From an uncultured Tateyamaria sp. (GTDB lineage Bacteria; Pseudomonadota; Alphaproteobacteria; Rhodobacterales; Rhodobacteraceae): 64,000 bases of DNA. Below, one piece after another: positions 1-64,000 of the stretch. The DNA is taken from assembly GCF_947488715.1 (NCBI RefSeq), contig NZ_CANLAG010000003.1, positions 372,001 to 436,000 on the forward strand. Reading direction: 5' to 3'. Each line of letters opens with the position of its first letter. The first letter of the stretch is position 1. Both the position numbers and the translations under genes were made by a program. The notes under the pieces are model-generated. The model saw only the letters and a list, made by a program, of their open reading frames with translations. It was not told where the DNA came from and ran no database searches.

Positions 1-247
1 GATCCTTGCCAAGGAATCGATCACCGTTTCGATCAAGAAAAAGGCCGCGCGCCCCGGACCCCTCTTTATCATGACCAAGGTCGGTCTGGACGAAGCCCCC
101 GACACCGCGGGCTGGCTCTATGCCGGTCTGCAGCCCAACGGCAAAGTGATGAAGGTCAAGCAGAGCTTCTGCCACGACTGTCATGCCGGTTGGGAAGACC
201 AGGATTTCCTGGGCTATCCCGTCGAAGAAGTCCGTCTGGGCCAATAA
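1..247 (+). CDS. Cytochrome P460-like haem protein, 3' end only
   Basis: The window opens inside this gene, so only the last 81 codons are present. The visible part contains a Gly-Trp-Leu-Tyr stretch followed by the C-type haem motif CHDCH at bases 170-184 and a short tail ending at a TAA. A single CxxCH close to the C-terminus after a GWxY segment is the usual layout of cytochrome P460 family proteins, which are periplasmic haem proteins. Their substrate cannot be judged from this fragment. A strong hairpin with a T-run follows, so the gene ends its transcription unit. The family call rests only on the C-terminal third; another periplasmic c-type cytochrome remains possible. Confidence 0.6.
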   Translation, partial: ILAKESITVSIKKKAARPGPLFIMTKVGLDEAPDTAGWLYAGLQPNGKVMKVKQSFCHDCHAGWEDQDFLGYPVEEVRLGQ

Positions 248-275
248 GTTCACACGCCCTTGCGGCCTGGACCAG

Positions 276-306
276 AACCGCGCCGGTCGCCCCGGCGCGG
301 TTTTTT
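276..306 (+). terminator. Rho-independent terminator
   Basis: An 11-base stem (276-286 pairing with 292-302) with a five-base loop runs straight into a run of six T. It closes the cytochrome gene and separates it from pcs, which starts 39 bases later. Confidence 0.9.
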
Positions 307-344
307 GCATTTGCAACCGGGCGGGGGCTGGGCCATGACGGGGC

Positions 345-1034
345 ATGACACACCGTTTCCGCGCCCTTGGCGTTCACCTCTTCACCGCCACCGGTGCCGT
401 GTTTGCCATGCTGGCGATGCTTGCGGCCGTGGATGCCAAATGGGATCTCATGTTTGTCTGGCTTGTCGTGGCCTTTGCCGTGGACGGCATCGATGGCCCG
501 CTTGCGCGCAAATATGACGTCAAAACGAACGCACCCGAATTTGACGGCGTTCTGCTCGACCTGATCATCGACTATCTGACCTACGTGTTTATTCCGGCCT
601 TTGCGCTGTTTGCGTCCGGGTTGATGGCGGGCTGGACGGGGTGGGCGGCGATCATCCTTATCACCTTTGCCAGTGCGATGTATTTCGCCGACACCCGGAT
701 GAAGACCAAGGACAACTCGTTTTCCGGCTTTCCAGGCTGTTGGAACATGGTGGTGCTGGTGATCTTTGCGCTCGAGCCCAATTTCTGGGTCAGCCTGGCG
801 CTCGTCAGCGTGCTGGCGGTGGGCATGTTCCTGCCGCTGAAATTTGTCCATCCCGTGCGCACCGAACGCTGGCGGTTGGTGACGTTGCCGATGGCGCTGG
901 CCTGGACGTTCTTTGCGGGTTGGGCGGCCTGGGTGGATTTCCATCCCGAAAGCTGGGCGCATTGGGGCCTCGTGCTGACATCGCTTTACCTGTTGTTTGC
1001 GGGCGTCGCCCAACAGCTGATCCCGCAACGCTAG
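345..1034 (+). CDS. pcs: Phosphatidylcholine synthase
   Basis: This 229-residue, multi-pass membrane protein should condense CDP-diacylglycerol with choline to make phosphatidylcholine and CMP. The CDP-alcohol phosphotransferase signature is complete and has the spacing typical of Pcs: D47, D50-G51, A54-R55, then 12 residues to G68, D72 and D76. The rest is a series of hydrophobic helices (about 8 in all). Length fits the family (about 230-250). The ATG at 345 is used because the signature helix follows at the normal distance. The stop overlaps by four bases the stop of the convergent ogt gene, leaving no room for a terminator. Choline-dependent PC synthesis is common in Roseobacter relatives. 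Confidence 0.88.
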   Translation: MTHRFRALGVHLFTATGAVFAMLAMLAAVDAKWDLMFVWLVVAFAVDGIDGPLARKYDVKTNAPEFDGVLLDLIIDYLTYVFIPAFALFASGLMAGWTGWAAIILITFASAMYFADTRMKTKDNSFSGFPGCWNMVVLVIFALEPNFWVSLALVSVLAVGMFLPLKFVHPVRTERWRLVTLPMALAWTFFAGWAAWVDFHPESWAHWGLVLTSLYLLFAGVAQQLIPQR

Positions 1035-1486
1035 ATCAGGTAGCCACCCGCTCGCTCGTGGCGCAGCAGGGCCACCTTGGTCTCGACCCCACCCGCTCCG
1101 GAAAAGCCGGTCAACCCCTTGGCCCCCATCACCCGGTGGCAGGGGATAATGATCGGAATGGGGTTGCCGCCGCAGGCCTGACCGATGGCCTGTGCCGGGA
1201 CGCCCAGTTGTTTGGCGATGTCGCCATATGTCAGGGTGTAGCCAAAGGGGATTGCACGCATCGCGTCGCAGACATCCCGCTGCAACTGCGATCCGCCCAC
1301 CGACAAAGGCAGGTCAAACACCTCGCGGCGGCCTGCATCGTATTCGGCGAGTTGCATGGCCGCAGTGTCCAGAACTTCCGATTGATCGGCACAGCCTGAC
1401 ACGCCCCATTCAACGCGTACCAGTGCGCCGTCTGCCTCCGTCAGGATCAGGTCACCAAACTGCGTGTGCACATCACGTTGAAACAT
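1031..1486 (-). CDS. ogt: Methylated-DNA--protein-cysteine S-methyltransferase
   Basis: A 151-residue suicide enzyme that removes O6-alkyl groups from guanine by transferring them to its own cysteine. The active-site motif PCHRV is present with the acceptor at C116, preceded by the helix-turn-helix region (FGYTLTYGDIAKQLG) and followed by GFSGAGGVETK, all in the usual order. Length matches the short Ogt/MGT class. A longer reading frame exists upstream, but the ATG at 1486 (MFQRDV) gives the normal N-terminus. It is convergent with pcs and shares its last four bases. It is divergent from the MFS gene, with about 130 bases between them for promoters. No LexA-like or Ada-like box was recognised there. 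Confidence 0.93.
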   Translation of the reverse strand: MFQRDVHTQFGDLILTEADGALVRVEWGVSGCADQSEVLDTAAMQLAEYDAGRREVFDLPLSVGGSQLQRDVCDAMRAIPFGYTLTYGDIAKQLGVPAQAIGQACGGNPIPIIIPCHRVMGAKGLTGFSGAGGVETKVALLRHERAGGYLI

Positions 1487-1618
1487 ACGCCAATCCTGCC
1501 CGCAGGGGGTGTGATCGCGCAACCCGGAACCTGCGCAGACGTGTCTGTGCGCGGACGCCTGCGATCCTGTGCGATTTGGCCCCTCGCCAGCGCGCGGCAA
1601 AAGGCGTAATGCACATGC

Positions 1619-2851
1619 ATGGCCCGCTATATCCCCCTCGCGGACGCCGCCGACCTGCCTTTGTGGCGACGCCCCATCACACTGCTGTTCCTCATGGCCT
1701 TTGCCATGCCCATCGGCTTTTCCGTCTGGCTGGCACTGCTGAACAACTTTGTGGTTGAGGCTGCGAATTTCGACGGCGGTGACATCGGCCTTCTGCATGC
1801 CGTGCGCGAAATTCCGGGCTTTCTGGCCGTCGGCGTGATCGTCGTGATCATGTTCATGCGCGAGCAGGTGCTGGGCCTGCTGTCACTGGTCATGCTGGGC
1901 GTGGCCACCGCCCTGACCGCACAATTCCCCGAAATGCGCGGCATCCTGATCCTGACCTTCATCAGCTCGGTGGGCTTTCACTATTACGAGACGGTCAACC
2001 AGTCCCTGCAACTGCAATGGATCGAGAAAGAGCGCGCGCCCCAAATGCTCGGCTGGCTCCTGGCCGCTGGCAGCTTTGCCACCTTCCTCGTCTACTTCGT
2101 CATCATGGTCCTGTGGGAGCCCTTGGGCCTGACCTACAACATCGTCTACATGGTCGGCGGCGGCATCACGGCGGCCATCGCCATCTTTGCCATGCTCGCC
2201 TATCCACAATTCGAGGCCCCAACCCCCCAGCTCAAGACCTTCGTGCTGCGCAAACGCTACTGGCTCTACTATGCGCTGCAATTCATGTCGGGCGCGCGCC
2301 GCCAGATCTTTATGGTGTTCGCGGGCTTCATGATGGTCGAGAAGTTCGGCTTCGAGGTGCACGAGCTGACCGCGCTCTACCTGATCAACCTTGTGGTCAA
2401 CATCGTCGTGGCGCCCCTGTTGGGGCGGATCGTGGCGCGCTTTGGCGAACAACGAGCGCTGATCTTTGAATACGCGGGGCTGGTGCTGGTCTTTCTGGCC
2501 TATGGCGGCGTCTACTTCCTCGGCTGGGGGCTGATTGTAGCGGCGGGGCTCTATGTGCTCGATCATATCTTTTTCGGGTTGGCACTGGCGCTCAAGACCT
2601 ACTTCCAGAAAATCGCTGACCCGCAGGACATCGCGCCCACCGCGGCTGTGGCCTTCACGATCAACCACATTGCTGCCGTGGCGCTGCCTGTGCCGCTGGG
2701 CCTCTTGTGGCTGGTGTCGCCGGGGGCTGTGTTCTTTCTGGCGGCGGGTATGGCGGCCACGTCGCTGACGCTGGCGCTGATGATCCCCCGTCACCCCGTG
2801 CCGGGACACGAGACGCGACTGGCCGGACCTGTGCCCGCGCCTGCCGAGTAA
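1619..2851 (+). CDS. MFS family transporter
   Basis: A 410-residue integral membrane protein with about twelve predicted helices in two halves, joined by a cytoplasmic loop around residues 195-215 (QFEAPTPQLKTFVLRKRYW), the usual organisation of major facilitator permeases. No substrate-defining motif was recognised. It begins with ATG just after a short leader and ends one base before the ATG of the MATE exporter, so the two transporters are probably translated from one message together with prmA. The tail after the last helix is proline-rich. The substrate is unknown; the operon suggests no particular pathway. Confidence 0.8.
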   Translation: MARYIPLADAADLPLWRRPITLLFLMAFAMPIGFSVWLALLNNFVVEAANFDGGDIGLLHAVREIPGFLAVGVIVVIMFMREQVLGLLSLVMLGVATALTAQFPEMRGILILTFISSVGFHYYETVNQSLQLQWIEKERAPQMLGWLLAAGSFATFLVYFVIMVLWEPLGLTYNIVYMVGGGITAAIAIFAMLAYPQFEAPTPQLKTFVLRKRYWLYYALQFMSGARRQIFMVFAGFMMVEKFGFEVHELTALYLINLVVNIVVAPLLGRIVARFGEQRALIFEYAGLVLVFLAYGGVYFLGWGLIVAAGLYVLDHIFFGLALALKTYFQKIADPQDIAPTAAVAFTINHIAAVALPVPLGLLWLVSPGAVFFLAAGMAATSLTLALMIPRHPVPGHETRLAGPVPAPAE

Positions 2852-2852
2852 A

Positions 2853-4238
2853 ATGGCTCAGGGCCGTTTCCTGACCGGGTCCACCATGGGCCACGTGTTG
2901 CGCATGACCGCAACAGGCGCGTTCGGGATCATGTTCGTCTTTCTGGTCGATGCGGCCAACCTGCTGTGGATTTCGCAACTGGGCCAGCCCCAGCTTGTCG
3001 CGGCCATCGGCTTTGCCTACGCGATCCAGTTCTTTTCGGTGTCCTCTGGAGTGGGTCTGATGATTGCCGCCACCGCCCTCGTGTCGCGCCGCATCGGCGA
3101 GGACGACCGCACTGCCGCCCGCGCACAGGCCGGGGCCGCACTTGCCATTGCGGCTGGGGTGCAGGGTGCTGTGGCCTGCATCATCTACGTGCTACGCCAC
3201 GACCTTGTGACCCTCGCAGGGGCCGAGGGCGACACCGCCCGCCTCGCCGCGCGCTATCTGGGGCAGACGGTGTTTTCGCTGATCCCGATGGCGGTGGCCC
3301 TGATTGCATCAGGCGTGCTGCGCGCCGATGGCTACGGGGTCAAAGCGATGTATGTGACGTTTTTCTCGGGCGTGCTTTTGATGGTGATCGACCCCATCTT
3401 TATCCTCTGGTGGGGCATGGGGCTCGATGGTGCGGCGCTGGGACTGGTGCTGTTCCGTCTGTGTCTGATGGGCCTTGCCCTCTATTTCGCAAGCCTGCAG
3501 CTCGATCTGATCGGGCGGCCCGACTGGCACGCCGTGGCCCAGACCCTGCGGCCCTACATGGCCGTGGCATTGCCCGCGATTGCCACCCAACTGGCGACAC
3601 CGTCGGGGAATTACCTGCTCACCATCGTGATGGCGCCCTTTGGCGATGATGCAGTAGCGGCTTGGGCCGTCGTGGGGCGTCTGACCGTGCTGGCCTTTGG
3701 CGGAGTATTCGCACTGTCGGGGTCAATCGGTGGCATCTTTGGCCAGAACTTTGGCGCGGGCCAATACGACCGGCTACGCAGCACCTACCGCGACGCGTTG
3801 ATCTTTTGCGCTGTCTACACGGTGATCATGTGGGCGGTCCTGTGGGCCGTGACGCCTCTGGTCATCGGGGCCTTTGGCCTCACGGGGCAGGGGGCGGATG
3901 TGTTGCGCGCCTTTACCTCGGTGGGGGCGGGCGGCTTTGTCTTTGTCGGCGCGCTTTTCGTCGCCAATGCCGCGTTCAACAACCTTGGCAAGCCGGGCCG
4001 CTCGACTGTGCTCGGATGGATCAAGGACGGCGTGCTCAGTTGGCCCGCCGCCGCACTCCTGGCCGCCAGCTTTGGCGCGACCGGCGTGATCTACGGGCAG
4101 GCGGCGGCGGGCGTGATCATGGGCGGGCTTGCAGCACTGTGGGGCTGGCGCTATGTGGCGCGCCTGGGGCCGGATGTGGCCGCAACACCGCCCGCGCCAC
4201 GCCCGTGGCCCAACCCTGACAGATATCGGAGCCGCTGA
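2853..4238 (+). CDS. MATE family efflux transporter
   Basis: A 461-residue membrane protein of the multidrug and toxic compound extrusion family, which exports cationic drugs or metabolites using Na+ or H+ gradients. Two similar six-helix halves can be seen, each with the small-residue-rich helices typical of MatE domains, for example ALPAIATQLATPSGNYLL at the start of the second half and ALFVANAAFNNLGKPG near the C-terminus. Length is standard (440-470). The start is one base after the MFS stop. The TGATG junction at 4236-4240 couples it to prmA. The substrate cannot be told from sequence alone. Confidence 0.87.
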   Translation: MAQGRFLTGSTMGHVLRMTATGAFGIMFVFLVDAANLLWISQLGQPQLVAAIGFAYAIQFFSVSSGVGLMIAATALVSRRIGEDDRTAARAQAGAALAIAAGVQGAVACIIYVLRHDLVTLAGAEGDTARLAARYLGQTVFSLIPMAVALIASGVLRADGYGVKAMYVTFFSGVLLMVIDPIFILWWGMGLDGAALGLVLFRLCLMGLALYFASLQLDLIGRPDWHAVAQTLRPYMAVALPAIATQLATPSGNYLLTIVMAPFGDDAVAAWAVVGRLTVLAFGGVFALSGSIGGIFGQNFGAGQYDRLRSTYRDALIFCAVYTVIMWAVLWAVTPLVIGAFGLTGQGADVLRAFTSVGAGGFVFVGALFVANAAFNNLGKPGRSTVLGWIKDGVLSWPAAALLAASFGATGVIYGQAAAGVIMGGLAALWGWRYVARLGPDVAATPPAPRPWPNPDRYRSR

Positions 4239-5104
4239 TGCCCACCTGGACCGCCCTCACCACCCTGCAAGGCAAGGCGCAGGCCGACGCATTAGGAGCC
4301 GCCCTCGAGCACATGGATCCCGAGCCCACAGGCGTCGGCGTCTTCGAGGTCGAGGACGGATCGGGCCTGTGGGAGGTCGGCGCCTATTTCACCGACCAAC
4401 CCGATGACACCGCGCTCTTGCTGCTGGCGACAGCCATGGCGGCCAAGCCCTTCACCGTCTCCGAACTGCCCGAAACCGATTGGGTGGCCCATGTGCGGCG
4501 CGAACTCGCTCCGGTCGAGGCCGGGCGGTTCTTTGTCTACGGCAGCCACGACGCGGACAAGGTGCCCGCGGGCAAGACGCCCCTGCTGATCGAGGCGGCG
4601 ATGGCCTTTGGCACCGGCCACCACGGCACGACGCTGGGGTGTTTGCGCGCGCTGGACACGCTGGCGAACGACGGATTTACGGCCGACCGCGTGGCCGACA
4701 TCGGCTGCGGCACCGCCGTTCTGGCCATGGGCGCCGCGACGCTCTGGTCCGAGGACGTGATTGCCAGCGACATCGACCAACAGGCCGTCGAAGTGGCAAT
4801 GGCCAACCTCGCCGCCAATGACATGACCGGTCAGGTCCGTGTGGTCGAGGCCGCCGGGTTCGACCATCCAGAGCTTGCAGGCCCCTTTAACCTGATCTTT
4901 GCCAATATCCTCAAAGGCCCTTTGATCGCCCTGGCACCCGACCTCACCGACCGGCTCGTGCCGGGCGGCTATGCGATTCTGTCGGGCATTCTCAACGAAC
5001 AGGCCGACGAAGTGGCCGGCGTTTATGCACAGCTTGGAAACAGTCTTGCCCTGCGGGCGGAGATTGGTGAATGGACGACCCTGACGCTTCAAAAAAAGCC
5101 ATAA
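4238..5104 (+). CDS. prmA: Ribosomal protein L11 methyltransferase
   Basis: A 288-residue S-adenosylmethionine-dependent methyltransferase that trimethylates ribosomal protein L11 in the cytoplasm. The central SAM-binding motif I is VADIGCGTAVLAMGAA (around residues 150-165), preceded by the PrmA-typical AFGTGHHGTTLGCL segment, and the substrate-contact motif is FNLIFANIL. The length equals the E. coli enzyme. Its start overlaps the stop of the MATE gene (TGATG), so it is translationally coupled to two transporters, an arrangement without obvious functional logic. About 110 bases without a clear terminator separate it from the next gene. Confidence 0.93.
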   Translation: MPTWTALTTLQGKAQADALGAALEHMDPEPTGVGVFEVEDGSGLWEVGAYFTDQPDDTALLLLATAMAAKPFTVSELPETDWVAHVRRELAPVEAGRFFVYGSHDADKVPAGKTPLLIEAAMAFGTGHHGTTLGCLRALDTLANDGFTADRVADIGCGTAVLAMGAATLWSEDVIASDIDQQAVEVAMANLAANDMTGQVRVVEAAGFDHPELAGPFNLIFANILKGPLIALAPDLTDRLVPGGYAILSGILNEQADEVAGVYAQLGNSLALRAEIGEWTTLTLQKKP

Positions 5105-5215
5105 TTAGGCGCGGTTTTTAGGGGCATTTGACGCATTTGCCCAGATTTCGCCACATTTCAGGCGCACCTTGATCCTCGAACACGGTGGGGGCCGGTTTGA
5201 TGTAACGAGGCTGCC

Positions 5216-5566
5216 ATGGCTGTTGAAACCCAAGCACACTTCCACAAACGCCTAGGTGCGGTTGGTCGCAAACACGCGGCCATGGCGCAGGGCTATACCA
5301 CCCAAGTTCGCGGCGACGGTCTGATCGTCGTCAAGACCAAGCGCCGCAAGGCATCGCGTTTTGTCCCGCTCAAGGGATTGGCCGCGCTGATGTTGGGGTT
5401 CTTTATCTTCAAGGCATTCATGCTCTCGTCGCTGGGTGAGATCACCTATAACGAGCGCGTCGCCAAGCTTCAGCAGGGCACGCAGATCGAACAGGGCGGC
5501 GCCTATGTGATGCAGATCGACCCGGTCACGCATTTCCTTGCCGGGTTCCTCGAACCGCTGACCTGA
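5216..5566 (+). CDS. Conserved small membrane protein of unknown function
   Basis: A 116-residue protein with a basic N-terminal half (KTKRRKASRFVPLKG around residues 41-55), then one hydrophobic segment (about residues 54-72, LAALMLGFFIFKAFML) and a C-terminal region without charge clusters. This looks like a single-pass inner-membrane protein with the positively charged side in the cytoplasm. No known domain was recognised. Codon use matches its neighbours, it has its own ATG, and it is followed by an excellent terminator, all of which support a real gene. It probably has its own promoter in the 111-base gap after prmA. Function cannot be inferred. Confidence 0.75.
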   Translation: MAVETQAHFHKRLGAVGRKHAAMAQGYTTQVRGDGLIVVKTKRRKASRFVPLKGLAALMLGFFIFKAFMLSSLGEITYNERVAKLQQGTQIEQGGAYVMQIDPVTHFLAGFLEPLT

Positions 5567-5603
5567 ATTTTCTTTCTCTCTCTCTCTCGACCCTCCAAAT
5601 GAA

Positions 5604-5636
5604 AAAGCCGCGAAACCCATCTGGTTTCGCGGCTTT
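5604..5636. terminator. Bidirectional intrinsic terminator
   Basis: A perfect 14-base stem (5604-5617 with 5623-5636, five-base loop) flanked by A-run and T-run, so it works in both directions. It lies between the convergent small membrane gene (5216-5566, +) and the DUF1127 gene (5680-5889, -). Confidence 0.92.
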
Positions 5637-5679
5637 GCCCTATTCAAGGGCGCAGTCCGAGGGGGAGAATTCGGATCGC

Positions 5680-5889
5680 TCAGTGGCCGTTGGCCACGTC
5701 TTCGATGTCGCCACGGACCAGACCGATATCGTCCAGTTCGCGGTCCGTCAGCGACGAGAGAGCGTTGCGGGTCACGCGGGCGTCGTTCCAGGCCACAACT
5801 TGGGCGACCAGATTGGCAACGAAGCCTTTGAATTGGCCTGCAACGGGGGCAGCGCCATATGCGGGGCGGGTGGTGTCGAAAGCAGCCAT
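5680..5889 (-). CDS. DUF1127 domain protein
   Basis: A 69-residue protein whose C-terminal part, NALSSLTDRELDDIGLVRGDI, is the DUF1127 (YjiS-like) motif: a short helix with L-x-x-L-x-D-x-x-L-x-D-I-G. Small Arg-rich relatives in alphaproteobacteria have been linked to RNA turnover and phosphate or carbon balance; this protein is the slightly longer Roseobacter form with an Ala/Val-rich N-terminus. The ATG at 5889 is chosen because an AAAGGA sequence lies about 9 bases upstream; a longer frame would begin at 5946 without a site. It is preceded by a long intergenic region and terminated by the shared hairpin at 5604-5636. Confidence 0.85.
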   Translation of the reverse strand: MAAFDTTRPAYGAAPVAGQFKGFVANLVAQVVAWNDARVTRNALSSLTDRELDDIGLVRGDIEDVANGH

Positions 5890-6231
5890 TGCAGCAGTCC
5901 TTTTATCGAATTGTCTTGCCGAACCATTCGGCGTTGTGCTGCGCATTTAGGCATGTTGAAAACCCCCGACAAGCAACGAAAAGACATATGTGCCATGCGT
6001 TAGCTGCATGTCGCAAATTCATGGTTAACCAACGGTAAATACGCAGTTAATTCTGCCCCAATGGCGACGGTACACCCCCATTTCCCATACCTATCGCGAT
6101 GATGCAGACCTTGCCCGGGCGAAAAATATGCGCCTGCCTCTGCCCCTCACACGATTGCGTGAGAACTCTACAAACCCTGCCAAAAACACGCCTGGCTGTG
6201 GGAATGCCCACACTGTGCAGGTTCTGTCGCA
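5890..6231. other. Intergenic regulatory gap of about 340 bases
   Basis: No convincing gene was found here. It holds the promoter region of the minus-strand DUF1127 gene and the upstream region of the plus-strand small gene at 6290. A palindromic TTAACC-AAC-GGTAA element lies at about 6025-6038. The stretch 5935-6060 is richer in A/T than the surroundings, as expected for promoters. Confidence 0.5.
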
Positions 6232-6260
6232 TTGCTGGCCGCATCCGCTAACGCTATATT
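6232..6260 (+). promoter_or_regulatory. Candidate sigma-70 promoter for the gene at 6290
   Basis: TTGCTG at 6232-6237 and TATATT at 6255-6260 are separated by 17 bases, close to the housekeeping consensus. Transcription would start near 6267, about 23 bases before the ATG at 6290. Confidence 0.5.
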
Positions 6261-6289
6261 GCGCCCATGCAGAACAGGTCCCAAAGCCA

Positions 6290-6568
6290 ATGAAACACGA
6301 GGTTCCCACCCCCCGGAACCCCTACGCCATGGCGGAAAACGCCTTTGCGTCCGGATGGCACAGCGTGGATACAATCCCGCTCAAGGGCGAGGGTGCATTT
6401 CTGGTCTTGACGCTGTCCGGCCTCATCAGGCTTGCCAAGAACCGCCGCGACTATCGCAAGTTTCGCAAGGCCGATGGCTACGGTCCCAAGCGGCTGACAG
6501 TCAACGCGGTCGACACCGGCAACTATCTGGGCGCAATCGCCTGGAAATGGCCCGACCCCGCACCCTGA
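6290..6568 (+). CDS. Hypothetical protein, 92 residues
   Basis: The C-terminal 75 residues (from [13 protein letters not shown]) look like a real small cytoplasmic protein: mixed hydrophobic and basic, with a [13 protein letters not shown] segment and ending in WKWPDPAP. No known domain was recognised. I place the start at the ATG at 6290, just downstream of a good promoter-like pair; an ATG at 6329 is an alternative and a frame opening at 6128 would begin upstream of that promoter. It precedes ruvC by about 115 bases that contain a LexA-like box, so it is probably a separate transcription unit. Confidence 0.55.
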
Positions 6569-6623
6569 CCACGACCCTGTCCGCACACAGAAAAGCGCCC
6601 AACACCGTTAACGCTTTGCGAAT

Positions 6624-6638
6624 GTTCTTGTTTCGTGC
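6624..6638 (+). promoter_or_regulatory. Candidate LexA (SOS) box before ruvC
   Basis: The sequence reads GTTC-TTGTTTC-GTGC, one mismatch from the alphaproteobacterial LexA consensus GTTC-N7-GTTC. It ends 46 bases before the ruvC start codon, a normal distance for a repressor site. Confidence 0.55.
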
Positions 6639-6684
6639 TACGGCTTGGCAAAACCACAAGACCGAGCAGACAAGGGGCAACATC

Positions 6685-7227
6685 ATGCGCATTCTAGGGA
6701 TCGATCCGGGCTTGCGGCATACGGGCTGGGGCATCATCGATGCCGACGGCCCGCGCCTCAAACACATCGCCAACGGCATCTGCATGTCGCAGGGCGATGA
6801 CCTCGCGCAGCGACTGCTCAGCCTTTTTGACCAACTCAGCACGGTGATCCGCGCCCACAGCCCTGATTCGGCCGCCGTCGAACAGACCTTTGTGAACAAG
6901 GACGGCGCCGGGACGCTGAAACTGGGGCAGGCGCGCGGGATTGCGATGCTGGTGCCGGCGCGGGCTGGATTGCCCGTGGGTGAATACGCACCAAACGCAG
7001 TGAAAAAGACCGTTGTGGGCGTGGGCCATGCCGACAAACGACAGGTCGCGCATATGGTCGCCATGCAGTTGCCGGGAGTCGAGATCGCGGGATCGGATGC
7101 GGCGGACGCACTCGCCATCGCCATCTGTCATGCCCATCACGGTGGCCGGGTGGCGCACCAACAGACGGCACCGACCAGCGGGCTGGCGGCTGCCATTGCG
7201 CGCGCCGAGGCGCAGGCCACCATATGA
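6685..7227 (+). CDS. ruvC: Crossover junction endodeoxyribonuclease RuvC
   Basis: A 180-residue nuclease that cuts Holliday junctions after RuvAB branch migration. The N-terminus [16 protein letters not shown] carries the first catalytic aspartate (D7); the middle acidic site is in [23 protein letters not shown], and the C-terminal pair of aspartates is in [14 protein letters not shown]. The family is usually about 173 residues. A much longer open frame extends upstream, but the ATG at 6685 gives the conserved N-terminus and follows AAGGGGCAA. The stop overlaps the ruvA start (ATGA), so ruvC and ruvA are coupled. A LexA-like box upstream suggests damage induction. Confidence 0.96.
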
Positions 7228-7883
7228 TCGGCAAACTGACAGGGCGCATCGACTACCGCGCGGCGGATCACATCCTGATCGACGTGCGCGGCGTGGGATA
7301 CATCGTCTATTGCTCCGACCGCACGCTGGCCGCGCTGCCGGGGCTTGGACAGGTCTGCGCTCTCTTTACCGATCTTGTGGTGCGCGAGGACCTGATGCAG
7401 CTCTTTGGCTTTCCCACGCTGGCGGAAAAGGAATGGCACCGCCTGTTGATGTCCGTGCAGGGCGTCGGGGCCAAGGCGTCGCTGGCCATTCTTGGCACGC
7501 TGGGCACCGATGGGGTCAGCCGCGCAATTGCGCTGGGTGACTGGAACGCGGTCAAGGCCGCCAAGGGGATCGGCCCCAAGATCGCCCAGCGGATTGTGCT
7601 GGATCTCAAGGACAAGGCCCCCACCGTGATGGCCATGGGTGGCACCGTGGCCGAGGCGATGGGCGACGCCGAGGCCGAGGGCGACATGCAGGTGATCGAA
7701 CCCGTGGTGGTCGCCGCCCCGGTATCGACGGCGCAGGCGGATGCGCTCTCTGCCTTGGGCAATCTGGGCTATGGCCCGTCCGACGCGGCGGCGGCTGTGG
7801 CTCAAGCCGCAGGCGAAGCACCCGATGCCGATACGCCCGCCTTGATCCGTGCGGCATTGAAACTCTTGGCACCATCGGGCTAG
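7224..7883 (+). CDS. ruvA: Holliday junction branch migration protein RuvA
   Basis: A 219-residue DNA-binding subunit that holds the Holliday junction as a tetramer while RuvB pumps DNA. The N-terminal OB-fold begins [26 protein letters not shown]. Two helix-hairpin-helix motifs follow ([17 protein letters not shown] and [17 protein letters not shown]). A linker and the C-terminal RuvB-binding domain ([19 protein letters not shown]) complete it. It is about 16 residues longer than the E. coli protein because of an acidic linker near residues 135-155. Start overlaps ruvC by four bases; ruvB follows 43 bases later. Confidence 0.96.
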
Positions 7884-7926
7884 GGGAAAGGGGCGCGCGG
7901 GATGTGCGCCTTGCGAAGGAACACGG

Positions 7927-8952
7927 ATGACCCAAGGCTCTTCTGATCCCACCATGCGCCCCGAGGCACAGGCCGAGGACGTGGACCGCGCCCTGCGGCC
8001 ACAGGTTCTTGATGACTTTGTGGGGCAGGCCGAGGCGCGCGCGAACCTGCGCGTGTTTATCCAGTCCGCGAAACAACGCGGCGAGGCGATGGATCACACG
8101 CTGTTCCACGGCCCCCCCGGTCTGGGCAAGACGACACTGGCGCAGATCATGGCGCGTGAATTGGGGGTCAGCTTTCGCATGACCTCGGGCCCGGTGCTGG
8201 CCAAGGCTGGTGACCTAGCCGCCATTCTGACCAACCTCGAGGCGCGTGACGTACTGTTCATCGACGAGATCCACCGCCTCAACCCGGCTGTCGAAGAGGT
8301 GCTCTATCCCGCACTCGAAGATTTCGAACTGGATCTCGTGATCGGCGAAGGCCCCGCCGCGCGCACCGTGCGCATCGAATTGCAGCCCTTTACGCTGGTG
8401 GGCGCGACGACGCGGATGGGGCTTTTGACGACGCCGCTGCGCGACCGCTTTGGCATCCCGACCCGGTTGCAGTTTTATACCGAGGATGAGCTTTTCACGA
8501 TTGTCGAACGCAACGCCCGCAAGCTGGGCGCGCCTGCGGACGAGGGCGGTGCCCGCGAGATCGCCAAGCGCGCACGTGGCACCCCGCGGATCGCCGGGCG
8601 GTTGCTGCGCCGCGTGGTGGACTTCGCCGTTGTCGAAGGGGACGGGCGCGTGACGCAAGCGCTTGCCGATGCGGCGCTGACGCGTCTGGGCGTGGATCAT
8701 CTGGGTCTGGATGGTGCTGACCGGCGCTACCTGCAACTGATGGCAGATCACTATGGCGGTGGTCCTGTCGGCGTCGAGACGCTGAGCGCTGCCCTGAGCG
8801 AAAGCCGTGATGCCCTCGAAGAGGTGATCGAACCCTATCTGTTGCAGCAGGGTCTGATCCAGCGCACGCCGCGTGGCCGGATGCTGGCGCAACGGGCGTG
8901 GCGGCATCTGGGCCTCGATGCGCCCAAGTCGCCCGGCGATTTGTTTGAATAA
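7927..8952 (+). CDS. ruvB: Holliday junction branch migration helicase RuvB
   Basis: A 341-residue AAA+ motor that drives branch migration with RuvA. The Walker A motif is GPPGLGKTT (about residues 60-68), Walker B is LFIDEIHRL, the sensor 1 region is GATTRMGLL, and the C-terminal winged helix contains [14 protein letters not shown]. Length is typical (about 340). The ATG at 7927 follows the sequence AAGGAACACGG. It lies in one operon with ruvC and ruvA, and nine bases separate its stop from an unknown gene, so that gene is likely cotranscribed. Confidence 0.97.
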
Positions 8953-8961
8953 GGGTGAACC

Positions 8962-9585
8962 ATGCGACCTGACGAAATCGAAGCCCTCTTTCGCCGCGAG
9001 AGCGGAGACTATGCCTTTGCCCGTTGGGGCCGTCCCATCGCGCCGGTGGTATTCGGCGTGACGGATGACACGCTGGGCGTGATCAAGGGCGCGATTGATG
9101 CCGTGTGCCAACTGGCGGGCCACGACACCGCCGAGACCGATACGGAACTGGGCGCGAACTTCATGTGGTTCTTTTTCAACGACTGGGCCGAATTGCCAGA
9201 GGTGCCAAGCCTCGACCGCATGATCCCGGACCTTGGCCCGCTGGTTGCGCGGTTGCAGGCCGTGGATGCGAACCAGTACCGTATCTTCCGCTTTGACGAA
9301 CACGGCGCGATCAAGGCGTGCTTCGTGTTTCTGCGCATGGATGATGCGTTGGCCGCGGTATCGGCAGACACTCTTGCGCTCAGCCAGGTGGTGCAGTCGG
9401 TGCTGCTGTGGTCCGACCTGGCGTTCAGGGATCGCTCGCCCCTTGCGGTGGCTGGTGACACAACCGTGTTGCGTCCCGATATTGCTGCATTGATCCGTGC
9501 GGCCTATGATCCGGTGATGCCCGTGGCTGCGGATGATGGCAGCCACGCGCTGCGCCTGAGTGCGCGGATCACGCCCGCGCAATGA
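8962..9585 (+). CDS. Unknown conserved protein downstream of ruvB
   Basis: A 207-residue soluble protein that I do not recognise. It has alternating hydrophobic and acidic stretches, a central aromatic-rich segment (FMWFFFNDWAELPEVPSLDRMIPDL, about residues 68-92) and the strand-like pattern NQYRIFRFDEHGAIKACFVFLRM. No signal peptide or membrane segment is present. It starts nine bases after ruvB with its own GTGAACC leader, so it belongs to the ruvCAB transcript and would share any SOS control. Its stop codon touches a 20-base inverted repeat. Position alone does not prove a repair role. Confidence 0.7.
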   Translation: MRPDEIEALFRRESGDYAFARWGRPIAPVVFGVTDDTLGVIKGAIDAVCQLAGHDTAETDTELGANFMWFFFNDWAELPEVPSLDRMIPDLGPLVARLQAVDANQYRIFRFDEHGAIKACFVFLRMDDALAAVSADTLALSQVVQSVLLWSDLAFRDRSPLAVAGDTTVLRPDIAALIRAAYDPVMPVAADDGSHALRLSARITPAQ

Positions 9586-9640
9586 CCTGTCCCCGCGGGG
9601 ACAGTTTGAATAATACCGGTCTGTCCCCGCGGGGACAGGT
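9585..9640. repeat. Nested inverted repeat: two identical palindromes forming one hairpin
   Basis: Bases 9585-9604 and 9621-9640 are exact reverse complements (20 bases) around a 16-base loop. Each arm is itself an 18-base perfect palindrome, CTGTCCCCGCGGGGACAG. The left arm begins on the last base of the preceding stop codon. It may end or protect the ruv transcript, or be a repetitive element; no T-run follows. Confidence 0.9.
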
Positions 9641-9670
9641 CACAATTGCACCGCCCGGAAAGACTTTGCC

Positions 9671-10108
9671 ATGCCCAAACTTCGCCTTCTCACCGCCGCT
9701 CTGACCCTGACTGCGACCGTTGCGGTGGCGCATCAGGGCGTGTCGAACCCGGCGGTGATGGCCCGCATGAATGCGATGAGCGCGATCAGTGCCAATGTGA
9801 AAACCCTGGGCACCATGGCCAAGGGGCAGGTGGCTTTTGACCGGATGGCGGCGCGGGCGGCCGCTGCGAGCATTGCCGATCATGCGACACGGTCCATTGA
9901 CCTCTTTGAGGCACCGGAGACGGACCCCAAGTCAGAGGCCTTGCCTGCGATTTGGGACAACTACGCGGATTTCGCCGCCAAATCCGAGGACATGGTCCGC
10001 GTTGCGCAATCGTTGGCGGGGTCCATCGAAACGCTGGCCGATGTGCAGGCCGGGATGGAACCGCTGGGCCAGACCTGCGCCGCCTGTCACAAACTATACC
10101 GCGAATAG
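9671..10108 (+). CDS. Class II cytochrome c (cytochrome c'/c-556 type)
   Basis: A 145-residue periplasmic haem protein. A signal peptide (residues 1-20, ending VAVA) precedes a four-helix type domain with the haem motif CAACH at 136-140 near the C-terminus, the hallmark of class II cytochromes c. A methionine in the first mature helix (ARMNAM, about residues 30-36) is a plausible sixth ligand, which would make it c-556-like rather than a five-coordinate c'. Function in electron transfer or NO binding cannot be decided. The gene stands alone; it is preceded by the nested palindrome and followed by a hairpin. Confidence 0.88.
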   Translation: MPKLRLLTAALTLTATVAVAHQGVSNPAVMARMNAMSAISANVKTLGTMAKGQVAFDRMAARAAAASIADHATRSIDLFEAPETDPKSEALPAIWDNYADFAAKSEDMVRVAQSLAGSIETLADVQAGMEPLGQTCAACHKLYRE

Positions 10109-10123
10109 CCACACCAACCGAAA

Positions 10124-10154
10124 GCCGCGCGGTCCCCCAAAGGCGACCGCGCGG
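10124..10154. terminator. GC-rich hairpin between convergent genes
   Basis: An 11-base perfect stem (10124-10134 with 10144-10154) in the gap between the cytochrome gene (+) and the Sel1-like gene (-). It lacks a T-run on both strands, so termination is likely but not certain. Confidence 0.6.
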
Positions 10155-10176
10155 CAGGTGCCACCCCGAGGGGCAG

Positions 10177-11244
10177 CTACGCGCCCTCTGACGGGACGCG
10201 CGATTGGGCAAGCGCTCGTGTTGCGGCTTGGAGCGTTGCCCAATTCAGTGGACCACGACGACAGTCCCGGGCGATGCCCGCGTCGCGGCAGAACCTGGAA
10301 AATGCGCGGATGGTCGAGGCCGTGAGGTAGCCGTTGGCCCGGCCCGTTGCGTATCCCCGCTTGCGCAGCTCTTTCTGCAGAAGGCGGACATAGGCGTTCT
10401 TGTTGATCTTGTAAGTTGTCAGGAGTGCGCGGGCGTACACATCAGCGGGCGCATCGTTCACGATATCTTCAGAGGCGGTCCAAAAACGGTGCGCCTGCGT
10501 TCGCGCGGCCAGGTGCAGCCCTTCCTCAACGGCGGCCTTTGGGCGCAGTCCGGGCAGGGCCAGCAATTCGCTGCGCAGGGCAAGGTCGTTGCGGGGATGA
10601 CCGCGCAGTCGCAAGTACCGCAGCAGGGTTTCGGTCGCGCGCAGATCGCCGTCCATGGCGCGTGTGTGCAGGCTGGCCAAAACGGCATCGAGATTACCAT
10701 GGGTGCGCCCCGTCTTGGCCACCAATGCGACAAGGCGCAATTCTGCGATCCGGTCGGCGGCCACGGCGCGGGCATAGAGAGTTGCCCATCCGTCCTCCGG
10801 GTCGGAGGCGGCCCCAAGAGCGCGGGTGGCGTGCGCCCAGGCGAGGGTCGCAACGGCGCCGGGGATGTCGTCGTCGGCGGCCTGTTCCAATGCAGTGCGC
10901 GCGGCCTCGATTTGTCCGGTGCGCAACAGGTTGGCCCCCAGTGGCAGGCGCGACCGGGCGCGACCATGATCCACAGCGGCGCGAAACTGGGCAATGGCCG
11001 CATTGGTGTCGGGTTGGGTGCCGATCCCGGCCACGTGGAAGTGGCCCAAACGGTCCATGGCGCGCGCATCATTGTCGGCGGCCAGCGCGTGCATCTGTTC
11101 GAACGCCTGCGCGGGGTCGCTGTCGACCAAAGCCATGGCTGCGTCGTAACGCACCCGCGCAGACGGTACACCTGCTGCGTCCAGCAAAACCGGGGTCGCT
11201 GTGGCAGCGGCCAGCGATAAAAGCCAAAGAACCAATTTCATCAT
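10177..11244 (-). CDS. Exported Sel1-like repeat protein with C-terminal peptidoglycan-binding-like segment
   Basis: About 355 residues. An N-terminal signal peptide (MMKLVLWLLSLAAATATP) leads into alpha-helical repeats of the Sel1/TPR type, for example DARAMDRLGHFHVAGIGTQPDTNAAIAQFRAA. The last 80 residues (LLQKELRKRGYATGRANGYLTASTIRAFSRFCRDAGI) resemble a peptidoglycan-binding domain 1 repeat, with two cysteines in the expected place. I infer a periplasmic scaffold, perhaps envelope-associated; next door lies the Tol-Pal cluster, in the opposite direction. Start: two ATGs in a row at 11244 and 11241, with GGAG about 7 bases before the first. Confidence 0.7.
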   Translation of the reverse strand: MMKLVLWLLSLAAATATPVLLDAAGVPSARVRYDAAMALVDSDPAQAFEQMHALAADNDARAMDRLGHFHVAGIGTQPDTNAAIAQFRAAVDHGRARSRLPLGANLLRTGQIEAARTALEQAADDDIPGAVATLAWAHATRALGAASDPEDGWATLYARAVAADRIAELRLVALVAKTGRTHGNLDAVLASLHTRAMDGDLRATETLLRYLRLRGHPRNDLALRSELLALPGLRPKAAVEEGLHLAARTQAHRFWTASEDIVNDAPADVYARALLTTYKINKNAYVRLLQKELRKRGYATGRANGYLTASTIRAFSRFCRDAGIARDCRRGPLNWATLQAATRALAQSRVPSEGA

Positions 11245-11416
11245 TACCAAACTCCGCAACAAGTGTGTGGCCCGTTCTAGGTCAGGGGCGGCGGTGTCTG
11301 CGACTGCTCATAGGTATAGGTTGCGGCGCATCGGGTTAGGTCAGGCGCGCACGCGGGATTGCGGCGCGTGGGCCGGGTCGCATAGAACAGGGCAAACCCC
11401 AGCCGCACAGGTTCCC

Positions 11417-11809
11417 ATGACACCGCATCGTTTTCCGCTGACCGTCTATTACGAAGACACCGACATGGCCGGCATCGTCTATTATGCCAACTACCTGCGG
11501 TATATCGAACGCGCCCGGTCCGAGATCGTCGAAGAGGTGGGCGTGGACCAGAACGCCATGCGTGCCGAGGGCATCGTGTTTGCCGTCACGCGGGTCGAGG
11601 CGGATTACATCGGGTCGGCCCGGTTGGGTGACCGGCTGGAGGTGGTGACCACCCACCGTGCGGCCAGTCCGGTGCGCTGGACCTTTGATCAGGAAGTGCA
11701 GCGGGACGGCGTGGTGATTTTCCGCGCGCATGTGGTCGCCGTTGCGATGACAACAGCCGGGAAACCCACGCGGCTTCCTGCGGAAATCCGCGCAATGGGC
11801 GTAAAATAA
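11417..11809 (+). CDS. ybgC: Tol-Pal system-associated acyl-CoA thioesterase
   Basis: A 130-residue hotdog-fold thioesterase. The active-site segment YYEDTDMAGIVYYANYLRYIERAR near the N-terminus, with D16 as catalytic residue, identifies the YbgC group. It hydrolyses acyl-CoA and is thought to act with phospholipid synthesis at the inner membrane; its genes are nearly always first in tol-pal operons, as here. The ATG at 11417 gives the conserved start; the longer frame upstream has no support. tolQ follows after about 100 bases, so an internal promoter is possible. Confidence 0.92.
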   Translation: MTPHRFPLTVYYEDTDMAGIVYYANYLRYIERARSEIVEEVGVDQNAMRAEGIVFAVTRVEADYIGSARLGDRLEVVTTHRAASPVRWTFDQEVQRDGVVIFRAHVVAVAMTTAGKPTRLPAEIRAMGVK

Positions 11810-11910
11810 GGCCGATCTGACGTCGAAGTGATAGCTTTCCCCTTTGCTGTGGCCTATGCTGGCGCGCAATAAGGGCCGGAAAAACGGGCCCGAGAGCAGA
11901 GAGCAGGCGG

Positions 11911-12606
11911 ATGGAAGCAGAGACCCTCGCCCTGGCGCAGGAGATTGATTTCTCACTGTGGGGGCTTTTCGCACGTGCCACCCTGACCGTGAAGCTGGTG
12001 ATGATCATGCTGATTGTCGCGAGTTTCTGGGCGTGGGGCATCATCGTACAAAAGTTGATCATTTACCGCCGCGCGCGGGCCGAGGCGGACCGGTTTGACC
12101 GCGCGTTCTGGTCCGGCGAGCCGCTGGATGGTTTGTTTGAACAGATCGGACCCGAACCCAAGGGGGCGGCGGAGAAGGTGTTTGCCGCCGGTATGATCGA
12201 GTGGCAGCGGTCGCACCGCGAGGATGGCGGGTTGATTGCCGGGGCCACCAGCCGGATTGACCGCAGCATGGATGTGGCGATCACCAAGCAGGCCGAGACA
12301 TTGCAGGGCGGGTTGACCGTTTTGGCGACTGTCGGGTCTTCTGCGCCGTTCATTGGCCTGTTTGGTACGGTGATCGGGATCATGAACGCTTTTATCGAGA
12401 TTGCAGAGCAGCAGAACACGAACCTGGCCGTTGTGGCGCCTGGCATTGCCGAGGCGTTGTTGGCGACGGGTTTGGGGTTGTTGGCGGCGATCCCCGCGGT
12501 GATTTTCTACAACAAGCTGAGTGCGGACAGTGATCGCATCGTGGCGGGCTATGAGGCCTTCGCCGACGAGTTTGCGACGATCCTGAGCCGCCAGTTGGAC
12601 GGCTGA
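11911..12606 (+). CDS. tolQ: Tol-Pal system proton channel subunit TolQ
   Basis: A 231-residue inner-membrane protein of the MotA/TolQ/ExbB family that forms, with TolR, the proton-driven motor of the Tol-Pal envelope system. Three membrane segments are visible: about 22-45 (LTVKLVMIMLIVASFWAWGI), 133-157 (GLTVLATVGSSAPFIGLFGTV) and 172-198 (PGIAEALLATGLGLLAAIPAV), with the small-residue pattern of the channel helices. Length equals the E. coli protein. It is followed three bases later by tolR. The complex helps outer-membrane constriction during division. Confidence 0.96.
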   Translation: MEAETLALAQEIDFSLWGLFARATLTVKLVMIMLIVASFWAWGIIVQKLIIYRRARAEADRFDRAFWSGEPLDGLFEQIGPEPKGAAEKVFAAGMIEWQRSHREDGGLIAGATSRIDRSMDVAITKQAETLQGGLTVLATVGSSAPFIGLFGTVIGIMNAFIEIAEQQNTNLAVVAPGIAEALLATGLGLLAAIPAVIFYNKLSADSDRIVAGYEAFADEFATILSRQLDG

Positions 12607-12609
12607 GCC

Positions 12610-13083
12610 ATGGGCGCGGGTGTGGTCCAGAAGGACGGTGGGGGCAAGCGGCGCAGGCGCGGCGGGTCGCGCACGCGGCCCATGTCCGAGATCAACGTGA
12701 CCCCCTTTGTCGACGTGATGCTGGTGTTGTTGATCATCTTCATGGTGGCGGCCCCGCTGTTGACCGTGGGGGTGCCGGTTGAGTTGCCCAAGACGGCTGC
12801 GGGCGCTTTGCCCACGGATCAGGAGGAGCCGCTGACCGTGACGGTGACCGCCGCCGGTGCGGTGCAGATCCAGACCACGGATGTGGCGCGGGATGAATTG
12901 GTGGCGCGGCTGCGCGGCATTGCGGCCGAGCGTGACAGTGACCGCGTGTTCCTGCGTGCGGATGGGGCGGTGCCCTATAGCGCGGTGATGGAGGTCATGG
13001 GGGCGCTCAACGCCGGGGGCTTTTCCAACATCGGTCTGGTGACGGATATCGGTGGCCCCACGCTGGACGGTGAGGGGCAGTAG
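12610..13083 (+). CDS. tolR: Tol-Pal system protein TolR
   Basis: A 157-residue ExbD/TolR family protein. A basic N-terminus (KRRRRGGSRTR) is followed by one membrane helix, about residues 31-52, that starts with INVTPFVDVMLVLLI; D35 is the conserved proton-carrying aspartate. The periplasmic domain (LTVTVTAAGAVQIQTTDV... and VFLRADGAVPYSAVMEVMGAL) is complete. The initiation codon lies three bases after the tolQ stop and tolA begins two bases after its own stop, so tolQRA are tightly coupled. Confidence 0.95.
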   Translation: MGAGVVQKDGGGKRRRRGGSRTRPMSEINVTPFVDVMLVLLIIFMVAAPLLTVGVPVELPKTAAGALPTDQEEPLTVTVTAAGAVQIQTTDVARDELVARLRGIAAERDSDRVFLRADGAVPYSAVMEVMGALNAGGFSNIGLVTDIGGPTLDGEGQ

Positions 13084-13085
13084 CC

Positions 13086-14135
13086 TTGAACACCGGGCAG
13101 GTCATATCAGGGATCGGCCATGCGGGTCTGATCGGGTGGATCCTGTTTGGCGGGGCGTTCCAGTCCGAACCGCTGCCCTTTGAGGTGACCGAGGTGTCGG
13201 TGATTTCCACGGATGCGTTCGAGGCGTTGTTGACGGATGGTCCGCAGGACGACCCTGCAACGCCTGCGGCGTTGCCTGCTGTGCCCGAAGAGGTGCCGAC
13301 GCCAGAGCCTGAACCACCTGCGCCAGAGCCGGAACCACCTGCGCCCGAACCAGAGCCCGAACCGGAGCCGCCCGCGCCTGAACCTGAACCAGAGCCGGTG
13401 ACCACGCCCGAGGTGGCTCCGCGCCCTGTGCCGCGTGCCGCGGACCGTGTGGCACCCGAACCTGTTGCCCCGCCTGCGCCCGAAGCCACGCCAGACGACG
13501 TGCAGCAAGAGGCCGTGACCGCCGAAGAGGCGCCCGAGCAGCCCGTTCAAGAGCCAGAGCAAGAGGCCACGGCCCCCGAAGAGGCCACCACAGAGATCGT
13601 GACCGAGGCAGAAGAGCCCAGCAGTGCGCCCACCGCGTCACTGCGCCCGCCCGCGCGCCGTCCAAGCGCGCCCGCCCGTCCAACGGAAACCGCTGAAACC
13701 CCGCCCGCAGACCCGGAGCCACCCGCCGCGCCCGCTGACACGGCAGCCGATGTGGAAGACGCGCTGCGGCAGGCCCTTGAGGGCGGCGGCGAGACGGAAG
13801 TGCCGCAAGGCCCGCCGCTGTCGGCAGGGGAAAAGGACGCGCTGCGCGTGGCGGTGTCGAATTGCTGGAACGTGGGGTCGCTGTCTTCGGCGGCGCTCCA
13901 GACGACGGTGGTGGTGGCGGTCGACATGACGCAGGACGCCAAGCCGGTGAACGCCTCGATCCGCATGCTATCCAGCTCGGGCGGGTCGGAACAGGCGGCA
14001 AAACAGGCATTCGAGGCCGCGCGCCGGGCAATTATCCGCTGTACGCGGGACGGGTATGGCCTGCCCGTTGAAAAATACGGTCAATGGAAAGAAATCGAGA
14101 TGACGTTCAATCCCGAAAGGATGCGTATCAAATGA
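13086..14135 (+). CDS. tolA: Cell envelope integrity protein TolA
   Basis: A 349-residue protein that links the TolQR motor to TolB/Pal. It starts with TTG, two bases after tolR, with GAGGGG about 8 bases before. One N-terminal membrane helix (about 8-24) is followed by a long low-complexity region: residues 60-105 are repeated Pro-Glu units ([12 protein letters not shown]), then Ala/Glu/Pro-rich sequence to about 225. The C-terminal globular domain ([24 protein letters not shown] to the end) has the TolA_C/TonB-like pattern. The Pro-Glu linker replaces the helical Ala-Lys linker of enterobacteria, as is usual in this group. Its stop overlaps the tolB start. Confidence 0.93.
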
Positions 14136-15484
14136 TCTATCGCGCAATTTGTATGGTTTTGGCCCTTGTCGTCGCGGCGCAGGCACCGACTGCCGCGCAG
14201 GCGCAGGCACCGACTGCCGCGCAGGCGCAGAACGGGCCGCTGCGGATCGAAATCACCGAAGGTGTGATCGAACCCTTGCCGGTGGCGATCCCTGATCTGG
14301 TGGCCGAAACACCCGGCAGCGCGGAGATGGGCCAACAACTGGCACGGGTCATTGCCGCCGATTTGTCCGGCACCGGCCTCTTCCGCGAATTGCCCGCCAG
14401 CGCCTTTATCAGCCAGGTCACCGATTTTGGCGCGCCCGTGCAATATGCCGACTGGAAGGCTATCAACGCGCAGGCCCTGGTCACGGGCGCAGTCACGGTG
14501 TCGGGCAACAACATCACCGTCAAATTTCGCCTCCACGACGTGTTTTCCGGCGCAGAGCTGGGCGACGGCCTGCAGTTTGCAGGCACGGTCGATGGCTGGC
14601 GGCGGATCGCGCACAAAGTGTCGGATGTCGTCTATAGCCGGATCACCGGCGAGGGCGGATATTTCGACAGCCGCGTGGTGTTTGTCAGCGAAAGCGGCCC
14701 CAAGGCGCAGCGCCGCAAGCGGCTGGCCGTCATGGACTATGACGGGGCCAATGTGCAGTACCTGACTGGGTCCGAGGCCATTGTGCTGGCCCCGCGGTTC
14801 TCGGCGACGGGCGACCGTGTGCTTTATACAAGTTACGAGACGGGGTTCCCCCGCATCTACGTGCTGGACGTGGGCAGCGTGCAGCGCCGGGTGCTGGAGA
14901 GCCAGCAGGGCGTGATGAGCTTTGCCCCGCGGTTTTCGCCTGATGGGCGCACGGTGGTCTATTCGCTGTCCCAGGGCAGCAACACGGATATCTTTGCGAT
15001 GGATGTGGCCAGCGGCGCGTCCCGCCGTCTGACCAGCGGCCCCGCAATCGAGACAGCCCCGAGCTATAGCCCGGACGGTGCACAGATCGTGTTCGAGAGC
15101 GATCGGTCCGGGTCGCAGCAATTGTATGTCATGCCCAGCAGTGGGGGCGAGGCGCGGCGGATCTCTTTTGGCAAGGGTCGTTATGGCACGCCGGTGTGGT
15201 CGCCACGTGGGGACCTGATCGCCTTTACCAAGCAGTCACAGGGGCGGTTCCATATCGGCGTCATGCTCGTGGACGGGTCCGAAGAACGCCTGTTGACCGC
15301 CTCGTTCCTGGATGAGGGGCCGACATGGTCGCCCAATGGCCGCGTGATCATGTTTGCCCGCGAGACGCAGGGGGCAGCGGGGCGGTCAACGCTGTACTCG
15401 GTAGATATCACGGGCCGCAATTTGCGCCCGGTGCGCACGCCTGACGGCGGATCGGACCCGTCCTGGGGGCCGTTGCAGCGATAG
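14132..15484 (+). CDS. tolB: Tol-Pal system periplasmic beta-propeller TolB
   Basis: A 450-residue periplasmic protein. A signal peptide occupies about residues 1-30, followed by the TolB N-terminal domain ([20 protein letters not shown]) and a C-terminal six-bladed propeller of WD40-like units, each with the FSPDG / WSPRG / YSPDG signature. It connects Pal with TolA. The ATG at 14132 overlaps the tolA stop (ATGA); the frame remains open a little further upstream inside tolA. The signal peptide contains an exact 24-base tandem duplication (14177-14224) that repeats eight residues, AQAPTAAQ. Confidence 0.96.
14177..14224 (+). repeat. 24-base tandem duplication in the tolB signal peptide
   Basis: Two identical 24-base copies (14177-14200 and 14201-14224), followed by the first six bases of a third. 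The unit is a multiple of three, so the frame is kept and eight residues are doubled near the signal peptidase site. Confidence 0.95.
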
Positions 15485-15574
15485 GCGCACGTTTTCATAG
15501 CGCCACAGACGTGGTACATCTGCGTTAACGACCAAGAAATTTGGCGAAACACTCTGAAAGAGAGGCACGAGCCC

Positions 15575-16099
15575 ATGAAACTGAAATCTTCGATCCTGAT
15601 GTTGGTGGCTGCGCTGAGCGTGGCGGCCTGTACCAACCCTGACCGTTTCGGGTCGGATGGTGTGGGTGCCGGTGGCGATCCACTGGCGGGTGCGGATACC
15701 GGGATTGTTCCGGGCAGCGCGTCTGACCCGGCGTCGCCGGCTTATTTCCAGCAGGCGGTGGGTGACCGCGTGTTGTTTGCGGTGGACCAGTCCACGCTGA
15801 CGCCTGAGGGCCGCAGCACGCTGGACGGTCAGGCCGCGTGGCTTTTGGCCAATGCCGATTATACTGCGGTGATCGAAGGTCACGCGGACGAACAGGGCAC
15901 GCGCGAGTACAACCTGGCGCTGGGTGCGCGCAGGGCGGACGCGGCACGTGCCTATTTGCAAAGCCAGGGTGTGCCAGGGGGCCGCTTGCAGGTGGTCAGC
16001 TATGGCAAGGAGCGCCCGATCGAAGTGTGTAGTGAAGAGGCCTGCTATTCCAAGAACCGCAGGGCGGTGACGGTGTTGGCGGGTGGGTTGACCAGCTAG
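15575..16099 (+). CDS. pal: Peptidoglycan-associated lipoprotein Pal
   Basis: A 174-residue outer-membrane lipoprotein. The lipobox SVAAC places the lipidated cysteine at residue 19. A Gly/Asp-rich linker is followed by the OmpA-like peptidoglycan-binding domain (about 65-170), with FAVDQSTLTPEG, the diaminopimelate-contact region EGHADEQGTREYNLALGARRADAA and a closing KNRRAV. Length matches the family. It has its own 90-base leader after tolB and an AGAGAGG ribosome site, so it may have an extra promoter, as Pal is needed in excess of TolB. Confidence 0.96.
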   Translation: MKLKSSILMLVAALSVAACTNPDRFGSDGVGAGGDPLAGADTGIVPGSASDPASPAYFQQAVGDRVLFAVDQSTLTPEGRSTLDGQAAWLLANADYTAVIEGHADEQGTREYNLALGARRADAARAYLQSQGVPGGRLQVVSYGKERPIEVCSEEACYSKNRRAVTVLAGGLTS

Positions 16100-16123
16100 G
16101 TCAGCCAAACCGGGGGAAGGAAT

Positions 16124-16948
16124 GTGATGGTTCGGTGGATTGTGGGTGCCACTTTGGCGCTGGCCCTTGTTGGGCCGCGCGCAGGGATTGCGCAGGACGG
16201 AACGCTTGCCGATATTCGGCAAGAGCTGACAGTACTGTATGTCGAGGTGCAAAAGCTCAAGCGTGAGCTGTCGACAACGGGCAGTGCCGGGTCGGGGGTG
16301 TCAGGTGGTACGTCGCTGGACCGGCTCAATGCCATTGAGGCCGAGTTGCAGCGCCTGACCGGTCAGACCGAGCAGTTGGAGTTCCGCATTGGCCGTGTGG
16401 TCAGCGATGGCACCAACCGCATCGGCGATCTGGAGTTCCGTCTGTGCGAGTTGGAAGCCGGGTGCGATATTGGTGCGTTGGGTGACACGCCGACGCTGGG
16501 CGGTGCAGGTACAACGACTGACGTCCCCGCCGTGGCCCCCGCGCCGCAGCCCGATACACAGCTTGCCACACAGGAAGAGGCGGATTTCGAGCGGGCGCAG
16601 GAGGCGCTCGCCGCCCGTGACTTTCGCGCCGCCGCAGACCAGTTTGCGACCTTCAATCAGACCTACCCCGGCGGCCCCCTACAGGTAGCGGCAGAGTTGC
16701 GCCGTGGAGAGGCGTTGGAGGGTTTGGGTGACGTGCGTGAGGGTGCGCGCGCCTATCTCGCCGCGTTCACGTTGGATCAGCGGGGGCCAATGGCCGCCGA
16801 AGCGTTGTTTCGGTTGGGTGCTGCGTTGGGCCGTTTGGGGCAAACCAACGAAGCCTGCGTGACGCTGGCAGAGGTTGGCGTGCGTTTTCCAAGTGCTGAT
16901 GCGGTGTCTCAGGCGCAGGATGCGATGCGCAACATCGGTTGTGGCTGA
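16124..16948 (+). CDS. cpoB: Cell division coordinator CpoB (YbgF)
   Basis: A 274-residue periplasmic protein that coordinates peptidoglycan synthesis with Tol-Pal action at the septum. It has a signal peptide (about 1-22), a coiled-coil region (DIRQELTVLYVEVQKLKRELST and LNAIEAELQRLTGQTEQLEFRI, about 25-95) responsible for trimerisation, an Ala/Pro linker, and a C-terminal TPR domain from about residue 145 (EADFERAQEALAARDFRAAADQFATF). It is the last gene of the tol cluster; tilS starts three bases after its stop. Confidence 0.93.
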   Translation: MMVRWIVGATLALALVGPRAGIAQDGTLADIRQELTVLYVEVQKLKRELSTTGSAGSGVSGGTSLDRLNAIEAELQRLTGQTEQLEFRIGRVVSDGTNRIGDLEFRLCELEAGCDIGALGDTPTLGGAGTTTDVPAVAPAPQPDTQLATQEEADFERAQEALAARDFRAAADQFATFNQTYPGGPLQVAAELRRGEALEGLGDVREGARAYLAAFTLDQRGPMAAEALFRLGAALGRLGQTNEACVTLAEVGVRFPSADAVSQAQDAMRNIGCG

Positions 16949-16951
16949 GCC

Positions 16952-18199
16952 ATGATCGGCCCCCTTCTCGACGCGGTGCGCGATCAGCTCAGCGGGCGGC
17001 TGCCTGAACGGCTGGCCGTTGCGGTGTCGGGCGGGGGGGATTCGGTGGCCCTTCTGGCCGTAATGGTCGAGTTTGTGCGTGAGCGCGGAATCGAGTTGCA
17101 TGTCATCACGGTTGATCACGGGCTGCGCGAAGAAGCCAAGGACGAAATTGCGTTGGTCACTGACCTCTGCGCGACTTGGGACCTGCCGCATCATGTCGAG
17201 TTTTGGAAAGGGTGGAACGGCGCTGGCAATTTGCAGGCCGAGGCGCGCGACGCCCGCTATGATCTGATGGCCGACTGGGCCTATGCCAATGGCATCACCC
17301 ATGTTTTGCTGGGTCACACGGCGGACGATCAGGCCGAGACGTTTGTCATGCGTCTGGCGCGTGGTGCAGGGGTTGATGGGCTGAGCGCCATGGTGCCGCG
17401 CCGTGTGCGCAATGGCATCACGTGGGTCCGGCCCTTTTTGCGCATCGAACGGTCGGCCTTGCGCAGCTATTTACGGGCGGCGCAGCTGGAGTGGTGCGAA
17501 GACCCGAGCAATGACAACCGCGATTTTGAACGCATCCGCATTCGCGACGCACTGACTGTGTTGGGGACGCTGGGCGTGCACACCGAAACGCTGGTGGACG
17601 TGGCTCACAACATGAGCCAAGCGCGCGAGGCGTTGGATTGGCAGACGTTTTTGGCCGCGCGGGATGTGGCGCAGATTGTGCGCGGTGTCGTGGCCTTTGA
17701 TTTGCGCAAGTTCCGCATGCAACCGGCCGAGATTGCGCGGCGTCTGCTGTTGCATGCGCTGGGCTGGACGTCGAGTTCTACGTATCCGCCACGGCGGGAT
17801 GCGGTTGCGCGCACGCTGGCGGCCATCCGGGCAGGGGACGCGGTGACGCTGGGCGGGTGCCAGATCATGGTTGAAGGCGACGTGATCTGGGTCGTGCGCG
17901 AATTGAACGCAATCAAGGACGTATCGAGCGAAATTGGTGACCTCTGGGACGAACGCTGGGTTGTGACAGGCCCCGAAGACGACCCGGATTTGCAAGTTGC
18001 ACCGCTGGGATATGACGGGCTGCAATCGGTGCCGGGATGGCGCGATGCGGGACTGCCGCGAGCCGCGGCAGCGGCGTCGCCCGCCGTATGGTACGACGGT
18101 CAACTGGTGGCCGCACCCGTCGTTGGGGATGACCCTGAGTGGCGCGCAGACCTGGAAGGCGGACAAGATGCCTTTTTCGCCGCACTTTTATCGCATTGA
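16952..18199 (+). CDS. tilS: tRNA(Ile)-lysidine synthetase
   Basis: A 415-residue enzyme that converts the wobble cytidine of the minor isoleucine tRNA (anticodon CAU) to lysidine with ATP and lysine, so that AUA is read correctly. The PP-loop motif SGGGDS lies at residues 26-31, followed by ITVDHGLREEAKDE and LLGHTADDQAETFVMRLARG, all diagnostic. The C-terminal part is less conserved. It begins three bases after cpoB and ends 78 bases before ftsH, the tilS-ftsH order found in many proteobacteria. Confidence 0.95.
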   Translation: MIGPLLDAVRDQLSGRLPERLAVAVSGGGDSVALLAVMVEFVRERGIELHVITVDHGLREEAKDEIALVTDLCATWDLPHHVEFWKGWNGAGNLQAEARDARYDLMADWAYANGITHVLLGHTADDQAETFVMRLARGAGVDGLSAMVPRRVRNGITWVRPFLRIERSALRSYLRAAQLEWCEDPSNDNRDFERIRIRDALTVLGTLGVHTETLVDVAHNMSQAREALDWQTFLAARDVAQIVRGVVAFDLRKFRMQPAEIARRLLLHALGWTSSSTYPPRRDAVARTLAAIRAGDAVTLGGCQIMVEGDVIWVVRELNAIKDVSSEIGDLWDERWVVTGPEDDPDLQVAPLGYDGLQSVPGWRDAGLPRAAAAASPAVWYDGQLVAAPVVGDDPEWRADLEGGQDAFFAALLSH

Positions 18200-18277
18200 A
18201 GAAACCGTAAGCATCTCTATCTTAGAGTAAACGCCTCGGGCCTTCGCCCGTGTGTGGCACGTATCAGGAGATTTTCC

Positions 18278-20197
<1,920 letters not shown>

Positions 20198-20221
20198 TTC
20201 TGAGCTGAAAAGTTAACGAAG

Positions 20222-20246
20222 GACCCGCCGCGCTGGCGGGTCTTTT
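20222..20246 (+). terminator. Rho-independent terminator after ftsH
   Basis: An eight-base GC-rich stem (20222-20229 with 20235-20242) and four T. It closes the long tol-tilS-ftsH block. Confidence 0.88.
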
Positions 20247-20313
20247 GCGTTCTGGGGTCACGTTTGCGCCAGCGGGGTTGCGCAGTAGGCAACGACTGGG
20301 CAGGTTGGGAACC

Positions 20314-20919
20314 ATGCAGTTCCTTATATCTGTCCTGCGGTCTGTGCCGCTTTTCTATGTCGTGCTGATGTGGCCGGGGCGCTATGTGCTTTGGGGGCTG
20401 TGGGATAGCGACGCGTACTATCCCGCGCTGATGTATGACAGCGGGGTGTGGAGCGTGCGATTGCTGATCGCCGCTCTTGCGGTGACGCCGACGCTGTTGC
20501 TGATCAACCGGATCGGACGGGGGCAGGCGTTGGGCCGCTGGCTGTTGCCGCGTCGTAGGCATTTGGGCATTGCGTCGGCGCTCTATGCTGGGCTGCATTT
20601 GATCCACTATGTGCGGGCGTTGGGTGGCTTGGATGCCATCATCTTTGACCTGCGATTTCTGGCCTATCAGACCGGGTGGGCGAGCCTGATCCTTTTGCTG
20701 GTGCTGGCTGCGACGTCCAACGCCCGTGCTGTGCGGGCGATGGGCAAGGGGTGGAAACGCTTGCATCTCTGGGTCTATCCGGCGGGCGTGCTGGCGTTGT
20801 GGCATTGGTATCTGCTGGATTGGTACACTGGCCGCATTCTGTTCTGGTGCGGCGTTTTCATGGTGCCGATTGTGGCAAAGTGGGTCTTGCGACGGGTGCG
20901 TGTGCGGTTCTTTGCCTGA
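20314..20919 (+). CDS. msrQ: MsrQ/YedZ-type haem-binding membrane subunit
   Basis: A 201-residue protein with about six membrane helices, belonging to the ferric-reductase-like transmembrane family. Conserved histidines in GIASALYAGLHLIHYV, KRLHLWVYPAG and LALWHWYLLDW are the expected b-haem ligands. MsrQ passes electrons from the quinone pool to the periplasmic methionine sulfoxide reductase MsrP. MsrP normally sits beside it but is absent from this window; the next gene is a MOSC-domain protein, also linked to molybdenum cofactor proteins. The ATG at 20314 gives the usual start; frame extension upstream lacks support. Confidence 0.82.
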   Translation: MQFLISVLRSVPLFYVVLMWPGRYVLWGLWDSDAYYPALMYDSGVWSVRLLIAALAVTPTLLLINRIGRGQALGRWLLPRRRHLGIASALYAGLHLIHYVRALGGLDAIIFDLRFLAYQTGWASLILLLVLAATSNARAVRAMGKGWKRLHLWVYPAGVLALWHWYLLDWYTGRILFWCGVFMVPIVAKWVLRRVRVRFFA

Positions 20920-21013
20920 CGGTTCACGAATTGTGGGGGCGGCGTAAGGAAACGTCATTGGTCTGGTGGCGTGGGTGCTGGTACCACCAAGGCAACCAAT
21001 CAGGAGATGACGC

Positions 21014-21613
21014 ATGCCCGCGCTCACGCCCACATCGTTCACCGCCCGTATCACATGGCTGGGCCACGTGCCCGACCGCACCGCCAGCTTGCGTGCGGTT
21101 TCGGTTGACCATGTGGATGCCACGCTGGACGGGTTCCCCGGCGAGGCGCACGGTGGCCCGACGCGTGCGTCCTGTGTGCGGGTGGCGTCGCAATACCCCG
21201 AAGGTACCACGATCCGTAACGTGCGCCAATTGAGCGTCCTCAGCGCCGAAGAGCTGGCAATGACCGCGCAGGAGATGGGGCTGGATGCCATTGATCCGGC
21301 GTGGGTCGGCGCGTCGATGGTGATTGAGGGTATTCCAGAGTTCAGCAAGGTACCGCCATCATCGCGCCTGATGGCGCCGAGCGGTGCGGGCATTGCCATC
21401 GACATGGAAAACCGCCCCTGCATCTTTCCCGGCAAAGAGATCGAGCAAGAGGCCGCAGGGTTTGGTCGCCTGTACAAGCCAGCGGCCAAGAACCGGCGCG
21501 GTGTGACAGCGTGGGTCGAGTTTGGCGGGCGTCTGGCGGTTGGCGACGTGTTGACCCTGCACGTGCCGGACCAAAACGTGTGGAGCCATCTGGACGCAGC
21601 ACGTGCCGGGTGA
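21014..21613 (+). CDS. MOSC domain-containing protein
   Basis: A 199-residue soluble protein. The MOSC fold is indicated by RQLSVLSAEELAMTAQEMGL, the typical WVGASMVIEGI segment and SSRLMAPSGAGIAIDMENRPC with the conserved cysteine, then PGKEIEQ. MOSC proteins carry activated sulfur or bind molybdenum cofactor and are related to Moco sulfurases and the YiiM group. The exact reaction is unknown here. It follows msrQ by about 95 bases and has an AGGAG site before the ATG. Adjacency to msrQ, whose partner is a molybdoenzyme, may be meaningful. Confidence 0.83.
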   Translation: MPALTPTSFTARITWLGHVPDRTASLRAVSVDHVDATLDGFPGEAHGGPTRASCVRVASQYPEGTTIRNVRQLSVLSAEELAMTAQEMGLDAIDPAWVGASMVIEGIPEFSKVPPSSRLMAPSGAGIAIDMENRPCIFPGKEIEQEAAGFGRLYKPAAKNRRGVTAWVEFGGRLAVGDVLTLHVPDQNVWSHLDAARAG

Positions 21614-21884
21614 TGGTCGGATTTTGCTGACCTGAGAGCATTTGAGCGGCGCGCTTTTTGCCGCTGTTCGCATGACACGGATGTTGGTGATGCTGACGGG
21701 CTGTGGAATACAGCAAACACGAAACCTTGTTCCTGCATCGCGCTGACCGTTTCCGAAATGAAACCCGCGCGGTCGTTTGGGCCGCTCTGTCGCTGTGAAA
21801 TGTCGGAATCGCGCGCATGTCCCCTAGGCATGCGGCTGTATGCAGGCCACGACAGACGGACCCATTTACACGGCGGGGAGCACC
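21614..21884. other. Intergenic region before fhs
   Basis: About 270 bases without a convincing gene. It should hold the fhs promoter. A weak hairpin (AGCGGC paired with GCCGCT, 21645-21665) is the only possible end for the MOSC transcript. No riboswitch class was recognised. Confidence 0.45.
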
Positions 21885-23561
21885 ATGGCCTATAAATCCG
21901 ACATCGAAATCGCACGTGAGGCGAGCAAGCAACCGATCCAGGAGATCGGTGCCAAGCTGGGGATTTCCAGCGATGATCTGCTGCCCTACGGCCACGACAA
22001 GGCCAAGGTCAGCCAGTCGTTTATCAACGGCGTGCAGGACCGCGAAAACGGCAAGCTGATCCTTGTCACGGCCATCAACCCGACGCCCGCGGGCGAGGGC
22101 AAGACCACGACGACCGTGGGTCTGGGTGACGGTCTGAACCGCATCGGGAAGAACGCCTGCGTGTGTATCCGCGAAGCGTCGCTTGGCCCGAACTTTGGCA
22201 TGAAGGGCGGGGCTGCCGGGGGTGGTTACGCACAGATCGTGCCAATGGAAGAGATGAACCTGCACTTTACCGGTGACTTTCACGCCATCACATCCGCCCA
22301 CTCGCTGCTGAGCGCGATGATCGACAACCACATCTATTGGGGCAACAGTCTTGAGATCGACACACGCCGTGTTGTGTGGCGTCGGGTCGTGGACATGAAT
22401 GACCGCGCGCTGCGCCAGATCACGGCCAGCCTGGGCGGGGTTGCCAACGGCTTCCCACGCGAAGCGGGTTTCGACATCACTGTGGCCTCCGAGGTTATGG
22501 CGATCCTGTGTCTGGCCAAGGACCTCAAGGATCTGCAAAAGCGTCTGGGCGACATGATCGTGGCCTACCGCCGCGACCGTTCGCCGGTCTTTGCACGCGA
22601 CATCAAGGCCGATGGCGCCATGACCGTTCTGCTCAAGGACGCGATGCAGCCGAACCTGGTGCAGACGCTGGAAAACAACCCGGCCTTTGTGCACGGCGGC
22701 CCGTTCGCGAACATCGCGCATGGCTGTAACTCGGTCATCGCGACGACCACAGCGCTGAAACTGGCCGACTATGTTGTGACCGAGGCGGGCTTTGGTGCCG
22801 ATCTGGGTGCTGAGAAGTTCATGAACATCAAGTGCCGCAAGGCGGGCCTGTCCCCGTCGGTTGTGGTCTGCGTGGCCACCGTGCGCGCGATGAAGATGAA
22901 CGGCGGTGTGGCCAAGGCGGACCTCGGGGCGGAGAACGTCGACGCGGTCAAGGCCGGTTGCCCGAACCTGGGCCGTCACATTGAGAACCTGAAGTCTTTT
23001 GGTGTACCGGTGGTCGTGGCGATCAACCACTTTGTCACCGACACCGATGCCGAAGTGCAGGCCGTCAAGGATTTCGTCGCCGCACAAGGTGCCGAGGCAA
23101 TCCTGTCGCGTCACTGGGAACTGGGCTCCGAAGGCTCCGCGGATCTTGCGACCAAAGTGGCCGAGCTGGCCGATGCGGACACCGCGAACTTTGCGCCGAT
23201 CTATCCCGATGAGATGCCGTTGGCGGAAAAGATCCAGACCATCGCCAAGCGTATCTACCGCGCGGACGAAGCGCTGATGGATCAGAAGATCCGCGATCAG
23301 CTGAAGCTGTGGGAAGAGCAGGGATACGGCCATCTGCCGGTCTGCATGGCGAAAACGCAGTACTCGTTCTCGACCGATCCAAACCTGCGCGGTGCGCCCA
23401 CGGGCCATTCGGTGCCTGTGCGCGAAGTGCGTCTGTCGGCCGGTGCCGGGTTCATCGTCGCGGTCTGCGGCGAGATCATGACCATGCCGGGCCTGCCACG
23501 TGTGCCGTCGGCTGAGAACATCATGCTGAACGACGCGGGCCAGATCGAAGGTCTGTTCTGA
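21885..23561 (+). CDS. fhs: Formate--tetrahydrofolate ligase
   Basis: A 558-residue cytoplasmic enzyme that makes 10-formyltetrahydrofolate from formate, ATP and tetrahydrofolate. The P-loop TPAGEGKTT is at about residues 67-75; [17 protein letters not shown] and the long central region [17 protein letters not shown] are characteristic, and the C-terminal [13 protein letters not shown] is intact. Length is exactly typical. The ATG at 21885 has GGGGAG five bases upstream. folD lies about 650 bases downstream in the same direction, so the window holds a linked pair for one-carbon oxidation and assimilation, which Roseobacter relatives use for methylated substrates. Confidence 0.97.
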
Positions 23562-23573
23562 ACGACAGCTCTC

Positions 23574-23600
23574 GTAGGGTGCGCCAAGCGTGCACCCTAC
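23574..23600. repeat. GTAGGGTGC palindrome, REP-like or terminator
   Basis: A nine-base perfect stem (23574-23582 with 23592-23600) around a nine-base loop, just after fhs. GTAGGGTGC...GCACCCTAC resembles interspersed palindromes found between genes in many bacteria. No T-run follows. Confidence 0.6.
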
Positions 23601-23712
23601 GCCTGCGTGATGTTTCCGTGCGCTCACGTTTTGGGCAAAGCGGCGTAATGCGATTGACCCAAGGGCCTCTGACCGTCCAGCGTAAAGCACAGTGACCTTA
23701 GGAGGAAAGACC

Positions 23713-24189
23713 ATGACCAGACTGTTCGCCCTGATCCTGACATTGATGGCTGTGAGCGTGACAACCGCCGCCGCCAGTGACCGGTATGCCGGGTATTACT
23801 ACCCCGATGTCACCTCGACCGAAGAGTTCAGCCGTGTGATCCGCGAAGCGCCGCAATCCAGCAAAGGCGTGCGTGTCGAGTTTGTGACCAACCTGACAGT
23901 GGCGCAACTGGCGGCCCCGGAAAGCCCGCGGTTCGTGTTCTTTGCCAAGGGCGACGACGCCAAGCATCTGACCGTCATTGCCCTGGATGATGACGTGTTT
24001 TCAACCCTTTACCGGGCGCGCGCGGTGCTGGCGCAGATGACGTCAAACATGCGCAACAACGAGTTTTTCCGCCAACAGAACCTGCAGTTCGTGGCGACGT
24101 TTTTCGACCTTTTGCAGTTCATGGAATTTGACACGCTGGTGATCAGCGATGGTGAGACATGGGCGCATGAGGTGACTTTCACGCGATGA
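23713..24189 (+). CDS. Exported protein of unknown function between fhs and folD
   Basis: A 158-residue protein with a clear signal peptide (residues 1-22, ending TTAAAS) and a mature part that begins [21 protein letters not shown]. It has no cysteine pair, haem motif or known domain that I can recognise. A strong AGGAGG site lies six to nine bases before the ATG at 23713, so the slightly longer frame beginning at 23692 is not used. Its stop overlaps an ATG leading into folD, so it is in the folD transcript although its product is periplasmic. A link to one-carbon metabolism is suggested only by position. Confidence 0.75.
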
Positions 24190-24206
24190 ACCGAGAAGGA
24201 ACGGCG

Positions 24207-25106
24207 ATGACCGCGACGACCATTGATGGCAAGGCCTTTGCGGCCAAGGTACGCAGCGATGTGGCAGCCCATGTCACACGGCTGAAGGAGGACCACGGGA
24301 TCACGCCCGGTCTGGCGGTCATTCTGGTGGGTGAGGACCCGGCGAGCGAGGTCTATGTCGCGGCCAAGCACAGGCAAACCGTCGAGGTTGGCATGGCGTC
24401 GTTCGAGCACAAGTTGCCGGCGGATGTGTCTGAGGCGGATCTGTTCGCGCTGATTGATCAGTTGAATGCGGACCCGTCGGTGCATGGCATCCTGTGCCAG
24501 TTCCCGGTGCCGGATCATCTGGACGAACGCGCCGTGGTGGCGCGGATTGATCCGTCGAAGGATGTGGATGGGCTGAGTGTCGTGAATGCGGGCCTTTTGG
24601 CCAGTGGCGAGACTGGTTTGGTGTCGTGCACGCCCTTGGGGTGTCTGATGCTGTTGCGCGATCAGTTAGGCAACATGTCGGGGATGGAGGCAGTGGTGAT
24701 TGGCCGCTCGAACCTCTTTGGCAAGCCGATGGGGCAGTTGTTGCTGCGCGAGAACTGCACCGTGACGATTGCGCATTCGCGCACCAAGGATCTGGCCGAG
24801 GTGTGCGCGCGTGCGGATATTCTGGTGGCGGCCGTGGGTCGGGCCGAGATGGTCGAAGCCGATTGGATCAAGCCCGGCGCCACGGTCATCGATGTGGGCA
24901 TCACCCGCGCGCCGCACCCGGACAAGCCCGGCAAGTCCAAGCTGTTGGGCGATGTGAATTTTGCGCAGGCCGTGACTGTGGCCAAGGCTGTGACGCCTGT
25001 GCCGGGTGGTGTGGGGCCGATGACCATCGCCTGCCTGTTGGCCAACACGATCACCGCCTGTTGCCGTGCGCATGGGTTGGACGCGCCCGAAGGTCTGACG
25101 GCCTAG
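24207..25106 (+). CDS. folD: Bifunctional methylenetetrahydrofolate dehydrogenase/cyclohydrolase
   Basis: A 299-residue cytoplasmic enzyme that interconverts 5,10-methylene-, methenyl- and 10-formyl-tetrahydrofolate with NADP. Active-site region [17 protein letters not shown] contains the conserved Tyr and Lys; [23 protein letters not shown], the Rossmann segment [17 protein letters not shown] and [15 protein letters not shown] are diagnostic. The ATG at 24207 is preferred over one at 24186 because GAAGGA precedes it at the right distance. It ends four bases into the convergent thioesterase gene. Confidence 0.96.
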
Positions 25107-25510
25107 GCCTTGACCGGCACCATCGTGCCTTGCAGCACAGCGACGAGGGTTTCGCGGCCATCCGTGACGGCGAACACCTCTGACGTGACTACGATAAGGC
25201 GACGGCCGGGTTTGATGACCCGGCCTTTTGCTATGAGGCGTTCGCCTGTGGCTGGGGCGGTGAGGTTGATCTTGATCTCTGCGGTGACGACTTCCTGATC
25301 GTCCGGCAGGGTGGTGAGCGCGGCGTAGCCCGCAGCACTGTCGCCCAGCCCAAAGGTCAGCGCGGCATGGGCGAACCCCTGTTGCTGGCGGCATCCGGGC
25401 AGGATCGGGGCGGAGATCGTCACCAGCCCCGGCTCGACCGCGTCGAGTGTCGCCCCGAAGGTTGTCATCATGCTTTGCTGGGCAAAGCTGGCAGCAATCC
25501 GGTTGGTCAT
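25103..25510 (-). CDS. PaaI-family hotdog thioesterase
   Basis: A 135-residue hotdog-fold protein. The pattern [31 protein letters not shown] is the substrate-binding helix of PaaI-type thioesterases, followed by the strands [39 protein letters not shown]. Such enzymes hydrolyse acyl-CoA (often phenylacetyl- or other aryl-CoA), but the natural substrate here is unknown. It starts in a four-base ATGA overlap with pdeM and ends in a four-base overlap with folD, so it is cotranscribed with the repair gene pdeM for no evident biochemical reason. Confidence 0.82.
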
Positions 25511-26178
25511 AGCGCCCCCCGCGGCATGGGCACCTGTACGGGGCGCGCGCCGGTCATGATGGCGGCGGCGTCGGGGCGCATGAGGCGCGACAGGGTGCTG
25601 TCGTGGCTGCGCAGGCCGCCAGTATAAGTGCCATAGGCAGGCATCACCAATCGGTCACTGTCGATCAGAAAGGCGGGCCTTGTGATTGCACGGCCGCGTG
25701 TGGGCAGGGTGGCCTTGGGGTGGTAGTGGCCCGAGATTTCACCACTGGCGCCCGGCTTGGCGATGTGGCGGAAGGTGACGGACCCGATGGGCAGTTCGGC
25801 CAGGTGCGTGCCGCCAAATTCGATTGGGCCGGGGTCGTGGTTGCCTTCGATCCAGACCCAGCGGCGACCGGCTTGCAGGCGTGTGATCCAGAGGCGTTCG
25901 TCTTCGGGCAGGCTGCGGGCGGCGGTGAGGTCGTCAAAGCTGTCGCCCAGACAGACGACTGTGCGTGCGCCGGTTTTGTCGAGATCGGAGACAAGGCGGG
26001 TGAGTGTGTCGCGTGTCTCGTAGGGGGGGAGCTGCATGCCAGAGCGTCGGGCGATGCGTTCGGCCTTGCCCAAGTGGAGATCGGAGACGCAAAGCAGGTT
26101 CTGGTCGGGCCAAAGTAGCGCGCCGGAGCCAAGCGCCTTGAGCGCGGCACCGGCCAGTGAGAGATCGCACGTGTTCAT
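25507..26178 (-). CDS. pdeM: Ligase-associated DNA damage response phosphoesterase
   Basis: A 223-residue calcineurin-like metallophosphoesterase. All metal-binding blocks are present in order: VSDLHLGK, CLGDSFDD, EGNHDPG and SGHYHPKA. The family (PdeM) occurs with an Lhr-like helicase, an ATP-dependent ligase and an exonuclease in a DNA damage response module. Here the helicase lies directly upstream, but ligase and exonuclease are missing. A perfect LexA-type box covers the start codon. The ATG at 26178 gives the standard length; the stop overlaps the next gene. Confidence 0.9.
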   Translation of the reverse strand: MNTCDLSLAGAALKALGSGALLWPDQNLLCVSDLHLGKAERIARRSGMQLPPYETRDTLTRLVSDLDKTGARTVVCLGDSFDDLTAARSLPEDERLWITRLQAGRRWVWIEGNHDPGPIEFGGTHLAELPIGSVTFRHIAKPGASGEISGHYHPKATLPTRGRAITRPAFLIDSDRLVMPAYGTYTGGLRSHDSTLSRLMRPDAAAIMTGARPVQVPMPRGAL

Positions 26179-26187
26179 ACTTTGTTC
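26173..26187. promoter_or_regulatory. Perfect LexA (SOS) box over the pdeM start
   Basis: Reads GTTC-ATACTTT-GTTC on the plus strand, i.e. GAAC-N7-GAAC in the direction of pdeM. It matches the alphaproteobacterial LexA consensus at all eight fixed positions and overlaps the pdeM ATG (26176-26178). Confidence 0.6.
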
Positions 26188-26225
26188 ATATATGGGCGAT
26201 GTGTTTGCTTCAAGGCTGCTGTAGA

Positions 26226-26270
26226 TTGGGGCTCTGCCCCAAACCCCGGAGTTTTTTTGGCAAGATGAAA
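26226..26270. repeat. Intergenic repeat with GGGGCTCTGCCCC hairpin
   Basis: A hairpin of six base pairs (26226-26231 with 26237-26242) followed by ACCCCGGAG, seven T and GGCAAGATGAAAG. From memory, this hairpin-plus-tail pattern recurs between genes in many Rhodobacteraceae genomes. It sits between the end of the helicase gene and the start of pdeM. Confidence 0.6.
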
Positions 26271-26275
26271 GAGCT

Positions 26276-28714
26276 TTAGAATGGGACGCGCCAGTCCTTG
26301 CGTTTGGGTTCGGGGGGCAGTCCGGCTGTGGTCATCAGGCGTTCGGCCTCTTCGGCGAGGAGCTTTTCTTCGGCCAGTCCTTTGATCGGGACGCGGCCTA
26401 CTTCGAGCATGAGGGGTGCGGCGAGGGGGGTGATGCGGTCGTGCTCGATGAGGTCTATGCGGTTGCCGATGCGCGCGCACATTTCCTCGATCCGGCCAAA
26501 GTCAACGAGGCCGCGCATGGCCTCTTGGCGGGTGATGTGCAGCATGAGGTGGTCGGGGTCGTATTTGGCCAGCGTGTCATAGAGGATGTCGGAACTGAAC
26601 GTCGCTTGCCGTCCGGTTTTGCGGTTTGACGGCAGGTTGCGTTCGATGAGACCCGCGATGGTGGCCGAGGCACGGAAGGTGCGTTTCATCACGGCATTGC
26701 CTGCGAGCCATGTGTCCAGGCCATTGCGCAGGGCGTCGATGTCGAAGAGGGGGGCGGGATCGGTGATCTTGTCGAGGCCCCAGATCAGGGTGGCGTAGTC
26801 CGTCGCGAGGAAACCCAGCGGGTTGAGGCCGGTTTCCTCCATCCGTTTGGTCAGGAGAAGGCCCAGTGTCTGCATCGCGTTGCGCCCGGCAAATCCGTAG
26901 ACGGCAGTGTGGATGCGGTTGTCATGTGGGAAGCTTTCGATCAGCAGGCGGCCCGGTTCTGGCAGGCGGCTGACTTTGCGTTGCAAGCTGAGCCATTCGG
27001 CGGTGTGTGGCGGCAGGGCGGGCCATGTGTCCTGTTGGAACATCTCGATGATGCGGTGGCTGAGCTGCGTTGAGGTGGCGAATTTGGTGCCCATGAAGGT
27101 GGCGATTTTGGGTTTCTTGGCAGCGTCGCGGGTCACCTGGACGGTCATTTCGCGTAATGAATCATAGCGCACGATCTGGCCGCCGATCAGGAACGTGTCA
27201 CCGGGGGTGAGGGTGGCGGCAAAGCCTTCTTCGATCTCGCCCAGGGGTTTGCCGCCGCGGCCCTTGAAGCGGACCTTGAGCGTGTCGGTGTCCTGGATCG
27301 TGCCGATGTTCATGCGGATGCGTTGGGCGCTGCGCGGGTCGCGGAGTTGCCAGTGGCCGTCGGGACGTTGTTGCAGGCGTTTCCATTGGTCGTAGGCGCG
27401 CAGGGCGTAGCCGCCCGTGGCGCAGAAATCGAGGCATGCGTCGAAATCGGGGCGTGTGAGGGTGCTGTAGGCGCCGGTGCTGGTGACCTCGTTATAAAGC
27501 GCGTCGGCGCAGAACGGCCCGGCGCAAGCGACAATCAGGATGTGTTGGCAGAGCGCGTCGCGGGGGCCGGGGCCGCGTGGGTCGCCGTCCAGCGCGCCCG
27601 CCTTGACCGCATCGAGGGCGGCCACGCATTCTACGACTTCGAAGCGGTTGGCGGGGACAAGCAGCGCCTTGGACGGCGCATTGTAGCGGTGATTGGCGCG
27701 GCCGATCCGTTGGACGAGGCGTTTGACGTTCTTGGGTGCACCGACCTGAATGATCAGATCAACGTCGCCCCAATCGATGCCAAGATCGAGCGTGCCGGTG
27801 CAGACGATGGCCTTGAGTTGGCCGTCAACCATGGCCTGTTCGACCTTTTCCCGCTGTTGGCGGTCGAGCGATCCGTGGTGAATGCCGATGGGCAGCCCTT
27901 CGTCATTGGCGAGCCAGATGTTGTGGAAGTAAAGCTCAGCCTGGGCACGGGTGTTGTGGAAGATGAGCGTGGTTTTGTGTTTCTTAACCTGCTCCAGCAC
28001 GGCGGGGATCGCGTATTTGCCGCCCGAGCCGGACCACGGCGGGGCCTCGTCGGTCACCAGCATCTGGATGTCGGGGGCGGGTCCGGGATCGGCGTGCAGA
28101 ATGTCACAGGGGTCGGGGTGCCGGGCCAGAAGGTGGGCGATGGCGGCGGGGTCCTCGACCGTGGCCGATAGGCCCACGCGTTTGAGGTCGGGGCGCAGGC
28201 CCTGCAACCGGCTGAGGGCCAGGAACATCTGGTCGCCCCGTTTGCTTTCGGCCAGAGCGTGGATTTCGTCGACGATCACCCGTTTGAGGCCCGCGAACAT
28301 GCGCTGCGCGTCCTCGTAACTGGTGAGCAGGGCGAGGCTTTCCGGTGTGGTGAGCAGGATGTGCGGCGGGTCGGCGCGTTGGCGTTTCTTTTGCGTGGCC
28401 GAGGTGTCGCCGGTGCGGTCTTCGATCCGGATGTCGAGGCCCATTTCTTCGACGGGTGTGCGCAGGTTGCGTTTGATGTCTGTGGCCAGCGCCTTGAGCG
28501 GTGAGATGTAGAGGGTGTGCAGGCCCTCGTGATCGCCCTCGGCCAGTTCGGCCAGTGTGGGCAGGAACCCGGCCAGCGTCTTGCCGCCGCCTGTGGGGGC
28601 GATCAGCAGGAGGGCCGCGTCGTCCGCGCGGTCCAGCATCTGTTGCTGGTGGGGATGGATGGACCATCCTTTGGCGGCGAACCAGTCGGCGAACATCTGG
28701 GGGAGGGGCGTCAT
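26276..28714 (-). CDS. Ligase-associated DNA damage response DEXH-box helicase (Lhr-like)
   Basis: An 812-residue superfamily 2 helicase. Motif I is APTGGGKT, motif II is VDEIH, motif III is LSAT, and motifs IV-VI appear as LIFHNTRAQAE, CTGTLDLGIDWGDVD and QRIGRANHRY. The C-terminal DUF4145/winged-helix-like half is that of the Lhr family. It would unwind DNA-DNA or DNA-RNA hybrids in repair. The ATG at 28714 (MTPLPQMF) is chosen; a TTG nine bases earlier is possible. The gene stands upstream of pdeM with 97 bases between, which contain an interspersed repeat. Confidence 0.93.
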   Translation of the reverse strand: MTPLPQMFADWFAAKGWSIHPHQQQMLDRADDAALLLIAPTGGGKTLAGFLPTLAELAEGDHEGLHTLYISPLKALATDIKRNLRTPVEEMGLDIRIEDRTGDTSATQKKRQRADPPHILLTTPESLALLTSYEDAQRMFAGLKRVIVDEIHALAESKRGDQMFLALSRLQGLRPDLKRVGLSATVEDPAAIAHLLARHPDPCDILHADPGPAPDIQMLVTDEAPPWSGSGGKYAIPAVLEQVKKHKTTLIFHNTRAQAELYFHNIWLANDEGLPIGIHHGSLDRQQREKVEQAMVDGQLKAIVCTGTLDLGIDWGDVDLIIQVGAPKNVKRLVQRIGRANHRYNAPSKALLVPANRFEVVECVAALDAVKAGALDGDPRGPGPRDALCQHILIVACAGPFCADALYNEVTSTGAYSTLTRPDFDACLDFCATGGYALRAYDQWKRLQQRPDGHWQLRDPRSAQRIRMNIGTIQDTDTLKVRFKGRGGKPLGEIEEGFAATLTPGDTFLIGGQIVRYDSLREMTVQVTRDAAKKPKIATFMGTKFATSTQLSHRIIEMFQQDTWPALPPHTAEWLSLQRKVSRLPEPGRLLIESFPHDNRIHTAVYGFAGRNAMQTLGLLLTKRMEETGLNPLGFLATDYATLIWGLDKITDPAPLFDIDALRNGLDTWLAGNAVMKRTFRASATIAGLIERNLPSNRKTGRQATFSSDILYDTLAKYDPDHLMLHITRQEAMRGLVDFGRIEEMCARIGNRIDLIEHDRITPLAAPLMLEVGRVPIKGLAEEKLLAEEAERLMTTAGLPPEPKRKDWRVPF

Positions 28715-28800
28715 CAGACGCAATGTAGCGAGGACAGCGCCAGTGGGAAGTGGCGGCTTGCATCTTTCCTACCTCGGCACAGTGTGCGGGACTGCTGTGA

Positions 28801-29589
28801 TTAGCGGTAAGGTTTGAGGGCGCGGACGGTGGCTTGGACTTGTTTCGGCAGGGCGGTGTCTGCGCCGTCAGGTGCTGCATCGAGGGCTGCGGCGACGTCT
28901 TTGACCAGGATACCGATGGAATTGTCCGGGGCGTAACCGTCGCGCGCAAATTCAATGGTGTCAAAGCCCGAGGCGAGCCAGTTTTGGCCCGAAGACGTCT
29001 CGATCAGGTTGAGAAGGGCCGTTTGATCCAAGCCCGCGTCGGCAGCCCAGTCCAGTACCAGCCGCGTCATGGCCGTGTGTGAGGCCGCCAGCAGGTTGTT
29101 GAGCACCTTGGCCTGCATGCCGGCACCGTATGCGCCCATGTGATGAAAGTGCTGACCCATAAAGGCCAGAAGCGGCAGTGCTTCGTCGATGTCGTCGCGG
29201 GTGCCGCCCAGCATAAAGGACAACGAACGGTTCTGTGCGGCGATGCGCGCGCCGGACATGGGGGCGTCGATGAGGGTGATGTGCTCCGGCACACGGTCGC
29301 GCAGCCCGCGCACATAGCGCGGTGACAGGGTGGAACATATGAAGATGCGGCGCAGGTTGGGCGCGGTGCCCATCAGGTTCTGGGTGTCGAACAAAAGTGC
29401 GTTGGTTTCGGTTTCATCGCGGACCACCGAAAACAGGGTTTCCAGCCGTGGCGCGAAGGCCATGATATTGTCCGTCACCTGCGGCATATCGCTTTTGGCA
29501 ATGTCAAAGCCCTGCGCGCGTGCGCCTGCGTCGCACAGCGCCTGCAACATCGGGCCACCCATGCGGCCACAGCCCGCCACGCCAATCAT
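28801..29589 (-). CDS. HIBADH-family NAD(P)-dependent oxidoreductase
   Basis: A 262-residue beta-hydroxyacid dehydrogenase. The dinucleotide-binding motif GVAGCGRMGGPM opens the protein, the substrate loop is DAPMSGARIAAQNRSLSFMLGG, and the catalytic lysine K161 lies in GAGMQAKVLNNLLAAS. The family includes 3-hydroxyisobutyrate, tartronate semialdehyde and glyoxylate/succinic semialdehyde reductases; the substrate cannot be assigned. It is a little short (usually 290) because of a compact N-terminal region. Its ATG overlaps the stop of the Tad-associated ATPase gene (ATGA), which ties it to the pilus transcript. Confidence 0.85.
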   Translation of the reverse strand: MIGVAGCGRMGGPMLQALCDAGARAQGFDIAKSDMPQVTDNIMAFAPRLETLFSVVRDETETNALLFDTQNLMGTAPNLRRIFICSTLSPRYVRGLRDRVPEHITLIDAPMSGARIAAQNRSLSFMLGGTRDDIDEALPLLAFMGQHFHHMGAYGAGMQAKVLNNLLAASHTAMTRLVLDWAADAGLDQTALLNLIETSSGQNWLASGFDTIEFARDGYAPDNSIGILVKDVAAALDAAPDGADTALPKQVQATVRALKPYR

Positions 29590-30893
29590 TTGACGATATG
29601 TTCGTCCTTGACGAACATGTTGGCCCAGGCGCGGTCGATCAGGTCGGGGCGCATTTGCAGGGGGATGCCTTCGAAATTGCAGATGGACACCATCTGATCC
29701 ACGAGGAAATTCGGCTGATAGTTGGCATATATGTTGTCGATGGTCGGGTATTTGACCTTGAGCAGGTGGATCAGTGCCTCTTCGTTGAGGGCCATCCCCT
29801 TTTTCTTGGCAACCATGGCAAAGATCTTGAGGAAGTTTGCCTGGTTTGGCCCGTCGATCTTGATCTTGAAGAAGATCCGGCGCAGGGCGGCCTGGTCAAA
29901 AATCTCGTTGGGGTGGAAGTTGGTCGAGAAGACGACCAGCGTGTCGAAGGGGACCTCGAATTTCTCGCCCGATTGCAGGGCGAGGATGTCCTTGGACTCC
30001 TCCAGCGGGACGATCCAGCGGTTGACCAGCGCCTGCGGCGGTTCGGCCTGACGACCAAGGTCGTCCACGATAAAGATGCCGCCCGTCGATTTGAGCTGGA
30101 GCGGGGCCTGATAGGTCCGCGCGGTAGGGTTGTAGACAAGATCGAGCATGTCGAGCGACAGCTCACCCCCTGTGATCACCGTAGGCCGTTCGCATTTCAC
30201 ATAGCGTTTGTCATAGGGCGTGCGGCGGCGCAGGGCGTTGGGGTCTTGTTGTTCTTCCTTCGCCAGAATGTGCACGATGGGGTCATAGACGGTGATCACC
30301 TGACCCGCGTATTCGATGGCGCGCGGCACGTAGACCTGATCACCCAGCGCGTCACGTATGCCGTTCGAGATCGACGATTTCCCGTTGCCGGGTGGGCCAT
30401 ACATCAGGATCGAGCGCCCGGCCGACACGGCTGGCCCAAGCTGGTCCAACAGGTCGTCCGGCAGGACGAGGTGACCCATCGCACCGGTCAACTGTTGGCG
30501 TGTGACCATGATGTTGCGGATCGACTGGCGTTTGACTTGCTCGCGGTAGACCTCGAGCGGCACTGGCATGGCGCCGAAATATTCCGACTGCGCCAGCGCG
30601 TCGAGCGCGCGCGCCTTGCCGCCATCGGTCAACTGATAACCCATTTCGTTGGTGTTGTTGGCATTCAGCGTGCCCGTCGCTTCCATCAAACGCTGGTCGC
30701 GGCACATGTCGATCAGCTCCTGCACAACCGGAATGGGCAGACACATCGCTTCGCTGAGGTCCGACACCATGTCGAGGTTCTTGCGGAACATGGTTTTGAG
30801 CAGGATGTCCCGCATCATCACCACGGGCAATTTCATGTCCTGGATCCGCTTGGGCGCGGGGGGCGCAATCACGTCTGCGACTTGCATATTCAT
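29586..30893 (-). CDS. AAA-type ATPase at the end of the Tad locus
   Basis: A 435-residue cytoplasmic ATPase. About 100 residues of helical, winged-helix-like sequence precede the AAA module: Walker A GPPGNGKSS at 166-174, Walker B-like GGIFIVDDLGRQ, and sensor FSTNFHPNEI with a following RRIFFKIKIDGP. It is not one of the canonical Tad motors (TadA has its own gene). Genes of this type lie next to Tad loci in several Roseobacter genomes; I infer a regulatory or assembly role, not proven. It follows the prepilin peptidase gene by 77 bases and overlaps the HIBADH-like gene. Confidence 0.75.
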   Translation of the reverse strand: MNMQVADVIAPPAPKRIQDMKLPVVMMRDILLKTMFRKNLDMVSDLSEAMCLPIPVVQELIDMCRDQRLMEATGTLNANNTNEMGYQLTDGGKARALDALAQSEYFGAMPVPLEVYREQVKRQSIRNIMVTRQQLTGAMGHLVLPDDLLDQLGPAVSAGRSILMYGPPGNGKSSISNGIRDALGDQVYVPRAIEYAGQVITVYDPIVHILAKEEQQDPNALRRRTPYDKRYVKCERPTVITGGELSLDMLDLVYNPTARTYQAPLQLKSTGGIFIVDDLGRQAEPPQALVNRWIVPLEESKDILALQSGEKFEVPFDTLVVFSTNFHPNEIFDQAALRRIFFKIKIDGPNQANFLKIFAMVAKKKGMALNEEALIHLLKVKYPTIDNIYANYQPNFLVDQMVSICNFEGIPLQMRPDLIDRAWANMFVKDEHIVK

Positions 30894-30970
30894 GGGAAAC
30901 GGGCCTGCTGCTGCTTTTGCTTTGCATCAGAGGTAGCAGGGTATTGGGTCCAAAATATGACCCAAACAGG

Positions 30971-31468
30971 TCAAGACCCGTGCACTGTCGCCAAAACGAG
31001 GTAAATGGCCAGCGTTGGCCCCAGGGCAAAACCCATGGGGAATTTCTTGGCTTCCTGGCTCCAGCTATCCCAATTGGGGGCCATGCGGCGCAGGGGGCTG
31101 TGTTTTGCGATGCGGTGTGCGGCGTAGGATGCCAGCAAAACGGCGGCAAAAAGCGCCATCAGCAGGCGCACATCGCCCAAGGCCACGTAAGGCGCTGCGG
31201 CGGCAAGAAACTTGGCGTCACCGGCGCCCATTGCACCAGCGGCATTCAGGATCATGCAAACGACCAACACGATGCCCAGTTGCGCCAGTTGCCACAGATA
31301 GGCATCGAGCGGCATCAAAAAGAGGCCGAGCACAACAAAGACGCCGGCCATGGCCAGCACGGTCCAATTGGTGATCCGCATCGACGCGAGGTCGGTGTAG
31401 GCCACGTAGAGGCAGAGTGGCACCAGAAACGGCAGGAACCACAGCGCCACCTGGGCAGAGAGCGCCAT
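30971..31468 (-). CDS. cpaA: Prepilin peptidase (TadV/CpaA)
   Basis: A 165-residue inner-membrane aspartyl protease of the A24 family that removes the leader from Flp prepilins. The two catalytic aspartates are D26 in YTDLASMRITN and D84 in the GxGD motif GAGDAKF; about five membrane helices surround them. It is the short, methylase-free form found in Tad systems. The ATG at 31468 lies four bases after the stop of the upstream TPR lipoprotein gene. The two Flp pilins at the head of the locus should be its substrates. Confidence 0.9.
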   Translation of the reverse strand: MALSAQVALWFLPFLVPLCLYVAYTDLASMRITNWTVLAMAGVFVVLGLFLMPLDAYLWQLAQLGIVLVVCMILNAAGAMGAGDAKFLAAAAPYVALGDVRLLMALFAAVLLASYAAHRIAKHSPLRRMAPNWDSWSQEAKKFPMGFALGPTLAIYLVLATVHGS

Positions 31469-31472
31469 CGTG

Positions 31473-32327
31473 TCAGCCCGCGTTTTCGAGTGCGCGCAGG
31501 GAACGCACGGCGGCTTCGAAGTGTTGCGGGTGCGTTTCGATCGCCTCGCGCAGGAGGCCCTTGCCGGTTTGCACGTCACCCTGTTTCACAGCCGTCAGAC
31601 CCAGCGTGTGCAGCAGTTGCGCGCGTTCGGTCTGGTCCATGGGCAGCACGGGCAGTTGATAGTTGCGCTGCGCGCCGCGGGCCAGGATCAGGTTGTTTTT
31701 GGCGGTGAACAGTCCGGGATCCTGACGGATCGCGTCACCAAACAGGCGTTCGGCCTCTTGATAGTCGCCGCGCGTCAGTTTCGAGTAGCCCCAGTTGTTG
31801 AGAACGCCGGACGGGCGTGTGGTCAGACCTACGGCAGTTTCATAGAAACTGTCGGCCTTTTTCCATTCCTTGTTGCTGTCGGCGATCAACGCCTCGAGCC
31901 GGTAACGCTTGAACGTCTCGAAGGTGGGCGGCACCTTGTCGAGTTCCTGTTCCGCACTGGCCCAATCACCTGAACGCAGCAGGGCATCGGCATAGTCCAC
32001 GCGGTCGTCATTGGTTGAGCCGTCCAGTTTCACGACCTTGGCATAGGCGGGGGCGGCTTCGGAATAGCGTTTGGCGCGCACGAGGCTGGTGGCCAGCCCG
32101 CGTTGTACGTCGATGCGGTCGGGGTTTTCAGCGGCGGTACGGCGGAAGTAGCTGACGGCCTCGTTGGGGTCGGCCACAGTCAGCATCACGTCGTTCAGGT
32201 CACTTTCGTCGACCACGTTCACATCCTGAAAGGCCCGTTCAACGGTTTCCTCGGCGGATTTCTGTTCACATGCGGTCAGGGCCATCGCGCCTGCCAGAGA
32301 GACGGCCAATAATACGGTGTGGCGCAT
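31473..32327 (-). CDS. tadD: TPR-repeat lipoprotein, TadD-like
   Basis: A 284-residue lipoprotein with a lipobox ending LTAC, lipidated cysteine C20. Several tetratricopeptide repeats follow (for example RIDVQRGLATSLVRAKRYSEAAPAYAKVV and GVLNNWGYSKLTRGDYQEAERLFGDAI), which matches TadD, a pilotin-like partner needed for the Tad secretin. The ATG at 32327 is preceded by AAAGGA; the longer frame is not used. It sits directly upstream of the prepilin peptidase gene and downstream of a second, shorter TPR lipoprotein gene. Confidence 0.83.
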   Translation of the reverse strand: MRHTVLLAVSLAGAMALTACEQKSAEETVERAFQDVNVVDESDLNDVMLTVADPNEAVSYFRRTAAENPDRIDVQRGLATSLVRAKRYSEAAPAYAKVVKLDGSTNDDRVDYADALLRSGDWASAEQELDKVPPTFETFKRYRLEALIADSNKEWKKADSFYETAVGLTTRPSGVLNNWGYSKLTRGDYQEAERLFGDAIRQDPGLFTAKNNLILARGAQRNYQLPVLPMDQTERAQLLHTLGLTAVKQGDVQTGKGLLREAIETHPQHFEAAVRSLRALENAG

Positions 32328-32431
32328 ATTTGCGTCCTTTTCCTGCTCGTTCACGCCGGGCTTTTGCTGCCCGGTCGCATCCCAAACGCGCCCTGCGGCG
32401 CACCTCAATCCACGCGATTACACGCGTTTTG

Positions 32432-33001
32432 TCATCCGGCAGTCCGTATCAAGAAATCGCTGCTGCCTCGACGGACCAGTTTGTACTGGTTCTCGTTGGG
32501 TGAGACGGTAGCAGAATTTTCGGATTTTGCGAGTGCCAAGCGCAAATTATCCCGGATAAGTGTGCTTTCTCCGTCATCAAGGGCAAAGGCGCGGCGCAAA
32601 ATCTGAACGGCTTCGCCGGTTTCGCCCTGTTCCATCAGCACCACACCCAGATTGTTCAGGTCCTCGGGGTAGGGGTCATATTCGGTTGTTGCCCGTCGCA
32701 AGAGGGTTTCGGCCTGACCTAACCGGCCAAGTCCGAGGTTGGCGGTGCCAAGCCCCGACAGGATTTCGGCGTCAAAACCGCCCCGGTCCAAAGCCGCACG
32801 GTTGAACGACTTGATCGCCAGTTCAAATTCCCCGGCGGCAATCAGGCGGTGCCCGACCTCGACCCCGTCCACGCCCGCTGCGTTGTGATCGACACCGGGT
32901 GCAAATGGCCCGGATTGCGAGGCGTCGATGCCCGGCGGGCCGCATGCCGCGACCAGAAGTGCGAAGAGAAGGGCGCATACGCCCCGAAGGCCTGTAATCA
33001 T
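32432..33001 (-). CDS. Second TPR-repeat lipoprotein of the Tad locus
   Basis: A 189-residue lipoprotein with lipobox LVAAC (C20) and two or three TPR units (AGEFELAIKSFNRAALDRGG, GRLGQAETLLRRATTEYDPYPEDLNNLGVVLMEQGETGEA). It looks like a shorter paralogue of the following TadD-like protein and probably acts with it at the outer membrane in secretin assembly. Roseobacter Tad loci often have two such genes. It lies 93 bases after tadC and about 100 bases before the next TPR gene. Confidence 0.82.
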   Translation of the reverse strand: MITGLRGVCALLFALLVAACGPPGIDASQSGPFAPGVDHNAAGVDGVEVGHRLIAAGEFELAIKSFNRAALDRGGFDAEILSGLGTANLGLGRLGQAETLLRRATTEYDPYPEDLNNLGVVLMEQGETGEAVQILRRAFALDDGESTLIRDNLRLALAKSENSATVSPNENQYKLVRRGSSDFLIRTAG

Positions 33002-33094
33002 CTGATGTCTTTGCGACTATTGCAGAATGGACTGAACCGCGCGCCCGTTTCGGGACACGCGGTGTCAGCCTTGTACCACGAAACGCGGCGTTTT

Positions 33095-34066
33095 CTAGTT
33101 GCCCATATTCCCGAGCTGGGTGATGCCGTGAACGGAGGGGCCCACGAGGATGATCAAGAGCGGCGGCACCGTCAGCATCATGGTCGCGAGCGTCATTTTG
33201 GTCGGCAGCTTGTTGGCGGCCTCTTCGGCGCGCATCACGCGTTTGTCGCGCATCTCACCGGCATAGACGCGCAGCGCCTCGGCGATGGATGTACCGAAAC
33301 TGGCCGACTGCACCAGCACGGTCACGAAGGACGCCACATCCTGCACGCCACAGCGTTCGCCCATGTCGTTGAGAACGGTAACTTTGTCCTTGCCGGCCTT
33401 CATCTCATAGCTGACCACCTGCAATTCGTCGGCAAGTGCGGGAAAGGATGCCCGCAACTCGCCAGCCACACGTGTGATGGCCTGATCCAGCGATTGGCCC
33501 GCCTCGACGCAGACAAGCAGCATATCGAGCGCATCCGGGAAACCCTGGGTGATCTGTTCCTTGCGCTTTTCGACGCGCTTGGTGATCCAGTATTGCGGCA
33601 GGTAGTAGCCTGCGCCGCCCGGACCCACCGTCCACATGATGATCTTTTGCGTGTCCATGTTTTCGGTGCCAACGATGAAGTTGGTGTAGATCACACCGGC
33701 AATCAGACCGATCACGCCCAGGATGAATTGGGCGGCGTGGAACATGCGCACGGAGTCGCGGGATTGATACCCGGCCTGGCGCAGCATCAGTTGCCGCTTG
33801 CTCAGTTCGGCCACGTCCTCGGGTTCGAGAAACTTGGAGAACCGTTCTAGCTGTTCGTTGCGCGCGCCTTGGCGCAGTCGCTCTTTCTGCGACCCGCCTG
33901 CAGCGGCGCCATTCGACGCTTTCTTGAGTTTGGACAGCGGGTCCTCGGGTTGGCGCGCCATCATGATCACGACGACCACGATCATCATCAGGCCCAGAAC
34001 GCCCGCGATGACGATGGGGCCAAGTGGGCCGAGAATGTCCGTGATGGGCTGCAGCAGGGCTTCCAT
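33095..34066 (-). CDS. tadC: Tad pilus inner-membrane protein TadC
   Basis: A 323-residue GspF-type platform protein. Hydrophobic segments at about 10-35 and two near residues 110-160 and one at the C-terminus bracket the cytoplasmic type II secretion F domain (FPDALDMLLVCVEAGQSLDQAITRVAGEL). With TadB it forms the platform driven by the TadA ATPase. Start 10 bases after tadB stop. Length and order (tadA-tadB-tadC) are canonical. Confidence 0.92.
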   Translation of the reverse strand: MEALLQPITDILGPLGPIVIAGVLGLMMIVVVVIMMARQPEDPLSKLKKASNGAAAGGSQKERLRQGARNEQLERFSKFLEPEDVAELSKRQLMLRQAGYQSRDSVRMFHAAQFILGVIGLIAGVIYTNFIVGTENMDTQKIIMWTVGPGGAGYYLPQYWITKRVEKRKEQITQGFPDALDMLLVCVEAGQSLDQAITRVAGELRASFPALADELQVVSYEMKAGKDKVTVLNDMGERCGVQDVASFVTVLVQSASFGTSIAEALRVYAGEMRDKRVMRAEEAANKLPTKMTLATMMLTVPPLLIILVGPSVHGITQLGNMGN

Positions 34067-34076
34067 GTCGGCCTCC

Positions 34077-35042
34077 TTACACTTTGATGTTGGTCAGCAC
34101 GCGCATCACCCAGAGGTTGACGCACAAGAAGATGCCGACGACGAAACAGGCGGGGATGAAATACGCGTGGTCGCGCACTTCGTCATAGTAATGCGGGTCA
34201 CCGACGTTGATGACGACCAGCGCCACAAGCGGGAAAGCCGAAAGGAACTTGCCCGACCACTTGGCCTCGGCGGTGATCGCCTTGACCCGGCGGAACAGGC
34301 GGAAACGGGCGCGGATCACTTTGGCCAGACCCGCGAGGATCTCGGCGAGGTTACCACCCGATTGCTGCTGGATGGTCACGGCCACGGCGAGAAAGCGCAA
34401 ATCCTGCATGTCCAGACGTTCGGCCATATCCTTGAGGCTTTCGCCCACATCGCGGCCAAAGGCGCTTTCGTCGGCGATAAGTCCGAATTCCGAAGCCAGG
34501 GGGTCTGCGACCTCCTTGGACACGACCTGGATGGTCGAGGTAAAGGGGTGACCGACGCGCAGGCTGCGCACCATCAGTTCCACGGCGTCGGGCAGCTGCT
34601 CTTCGATCATGCTGAGGCGTTTGTTGGCCTTGGACGATACCCAAAAGAACACCGCACCGATGCCGATGCCTACAGACAACAGGATACGCACAGGCGTGTC
34701 CGTGTCGGTGCCGACGCTGAGGCCGACAAAGGCCACGACGCTCAGGCCACCCATGACCATGATCAACTGTTGCGGGGTAAAGGCGATGGCCGCCTTTTGC
34801 GCCCGGTCGGCCAGCAGGGAATACAGCGGGATGGAGCGCGCGCCCATGTGCTGCTGCATTTCCTTGCGGAGCTGGTCGAGCACCTCTTCGCGGCGGCCCC
34901 CGGCCTTGTTCAGCATCTCAAGGCGGCGGTTCACGCGGCTGTTGAGGCTGATGGATTTGCCGAAGGCGACAAGATATAGGCCCTCGACCAGCACCAGGAC
35001 GCCGACAAAGATCAGGCCGTAAATGATGGGTTCTGCGCTCAT
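34077..35042 (-). CDS. tadB: Tad pilus inner-membrane protein TadB
   Basis: A 321-residue GspF-domain membrane protein. An N-terminal helix (about 5-25) is followed by a basic cytoplasmic stretch, two helices (about 92-135), the F domain (EEQLPDAVELMVRSLRVGHPFTSTIQVVSKEV) and a C-terminal helix. It partners TadC. The ATG at 35042 overlaps the stop of a 40-codon repetitive reading frame, and a GAGGA sequence that lies inside the last repeat stands nine bases before it, so tadB translation probably depends on that upstream element. Confidence 0.93.
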   Translation of the reverse strand: MSAEPIIYGLIFVGVLVLVEGLYLVAFGKSISLNSRVNRRLEMLNKAGGRREEVLDQLRKEMQQHMGARSIPLYSLLADRAQKAAIAFTPQQLIMVMGGLSVVAFVGLSVGTDTDTPVRILLSVGIGIGAVFFWVSSKANKRLSMIEEQLPDAVELMVRSLRVGHPFTSTIQVVSKEVADPLASEFGLIADESAFGRDVGESLKDMAERLDMQDLRFLAVAVTIQQQSGGNLAEILAGLAKVIRARFRLFRRVKAITAEAKWSGKFLSAFPLVALVVINVGDPHYYDEVRDHAYFIPACFVVGIFLCVNLWVMRVLTNIKV

Positions 35043-35161
35043 GACATCAGGTCCTCAAATGGCGAATGCGATAGGACGTCTGAAAAACAGTCCTCAAGTA
35101 GCGAATGCGGTAGGACGTCGTAAAAACAGTCCTCAAGTAGCGAATGGGTTCGGGCGTGCAT
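35039..35161 (-). CDS. Small 40-residue reading frame of 13-codon repeats between tadA and tadB
   Basis: Starts with ATG seven bases after AAGGA, 10 bases beyond the tadA stop, and ends in TGA overlapping the tadB ATG. The product has three imperfect units: HSLLEDCFYDVLP, HSLLEDCFSDVLS and a shortened HSPFEDLMS. No similarity to a known protein was recognised. Start signal, frame-preserving unit (39 bases) and stop-start coupling favour translation. However, the base changes I can see between units all alter amino acids, so selection on the peptide is not evident. It may be a translated leader that feeds ribosomes to tadB, or a repetitive DNA element that happens to be open. Confidence 0.45.
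   Translation of the reverse strand: MHARTHSLLEDCFYDVLPHSLLEDCFSDVLSHSPFEDLMS
35045..35146 (-). repeat. 39-base tandem repeats before tadB
   Basis: Two nearly identical 39-base units (35108-35146 and 35069-35107) and a third diverged, shortened one reaching the tadB start. Each contains TTGAGGAC, a ribosome-site-like core; the last copy serves tadB. Within units AGGAC and GTCCT can pair around a T-run. Confidence 0.85.
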
Positions 35162-35171
35162 GGATGGTTCC

Positions 35172-36602
35172 TTACTCGGCCGCGATGGGTTCATAGACGG
35201 ATGCGGGCAGGTCATAGCCCCACAGACGGAAGCGTTCGGAATAGTGCGAGCGCACGCCGGTGGCGGTGAAATGACCGATGATCTTGTTGTCGGGCGTCAG
35301 GCCCACGCGCTGGAAGCGGAAGATTTCCTGCATCGAGATAACGTCGCCCTCCATCCCGGTGATCTCGGTGATCGAGGTCATACGGCGCGAGCCATCTTGC
35401 AGACGCGAAGCCTGCACGATGAGGTTCACAGCGGACGAGATTTGCGACCGCACGGCCTTGATCGGCATTTCGATACCGGCCATCGCGATCATGTTTTCCA
35501 GACGTGACACACCGTCCCGCGCCGAGTTGGCGTGGATCGTGGTCATCGATCCGTCGTGGCCGGTGTTCATGGCCTGGAGCATGTCGATGACTTCTTCGCC
35601 GCGCGTCTCGCCGACGATGATACGGTCCGGCCGCATCCGCAGGGCGTTTTTCAGACAGTCGCGGGGGGATACCTCGCCCTTGCCTTCGACGTTGGGCGGG
35701 CGGCTTTCCATCCGGCCCACGTGGGTCTGTTGCAACTGAAGTTCGGCGGTGTCTTCGATTGTCAGGATGCGTTCGGCATTGTCGATGAAGGACGACAGGG
35801 CGTTCAGCGTGGTCGTTTTACCGGAACCTGTACCGCCCGACACGATCACGTTGAGCCGTGTGGCGACGGCGGCCTGCAAATAGGCAGCCATTTCTTCGGT
35901 AAAGGCGCCGAAATTCACCAGGTCGTCGATGCCCAGCTTGTCCTTTTTGAACTTACGAATGGAGACAAGGCTGCCGTCCACCGCGATGGGCGGCACCATG
36001 GCGTTGAAACGCGAGCCGTCTTTGAGGCGGGCGTCCACATAGGGGTTGGATTCGTCGACCCGCCGACCGACCGCCGACACGATCTTGTCGATGATGCGCA
36101 ACAGGTGGCGCTCATCCTTGAACGTGATGTCCGTCAGTTGCAGTTTACCGTCGCGTTCCACAAAGATCTGTTGCGGGCCGTTGACAAGAATATCGTTGAC
36201 CGTCTCGTCCTTGAGCAAAGTCTCAAGCGGGCCGAGGCCGGTCACTTCGTCGAACAGTTCCTGGTTGAGGGTCTGGCGATCCTCGCGGTTCAGCACGATG
36301 TTCTTTTCTTCGAGAACTTCGGCGGAAATGGCGCTGATTTCCTGGCGCAGGTCCTTTTCGGTCGCCGATTCCAGCGCCGACAGGTTCAGGTTGTCCAAAA
36401 GCGCGCGATGCAGTTCGAGCTTGATCTCGCCCATCCGCTCCTTGCGCTTGCGTTCCTTGTCCAATGGCGCAACGGTCGCGGCCTTGGGCGCCGGTTTGCG
36501 TGGCGATTTGGGGGCGGCTTCTGCCTTGGGCAGTTCCGTCACCTTGGCCGCAACGGGTGCGGGCGTGGCGGCTGGTGCTGCTTTTTTGTATTTCGAAAAC
36601 AT
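35172..36602 (-). CDS. tadA: Tad pilus assembly ATPase TadA (CpaF)
   Basis: A 476-residue hexameric secretion ATPase that powers pilus assembly. The first 50 residues are Lys/Ala/Pro-rich. The all-alpha domain follows, then the RecA-like domain with Walker [10 protein letters not shown] at 256-264, the Asp box, Walker [16 protein letters not shown] and the His box [14 protein letters not shown]. Length and motif order match CpaF. cpaE lies 23 bases upstream. Downstream comes the repetitive small frame and tadB. Confidence 0.95.
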
Positions 36603-36625
36603 CGAGGGACCCCCGGGTTGTCAGA

Positions 36626-37864
36626 TCAGGCCGCTTTGGCCTGGTCTTCGCTAAGTTCGTGAATGGATGCCGCCAGTTTCGCGATCTCGCGACGCAGCGG
36701 GTTTTTGGCGGCAGATGTGGCCAGCGGCAGACCGTGATCCGCGCCTTGCGTGATCGGTTTGCCGCCGTCGGGCAATTGCACCTCGATGGCGATATCCAGG
36801 CTTTCGGCCAGACGTTTGACCCGCGCCTTGCCACCCAGATCGGTGAATTTTGGCGCGCGGTTCAGCACATAGCGCAGTTTGTCGACCGGCAACTCCTCGG
36901 ATTGCAGGGCGCGTTTGAACCGCACGGTGTTTTGCGCCGAGCGCATGTCGAGCTCGAGCGTGGTGAAGTAGATGTGCGAGGAGGTCAGGATCGTTTCCGT
37001 CCATTGCACCAGCGTCGACGGCATGTCGATCACCACGTAGTCAAAATGCGCCCGTGCCATATCGACCACGCGGCCAATGTCTTCGGGTGTGATCAGGTCC
37101 AGCGGGATCATGTCGGCGGGGGCCGTCAGCACCTGCAATTTGTCCTCGAAGGTCAGCAGGGACTGGCCAAAACTGTCATCATCCATGCTTTCGGTGTCGG
37201 ACAGCATTTCGAACACGGCCTCGCGGCGCGGCAGGTCGAGATAGGTCGACGCGGAACCGAATTGCAGGTCCAGATCCAGCAGACAGACATTGGGCGTCTC
37301 GGATGGGTTCAGCAAAGCCAGTTCCCAAGCCAGATTGACGGCCAGCGTCGTTGATCCGGTGCCACCGGCTATCCCATGGGACACTAGAACGGCGCCCTGT
37401 TTGTTGGTGCCGGATTTCAGTTGCACCGCGGGTTCGGGTGCCGCGGGCTGTGGTTGCTCGGCTGCGCGCAGGCGGTCAATGGCCTGCTGCAATTCGCCCT
37501 CGGGCAGGGGGTAGGGCACAAATTCGTCTGCGCCGCGCCGCAACAACTGGTGCAGCGCCGCCGGCGTCACGTCTTCGGCAATCAGGATCACCTGGATGTC
37601 GCGTGCCTTGGCCTGGGTGATGATCTCGCCCATGAGGACCAAATTGTCCTCGTCAGCGTCATCCAGGGCGAGGGCGACAAACTCCATCGCCTCCGCTTCG
37701 GGCTGATTGAAGAATGCGAGCGCTTCGGCAAAGCCGAGATCCCCCCATGCCTCACCAAGCGCGTGTTCCATGTCTTCGATCAACAGATCGAAGTTCTGTA
37801 CATCCCGGCTGACGGTGCACGCCAAGATGGGTGCGGTGTCTGGTTGTGGCATTACGCTGCTCAT
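36626..37864 (-). CDS. cpaE: Tad pilus localisation protein TadZ/CpaE, MinD-like
   Basis: A 412-residue protein with an N-terminal receiver-like domain (about 12-135) and a C-terminal MinD/ParA-type domain. It positions the pilus machine at the pole. The P-loop region is GIAGGTGSTT at 164-173: both lysines of the canonical KGGxGKTT are replaced (A166 and S171), while the later DLDLQFGSAS and VVIDMPSTL motifs remain. Such deviant loops are known in TadZ proteins and suggest ATP binding without normal hydrolysis. A 240-base gap with a hairpin separates it from the OmpA-like gene, so it may have its own promoter. Confidence 0.9.
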   Translation of the reverse strand: MSSVMPQPDTAPILACTVSRDVQNFDLLIEDMEHALGEAWGDLGFAEALAFFNQPEAEAMEFVALALDDADEDNLVLMGEIITQAKARDIQVILIAEDVTPAALHQLLRRGADEFVPYPLPEGELQQAIDRLRAAEQPQPAAPEPAVQLKSGTNKQGAVLVSHGIAGGTGSTTLAVNLAWELALLNPSETPNVCLLDLDLQFGSASTYLDLPRREAVFEMLSDTESMDDDSFGQSLLTFEDKLQVLTAPADMIPLDLITPEDIGRVVDMARAHFDYVVIDMPSTLVQWTETILTSSHIYFTTLELDMRSAQNTVRFKRALQSEELPVDKLRYVLNRAPKFTDLGGKARVKRLAESLDIAIEVQLPDGGKPITQGADHGLPLATSAAKNPLRREIAKLAASIHELSEDQAKAA

Positions 37865-38047
37865 TGCCCACTCGTCCTTTATTCAAGGGCAGGCAGTCCT
37901 GTGCGGCGTTGGTTTCGCCTGTCCGACTGCGGTGCCCGCGCCCGGTCAAAAGTGTCCGGGCATACGTATCCTCACGGGCAGTTGTCGCAGCGAATTCAGG
38001 CGAGATTTGGGCCAAAAAACTCCAATTGTTGGGTATCTCAGAACGGT
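37865..38047 (-). promoter_or_regulatory. Probable internal promoter region of the Tad locus
   Basis: About 180 bases between the hairpin at 38048-38083 and cpaE contain no gene. A strong hairpin upstream and a GGACGA ribosome site downstream make an internal promoter for cpaE-tadA-tadBC likely; no clear -35/-10 pair was recognised. Confidence 0.35.
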
Positions 38048-38083
38048 AAAGGGCGCACAGACAGGATTGTCCGCGCGCCCTTT
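38048..38083 (-). terminator. Hairpin inside the Tad locus, after the OmpA-like gene
   Basis: A nine-base stem (38048-38056 with 38075-38083) with a further inner pairing GACA/TGTC. It lies 20 bases after the stop of the OmpA-like gene. The T-run is weak, so it may attenuate instead of fully stop transcription. Confidence 0.6.
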
Positions 38084-38103
38084 GAAGAATTTTCAGGTTG
38101 TTA

Positions 38104-38769
38104 TTACTGTTCTGTCCGCAAATCCGACCCGACAATACCGCTGAGCTGGCTGGGTGCCTCGCCCGACTTGATATAGTCACGATAGATGATCTGGGCGTAC
38201 TTGCCGTCCAGCACGGTGGGATGCGATTTCACAAAACCGCTCACTTCGGTGACGGTGCGGCGATTGCGGCGCTCGCGCCCTTGGGTCACGATCAATGGCT
38301 GGGTCTCACCAAAAGAGGCGACAGCCTCAAGGCGCGTCCGGCTGATGCCGCGGGTGCTGAGGTAATGAACAACCGCATTTGCACGCGCGAGGCCCAGACG
38401 TTTGTTATAGCCCGACGATCCAACCGCATCCGTATGCCCATAGACCCGGAACCGGATTTCAGGGAACTGACGGATCCATTGTGCCTGCTGGTTCAACGCG
38501 TCACGTGCGCCCGCGTCCAGCGTGGACGAGTTGAAGGCGAAATTGACAGTCGTGATCACCTCAGAGGCGAACCGATTGGCCAAATCAAAGGTATATTGGC
38601 GTTCGCCGGTCAGAATCAGCGTGTTGTTCGCCGTGGCGTTGCCAAACTGGCCCGTATCCACCAGCGAACCCGCCTCGCGGTAGAACTGGGTATAGACCGG
38701 GTCGCTGGACGGGCCGCACGCCGAAAGCGCGAGACTGCTTGCCAATGCGACGGAAATGATCGGTTTCAT
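38104..38769 (-). CDS. OmpA-family lipoprotein of the Tad locus
   Basis: A 221-residue lipoprotein (lipobox ALSAC, C18) with an OmpA-like peptidoglycan-binding domain in its C-terminal half: FAFNSSTLDAGARDALNQ, RVYGHTDAVGSSGYNKRLGLARANAVV and RNRRTV. CpaD-like or OmpA-like lipoproteins occupy this place in alphaproteobacterial Tad loci, between secretin and CpaE, and probably anchor the secretin to the cell wall. The ATG at 38769 gives the signal peptide; the frame extending upstream overlaps the secretin gene and is discarded. Confidence 0.87.
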   Translation of the reverse strand: MKPIISVALASSLALSACGPSSDPVYTQFYREAGSLVDTGQFGNATANNTLILTGERQYTFDLANRFASEVITTVNFAFNSSTLDAGARDALNQQAQWIRQFPEIRFRVYGHTDAVGSSGYNKRLGLARANAVVHYLSTRGISRTRLEAVASFGETQPLIVTQGRERRNRRTVTEVSGFVKSHPTVLDGKYAQIIYRDYIKSGEAPSQLSGIVGSDLRTEQ

Positions 38770-38779
38770 GACCCTGTCC

Positions 38780-40210
38780 TTAATCCAACACGTAGCCATA
38801 TGAGCCGGAGAAGTCCTGTTTGGCAACCTCGCCTGCGGCACCTTGGCGGGGGGTGCGTGTCCCGGCGGCGGTGCGGCCATAGAGGAAGAGGTCTTTTTCG
38901 GTCGGTGGTTTGATACGATCGGTGGGCAGCGCCAACACATCGCCACGAACAGGCGACACGAGGTGTGCAGTGATGATGATCACCAATTCCGTCTGATTCC
39001 GCTGGTATGACGCCGACCGGAAGAGCGCGCCAAGCACCGGAACATCGCCCAACCAGGGCAACTGACTGGAATTGTCATCGAAGTTGTCTTCGAGCAGGCC
39101 CGCGATGGCAAAGCTCTCGCCGTCGCGCATCTCAACCGTGGTCGATGTTTCGCGGCGCGAGAAGGCGTCGATTTCGAACCCGTTCACGGCAAAACCGTTT
39201 GTTGGGTCAATGGCCGATACCGCGGCCTCAAGCTCGAGGTTGATCAGATCCTTGTCCACCACGCGGGGGATAAAGTTCAGCTCGATCCCGAACGGTTTGA
39301 ATTCGATGGTGATAACACCGTTATCCTGGCTGACCGGGACGGGGTATTCGCCACCCGCAAGGAATTTCGCCTCTTGGCCGGACAGAGCCACCAGGTTCGG
39401 TTCGGCCAAAGTGCGCACAACGCCTTTGGTTTCAAGGGCTTCTAGGAGAAGACCGACCTGTGTGTTGCCCGCGTTAAAGCCAAAAAGGATGGCACCCGCG
39501 TTCTCGTTTACGCCCGGAATGTTACCGCCAAGGCTGTTTGCGACACCACCGGAGGAGTTGGTCGTGCCTGTGCCCGCGTTCACGCCCACGTCACCCGAAA
39601 AGATCGATCCGTTGAGCGACAGCGACGAGCTGAGCGATTTGGAAACTGTGCGGTTCATCTCGGCAAAGCGCACTTTGAGCATGACCTGTTGCACGCCACC
39701 GACGCTCATCAGGTTGGACACGCGGCCCTCTGCGTAGCGTTCGGCCAAATCCAGCGCGCGCTGCAGACGTGCGGTCGATGACACGACGCCCGACAGGACG
39801 ATCCCGTCATTGGCGGTGCGCACTTCGATCTTCTCGCCGGGCAGGATTTGCCGCAGGCGTTCCTTGAACTCGGAGATATCGGCCGCGACCCGGACGTTTA
39901 CGTTGGTGATCAGGCGGCCATTGGCATCCAGAAGGGTCAGGGTGGTGAGACCCGGCGCCTTGCCCAACACGTAAATGGTGCGATCACTCAGCGAAGAAAT
40001 ATCTGCAATCGCGGGGTTCGCGATGCTGAGTTCCGCAAAGGGTGTGTCGCTTTCGACCACCACGGCCCGGTTCATGGGCACGCTGAGCGTTGATTCGGTT
40101 GCCTTTCGCACCACGCGCAGATTGTCCGCCTGTGCAGAGGACAGCGCCAATGGGCTTACAGCAAGAGACAGCCCAAGCAGGGCCGCTTTGAAAATTCCGT
40201 CAATGTTCAT
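38780..40210 (-). CDS. cpaC: Tad pilus secretin RcpA/CpaC
   Basis: A 476-residue outer-membrane secretin through which the Flp pilus leaves the cell. A signal peptide (about 1-29, ending SSAQA) precedes the pilus-assembly N domain (ESTLSVPMNRAVVVESDTPFAELSIANPAIADI), a BON-like segment, and the secretin domain (VRTLAEPNLVALSGQEAKFLAGGEYPVPV ... VPVLGALFRS). The ATG at 40210 is selected for its signal peptide. It follows cpaB after a 220-base gap with a hairpin at 40381-40407. Confidence 0.94.
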   Translation of the reverse strand: MNIDGIFKAALLGLSLAVSPLALSSAQADNLRVVRKATESTLSVPMNRAVVVESDTPFAELSIANPAIADISSLSDRTIYVLGKAPGLTTLTLLDANGRLITNVNVRVAADISEFKERLRQILPGEKIEVRTANDGIVLSGVVSSTARLQRALDLAERYAEGRVSNLMSVGGVQQVMLKVRFAEMNRTVSKSLSSSLSLNGSIFSGDVGVNAGTGTTNSSGGVANSLGGNIPGVNENAGAILFGFNAGNTQVGLLLEALETKGVVRTLAEPNLVALSGQEAKFLAGGEYPVPVSQDNGVITIEFKPFGIELNFIPRVVDKDLINLELEAAVSAIDPTNGFAVNGFEIDAFSRRETSTTVEMRDGESFAIAGLLEDNFDDNSSQLPWLGDVPVLGALFRSASYQRNQTELVIIITAHLVSPVRGDVLALPTDRIKPPTEKDLFLYGRTAAGTRTPRQGAAGEVAKQDFSGSYGYVLD

Positions 40211-40380
40211 GTGACCTGCCTTTTTGATCACGCCTCGGTGTCGGGTCTTATTGCCCGCGATGGTATGGGTCTTGGTGCCCACGATTTGCGACACTGTGCG
40301 GCAATTCCGAATTTTTTGCAAGAATCAATAGGTTCAGCCAGATTTTTTATGTGGACAACTGGCAACAGCCAAACGCGAAA

Positions 40381-40407
40381 CCGGCGCCACCCGTGGGGTG
40401 ACGCCGG
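40381..40407 (-). terminator. Hairpin after cpaB
   Basis: A 12-base stem with one mismatch (40381-40392 with 40396-40407), followed in the direction of transcription by TTTCGCGTTT. It lies between cpaB and the secretin gene and could reduce read-through. Confidence 0.65.
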
Positions 40408-40432
40408 AAGTAAGGTGTTGAAAATTCTGCGC

Positions 40433-41290
40433 TCAGTTGGTGCAGGGGATCGGGATCTCGACCACTTCGGCACCACGACGTGTGCGGATCGAACAGGTCT
40501 TCTCTTCTTCGATTTCCACCTTGACGGCCTTGCTTTCGATGCCCAGCAGCGACCGCTGATCGACCTCGATTGCGCCTGCGACGGTGTCATCTTCGGCACC
40601 AACCAATGACAGAGACAAACGTCCCGTCGACTGGGCTTGAGCCAGTGCTGCCACCTGAGCCGGGGCAACCGCAACAGTTACAGTCTGCGCGATGATTGCG
40701 CCGTCCAGGTCGCCAGCGGCGTTCTGGTCGATGGCGATCAGTTTGATGCCAGGCTGAATCAGCTTGGTCACGTCGCCACGGTCCTGGCTCAGCGATTGAT
40801 CCACGCGGCCGGTCCAGTAGACGTCAACCCGGTCGCCCGGACGCAGGAAGCCAGATACGCCCGACGCCACGTCGACCTTGATCGCAAAGGCACGCATGCC
40901 GCGTTCGAGACGCGATGTCAGGCCAGCCTCTTCGCCGGGTTCAGTGACTTTGACGGCCAGCACGGCCTCGTCCTTTTCCATGGATCGCAAAACCACACGG
41001 GCCTCGGTCACACCTTCGGCGAAGATGGGGTTATCTTCGGTAAACGCCCCTTCAGGGATGGCGTTTTCGGGCCAGTCGACCGTCCGCACGTCTTCCATGG
41101 TCAACGCCTCGCCGTATTTCAACGGGCGTTCCGCCACATAGACAGGGATGGTTGGCACGATCTTTTCACGCTGGGCCCGTTCCTTGGCCAGCGCGGTTTG
41201 ATATTGCCCGATGTAATTCTTGGCCATGTACACGGCACCACCGGCCAGGGCGATCCCAGCAAGCAATACCAATCCAAATACCATACGCAT
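40433..41290 (-). CDS. cpaB: Flp pilus assembly protein RcpC/CpaB
   Basis: A 285-residue periplasmic protein anchored by an N-terminal helix (about 3-22). The SAF domain is clear (YVAERPLKYGEALTMEDVRTVDWPENAIPEGAF), followed by the RcpC region with GMRAFAIKVDVASGVSGFLRPGDRVDVYW. It supports the secretin, perhaps by contacting peptidoglycan. The ATG at 41290 has GAGG eight bases upstream. It lies downstream of the second Flp pilin gene, behind a terminator, so either read-through or its own promoter drives it. Confidence 0.92.
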   Translation of the reverse strand: MRMVFGLVLLAGIALAGGAVYMAKNYIGQYQTALAKERAQREKIVPTIPVYVAERPLKYGEALTMEDVRTVDWPENAIPEGAFTEDNPIFAEGVTEARVVLRSMEKDEAVLAVKVTEPGEEAGLTSRLERGMRAFAIKVDVASGVSGFLRPGDRVDVYWTGRVDQSLSQDRGDVTKLIQPGIKLIAIDQNAAGDLDGAIIAQTVTVAVAPAQVAALAQAQSTGRLSLSLVGAEDDTVAGAIEVDQRSLLGIESKAVKVEIEEEKTCSIRTRRGAEVVEIPIPCTN

Positions 41291-41429
41291 TTCAGCACCT
41301 CTTTGTTGGGCCCTTGCACCGGTAGGGTGGGGGCCTCTCGCGATTGTTTTGTCATTGGAATGTGGCGATTTCAGGGAGCGGGTGGGGTCGCTCTGGGGCA
41401 ATCCACATTCAGAACCACCAAGACACGCG

Positions 41430-41451
41430 AAAACCCCGGCGGGACCGGGGT
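41430..41451 (-). terminator. Intrinsic terminator after the 58-residue Flp pilin
   Basis: A seven-base stem (41433-41439 with 41445-41451) followed in the minus direction by TTTT. It would let pilin transcripts end before the assembly genes. Confidence 0.8.
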
Positions 41452-41489
41452 GTTCGCAGTATCACATTTACTGTGTCAGCCTGATGAAA

Positions 41490-41666
41490 TCAGAACGACC
41501 AGTTGGTCATGAATTCCTCGACACCGGCGGAGACGCCGACAGAACCATTCGTGAGTGCAAGGACAAGGGCCACGGCCAGAGCGACCACTGCCGCTGTCAG
41601 GACAACCCAATCCACGGTGACGGCACCGCTGTCGTCGCGCAAGAAACTGTTGAAAAATTTTCTCAT
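41490..41666 (-). CDS. Flp family type IVb pilin, second copy
   Basis: A 58-residue prepilin. A short charged leader MRKFFNSFLRDDSG is followed by the hydrophobic pilin helix AVTVDWVVLTAAVVALAVALVLAL and a short tail ending WSF. Prepilin peptidase should cut after G14. At mature positions 5 and 6 it has Asp-Trp where classical Flp pilins have Glu-Tyr. An AGAGG site precedes the ATG at 41666. It is about 53% identical by eye to the pilin encoded just upstream and is followed by a terminator. Confidence 0.85.
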   Translation of the reverse strand: MRKFFNSFLRDDSGAVTVDWVVLTAAVVALAVALVLALTNGSVGVSAGVEEFMTNWSF

Positions 41667-41713
41667 CTTTAACCTCTACTCAAAGGCCACGTGACGACCA
41701 TTGTGATAAACAA

Positions 41714-41745
41714 GGGGGCCGCGCCCGTGTGCGGTCGCGGCCCCC
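41714..41745 (-). terminator. Hairpin between the two pilin genes
   Basis: A ten-base GC stem (41714-41723 with 41736-41745) followed on the minus strand by TTGTTTATC. It should end most transcripts after the first pilin gene, making that product the major one. Confidence 0.78.
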
Positions 41746-41775
41746 AGTTAGCTTTCGCTGTCAGATCAGACCAAC

Positions 41776-41955
41776 TTAGTTAGGGTCTTGAGCCTGCAGG
41801 AACACGTCTGTGTCGGCTGTCAGCTCGGTGGCACCTGTTTCGATCGAGGTGTAAGCTGCAACGGCCAGGCCAACCACGGCTGCGGTCAGAACAACCCAGT
41901 CAACAGTCACGGCGCCGTTTTCGTCTTTGCGGAAGTTTTTGATGAACTTGATCAT
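41776..41955 (-). CDS. Flp family type IVb pilin, first copy
   Basis: A 59-residue prepilin and the first gene of the Tad locus. The leader MIKFIKNFRKDENG is basic and ends in the G14 cleavage residue; the mature chain starts AVTVDWVVLTAAVVGLAVAAYTS and ends with an acidic tail (TADTDVFLQAQDPN). Again Asp-Trp replaces the usual Glu-Tyr at mature positions 5-6. The strong GGAGG ribosome site, first position and the hairpin right after it indicate the major pilin. Confidence 0.88.
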   Translation of the reverse strand: MIKFIKNFRKDENGAVTVDWVVLTAAVVGLAVAAYTSIETGATELTADTDVFLQAQDPN

Positions 41956-42328
41956 GATAGTGTCCCTCCAAAGGATCAGTAGATTTTGCGTTTCAACCTC
42001 GTCGTCCGTAGTGTGGGCCGCTCTCTCTCTTTGGCCCGTGTCCGACTTGGTATGACGCTATATAGCCGTCTGATTGGGGCATGAATTTGGCGGCAAATTG
42101 GGCTTTTCACGTCCGCATCAGAAAAATCCGTCCAAAGCCTTCAAGGTGCTGAAAACAAAAGAAAAGAGACGTGAATAAAATTTTAGAGAGTGCAATTTTC
42201 TTCAAAGCGGGTGGCAAATATGGCGATATCGCCATGTTTGAGAGCGCAAATGCTGGCTTGAGACGGCTTTTTTTGCGATAATTCCTGCAGATCGGTCAAA
42301 GAACCGGTGCCTCAGGCGAGCAGAAACC
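41956..42328. promoter_or_regulatory. Divergent promoter region of the Tad locus and lytic transglycosylase gene
   Basis: About 370 bases without a gene, markedly A/T-rich between 42100 and 42260. It contains GCTATATAG at about 42056-42064 (a possible -10 for the pilin, minus strand) and a near-perfect 26-base palindrome at 42215-42240. Both flanking genes are transcribed away from it. Confidence 0.55.
42215..42240. promoter_or_regulatory. 26-base near-perfect palindrome, candidate operator
   Basis: The core ATGGCGATATCGCCAT (42220-42235) is a perfect 16-base palindrome; the outer CAAA/TTTG arms extend it to 12 of 13 paired positions. It lies about 90 bases before the lytic transglycosylase start and 260 bases before the first pilin. 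No known regulator consensus was recognised. Confidence 0.6.
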
Positions 42329-43135
42329 ATGAAAACCTTTTGCCTTGCCGGTCTTTTGGCCGTCTCAGTGTGCGTATCGCCCTTGGCAGCGCAGGATCCG
42401 CCCCCGTTCAAGGATTTTTCCGCCAAGCGGGTCAAACCGCCCAAGGCTGGAACCAAGAAGCGCATTACCATTCAGATTGACCCGGCAGCCCAAGAGCCTG
42501 CACCGGCTGCGCGCGATGTGGCACAGGCCCCGACAGCGGCGGCACCGGCCACGCGGTTTGATTGGTTCTGGAATGATGTGTCCCCGGATATCAACGACGC
42601 AGGCCCTGGCCGTTTGGATGTGGCCATGCGCGCGCTGGCGCGGTCCGAAGCGCCGGTTCCCGTGCCACGCTTGCAGCAGATGCAAACATTGGCGCAGGCG
42701 CACGGTATCGACATTCTCAAGGCGACCATCGGTACAGACGTATCCCCGGCTTTGGTCTTGGCGGTGATCATGGTGGAATCCGGTGGACGGGTTGACGCGG
42801 TCAGCGGCGCGGGCGCGCAAGGGTTGATGCAGTTGATCCCAGACACCGCGGATAGGTTTGGCGTCACCGACAGTTTTGAACCTGCGCAGAACATTGCGGG
42901 CGGGGTCAAATACCTGGATTGGCTGATGGGCCAGTTTGACCGCGATCCGATGCTGGTCCTCGCCGGATACAATGCGGGTGAGGGTTCAGTGCGCAAACAT
43001 CAGGGTGTGCCACCCTTTGCGGAGACGCGGGACTATATCCCCAAAGTGCTGGCGACGTTCCAACTGGCGCGGGGGCTGTGCATCACGCCGCCCGAACTGG
43101 TGACTGATGGCTGTGTTTTTGCAGCGCTGAATTGA
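42329..43135 (+). CDS. Lytic transglycosylase, SLT family
   Basis: A 268-residue exported peptidoglycan-cleaving enzyme. A signal peptide (1-21, ending PLAAQ) and a Pro/Ala-rich linker precede the SLT domain: ALVLAVIMVESGGRVDAVSGAGAQGLMQLIPDTADRFGV, with E150 as catalytic acid, then AGGVKYLDWLMGQF and LAGYNAGEGSV. It makes 1,6-anhydro ends and can open the wall for envelope machines. Its position, divergent from the Tad pilins across a shared promoter region, suggests it serves pilus insertion; this is inference. Confidence 0.9.
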   Translation: MKTFCLAGLLAVSVCVSPLAAQDPPPFKDFSAKRVKPPKAGTKKRITIQIDPAAQEPAPAARDVAQAPTAAAPATRFDWFWNDVSPDINDAGPGRLDVAMRALARSEAPVPVPRLQQMQTLAQAHGIDILKATIGTDVSPALVLAVIMVESGGRVDAVSGAGAQGLMQLIPDTADRFGVTDSFEPAQNIAGGVKYLDWLMGQFDRDPMLVLAGYNAGEGSVRKHQGVPPFAETRDYIPKVLATFQLARGLCITPPELVTDGCVFAALN

Positions 43136-43139
43136 AGAA

Positions 43140-43169
43140 GGCGGCGGGTTCGCTCTGAACCACGCCGCC
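43140..43169. terminator. Hairpin between convergent genes
   Basis: An 11-base stem with one bulged A (43140-43150 with 43158-43169) between the lytic transglycosylase (+) and scoB (-). GC-rich, weak T-run. Confidence 0.7.
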
Positions 43170-43194
43170 TGTTCCACATTTACAGTGTTTGCGC

Positions 43195-43821
43195 TCAGAC
43201 GATGGTCGCCTGTGTGGCGGCGCGCAATTCGTCTTCGCTCACGCCATCGGCCGTCTCGACGATCTTCAGGCCACCTTCGACCACGTCCAGCACGCCAAGA
43301 TTGGTGATGATACGGTCCACAACGCCTTTGCCTGTCAAAGGCAGCGTGCATTCCGTCAGCACCTTGCTGTCGCCGTGTTTGTTGGTGTGATCCATGACCA
43401 CGACCACACGGCCCACACCTGCCACCAGATCCATCGCGCCGCCCATGCCCTTGACCAGCTTGCCGGGGATCATCCAGTTGGCAAGGTCACCGTTTTGCGC
43501 AACTTCCATTGCACCGAGGATCGCCATTGCGATCTTGCCGCCACGGATCATGCCAAAGCTTTGGGCGCTGTCAAAATAGGCGGTCTGCGGCAGTTCGGTG
43601 ATTGTCTGCTTGCCCGCGTTGATCAGGTCAGCGTCTTCGGTGCCTTCGACCGGAAAGGGGCCCATGCCCAACATGCCGTTTTCAGATTGCAGCGTCACCT
43701 CGATCCCCTCGGGGATATAGTTCGACACCAGAGTCGGAATGCCGATCCCGAGATTGACGTACCAGCCGTCTTCGAGTTCTTGCGCAGCACGCGCGGCCAT
43801 TTGGTTGCGATCCCAGGGCAT
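43195..43821 (-). CDS. scoB: 3-oxoacid CoA-transferase subunit B
   Basis: A 208-residue subunit of the heterodimeric CoA-transferase that moves CoA from succinyl-CoA to acetoacetate (or a similar 3-oxo acid). The catalytic glutamate is E47 in [24 protein letters not shown] and [19 protein letters not shown] are typical. Its partner subunit is encoded 1050 bases upstream, beyond a LOV kinase-like gene; all three lie on one strand with gaps of 9-11 bases, so they form one operon. The A and B genes normally touch one another, which makes the insertion notable. Confidence 0.93.
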
Positions 43822-43830
43822 CGGTCTTCC

Positions 43831-44859
43831 TTATTCGTCTGAAAGTGTCGCGCCCGCAGGCACGTCTATGGTGATAAAACTACCAGCGGCACCGCGGCCC
43901 AGATGCAACGTACCTTCGAGGCCCTCGATCAGGCCAGCGACAATGCGTCCGCCCATGGTGCGCGTATCCGGCCATTGCATCCCACTTGGAATGCCAACGC
44001 CGTCGTCGGACACGATAAGGCGCAGACCACCCGCGCTCAGGCGGCTCATCCGGACTTCTACCAAACCGTTTTCGATCCGGTCAAAGGCATGTTGCAGCGC
44101 ATTTGTCAGCAGTTCGGACAACACCAGGCCCACACGTGTCGCGGTTTCAATCGGTACCTCGAGCGGCTCAATCTGGATCGACAGCCGGATGCCAGAGCGC
44201 CCTTCGACGTGACCGATGGCTGCGGCCAGACGCGACAGGTAGCTGCCCATCTGGATGCTATCCCGGTTGGACTGCTGGTCAGACAGCTTCATCTCTTCGT
44301 ACAGCAGTTGCAGCGTCTCGATGCGGCGGCTGAGTGCGGCAAAGTCCTCGGGCACCGACGTCGCACCGGTCTGTTGGCGGATCATCGCGATGATCATCGA
44401 CAGGTCAGATGCCACACGGTTCTGGATTTCGATCAGCTGGGCGTGAATGTCCTCAGCGCTGGACGACATCTCGCCCTGGCGCAGTTCCTTCTGGATCCCA
44501 ACGAAATACTGCGTGCGCCCCTGATCGTCCTGTACGGGGGCCACGATCAACCGGTTGGTAAACGGGTCGCCGTTGGCGCGGTAGTTCAGGATGTCAACGC
44601 TGACGGTATCCTCGGCCTCGATCCCGGCGCGCAACTTGTCCACGTCCGCTTTCTTTGTGCCCTCGCCTTGCAGGAACCGGCAATTGCGCCCGATGGACGC
44701 TGACCGGGCGTACCCGGTGGACCGGGTGAACGCCTGATTGACGTAGACGATCGGGTTGTCCTCGAGATGCGGGTTGGTCACGACCATGGCGATTTGCGCC
44801 CGCGAGAACCCCTCGAAGGATTTGTCGTCTTCCAGTAGCTGTTCGATGGTGTCAGGCAT
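43831..44859 (-). CDS. LOV-domain photosensor, histidine kinase-like, without the acceptor histidine
   Basis: A 342-residue cytoplasmic protein. Residues about 18-125 form a LOV domain with the flavin motif GRNCRFLQG and photoactive C60, so blue-light sensing by a flavin-cysteine adduct is expected. Residues 135-200 correspond to the dimerisation region of HisKA_2 kinases, but the H-box reads EIQNRVASDL: N147 occupies the place of the phospho-acceptor histidine (normally H before R-x-K-N). The ATPase domain is intact, with N-box ELLTNALQHAF, DDGVGIP (285-291) and a GGRIVAG lid. It is encoded between the two CoA-transferase subunit genes. It could be a light-dependent ATPase, partner kinase or non-phosphorylating sensor. 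Confidence 0.82.
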   Translation of the reverse strand: MPDTIEQLLEDDKSFEGFSRAQIAMVVTNPHLEDNPIVYVNQAFTRSTGYARSASIGRNCRFLQGEGTKKADVDKLRAGIEAEDTVSVDILNYRANGDPFTNRLIVAPVQDDQGRTQYFVGIQKELRQGEMSSSAEDIHAQLIEIQNRVASDLSMIIAMIRQQTGATSVPEDFAALSRRIETLQLLYEEMKLSDQQSNRDSIQMGSYLSRLAAAIGHVEGRSGIRLSIQIEPLEVPIETATRVGLVLSELLTNALQHAFDRIENGLVEVRMSRLSAGGLRLIVSDDGVGIPSGMQWPDTRTMGGRIVAGLIEGLEGTLHLGRGAAGSFITIDVPAGATLSDE

Positions 44860-44870
44860 GGCCTGGCTCC

Positions 44871-45584
44871 TTACGCGGCGCGAGTGGTCCGTTGTTCGAT
44901 ACGCTTTTCGTGTTCGCCCTGGATCAGGCGGTGAACGTAGATGCCGGGCAAATGGATGTGATCGGGGTCCATGCTGCCGGTTGGCACGATTTCTTCGACT
45001 TCAGCGATGCACACCTTGCCACACATTGCGGCCGGTGGGTTAAAGTTTCGCGCAGTCTTGCGGAAAATCAGGTTGCCTGTGGCGTCGGCCTTCCAGGCCT
45101 TGACGATGGAGACATCAGCAAACAGCCCCGTTTCCATGATATAGGTTTCCATCGCGCCATCTGGCCCTGTCGGGAAATCCTTGTGCTCCTTGCCGTCGGC
45201 GATGACCGTGCCCACACCAGTCTTGGTGTAGAAACCGGGGATGCCGCATCCGCCCGAACGCATACGTTCGGCCAGGGTGCCTTGGGGGTTGAACTCGAGC
45301 TCCAGCTCACCCGACAGATATTGACGCATGAACTCTGCGTTCTCGCCGACATAAGAGGAAATCATTTTGCGCACCTGCCGCGTTTGCAGCAGGATGCCGA
45401 TCCCGAAATCGTCGACGCCCGCGTTGTTGGATGCGAACGTCAGGTCCTTGGTCCCCGCGTCCTTGATCGCATCCAGCAAGAGCTCGGGAATGCCGCAGAG
45501 GCCAAAGCCACCCGCCGCAATGAACATCCCATCAAATAGCAGACCTTCCAGAGCCTCTGCTGCGGAACCGTAGACTTTCTTCAT
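44871..45584 (-). CDS. scoA: 3-oxoacid CoA-transferase subunit A
   Basis: A 237-residue alpha subunit of the CoA-transferase. The CoA-binding region GGFGLCGIPELLLDAI and MRSGGCGIPGFYTKTGVGT are characteristic, as is NFNPPAAMCGKVCIAEVEEIV. The ATG at 45584 has GAGGG six bases upstream and is preferred to the in-frame codon at 45596. It is the first gene of the scoA-LOV-scoB operon. The enzyme serves ketone-body or polyhydroxybutyrate breakdown. About 180 bases upstream hold the promoter. Confidence 0.93.
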   Translation of the reverse strand: MKKVYGSAAEALEGLLFDGMFIAAGGFGLCGIPELLLDAIKDAGTKDLTFASNNAGVDDFGIGILLQTRQVRKMISSYVGENAEFMRQYLSGELELEFNPQGTLAERMRSGGCGIPGFYTKTGVGTVIADGKEHKDFPTGPDGAMETYIMETGLFADVSIVKAWKADATGNLIFRKTARNFNPPAAMCGKVCIAEVEEIVPTGSMDPDHIHLPGIYVHRLIQGEHEKRIEQRTTRAA

Positions 45585-45782
45585 GCGCACCCTCAAACAG
45601 CCTGCTGACAGGCAATCCTTCGTTCACGAAATTATGTGACGGTAACATGGATCAAAGTCAACGCGTTGCCGCGGCAGTGCGCGACATAGTGCGGCTGCGC
45701 GGTGTGAGCGGGGATATATTGCATACCGCTGTATGCGGCGACCCGATTGCTCGGGACGCCGTGTTGAAAGATGTGGCGCTGT

Positions 45783-46403
45783 TCAGCGCTCATAGGCGGC
45801 AACCAACCCGGTCAAACCGGCCTGCATGAACGGCCCAAAATCATTGTCGAGAAAGCCGCGTATGGCGGGCCGGGCGAAAAAGACGTTGGGTTTGATGTTG
45901 TAGTCCCATGTCACAGTGACCTCGTCCCCGGACTGGGCAAACGTAAACTCGCCCTTGATGTGATTGATGGCGCGACCTGCCGGGGCGGTGATGTTCCAAA
46001 TCTGATAGACAAAATTGGTGTCCGTGTTGGCGACGACCTGTTCGTGCACGCTGTGGCCACCGGCAAGGTCAACCCGCCGGAGAGCACCTGGATTGGGCCA
46101 TGTCCCGGACAGGTATGTGATCCCTTCAATGGCCGGGATCGCGTCGGTTGGCACCACAAAGTCAGTGATGGGGTTGGCATCGAGAAAGGCGCGAAAGCCG
46201 TCAATGGTGCCGTTGAACGTCGCGGTCTCGGTGTTGGTGAGATAGCGCGATTTTGGCGACAAAGCCGGAGCAGGCGGAATGTCGGCCACCGTTTCGGCAA
46301 AGGTTATGGACGGAAAAGCCATGGCAACGCCCGTGCCTGCGAGGGCGGCGGTGGCGAGCGGCGTGGAGAGGGCAATGGCGGCGATGGTGGAACGGATGAA
46401 CAT
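45783..46403 (-). CDS. Exported SRPBCC-family protein
   Basis: A 206-residue protein with a signal peptide (MFIRSTIAAIALSTPLATAALAG) and a START/Bet v 1-like (SRPBCC) domain: ATFNGTIDGFRAFLDANPITDFVVPTD at the start, INHIKGEFTFAQSGDEVTVTWDYNI in the strands, and the closing long helix FLDNDFGPFMQAGLTGLVAAYER. Such domains bind hydrophobic ligands; the ligand here is unknown. It is divergently transcribed from a MarR-type regulator, which probably controls it through the 100-base gap. Confidence 0.78.
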   Translation of the reverse strand: MFIRSTIAAIALSTPLATAALAGTGVAMAFPSITFAETVADIPPAPALSPKSRYLTNTETATFNGTIDGFRAFLDANPITDFVVPTDAIPAIEGITYLSGTWPNPGALRRVDLAGGHSVHEQVVANTDTNFVYQIWNITAPAGRAINHIKGEFTFAQSGDEVTVTWDYNIKPNVFFARPAIRGFLDNDFGPFMQAGLTGLVAAYER

Positions 46404-46418
46404 GCAGTTATCTCTTTT

Positions 46419-46454
46419 GATACGAGGTTCGCAGTAAAAGATACGAATATCGTA
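46419..46454. promoter_or_regulatory. Candidate MarR operator
   Basis: The sequence GATACGA occurs twice, 21 bases apart (46419-46425 and 46440-46446), and the second copy is part of an inverted repeat TACGA-ATA-TCGTA (46442-46454). It lies between the SRPBCC gene and the marR gene. Confidence 0.5.
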
Positions 46455-46505
46455 GTATTTGGAATTGGTTCTTGCCAGTTCAAGAGCGTTTCGACAAAAA
46501 ACCTC

Positions 46506-46958
46506 ATGACCAAAGAGCGCAAACTGCTGGATTACGTGCACGTTTTGATGCGTGTCATGCTGGTGAGTGAACGCACCGGGCCCGAACATCAGCACGTGAT
46601 CAAGTTCAACGCGCTGGACTTCCATACGCTGTCGATGCTGCGGGACGCGCCCGGCAGCCTGAGGGCGTCAGATATGGCGGATCAATTGGGCGTAGCGGCC
46701 ACCACGGCCAGCAGCGTTATCGCACGGCTGGTCAAGCGCGGCTTCGTCGCGCGGGCGCAGAATCAGGTGGATCGGCGGGCCTATGACCTGACATTGACGG
46801 CGGACGGCCGTCGCATTGCCGAGGCCATCCACAGCCAGGATCTGCGCAACATGGGGTTGTTTCTGTCGGCCCTGACCGATGACGATCAGGACCAGTTATT
46901 GGGATTGCTTGGGCGTGTCGTGGGCCGCGTCGCAATGCTAGAGGCCCGCGACGACTAG
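46506..46958 (+). CDS. MarR family transcriptional regulator
   Basis: A 150-residue DNA-binding protein. The winged helix-turn-helix is visible as HTLSMLRDAPGSLRASDMADQLGVAATTASSVIARLVKRGFVARAQNQVDRRAYDLTLTADGRR, the last part being the MarR signature D-R-R. Terminal helices give the dimer interface. The ATG at 46506 has no strong ribosome site, but the product from there has standard MarR length. It is divergent from the SRPBCC gene and its stop overlaps the topA stop by four bases. I infer autorepression and control of the neighbour in response to a small lipophilic ligand. Confidence 0.85.
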   Translation: MTKERKLLDYVHVLMRVMLVSERTGPEHQHVIKFNALDFHTLSMLRDAPGSLRASDMADQLGVAATTASSVIARLVKRGFVARAQNQVDRRAYDLTLTADGRRIAEAIHSQDLRNMGLFLSALTDDDQDQLLGLLGRVVGRVAMLEARDD

Positions 46959-49528
46959 GCCGACTTCTTTTTGGCCGCAGTCTTTTTCTTAGGTGCGGCT
47001 TTCTTGCGGGGTGTCTTTTTCTTGGGCGCTTTTTCCGCGATCAGCTGCACCGCCATCTCCATCGTGACGTTTTCCGGCTCCGTGCCCTTGGGGATCGTCG
47101 CGTTGACTTTGCCCCATTTCACGTATGGGCCGTATTTGCCCTTCATCACGTTGACCGGGCCACCCTCATCGGGATGTTCACCCAACTCGTGCAACGGTTT
47201 CGCCGCAACACCGCGCCCGCCACGGCTGGCCACCTTTTCGGCCAACAATTGCACGGCACGGTTCATGCCAACGGTGAACACCTCTTCGATGTTTTCGAGG
47301 TTGGCATTGGTGCCACCCCGATCGGACGTCGATTCCGCGTGTTTCAGATAGGGGCCGTAGCGCCCGATGTTGGACCACACCATGACCCCGTCTTCGGGAT
47401 GCGGCCCGATCTGGCGGGGCAGGGACAACAGGCGTACAGCCTGCTCCAGGTCCACCTCGGTCGGCGGCCATTCCTTTGGGATCGACTGGCGCGGCGGCTT
47501 TTTGTTGTCGTCGGTCACTTCACCGCGTTGGACATAGGGACCAAAGCGGCCCTTGAAGGCGAAAATCTTGTCGCCTTCGTCCTCACCCAGCAATTTACCT
47601 TCTGGGGGAATACCGCTGTCATCCTCGGCGCCGGGTGGGCCAAACGCACGCGTGTAACGGCACTCGGGGTAGTTCGAGCAGCCGATGAATGCGCCGCCGG
47701 ATCTGGCTGTACGCATCGACAGACGACCAAGTCCGCAATTCGGACACAGCCGCGGATCGCCGCCGTCCTCGAGCGGCGGGAACAGGTGCGGTTCCAGCAC
47801 CTCGTTGATCTTTTCCAGCACTTCGGTGATGCGCAACTCGGACGTTTCCGCAATCGCCGCGCTGAAATCCTGCCAGAACCGACCCAGCACGTCCTTGTAG
47901 TTGCGGTCGCCGGCACTGACGTCATCCAGCTCTTCCTCGAGACTCGCGGTGAAGTCATAGCCGACATAGCGCCGGAAGTAGTTTTCGAGGAACGCGATCA
48001 CCAGCCGTCCCTTGTCTTCGGGGATCAGGCGGTTGCGGTCCTTGCGGACATACCCACGGTCCTGAATGGTCGTGACGATGCTGGCGTAAGTCGATGGGCG
48101 GCCGATGCCCAGCTCTTCCATCCGTTTGACCAGCGTGGCCTCGGTGTATCGGGGCGGAGGCTGGGTAAAGTGCTGCTCAGGCGTCACAGAGCGTTTGTCA
48201 GCTTTTTCGCCCTCGCTGACCTGTGGCAGACGCTTGTCGTCATCATCGACAACTTCGTCATCACGCCCTTCTTCGTAGACCCGCAGGAACCCGTCAAAGA
48301 GCACAACCTGACCCGTGGCACGCAGGCCCACCTGGCCGTCGTCACTGCCGATCTCGACCGTGGTGCGTTCCAGACGCGCGCCTTCCATCTGGCAGGCGAG
48401 CGTGCGTTTCCAGATCAGGTCATACAGCTTGCGCTGATCGTCATCCGTGATCTTGAGGCTGGCGGCATCGCGCGCCATGTCTGTCGGGCGGATACATTCG
48501 TGCGCTTCCTGGGCGTTCTTGGCCTTGTTCTTGTACACACGCGGCTGACCGGGCACGTATTCCGATCCATAGCGGTCTTTGATCGCATCGCGCGCCATGG
48601 TCACGGCTTCGGGCGCCATATCGATGCCGTCGGTCCGCATGTAAGTGATGTATCCCGCCTCATAGAGCCGTTGCGCGCTGGACATGGTTTGCCGCGCGCC
48701 CATACCGAACTTGCGGCTCGCCTCTTGTTGCAGGGTTGAGGTCATGAATGGCGCGGACGGGTTGCGAGAGGCGGGTTTGGCCTCGACCGACTGGATTTTC
48801 AGATCGCGGCTGGTGATCGCCTGTTCGGCCATTTCAGCCTGTGTCTGGTTCTCGAGATTGTATTTCTCGAGCTTTTTGCCCGCGAGGCTGACAAGACGTG
48901 CTTCGTATTCCTGTCCCCGCGGGGACGCCAACACCGCCTTGACCGACCAGTATTCGCGATTGCGAAAGGCTTCGATCTCCATCTCGCGTTCCGTCAGGAT
49001 GCGCAGACACACCGATTGCACGCGCCCGGCAGATTTCGCGCCGGGCAGCTTGCGCCACAGCACCGGCGACAGGTTGAAACCAACGAGGTAATCCAGCGCG
49101 CGGCGCGCCAGATAGGCCTCGACCAGCGGCATGTCGACTTGGCGGGCGTTGGCCATGGCTTCGGTCACCGCGGCCTTGGTGATGGCGTTAAAGGTGACGC
49201 GGCTGACGGGTGTGTCCTTCTTGATCGACTTGCGCTTGGTCAGTGCCTCCTGCAGGTGCCAACTGATCGCCTCACCCTCGCGGTCGGGGTCGGTTGCGAG
49301 GATCAGTGCGTTGTCTTCTTTGAGCGCGTCAGCGATGGCTTTGACATGTTTTTTGCTGTCGCTCGCGACCTCCCAAAGCATGTCGAATTCGTTGTCCGGA
49401 TCCACCGAGCCGTCCTTGGGCGGCAGGTCGCGCACGTGTCCGTAACTGGCCAGAACGGTGTAATCGTCGCCCAGATATTTGTTGATTGTCTTGGCTTTGG
49501 CAGGGGATTCGACAACGACGACAGGCAT
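46955..49528 (-). CDS. topA: DNA topoisomerase I
   Basis: An 857-residue type IA topoisomerase that relaxes negative supercoils. The TOPRIM domain (VVVVESPAKAKTI ... ATDPDREGEAISWHL) is followed by the cleavage domain with catalytic Y296 in TYMRTD. One zinc-ribbon (LCPNCGLGRLSMRTARSGGAFIGCSNYPECRY) and further C-terminal repeats (FGPYVQRGE, KYGPYVKWG) follow, and a Lys-rich tail ends the chain. Length fits alphaproteobacterial TopA. A copy of the CTGTCCCCGCGGGGAC palindrome lies inside the gene (48911-48926). dprA is upstream, with about 100 bases between. Confidence 0.96.
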   Translation of the reverse strand: MPVVVVESPAKAKTINKYLGDDYTVLASYGHVRDLPPKDGSVDPDNEFDMLWEVASDSKKHVKAIADALKEDNALILATDPDREGEAISWHLQEALTKRKSIKKDTPVSRVTFNAITKAAVTEAMANARQVDMPLVEAYLARRALDYLVGFNLSPVLWRKLPGAKSAGRVQSVCLRILTEREMEIEAFRNREYWSVKAVLASPRGQEYEARLVSLAGKKLEKYNLENQTQAEMAEQAITSRDLKIQSVEAKPASRNPSAPFMTSTLQQEASRKFGMGARQTMSSAQRLYEAGYITYMRTDGIDMAPEAVTMARDAIKDRYGSEYVPGQPRVYKNKAKNAQEAHECIRPTDMARDAASLKITDDDQRKLYDLIWKRTLACQMEGARLERTTVEIGSDDGQVGLRATGQVVLFDGFLRVYEEGRDDEVVDDDDKRLPQVSEGEKADKRSVTPEQHFTQPPPRYTEATLVKRMEELGIGRPSTYASIVTTIQDRGYVRKDRNRLIPEDKGRLVIAFLENYFRRYVGYDFTASLEEELDDVSAGDRNYKDVLGRFWQDFSAAIAETSELRITEVLEKINEVLEPHLFPPLEDGGDPRLCPNCGLGRLSMRTARSGGAFIGCSNYPECRYTRAFGPPGAEDDSGIPPEGKLLGEDEGDKIFAFKGRFGPYVQRGEVTDDNKKPPRQSIPKEWPPTEVDLEQAVRLLSLPRQIGPHPEDGVMVWSNIGRYGPYLKHAESTSDRGGTNANLENIEEVFTVGMNRAVQLLAEKVASRGGRGVAAKPLHELGEHPDEGGPVNVMKGKYGPYVKWGKVNATIPKGTEPENVTMEMAVQLIAEKAPKKKTPRKKAAPKKKTAAKKKSA
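48911..48926. repeat. Copy of the CCCCGCGGGG palindrome inside topA
   Basis: Bases 48911-48926 match 16 of the 18 bases of the palindromes at 9587-9604 and 9621-9638. Here they encode Ser-Pro-Arg-Gly-Gln of TopA, a conserved spot, so codon coincidence is possible. Confidence 0.6.
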
Positions 49529-49626
49529 TTAAGGGGTCTACCTCGAACGGGGAATGTACGTGCTCTATGGCGGCGCAAGATGTGGGGTGCAAGCACGGAA
49601 TGTCAACAAGGGTGCGCCGGGTGCGC

Positions 49627-50766
49627 CTAACTGGCGCGGGTCAGAAGGCCACCGGGGGCACGGTCGATGCTGCCATCCAGTTCCAGCTCGACCAATACGG
49701 GCGCAACCGCCGCAGTTGGTGCGCCGAGGTCGCGGATCAGCTGATCTTCGGCCACGGGTGAGGGGCCGAGGCGTGACAGAATCTGCTGGTGCAGTTGTGC
49801 CGTTTCGCGCAGATCGCGGGCGGGTGGGCGTGGTGGTTCGAGTGGCAATTCGGGATAGGTTGGCGCGATGGGGGCAAGAGCTTCGATCACATCGGCGGCG
49901 TCCCGTACCAGGGTCGCACCGTCACGGATCAGCATGTTGCACCCGGAGGCGCGCGCATCCATCGGATGACCCGGCACGGCAAGGACATCGCGGCCAAGGT
50001 CCAGCGCGTCACGGGCGGTGATCAGGCTGCCCGACTTGGCGGCGGCCTCTACGACGATGGTGGCCTCTGCCAGCCCCGAGATGATGCGATTGCGCGCAGG
50101 AAAGTGGCGCGCCATGGGTTGCAGGCCCATCGGTTGTTCGCTGACACGCGCTCCTTGTTTGCCGATGTTCTGGGCCAGTTCGGTGTTCTCAGCGGGATAG
50201 ATTGTGTCAACGCCGCCCGCCTGGACGGCAACCGTGCCGGTGTCGAGCGCGCCCAGATGTGCCGCCGCATCCACGCCGCGTGCCAATCCCGATACGATAA
50301 TGTATCCGGCCTCGCCAAGATCGCGGGCCAGACGGCGCGCCATGCGGGTGCCGAGGGACGATGCGTTGCGCGCGCCGACCAGAGCCACAGCGGGACGTTG
50401 CAACATGTCCACGTCGCCCAAGACCCACAGAAAAGGTGGCGCATCAGACAGCGCGGCGAGAGAAAGGGGATAGGCATCAGTGCCTTGTGCCACCAGCGTG
50501 GCACCCGCACGGCGTGCCGCGTTTAGTTCGGCATGCACAACACCTTCGGGGCAGATTTCATAGCGCGTCACGCCGGCGGCACGCGCTACCTCAGGCAGCG
50601 CGGCCAGCGCATTTTGCGCGGTGCCGTGTTCAATCAGCAGTCGTTTGTACGTTGATATGCCGACCCGGCGAGACCGCAACAGACGAAGACATGAAAACTG
50701 GTCATCTTCCGAGGTGGGTGGGAGTGGGGGGTGAGTGGAAGAAGGATGGGTATCCTTTTCAGTCAT
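49627..50766 (-). CDS. dprA: DNA processing protein DprA
   Basis: A 379-residue protein that loads RecA on single-stranded DNA during uptake. The Rossmann-like core is clear: VALVGARNASSLGTRMARRLARDL, IIVSGLARGVDAAAHLGAL, GGVDTIYPAENTELA, FPARNRIISGLAEATIVVEAAAKSGSLITARDALDLGRDVLAVPG. A C-terminal winged-helix-like domain (LHQQILSRLGPSPVAEDQLIRDLG) follows. The ATG at 50766 has GGAG eight bases upstream; the frame extends further but without support. A perfect LexA-type box stands about 140 bases upstream. DprA is also needed in relatives to receive gene transfer agent DNA. Confidence 0.93.
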   Translation of the reverse strand: MTEKDTHPSSTHPPLPPTSEDDQFSCLRLLRSRRVGISTYKRLLIEHGTAQNALAALPEVARAAGVTRYEICPEGVVHAELNAARRAGATLVAQGTDAYPLSLAALSDAPPFLWVLGDVDMLQRPAVALVGARNASSLGTRMARRLARDLGEAGYIIVSGLARGVDAAAHLGALDTGTVAVQAGGVDTIYPAENTELAQNIGKQGARVSEQPMGLQPMARHFPARNRIISGLAEATIVVEAAAKSGSLITARDALDLGRDVLAVPGHPMDARASGCNMLIRDGATLVRDAADVIEALAPIAPTYPELPLEPPRPPARDLRETAQLHQQILSRLGPSPVAEDQLIRDLGAPTAAVAPVLVELELDGSIDRAPGGLLTRAS

Positions 50767-50902
50767 CCGTGGCTCCGTCCGTTGCTGCACTTGTTGTAGA
50801 ACTGGCAAGGTTAACAACGCATGAACAGAAGCGAGCGAATTCGATACAACGCCCGCCATGGTTGATTTCACAAGGAAAATTCGCGGCAGTTTTTTCGCGT
50901 TG

Positions 50903-50917
50903 GAACAAATATGGAAC
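50903..50917. promoter_or_regulatory. Perfect LexA (SOS) box upstream of dprA
   Basis: Reads GAAC-AAATATG-GAAC on the plus strand, i.e. GTTC-N7-GTTC in the direction of dprA, identical to the alphaproteobacterial LexA consensus at all fixed positions. It lies in the 219-base gap between tldD and dprA, 137 bases before the dprA ATG. Confidence 0.6.
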
Positions 50918-50985
50918 AGATGCTGCGCCGCAGCCTCCCCATATCTGGCGAGGTCTGCGCAGCGCAGGTCAGAATCGCTGGTCGT

Positions 50986-52407
50986 TCAGGTCGCAGAACC
51001 ACCAACCGTCAAGCCGCCGATCATCAGAGTCGGTTGCCCAACGCCGACCGGCACCCACTGGCCTGCCTTGCCGCAATTGCCCATGCCGGGATCAAGCGCC
51101 ATGTCATTGCCGATGCCGCGAATGTGCTTGAGGGCGGTGGCCCCGTCGCCGATCAGTGTCGCGCCAGTGACAGGCGCGCCCACTTTGCCGTTCTCGACGC
51201 GGTAGGCCTCGGTGCAGGAAAACACGAATTTGCCGTTGGTGATGTCTACCTGACCGCCACCAAAGCCGACGGCATAGATACCATCACGCAAATCGGCCAC
51301 GATATCACCGGGTGTGGTGTCGCCCCCCAACATATACGTGTTGGTCATGCGCGGCATGGGGGCGTGCGCATAGCTTTGACGCCGGCCGTTGCCGGTGGTC
51401 GGGACACCCATCAGGCGCGCATTTTGGCGATCCTGCATGTATCCCACCAAAACGCCGTCTTCGATCAGCGTGTTCCTGGCGGACGGGGTGCCTTCGTCGT
51501 CGACGGTGATCGAGCCGCGCCGATCCGGGATCGTGCCGTCATCCAGAACGGTCACGCCCTTTGCGGCGATACGTTCGCCCATCAAACCGGCAAAGGCCGA
51601 GCTGCCCTTGCGGTTGAAATCGCCCTCAAGCCCGTGACCGATGGCCTCGTGCAGCAGGATGCCGGGCCACCCGGGCCCCAGGACAACATCCATCACACCC
51701 GCCGGGGCAGGGACCGCTTCGAGGTTCACAAGCGCCACGCGCAATGCCTCGCGCGCCTTGGCCTGCCAGTCAGCGGGATCAATGAGGCCGTCAAGCCCCA
51801 CGCGTCCGCCGCCGCCAGCCGATCCGCTTTCCCGGCGACCACCCTGTTCCACGATCACCGAGATGTTCAGGCGAGTCATGGGGCGCGTGTCGCGGACGGT
51901 GTGGCCGTCAGCGCGCAGAATTTCGACCTCTTGCAGGGATGCCGCCAGCGAGGCTGACACCTGCACGACGCGCGAATCAAGGTCGCGCAAAAACGCATCG
52001 ATTCCCTTGAGCGTGTCGAGCTTGACCGGAAAACTTGCGCCTGCAATCGGATCATCCGGCGCATAAAGACGTTTGTTGGTTGGCGTCGGCGCGTCCGACA
52101 TCTGACCACCGCCGTCGCCCACGGCAAGGCGCGCGGTCTCGGCGGCGCGGCGCAGTGCGGCCTCTGAAATCTCGGTTGAATGGGCGTATCCCGCCACCTC
52201 ACCACGCACAGCACGCAACCCAAACCCCTGTGCAGCGTCATAGCTGGCTGTCTTCAGCCGCCCATCGTCGTAAACAAGCGCCTCGGACCGGCGACGTTCA
52301 AAGAACAGCTCGCCATCATCCGCGCCAGCCGTGGCCGCCCGCAAAATGGACAAAGCCGTGTCTCGGTCAACGTCTTGGTCCAGCGGGGCAAAGGGGGTAT
52401 CGGTCAT
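50986..52407 (-). CDS. tldD: Metalloprotease TldD
   Basis: A 473-residue zinc protease subunit. The family metal motif HEAIGHGLEGD is present, and GRLKTASYDAAQGFGLRAVRGE near the N-terminus and GNGRRQSYAHAPMPRMTNTYM in the second half are typical. TldD works with TldE (PmbA) to degrade unfolded peptides, antitoxins or modified peptides; tldE is not in this window. The ATG at 52407 has AGGAG six to seven bases upstream. It is divergent from ctaC across about 175 bases. Confidence 0.95.
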   Translation of the reverse strand: MTDTPFAPLDQDVDRDTALSILRAATAGADDGELFFERRRSEALVYDDGRLKTASYDAAQGFGLRAVRGEVAGYAHSTEISEAALRRAAETARLAVGDGGGQMSDAPTPTNKRLYAPDDPIAGASFPVKLDTLKGIDAFLRDLDSRVVQVSASLAASLQEVEILRADGHTVRDTRPMTRLNISVIVEQGGRRESGSAGGGGRVGLDGLIDPADWQAKAREALRVALVNLEAVPAPAGVMDVVLGPGWPGILLHEAIGHGLEGDFNRKGSSAFAGLMGERIAAKGVTVLDDGTIPDRRGSITVDDEGTPSARNTLIEDGVLVGYMQDRQNARLMGVPTTGNGRRQSYAHAPMPRMTNTYMLGGDTTPGDIVADLRDGIYAVGFGGGQVDITNGKFVFSCTEAYRVENGKVGAPVTGATLIGDGATALKHIRGIGNDMALDPGMGNCGKAGQWVPVGVGQPTLMIGGLTVGGSAT

Positions 52408-52583
52408 CACGTTCTCCTGCCGTGGGGGCGGGGTGAAGCGTCCGTTTGACGCGCCCCAAAACTCTTTATCTTGGACGCAAGATATGATTGTAAGTCGCGA
52501 CAATACAACGGGCGGGGGATGCGGTGCGCGCATTGGCCATCCGCAGCAACCCAAGATCGATCCAACAAGATCAGGACGACCAG

Positions 52584-53465
52584 ATGAAAAAGTTTCTCTC
52601 GATGACCGGCGTGCTCGGCGCCTTTGCCGCCGCCCCAGCATGGGCGCAGGATGGATTGGAAGTGATTGGCCGCCCCGTTGATGGCGCCATGGGCTTTCAA
52701 CCCGCAGCCACCGAAGTGGCCCGCCGCCTGCAATGGCTGGACGGTATGATTCTCGTGATCATCACAGTGATCACGCTGTTTGTGGTGGGCCTGCTGGCAT
52801 GGGTCGTGATCCGCTACAACGCCAAGCGGAACCCCGAGCCTGCCAGCTTTACCCACAACACGCCGGTCGAAATTGCGTGGACGGTCATTCCGATCGTCAT
52901 ACTGGTGTTTATCGGTGCCTTCTCGCTGCCGACATTGTTCCACCAGCAAGAAATTCCAGAGGCGGACGTGACCATCAAGGCCACCGGATACCAGTGGTTC
53001 TGGGGCTACGAGTATGTGGACGAAGGTTTTGCCTTTGACAGCTACATGATCGGCGCGCCGGCCACGGGTGGCGACAACTCTCTGACACCAGACACCGAAC
53101 AGGCGCTGGTCGATGCGGGTTACTCGCGTGAGGACTTCTTGCTGGCCACCGACAATGCGGTTGTGATCCCCGTCAACAAAACGGTTGTGATCCAGGTGAC
53201 AGGCGCTGACGTGATCCACGCATGGACCATCCCCGCCTTCGGCGTGAAACAGGACGCCGTGCCGGGCCGTCTGGCTGAACTGTGGTTCGAAGCCGAGAAG
53301 GAAGGCATCTATTTCGGTCAGTGTTCCGAGCTGTGCGGCATCGCCCACGCTTACATGCCGATCACCGTCAAAGTTGTGAGCGAAGAGGCTTATGCCGAAT
53401 GGCTCGCGGGCGCCAAAGAAGAGTTTGCGGGCACACCGCGCACCTTCGAGTTTGCTTCCAACTGA
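52584..53465 (+). CDS. ctaC: Cytochrome c oxidase subunit II
   Basis: A 293-residue subunit carrying the CuA centre that accepts electrons from cytochrome c. A signal peptide (1-21, AWA) and two membrane helices (about 54-76 and 95-118) precede the periplasmic cupredoxin domain; the CuA ligands are in [17 protein letters not shown] and the [16 protein letters not shown] motif. The ATG at 52584 follows AGGACGACCAG; the frame reaches further upstream without signal peptide sense. It heads the ctaC-ctaB-small gene-ctaG-ctaE cluster for aa3 oxidase; subunit I is not in this window. Confidence 0.96.
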
Positions 53466-53526
53466 TCCCGGTGCGGGCGGGGGCATACCCCGCCCGACCT
53501 GACACCCTGCTGGACACAGAGCGCGC

Positions 53527-54465
53527 ATGACAGACATCAGCTATCAAAATCAGGCACACGAGGGTGAGGCATCGCTGGGCGATTATTTCGCCCTGATGAA
53601 GCCGCGTGTGATGCAGTTGGTGGTCTTCACGGCGCTTGTCGGCCTGCTGGCCGCACCAATCAGCGTGCACCCGGTTGTTGCATTTGCGTCTATCCTGTTT
53701 GTGGCAATTGGAGCAGGCGCGTCTGGCGCGCTGAACATGTGGTGGGACGCTGATATCGACGCAGTCATGAACCGCACGGCCAAGCGTCCGATCCCCGCAG
53801 GCAAAGTCACGCCGGACGAGGCCAAAGTGCTCGGCGTGGCGTTGTCTGGCATGTCTGTGATGATGCTGGGCCTTAGCGCGAATTTGCTGGCTGCGTGCCT
53901 CTTGGCATTCACGATTTTCTTTTACGCCGTCATCTATTCCATGTGGCTGAAACGTTCGACCCCGCAGAACATCGTCATTGGTGGTGCGGCGGGTGCATTC
54001 CCTCCGGTCATTGGCTGGGTGATCGCCACGGGGTCAATGTCGGTCGAGGCGTGGCTGATGTTCGCGCTGATCTTTATGTGGACGCCGCCGCATTTCTGGG
54101 CATTGGCGTTGTTCATGAAGTCAGACTACGACGATGCGGGCGTGCCGATGCTGACCGTTACGCATGGCCGGAAATCGACGCGCAAACACATTTTGGCCTA
54201 TACCGTTCTCCTGGTCGCATTGGCGGTTGGGACGGCATTCACAGCTATTGGTGGTCCGGTCTATCTGACTGCTGCCGTGATCCTGAATGTACTGTTCCTC
54301 AAGGGTGCCTACGACATCTGGCGGCGCGATGAGGCGCAAGCCGAGGCGGATGGCTACAAAGTAGAGAAATCGTTCTTCCGGCTGTCGCTGTGGTATCTGT
54401 TCCTCCACTTCGGTGCCATTCTGGCAGAGGCCGTCCTGCCTGCTGCCTGGGGGATCTGGGCATGA
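53527..54465 (+). CDS. ctaB: Protohaem IX farnesyltransferase (haem O synthase)
   Basis: A 312-residue membrane prenyltransferase that adds a farnesyl group to haem b, the first step to haem A. The prenyl-diphosphate-binding motif is NMWWDADIDAVMNRTAKRPI and the second aspartate-rich loop is MKSDYDDAGVPML; about eight membrane helices are present. It starts about 60 bases after ctaC, and its stop overlaps the next small gene (ATGA). Confidence 0.95.
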   Translation: MTDISYQNQAHEGEASLGDYFALMKPRVMQLVVFTALVGLLAAPISVHPVVAFASILFVAIGAGASGALNMWWDADIDAVMNRTAKRPIPAGKVTPDEAKVLGVALSGMSVMMLGLSANLLAACLLAFTIFFYAVIYSMWLKRSTPQNIVIGGAAGAFPPVIGWVIATGSMSVEAWLMFALIFMWTPPHFWALALFMKSDYDDAGVPMLTVTHGRKSTRKHILAYTVLLVALAVGTAFTAIGGPVYLTAAVILNVLFLKGAYDIWRRDEAQAEADGYKVEKSFFRLSLWYLFLHFGAILAEAVLPAAWGIWA

Positions 54466-54623
54466 CGATTAAGGCGGAGCATGAAATCCACCAGCGCCGC
54501 AAAGGCCGCAACATTGGCGTAGGGCTGATGTTGGCCGGGTTTGTTGTGCTGGTTCTGGCGCTGACCTTTGTCAAAATCACCAGCGGCGATTTCGAATTGC
54601 CCAGAGCGGAGGCCATCGAATGA
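54462..54623 (+). CDS. Small membrane protein of the cytochrome oxidase cluster
   Basis: A 53-residue protein, with a basic N-terminus (EHEIHQRRKGRN) and one membrane helix (about 19-41, IGVGLMLAGFVVLVLALTFVKI). It overlaps ctaB at its start and ctaG at its end, each by four bases (ATGA), so it is fully embedded in the operon. Small proteins in this place are known in alphaproteobacterial oxidase operons and are often called CoxF-like or assembly proteins; the role is not known to me. Confidence 0.85.
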   Translation: MTIKAEHEIHQRRKGRNIGVGLMLAGFVVLVLALTFVKITSGDFELPRAEAIE

Positions 54624-55198
54624 CACGCCTGACCGGTCCTCAGAAAACTGTGGCTCAAACCGTCGGCCTCGTTGTTGTTATGGGTGGTTTGGCCTGGGCA
54701 TCCGTGCCGTTTTACGACTGGTTCTGCCGTGTCACCGGCTTTGGCGGCACCACCGGCGTCAGCGAAGTGGCCAGCGACGACATTCTGGACCAGACCATCA
54801 AGATCCGCTTTGACGCGTCCCTCGAACGCAACATGCCGTGGCAATTCACGCCCACGGTCCGCGAGATGGAATTGCGCATCGGCGAGACTGGGCTGGCCTT
54901 CTACGAGGCTTACAACCCGACCGACAAACCCGTGGCCGGATCGGCCAGCTACAACGTCGCGCCATACGAGGCAGGCGGGTTTTTCTCCAAGATCGACTGC
55001 TTCTGCTTTGAAGAGCAAGTGCTGGCACCGGGCGAGCGCGTCCAGATGCCTGTCACCTTCTATGTCGACCCCGAAATCGTGACGGATCGCGATGCGCAAT
55101 ACGTGCATACGATCACGCTCAGCTATACTTTTTACCAAATTGACCTGCCCGAAGGATTTGCTTCGTTAGAGCAGGCAACAGACACTAACCTGAACTGA
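54620..55198 (+). CDS. ctaG: Cytochrome c oxidase assembly protein CtaG (Cox11)
   Basis: A 192-residue copper chaperone that inserts CuB into subunit I. One N-terminal membrane helix (about 10-30) is followed by the family motif [16 protein letters not shown] and the periplasmic immunoglobulin-like domain with the copper motif CFCF in [10 protein letters not shown]. Length is typical. The start overlaps the preceding small gene, and ctaE follows after ten bases. Confidence 0.96.
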
Positions 55199-55208
55199 GG
55201 GACGGACC

Positions 55209-56063
55209 ATGGCCCACGCAAAAAATCACGACTATCACATTCTTGCGCCATCGACGTGGCCCCTGCTGGGGGCGCTTGCGGGCTTTACCATGCTGTTCGG
55301 CGCCGTTGCTTGGATGTCCGGTGGCATGACCATCCTGTTCAAATCCATCGAACTGAGCGGCCCGTGGCTGTTTGCGATGGGTTTTGTCGCCGTGCTCTAT
55401 GTGATGTTCGGCTGGTGGGCTGACGTCGTTTCCGAAAGCCGGATTGGCGATCACACACCGGTTGTCCGCATCGGCCTGCGCTATGGCTTCATCCTCTTCA
55501 TCATGTCCGAAGTGATGTTCTTTGCCGCGTGGTTCTGGGCCTTCTTCAAGGACGGCATCTACCCGATGAGCGAATATGTCGGCACGACATATGTCCGCCC
55601 CGAGATTTACCACGTGGACGCCTTCCACCTGCCGCTGATCAACACGTTGATCCTGCTGTTGTCGGGTTGCGCCGTCACATGGGCGCACCACGCGCTGGTG
55701 CACGGTGGCGAGCGCAAGGACGTGATCAACGGTCTGGCCATCTCTGTTGTGCTGGGTGTGTTCTTCACCATTCTGCAGGGCTACGAATATTCCTACCTGC
55801 TGTACCAGGGCTGGCAGTTCGGCGAGGACACATTCTTCTCGGCCTTCTTTATGGCAACCGGGTTCCACGGTGTGCACGTGATCATCGGAACGATCTTCTT
55901 GTTCGTCTGCCTGCTGCGCACGATGAAGGGGCACTTCACCGCCGAAAAACACATCGGGTTCGAGGCTGCCGCTTGGTACTGGCACTTCGTTGATGTTGTG
56001 TGGCTGTTCCTGTTCTTTGCCGTCTACATCTGGGGCGTGGCACAGATGCCCGGCGCGCACTGA
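55209..56063 (+). CDS. ctaE: Cytochrome c oxidase subunit III
   Basis: A 284-residue integral membrane subunit with seven helices. [20 protein letters not shown] at the start, [36 protein letters not shown] and [16 protein letters not shown] are hallmark segments; the glutamate in SEVMFF takes part in the lipid and proton region. It closes the cta cluster and is followed by a strong terminator, after which surf1 begins. Confidence 0.96.
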
Positions 56064-56087
56064 TCGCGCAGGATCTCTCAAGGCTTC

Positions 56088-56122
56088 AAAGCGCGCGGGC
56101 CTGGCCTGCGCGCTTTTTCTTT
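56088..56122 (+). terminator. Intrinsic terminator after ctaE
   Basis: A GC-rich stem of about 11 pairs (AAAGCGCGC paired with GCGCGCTTT plus inner pairs) followed by TTTTTCTTTT. surf1 begins 20 bases later, so surf1 depends on read-through or a promoter inside this short stretch. Confidence 0.85.
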
Positions 56123-56141
56123 TGGACAGGGTGAGGGCGCG

Positions 56142-56813
56142 ATGCGGCTTTGGTTTCTTCTGATTGTCGGCGTGGCCGGGGTGACAACGCTGTTGTCCCT
56201 TGGCAACTGGCAGGTGCAGCGGCTGGCCTGGAAACAGGACCTGCTGGCGCGCATCGAAACCGAGATCAGCGCCGCCCCCGTCAGCCTGACGCAAGCCACC
56301 ACGCCCGCATTCACCCGCTATGCCCCGGTCGAGATCACAGGGCAGTTTGGTGCGGGCCATATCCGTATGTTGGCCTCGCGCAAGACGACCGGCGCCGTAC
56401 ACCGCATCATCCGCCCCTTCGAGGCCGAAGGATATGGCCGCATCCTCGTCGACACCGGCTGGGCCCCTGCCGCCCGCGCGGTAAACACCGTGCCGCAAAC
56501 GCCCGTCACGTTGATCGGCAACCTTGACGCCCCGAACGAGGCCGACAGCTACACGCCCGCCCCCGACATTGACGGCAATCTATGGTTTGCCCGCGATGTA
56601 CCCGCCATGGCCGACACCCTGTCGACCGTGCCAATCATGGTTGTGCTGCGCGATGCGCCGGAAATGGACCTTGGCGTGACGCCTTGGCCTGTAGACACGG
56701 CTGGTATTTCCAACGATCACCTGCAATACGCCATCACATGGTTTTCGCTGGCCGCCATCTGGGGGGCCATGACCGCATATTTCCTGCTGCGCCACCGCCG
56801 CAGCCCGCGCTGA
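56142..56813 (+). CDS. SURF1 family oxidase assembly protein
   Basis: A 223-residue membrane protein with helices at both ends (about 3-20 and 196-216) and a periplasmic SURF1 domain between them: LGNWQVQRLAWKQDLLARIE, the GRILVDTGWAP region, and NPWF-like NLWFARDVPAM. SURF1 assists haem A insertion into cytochrome oxidase. This fits its position after the cta cluster. The following gene thrC starts 12 bases later and is unrelated. Confidence 0.92.
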   Translation: MRLWFLLIVGVAGVTTLLSLGNWQVQRLAWKQDLLARIETEISAAPVSLTQATTPAFTRYAPVEITGQFGAGHIRMLASRKTTGAVHRIIRPFEAEGYGRILVDTGWAPAARAVNTVPQTPVTLIGNLDAPNEADSYTPAPDIDGNLWFARDVPAMADTLSTVPIMVVLRDAPEMDLGVTPWPVDTAGISNDHLQYAITWFSLAAIWGAMTAYFLLRHRRSPR

Positions 56814-56825
56814 GAAAGACGACAC

Positions 56826-58214
56826 ATGCGCTATGTATCCACGCGGGGACAGGCCCCGGTGCTGACCTTCGAAGACACGATGCTGACGGGCCTCGCCCGT
56901 GACGGGGGGCTTTATGTGCCCGAGACGATCCCGCAGATCGACGCCGCCGACATCGCGGCGATGGACGGGCAGTCCTATGAGCAGATCGCCTATACGGTAA
57001 TGCGCCCCTTTGTCGGCGACACGTTCACCGACGACGAATTCCGCGCCTGTATCGACCGCGCCTATGCCGGGTTCGGCCACGCCGCGCGCGCGCCGATGGT
57101 GCAGCTCGATCAGGGGCATTTCCTGCTGGAGCTGTTCCACGGGCCGACGCTGGCCTTCAAGGATTTTGCGATGCAGCTGATCGGCCAGCTGTTCCAGACC
57201 GCGCTGGCCCGTCGCGGCGACCGTGTGACCATCGTGGGCGCCACGTCCGGCGACACTGGCTCTGCCGCGATCGAGGCGTTCCGTGGGCTGAGCAACGTGG
57301 ATGTGTTCATCCTCTATCCCCATGGCCGCGTCAGCGAAGTGCAGCGCCGCCAGATGACCACCCCGGTCGAGGACAACGTACACGCGCTGGCGCTGGACGG
57401 TGATTTTGACGATTGTCAGGCGCGGCTCAAGGACATGTTCAACGACTTCGATTTCCGTGACGGCGTTGGGCTGGCGGGTGTGAACTCGATCAACTGGGCG
57501 CGCGTGCTGGCGCAGGTCGTCTATTACTTCTCTTCCGCCGTGGCGCTGGGTGCGCCTGCGCGCAAGGTCAGCTTTACCGTGCCCACAGGCAATTTTGGCG
57601 ACATCTTTGCGGGCTACATCGCCAAGCGTATGGGCCTGCCCATCGACCGTCTGGTCGTGGCCACCAACCAGAACGACATTCTGCACCGCTGTCTGGCAGG
57701 GCAGGGGTATCACAAGGGCGACACGATCCCCTCGATCAGCCCTTCGATGGACATCCAGGTCAGCTCCAATTTCGAACGCGCGCTCTTTGACGCCTACGGG
57801 CGTGACGGCGGCGCGGTGGCGCAGCTGATGGACGAGTTGAAATCAGGCGGCTTTGACGTCAGTCAGGGTGCGATGCAGGCCTTGCAGGAACACTATGCCT
57901 CTGGCCGCGTGTCCGAAGACGACACCAGCGCCCAGATCGCCGCGACCTTGGCCGCGACCACGGAACTGCTGTGCCCGCACTCTGCCGTGGGTGTGCATGT
58001 CGCTGAACACCAGCGCGTCGCAGGCACGCCGATGATCACTCTGGCCACCGCGCATCCGGCGAAATTCCCGGCTGCGGTCGAGGCGGCCACGAGCTTGCAT
58101 CCGCCCCTTCCCCCGCGCATGGCGGACCTGTATGAACGGCCCGAACGCCTGACACGGGTGCCCAACGACCTCGACGCCCTCAAGGCCCACATCATCGCGC
58201 ACCGCGCCCAGTGA
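56826..58214 (+). CDS. thrC: Threonine synthase
   Basis: A 462-residue pyridoxal-phosphate enzyme that converts O-phosphohomoserine to threonine. The N-terminus MRYVSTRGQAPVLTFEDTMLTGLARDGGLYVP is typical; the cofactor lysine is K112 in FHGPTLAFKDFAMQL, and the phosphate-binding loop is GATSGDTGSAAI. Length matches the long proteobacterial form. The M16 peptidase gene starts seven bases after its stop, suggesting one transcript from surf1 to the acetyltransferase. Confidence 0.96.
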   Translation: MRYVSTRGQAPVLTFEDTMLTGLARDGGLYVPETIPQIDAADIAAMDGQSYEQIAYTVMRPFVGDTFTDDEFRACIDRAYAGFGHAARAPMVQLDQGHFLLELFHGPTLAFKDFAMQLIGQLFQTALARRGDRVTIVGATSGDTGSAAIEAFRGLSNVDVFILYPHGRVSEVQRRQMTTPVEDNVHALALDGDFDDCQARLKDMFNDFDFRDGVGLAGVNSINWARVLAQVVYYFSSAVALGAPARKVSFTVPTGNFGDIFAGYIAKRMGLPIDRLVVATNQNDILHRCLAGQGYHKGDTIPSISPSMDIQVSSNFERALFDAYGRDGGAVAQLMDELKSGGFDVSQGAMQALQEHYASGRVSEDDTSAQIAATLAATTELLCPHSAVGVHVAEHQRVAGTPMITLATAHPAKFPAAVEAATSLHPPLPPRMADLYERPERLTRVPNDLDALKAHIIAHRAQ

Positions 58215-58221
58215 GACTGAA

Positions 58222-59484
58222 TTGACCACACGCACACATCAACTGAGCAACGGCTTTCGCATCGTAACCGAAGATATGCCGGGGCTGGCATCAGCCTCTA
58301 TCGGCATTTGGGTCGGTGCGGGTGCCCGCCACGAAGCGTCTGATCAAAACGGGATCGCGCATTTTCTGGAACATATGGCCTTCAAAGGCACCAAGCGCCG
58401 CAGCGCGCTTGAGATTGCCGAGGCGATTGAGGATGTGGGCGGCTATATCAATGCCTACACCAGCCGCGAGGTCACAGCATACTATGCGCGTGTGCTGCAA
58501 AACGACGTCCCGCTGGCGCTGGATGTACTGGCCGATATCCTGCTGAACCCCGTCTTTGATCAAACCGAGATCGAAACCGAACGTGGTGTGATCCTGCAAG
58601 AGATCGGGCAGGCGCTGGATACGCCCGACGATGTGATCTTTGACTGGCTGCAGGAACAGGCCTATCCCGAACAGCCCCTTGGGCGCACCATCCTGGGGCC
58701 ATCCGAACGTGTCTCTGCATTTGGGCGCGAGGACCTGTCGCGCTTTATTGGCCAACACTACGGGCCCGAACAGATGATCCTGTCGGCGGCAGGTGCGGTG
58801 GACCATGATGCCATCGTGCGGCTGGCCGAAGAGCTCTTTGGTGATCTCGGGCGGCGGCAGCAACTTGAGGCGGACACCGCGCAGTTCTCGGGTGGTGAAA
58901 TCCGCCAGACCAAGACGTTGGAACAGGCGCATTTTGCGCTGGCCTTTGAATCGCCGGGCTACCGCGATCCCAACATCTATACTGCACAGATTTACGCCAG
59001 CGCGCTGGGTGGAGGCATGTCGAGCCGCTTGTTCCAGGAAATCCGTGAGCATCGCGGTCTGTGCTACACCATCTTTGCCCAAGCCGGAGCCTATGCCGAC
59101 ACTGGCATGACCACGATCTATGCGGGCACTGCCTCGGATCAGATTGCTGATTTGGCGACCATCACCGTGGACGAAATGAAGCGCGCCGCCGATGACATGT
59201 CCGAAGCAGAGGTGGCGCGCGCGCGCGTGCAGATGAAGGCGGGCCTGCTCATGGGGCTGGAAAGCCCGTCCAACCGCGCCGAACGTCTGGCGCGATTGGT
59301 GCAGATCTGGGACCGCGTTCCGGCGCTCGATGAAACGGTGGCCATGATTGATGCGGTCACAGTGGCCGACGTGCGTGCCTATGCGGAACACATCGCAGGC
59401 ACCGCGCCAATGGCCATGGCGCTCTATGGTCCGGTGGATCACGCGCCCAGCCGCGCCACATTGCAGGAGCGGCGCGCCGCCTGA
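58222..59484 (+). CDS. M16 family zinc peptidase (processing protease-like)
   Basis: A 420-residue metallopeptidase related to mitochondrial processing peptidase beta. The inverted zinc motif HFLEH is at residues 47-51, with the distal glutamate expected in ETERGVILQEI. The C-terminal M16 domain has ALGGGMSSRLFQEIREHRGLCY, a standard motif. The start is TTG at 58222, giving MTTRTHQLSNGF as in relatives; the ribosome site is weak. Substrate is unknown. Its stop overlaps the next start (TGATG). Confidence 0.93.
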   Translation: MTTRTHQLSNGFRIVTEDMPGLASASIGIWVGAGARHEASDQNGIAHFLEHMAFKGTKRRSALEIAEAIEDVGGYINAYTSREVTAYYARVLQNDVPLALDVLADILLNPVFDQTEIETERGVILQEIGQALDTPDDVIFDWLQEQAYPEQPLGRTILGPSERVSAFGREDLSRFIGQHYGPEQMILSAAGAVDHDAIVRLAEELFGDLGRRQQLEADTAQFSGGEIRQTKTLEQAHFALAFESPGYRDPNIYTAQIYASALGGGMSSRLFQEIREHRGLCYTIFAQAGAYADTGMTTIYAGTASDQIADLATITVDEMKRAADDMSEAEVARARVQMKAGLLMGLESPSNRAERLARLVQIWDRVPALDETVAMIDAVTVADVRAYAEHIAGTAPMAMALYGPVDHAPSRATLQERRAA

Positions 59485-60068
59485 TGTTACTGGCCAAGCG
59501 GAAATTGCGGATCGAAACCGAGCGCATGACCTTGCGCCCACCGATCCATTCCGATTTCCGGCCCTGGGTTGCCTTGCGCAGCGCCAGCATCGACCACCTG
59601 ACACCCTGGGAGCCCAGTTGGTCCGTAGATCATCTGAGCCGCAAGGCCTTTACCAACCGGGTCTACTGGGCGCAGCGTTCCATTGGGTCGGGATCGGCCC
59701 TGCCGCTGTTTCTTGTGCGGCGCAAGGACGAGATGCTGATGGGGGCCATCACGCTCGACAACATCCGCCGGGGTCCGGCACAGGCCGGAACGCTGGGCTA
59801 CTGGACAGGCGAACAGTTCGCGCGCCAGGGCTATATGCGCGAGGCGATCCTGTCGGTGGTCCATTTTGCATTCACCCGCCTGGACCTCAGCCGGATCGAA
59901 GCCGCCTGTTTGCCTGAAAACGTGCCGTCGCGGGGGCTCTTGGAAACCTGCGGGTTCAAGTACGAGGGTGTTGCCCAGAGTTACCTGCAAATCGACGGTC
60001 GGTGGCGGACGCATGTGCTTTATGCGGCGCTGCGTATGGACCGCCGGGGTCGCACCGACGCGGGCTAG
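59484..60068 (+). CDS. GNAT family N-acetyltransferase, RimJ-like
   Basis: A 194-residue acetyltransferase. The acetyl-CoA binding region is LGYWTGEQFARQGYMREAILSVVHFAF, and the RimJ/RimL-type ending LETCGFKYEGVAQSYLQIDGRWRTHVLYA is present; the early segment RIETERMTLRPPIHSDF is typical. It probably acetylates ribosomal-protein or other N-termini. The gene is coupled to the M16 peptidase by a TGATG overlap. Confidence 0.9.
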   Translation: MLLAKRKLRIETERMTLRPPIHSDFRPWVALRSASIDHLTPWEPSWSVDHLSRKAFTNRVYWAQRSIGSGSALPLFLVRRKDEMLMGAITLDNIRRGPAQAGTLGYWTGEQFARQGYMREAILSVVHFAFTRLDLSRIEAACLPENVPSRGLLETCGFKYEGVAQSYLQIDGRWRTHVLYAALRMDRRGRTDAG

Positions 60069-60152
60069 GCGCACCGCCTCACAGCATTTCGATTTTGTCT
60101 GCGCCCCGCGCCGCGCTACTCTTAGATCCATGCACGGTCACAGGAGCGGTTC

Positions 60153-60989
60153 ATGACGGTCTTTCGATGGTTTGCCCTTGGCATATGGATCATTGCGTCT
60201 CCGGTGTTGGCACAGGACAATTCGCGCACGCCGAGCCACTGTATCGCGCTGGCCGGTGACATAGACGGGGCGCAATTTGTCCATCAGGCCCGGTTTGATC
60301 TGAACGTGGCACCCGATACGGTGCGCATCCATTATGTCGCGCACGCGTCCTTCCTGCTCAGTACGGCGGGCGGGCTGAATATGGTTACGGACTATACCGG
60401 GTTTCTGGGTGGGGCTGAGATGATCCCGGATGTCGTGACGATGAACCATGCCCACGGCACACACTGGACGGCCAACCCAAATCCCGAAATCCCGCATGTC
60501 CTGCCCGGATGGGGCCCGTTTGGTGTCGGGATCGACCACCGGCTTGATCTGGGCGAAGTGCTGGTGCGCAACGTGTCCACAGACATTCGTTCGCAGTGGT
60601 CTGGCACTGAGGAAAATGGCAACTCGGTCTTTGTGTTCGAGGTTGCGGGCCTGTGCATCGGGCATCTGGGGCATTTGCACCATGAACCCAACGCCGAACA
60701 ATACGCAGCCATTGGCCGTCTCGACGTGGTGATGGCCGCGGTTGACGGTGGGACAACGGTGGACCTGCCCACAATGACCCGCATCCTGAACCGGTTAAAG
60801 TCGTCCATTGTGATCCCGATGCACTGGTTCGGGGAATACACGCTGGATCAGTTCCTCGTCGGGATGCGCGACAGTTTTCAGATCGTCGAAGTGGGCGGGC
60901 CCGCGCTGGATGTCTCGCTCGACCGGTTGCCGTCGCGACCGACGATCATGGTGTTGCGGCCAAGCTGGCGTATCGACACCGACGATTGA
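60153..60989 (+). CDS. Exported MBL-fold (UlaG-like) metallohydrolase
   Basis: A 278-residue protein with a signal peptide (1-20, SPVLAQ), then a beta-lactamase-like fold of the UlaG type: IHYVAHASFLLSTAGGLNMVTDYTGF, MNHAHGTHW in place of the usual HxHxDH, ...LCIGHLGHLHHEP and IPMHWFG. Histidines are kept at the expected metal sites but the HxHxDH aspartate is not, so metal content may differ. Substrate is unknown. It stands alone with 85 bases upstream. Confidence 0.78.
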   Translation: MTVFRWFALGIWIIASPVLAQDNSRTPSHCIALAGDIDGAQFVHQARFDLNVAPDTVRIHYVAHASFLLSTAGGLNMVTDYTGFLGGAEMIPDVVTMNHAHGTHWTANPNPEIPHVLPGWGPFGVGIDHRLDLGEVLVRNVSTDIRSQWSGTEENGNSVFVFEVAGLCIGHLGHLHHEPNAEQYAAIGRLDVVMAAVDGGTTVDLPTMTRILNRLKSSIVIPMHWFGEYTLDQFLVGMRDSFQIVEVGGPALDVSLDRLPSRPTIMVLRPSWRIDTDD

Positions 60990-61077
60990 CGTGCAGGTCA
61001 CTGGCTCTTTGACGCATTGCCGTTTGCTGGCCATTGATGCCACATGTGCGCATTGTTCAAAGGACACATGACCCCCA

Positions 61078-62490
61078 GTGCTGAATTCCCTGACCTCCGA
61101 GCGCGAAGCCGCGCTGCGCGCGACACTGCCTGATGATCGATTTTCCAAGGCCGAGGCGCGCCACCTCGAAGAACCGCGTGGCCGTTATGCCGGACAGGCG
61201 GGTTTGCTTGCCCAACCGCGCAGCACGGAAGAGGTGGCAACGCTGATCCGTGCGGCTGCTGACGCGCGCGTGCCTGTGGTGCCTTATGGTGGCGGTACGG
61301 GGCTGGTTGGCGGACAGGTCGCGCCTGACGGGCCGGTGCCGCTGATCCTGTCTTTGGAAAAGATGAATGCCATTCGGGCGGTTCACGCCGAGGAAAACGT
61401 GTTGATCGCCGAGGCGGGGGCAATTCTGGCGGACGTGCAGGCGGCGGCTCAGGATGCTGGGCGCCTGTTCCCTTTGTCGCTGGCCGCCGAAGGGTCCGCG
61501 CGTATCGGTGGCAATCTGTCGACCAATGCGGGTGGCACCGGCGTTTTGCGTTATGGCAATGCGCGCGACCTATGTCTTGGCCTTGAGGCGGTGATGCCCG
61601 ACGGTGCGATCTATCGCGGTCTCAGCCGTCTGCGCAAAGACAACACAGGCTACGACTTGCGCCATCTGCTGATTGGCGCCGAAGGCAGCCTGGGCGTGAT
61701 CACGGCTGCGTCGCTCAAGCTCTTTGCCCGCCCTGCTGATGTGGGGGCGGCCCTGTTCCAGGTGACCTCGCCAGCCGCCGCGCTGTCGTTGCTCGCATTG
61801 GCGCGCGACGTTGTGGGTGAATCGGTGAACGCGTTTGAGCTGATCCACCGTCAGGGGTTCGATTTTCTGGCCGAGACCATGCCGAATGTGGTCAATCCCT
61901 GGGCCGAGACACCGGAATGGTGCGTGTTGGTTGAGTTGGGCCTTGCGACGGGTGCGTCCAGTGACGACGCCCTCGAGCGGATATTTGCAGCCGGCGTGGA
62001 GGCCGGTCTGATGTCGGACGGCATGGTGGCGCAGAACGAAGCGCAACGCGCGGCCTTTTGGACCATCCGCGAGAGCATCCCCGAAGCCAACCGCCGCATC
62101 GGCTCCATCAGTTCGCATGACATCTCCGTGCCCTTGGGTGCGCTGGCGGACTTCATTGACGAAGGCGGGCGTCGGATCGACCGGTTGGGCGCATTTCGCG
62201 TCAACTGCTTTGGTCACGTGGGCGATGGGAACCTGCACTACAACGTCTTTCCGCAGCCTGGGAAAACACGGGCGGATCACATGGCCGAAAGGGACGAGAT
62301 CAAGCGCGTGGTGCATGATCTGGTGCACGAAATGGGCGGATCGGTCAGTGCTGAGCACGGAGTAGGGCGTCTGAAGGTGCCGGACTTGGAACGGTACAAT
62401 GACCCAACCAAGATGTCGGCGATGCGGGCCATCAAGGCGGCGCTGGACCCGTTGGGGATCATGAACCCCGGTGCTGTGTTGCGCGCCTGA
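61078..62490 (+). CDS. FAD-linked dehydrogenase (GlcD/D-2-hydroxyacid dehydrogenase type)
   Basis: A 470-residue flavoprotein. The FAD-binding type 4 domain is VPYGGGTGLVGGQV ... NLSTNAGGTGVLRYGNARDLCLGLEAVMPDG; the C-terminal domain has GHVGDGNLHYNVFPQPG and SAEHGVGRLK. It oxidises a D-2-hydroxy acid such as D-lactate, D-2-hydroxyglutarate or glycolate. The start is a GTG at 61078 with a poorly placed ribosome site; an ATG at 61068 with AAGGAC five bases before it is one base out of frame across a CCCCC run, so the true N-terminus may differ. Confidence 0.87.
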   Translation: MLNSLTSEREAALRATLPDDRFSKAEARHLEEPRGRYAGQAGLLAQPRSTEEVATLIRAAADARVPVVPYGGGTGLVGGQVAPDGPVPLILSLEKMNAIRAVHAEENVLIAEAGAILADVQAAAQDAGRLFPLSLAAEGSARIGGNLSTNAGGTGVLRYGNARDLCLGLEAVMPDGAIYRGLSRLRKDNTGYDLRHLLIGAEGSLGVITAASLKLFARPADVGAALFQVTSPAAALSLLALARDVVGESVNAFELIHRQGFDFLAETMPNVVNPWAETPEWCVLVELGLATGASSDDALERIFAAGVEAGLMSDGMVAQNEAQRAAFWTIRESIPEANRRIGSISSHDISVPLGALADFIDEGGRRIDRLGAFRVNCFGHVGDGNLHYNVFPQPGKTRADHMAERDEIKRVVHDLVHEMGGSVSAEHGVGRLKVPDLERYNDPTKMSAMRAIKAALDPLGIMNPGAVLRA

Positions 62491-62599
62491 CACCACGCGT
62501 CAAAACACAGGCCCGCCAACAAAATCAGTTGGCGGATGTCCCGTATTGCGCCAACACTACAACCATTGGTGAAGCAATGTGTTGTGAACGGACGTCCCT

Positions 62600-63811
62600 G
62601 TGAAATCTCGGGTCAAACCTAATCCACCGGCCGCGCCTGAACGGCCTCCCTTCGACCTTGTGGGTTTTTTTGCCAAGGTTCTGGGGTCGCTGGCCGCAGT
62701 CGCCTTGATCCTCATTATCGTGGATCAGACCCGCTATGCGGTGTGGTCGCCGTACAAAGACACGCAAAAGCTCAAGCACAGCCTTGCCTGCTTTCAACAC
62801 GCGCGCACCATCGACACACCCGAAGGTGCCGACGACATCAGCATCGAACGGGTGCGCACGGAACGCGCGGTCTATCAGTTGATGGATGAGGCCCGGCAAG
62901 AGATGCAGCCGACGGACTTTTGGGGCAAACTGCGGTTGTTTGCGCTGTGTTCAAACTTTTCCAAGGTGGGGTTCAGCGGGTTCGAGGTTTCGGGCCAAGC
63001 ATCGCAAGCCCGTTCGGTGGCACGTATTGATGCGGGCGAGGCTGACACAATGATCGCCCGTGTGCGCCAGTGGAAGCGTCTGTTCCCCGCGATCCAAGAC
63101 GATACAATCGACAAACTGACCTGCGAACTGGCCCGGCTCAAGGACATCTCTTTTTCTCTTAACAAGCGGTGTGAAAGCGACGGTGGGTTGATTGAAATTC
63201 CAAGTTCGGTCGTCTTGTCACCTGAGTCTGGTAGCTCCAAATTGTTTCAGTGCGCGGTGGACGTGACAACCGGCATCTGCATTCCGCCCGCTGCAGGCGA
63301 TGAACCCTGTGCGTGCAGCTATACAGATATTGGTCAAGTCGACCCCGTGCCAGTTGAACCGGACCCCGTCGAACCGGACCCGGTTGATCCGGATCCGATC
63401 ATATCCACACCTGGTGATGGCAAGCCGCCCGAAGACTCCGAAGCATGGAAGGACCAGTGGCTCTTGGTGACAGGTGCCGATCAGACCTATACCGCCTCTC
63501 GCGATCAGATCAATGCGGTTGAGAAGGCACTGACCGATGCAGGCATTTCCGCCGACGCATATTCGGTCGAACTGCGTTTGATCCGGTCGTGGAAGCGCAC
63601 CGTGGCCGTCTTTGCATCCAAGGAAGATGCCGACGCCGCTCTGTCCCGCACGCGTACGACGCTGCCCTATGGCGGATATGTGCGCAATCAGGGGGCCTGG
63701 TGCCCGGCCTATTCACCCGAGACCCCGCAGGCGGCCACCGACGCAATCGCCAAAGAGGGGCTTGCGAATTTCGACACGCCCGTGCGGCAATGCGTTTTGT
63801 CCGCGTCCTGA
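62600..63811 (+). CDS. Unrecognised membrane-anchored periplasmic protein
   Basis: A 403-residue protein that begins with GTG. A short Pro-rich cytoplasmic head is followed by one membrane helix (about 21-41). Then comes a helical periplasmic domain (45-190), a cysteine-containing segment (C218, C227, C237, C239), a Pro-Asp/Glu linker (PVEPDPVEPDPVDPDP, 251-266), and a C-terminal domain of about 120 residues starting DQWLLVTGADQTY, which has the alternating strand-helix look of a SPOR-like domain. No function is assigned. The nucleotide repeat behind the linker is short and degenerate. No clear ribosome site was found. Confidence 0.65.
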   Translation: MKSRVKPNPPAAPERPPFDLVGFFAKVLGSLAAVALILIIVDQTRYAVWSPYKDTQKLKHSLACFQHARTIDTPEGADDISIERVRTERAVYQLMDEARQEMQPTDFWGKLRLFALCSNFSKVGFSGFEVSGQASQARSVARIDAGEADTMIARVRQWKRLFPAIQDDTIDKLTCELARLKDISFSLNKRCESDGGLIEIPSSVVLSPESGSSKLFQCAVDVTTGICIPPAAGDEPCACSYTDIGQVDPVPVEPDPVEPDPVDPDPIISTPGDGKPPEDSEAWKDQWLLVTGADQTYTASRDQINAVEKALTDAGISADAYSVELRLIRSWKRTVAVFASKEDADAALSRTRTTLPYGGYVRNQGAWCPAYSPETPQAATDAIAKEGLANFDTPVRQCVLSAS

Positions 63812-63812
63812 C

Positions 63813-64000
63813 CTAGAGCCCCTCAAAGGCGCACAGCGCAGTGACGTCCATGCCCATGGCCTCCAACTTGGCGCGCCCACCCAGGTCGGGCAGATCAATC
63901 ACAAAGGCGCAGGACACGATCTCGCCGCCCAGCCGTTCGACCAGCTTGATCCCCGCCTCGGCGGTGCCACCAGTGGCCAAAAGGTCATCCACCAACAGGA
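63813..64000 (-). CDS. apt: Adenine phosphoribosyltransferase, C-terminal part
   Basis: The window ends inside this gene; the last 61 codons are visible. The phosphoribosyl-pyrophosphate binding loop [14 protein letters not shown] is near the edge and the rest ([22 protein letters not shown] ... ALCAFEG) matches bacterial Apt. The enzyme salvages adenine to AMP. It is convergent with the unknown membrane-anchored gene, with a single base between the two stops. Confidence 0.92.

Follow-up and report, generated by a model that had tools for sequence, protein, structure and literature searches.

Gene content and domain structure of the locus

The window, a stretch of 64,000 nucleotides from an uncultured Tateyamaria sp., carries on its reverse strand an operon with the order scoA-LOV-scoB. 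The first gene, scoA (44871..45584, minus strand), encodes subunit A of a 3-oxoacid CoA-transferase (TIGR02429, 220 bits with a cut-off of 128.5). Its ORF was called from a TTG start at 45596, but the ATG at 45584, four codons further in, is likely to be the start. The last gene, scoB (43195..43821, minus strand), encodes subunit B (TIGR02428, 327.2 bits, cut-off 243.55). The gene between them (43831..44859, minus strand) was identified from its ORF and from domain searches as coding for a LOV-HisKA_2-HATPase protein of 342 amino acids that is devoid of the phosphoacceptor histidine. It follows scoA after 11 bases and precedes scoB by 9 bases, exactly as the earlier note on this DNA had described it. 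Inspection by eye revealed two putative ribosome sites on the minus strand, each of which also contains the stop codon of the preceding gene: TAAGGAG (44867..44873), which ends scoA and precedes the LOV gene, and TAAGGAAG (43826..43833), which ends the LOV gene and precedes scoB. A topA ORF is found near this operon; a canonical LOV kinase of another genome (L013), which has no scoA or scoB alongside, also adjoins topA.

The LOV (PAS_9) domain spans residues 33-126 (44482..44763, minus strand; Pfam PF13426, E 2e-15) and contains the motif GRNCRFLQG, the cysteine of which, C60 (codon 44680..44682, minus strand), is by homology the flavin-adduct cysteine. It is followed by a HisKA_2 (DHp-like) domain at residues 144-216 (44212..44430, minus strand), the score of which, 23.7 bits for PF07568, barely passes the Pfam cut-off of 22.3. 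Its degenerate H-box reads EIQNRVASDL and has N147 (codon AAC, 44419..44421, minus strand) at the position where the alignment of canonical relatives shows the phosphoacceptor histidine; D152 (44404..44406, minus strand) lies five residues further on. The HATPase_c domain at residues 240-334 (43858..44142, minus strand; PF02518, 33.3 bits, cut-off 26.4) contains an N-box with E249-LLT-N253 (44101..44115, minus strand) and a G1 box, DDGVGIP, at residues 285-291 (43987..44007, minus strand). The protein stays below the curated cut-offs of two family models, with 158.7 bits versus 450 for BluLightHisKinLov (NF052306) and 188.1 versus 361 for PRK13559 (NF010077).

The best match of solved structure is EL346 (PDB 4r3a), which aligns with residues 10-336 at 296 bits. 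In this alignment the register of the H-box is ungapped and N147 faces the histidine of the EL346 sequence EVQHRVKNHL. A canonical HisKA_2 kinase that adjoins PhyR in the same genome, with LREVHHRVKNNL at its H-box, aligns to N147 in register in the same way as EL346 does. The earlier note's reading of the H-box, with N147 in place of the histidine, is thus borne out, and no alternative H-box histidine occupies the acceptor position.

EL346 and RT-HK (RT349), which are soluble EL346-like LOV-HisKA_2 kinases, share their domain order with the window protein, and its LOV, N-box and G1 motifs are like those of EL346, which, however, has the acceptor histidine. RT-HK has it as well, and its mutants H152A and N256A are described (PMC12148442). 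Both EL346 and RT-HK autophosphorylate (PMC10359499). The sections of these two papers available to us mention no link to scoAB. That EL346-like LOV kinases without the acceptor histidine exist is already known: a 2023 paper, as far as its accessible text goes, devotes one sentence and a supplementary figure to such a subgroup (PMC10359499), which is very probably the clade described here. In the main text of that paper, as available, the terms neighborhood, synteny, gene cluster and partner do not occur, the letters CoA turn up only within the word ‘coaxial’ in the title of a reference, and ‘operon’ appears once in a general sense. Among the matches listed in a literature search, the titles and abstract openings contained no paper joining LOV histidine kinases with scoA or scoB.

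Occurrence of relatives

LOV proteins were admitted to the comparison if their match covered at least 200 residues and their ORF at least 290, which gave 143 proteins, 104 of them distinct in the core and including that of the window. These 104 comprise 62 proteins without the acceptor histidine (His-less), 33 canonical ones, eight distant rows (L043-L049 and L156) and one separate, decayed loss (L177). The distant rows and L177 were left out when the 62 were compared with the 33. A His-less gene is no oddity of one genome, although among the 62 Tateyamaria, Roseobacter and the genus to which genome G310 belongs weigh most heavily.

Within the genus of the window 19 of 20 genomes, its own included, carry the LOV gene, and the ten closest named loci are all from Tateyamaria, with identities of 83-91%. 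The family was sampled with one genome per genus (394 genomes, 393 genera). Some match at E ≤ 0.001 was found in 254 of these genomes, most of the matches listed being to the LOV or the kinase part alone; among the matches listed, 49 loci span both parts and 19 of the 49 are His-less, each in another genus. A thin sample of the class yielded matches at 1e-40 in two of 385 genomes, one of which was the window's own. As EL346 comes from Erythrobacter, canonical relatives also exist outside the Rhodobacteraceae. A His-less member was not seen outside the family in a single-protein query over named genomes, which returned close relatives only (32 loci).

Residues at the acceptor, light and ATP sites

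The histidine at position 147 is absent from all 62 His-less proteins. The earlier note had raised the question of whether N147 is family-wide: the lack of the acceptor histidine extends to the whole clade, whereas asparagine itself is found in 30 of the 62, the others having Asp (12), Ser (7), Ala (4), Gly (3), Glu (3), Arg (2) or Thr (1). In the 33 canonical proteins 34 columns are invariant, and 26 of them are kept in at least 56 of the 62 His-less proteins. The columns that are almost wholly replaced are those of the acceptor site, namely 147, 150, 151 and 152 (K150 survives in four proteins, N151 in one and H152 in two), and a further four (144, 153, 161 and 296) are loosened. Position 152, a second histidine in 33 of 33 canonical proteins, has become newly fixed as aspartate in 60 of the 62. 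F18, L192, D194 and R261 are likewise conserved among the His-less proteins, though not among the canonical ones.

The residues of the light and ATP sites show the opposite behavior. C60 of the LOV motif, E249 of the N-box and D285, D286 and G287 of the G1 box are present in 62 of 62 His-less proteins, and N253 in 61, so that the three motifs are not only located where the earlier note had placed them but are conserved across the clade. Over the 40 His-less rows of a tree described below, position 147 has undergone 14 changes, which exceeds 76% of the columns, while C60, E249, D285, D286, G287 and G326 show no change and N253 shows one. Judging from this drift of the acceptor site alongside fixed C60, E249 and DDG residues, variation is tolerated at the acceptor site, whereas the light and ATP sites are constrained.

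No other histidine of the H-box replaces the missing acceptor in the 62 proteins. H139, to which the earlier note had pointed as a fallback, is a histidine in just three of them, which refutes it as a property of the clade. Two histidines outside the H-box are well conserved, H217 in 59 of 62 and H257, which adjoins the N-box, in 61 of 62. As all 33 canonical proteins likewise have a histidine at 257, and 13 of the 33 as well as EL346 have one at 217, neither represents a new acceptor of the His-less clade. Because they lie outside the H-box, we did not adopt them as substitutes for the lost acceptor, though autophosphorylation at either of them is conceivable.

Individual proteins depart from these patterns. 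L032, which is linked to scoAB, has lost the N-box in addition to the acceptor site and has an insertion in the G1 box, but its LOV motif is intact; because of its missing N-box, ATP handling cannot be universal in the His-less clade. In L042 a tryptophan replaces the adduct cysteine (RNWRFLLG) and the H-box is canonical.

Origin of the loss and selection on the gene

Trees were built from alignments without the H-box columns, in a 94-row and a 73-row version, both of which omit near-duplicates and EL346; the smaller one is also free of the distant rows and L177. In the 94-row tree all His-less rows except L177 form one clade of 53 rows (SH-aLRT 97). In the 73-row tree the His-less clade consists of 40 rows, is supported by UFBoot/SH-aLRT values of 100/95, and is nested among canonical LOV kinases. 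The presence or absence of the histidine requires one change over the 73 rows. Since the His-less rows form one clade with a single change of state, the trees indicate that the acceptor histidine of this clade was lost once and that residue 147 drifted thereafter. Repeated independent losses, which the many letters at this position might suggest, were rejected on the same grounds. L177 is the second LOV copy of one genome; it has lost the acceptor histidine, the N-box and the G1 box independently and is probably decaying.

Nine canonical proteins that fall outside the His-less clade are also encoded between scoA and scoB. For this reason, the LOV gene had apparently joined the operon by the time the histidine disappeared, and the loss would have occurred inside the operon, an order of events to be read with the reservation that the tree has a weakly supported root and implies 10 or more changes of scoAB linkage. 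As the loss of the histidine is one event, its link to scoAB adjacency is not amenable to a statistical test.

Ratios of dN/dS (Nei-Gojobori) in six Tateyamaria pairs were 0.055 for the LOV, 0.047 for the DHp and 0.038 for the HATPase part, about 0.050 overall, and they are rough values because the synonymous sites already differ by about half (about 0.55) or more. With the same reservation, close pairs of the other N and D groups gave 0.084 and 0.061, the genus of G310 gave 0.171 (0.25 in its DHp part), and four canonical pairs gave 0.389. By this measure the LOV gene is under purifying selection.

Linkage to scoA and scoB

A scoA gene upstream and a scoB gene downstream, both on the same strand, flank the LOV gene in 53 of the 62 His-less proteins versus 9 of the 33 canonical ones. 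Counted by genus in the family sample, and among the matches listed, both neighbors are present for 18 of the 19 His-less rows and for 9 of the 23 canonical rows that are close relatives. The order found in the window is hence conserved in most of the clade, a point the earlier note had proposed to check. The median gaps of the 53 linked genes are 19 and 23 bases, measured between the ends of BLAST matches.

The remaining nine His-less genes lie away from scoAB, which demonstrates that the LOV gene is able to persist apart from it. In all nine of these genomes scoB is found elsewhere, and in eight of them scoA is, although the universal presence of scoB is weak evidence, scoAB being widespread in general (18 of 20 genomes have a close scoA). 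Genome G415 had been considered as a LOV genome without scoA, for its search returned a 27% match and two short pieces only, but it was set aside: 24 bases separate its scoB from the edge of the contig, beyond which scoA is expected. Upstream of the intact His-less LOV genes L070 and L078 there are remnants of an old scoA, with scoA and scoB present elsewhere in the genome.

The opposite situation is encountered in G240 of the Tateyamaria group, where 132 bases separate the scoA match from the scoB match and a remnant is all that is left of the LOV gene. This remnant (L113:1379-1480, minus strand) is 33 residues long and, by eye, matches both ends of the LOV protein. Since these end pieces lie between scoA and scoB, the LOV gene was lost secondarily there, and because G240 keeps scoAB, the transferase can do without the LOV protein.

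Among the canonical relatives, 24 of 33 lack a complete scoA and scoB alongside; in one of them, L033, part of scoA is found upstream, where the contig ends. G311 has a canonical LOV copy and no match to scoA or scoB. At 17 unlinked loci no receiver-domain protein was recognized by eye among the longest flanking ORFs; many of these ORFs are likely to be spurious frames of the antisense strand. The neighbors of unlinked copies, a weak assignment made by eye, include a PhoR-type-kinase-like protein (L035), topA (L013) and purF (L028 and L039). Several genomes of the genus to which G310 belongs also contain a second LOV copy, canonical and unlinked to scoAB, and seven extra or other copies (L171-L176 and L178) have the histidine; a heteromeric role is therefore possible in that genus.

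A proposed contact mechanism and its alternatives

The explanation we prefer, with a probability of about 0.5, is that the protein is dead for phosphotransfer, responds to light and ATP, and acts by contact, ScoAB being its likeliest target. Blue light would produce the C60-flavin adduct, which would alter how the LOV domain touches the DHp-like helices and the GHKL ATP domain. The resulting ATP-dependent conformation, involving binding and perhaps hydrolysis, would control a partner through direct contact. This partner would most likely be ScoAB, encoded on either side, and either its activity or its assembly would be tuned by light. The sequences show that the acceptor was lost, and lost once, that the residues for light and ATP are retained, that the gene is under purifying selection and that the operon order is conserved; flavin photochemistry, ATP binding, the absence of phosphotransfer and the switch mechanism are what we infer. 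A light- and ATP-dependent switch that works without phosphotransfer is, taken on its own, quite probable. The choice of ScoAB as the target is more tentative, and we would put it at somewhat less than an even chance, as it is favored by operon logic only. The class proposed in the earlier note, a pseudokinase or light-controlled ATPase, appears to be the right one, given the missing histidine and the intact LOV and ATP residues.

In GHKL ATPases such as Hsp90, GyrB and MutL the general base is the glutamate at the first position of the N-box. HWE/HisKA2 kinases carry a glutamate there too, according to the accessible part of PMC12148442. With E249 at this position, ATP hydrolysis is chemically plausible. 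However, this residue is present in 33 of 33 canonical proteins as well as in all His-less ones, so it is not distinctive and, being fixed in canonical kinases, proves no ATPase activity by itself. A bolder version of the mechanism, a light-driven ATPase or GHKL kinase of the CoA-transferase through which light would switch the acetoacetate/acetyl-CoA flux post-translationally and without a response regulator, strikes us as unlikely.

A different partner is conceivable. As a DivL-like pseudokinase or phosphatase, the protein could bind either PhyR or the kinase of PhyR and thereby serve as a light-controlled modulator of the general stress response. The canonical relative RT-HK passes phosphate to RT-PhyR in vitro (PMC12148442, in the part available), and in the window's own genome PhyR (269 aa) adjoins a canonical HisKA_2 kinase; this genome also encodes an HWE kinase, and it has no second LOV relative in a search at E ≤ 0.001. 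The PhyR sigma-like family was above cut-off in 21 of 24 genomes, two of these in short frames only. On the other hand, the LOV gene is not at the PhyR locus, and three genomes with a His-less LOV gene, G148 (99% complete), G376 (95%) and G179 (99%), show no other HisKA_2 match and no HWE match, a result qualified by the fact that in G376 and G179 the HisKA_2 model overlooked even the degenerate LOV protein and may overlook other degenerate kinases likewise. PhyR-family matches in the three genomes are confined to frames of 182-197 aa, and one such frame each in G148 and G376 is just above the cut-off. We take these to be sigma factors, since they are too short for a sigma-like plus a receiver domain and since the PhyR search also matched 4 of 14 control genomes, including Bacillus subtilis. 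From these three genomes it follows that no two-component partner of the HisKA_2, HWE or PhyR class seems to be required, which also weakens the earlier note's suggestion that the protein modulates a partner kinase. A role in the PhyR pathway is hence probably not obligatory, while in Tateyamaria it is possible; as an explanation for the clade we find it rather doubtful. About as little weight is given to a passenger effect, according to which the gene is merely co-expressed with scoAB and its target is unrelated. The intact and conserved LOV genes of Roseobacter-group genomes in which scoAB sits elsewhere are in agreement with it, as are the many contexts of the canonical relatives and the canonical copy of G311. 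It does not sit well with the retention of both neighbors at short gaps in the large majority of His-less members and in nearly every His-less genus of the family sample, nor, as a weak argument, with the presence of scoB in every genome that has an unlinked gene.

The protein might also still phosphorylate, either as a GHKL kinase acting on Ser, Thr or Tyr of ScoAB or another protein, in the manner of RsbW/SpoIIAB and PDK/BCKDK, or by autophosphorylation elsewhere. PDK/BCKDK and RsbW/SpoIIAB have the GHKL ATP fold, form no phospho-His intermediate, act on a partner protein and have no LOV domain. An intact ATP site and a metabolic enzyme as the operon partner would fit this, the HATPase part does score with the SpoIIAB and RsbW models (17.8-26.6 bits, far under their cut-offs of 135 or more), and H217 and H257 would be at hand as alternative acceptors. 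Yet the domain and family-model searches of the window protein list no PDK match and give no family-level match to RsbW, and the occurrence of both histidines in canonical proteins, described above, is not what a new acceptor of the clade would look like. We consider continued phosphorylation improbable. Least credible of all, to the point of being negligible, is a decaying gene. The borderline HisKA_2 score, the mere remnant in G240 and the N-box loss in L032 could be read in that way, but decay is contradicted by the low dN/dS of every domain in Tateyamaria (0.04-0.06), by the near-universal presence of the gene in the genus and by the conservation of the ATP and LOV residues.

Two known kinds of protein likewise have a histidine-kinase-like part without the acceptor histidine. 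DivL of Caulobacter, likewise of the histidine-kinase fold, has a tyrosine in place of the acceptor histidine and signals by binding; it has no LOV domain, shows weak ATP binding and is a sensor of DivK~P (PMC4211667, in the portion available). The present clade, in contrast, has strictly conserved residues at the ATP site and can seemingly dispense with a PhyR-type regulator. The histidine-kinase-related domain of plant phytochromes also combines a light sensor with a histidine-kinase-like domain devoid of the histidine, but the photosensor is a different one and catalytically important residues, the histidine among them, are lost, as stated in the part of PMC6798134 available.

Significance

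The present analysis adds the single origin of the His-less clade, its selective pattern, its operon and the genomes that apparently have no PhyR. We are dealing with a clade-wide sensor kinase of single origin in which, as the alignments indicate, the phosphotransfer site has been lost and the light and ATP sites have stayed fixed. This suggests that ATP handling in this fold may serve a purpose beyond the formation of phospho-His. The position in the operon leads to a specific, testable hypothesis, namely that light directly controls a metabolic enzyme in marine bacteria of sunlit waters. If it is true, these proteins would offer an obvious basis from which to develop light-gated enzymes.
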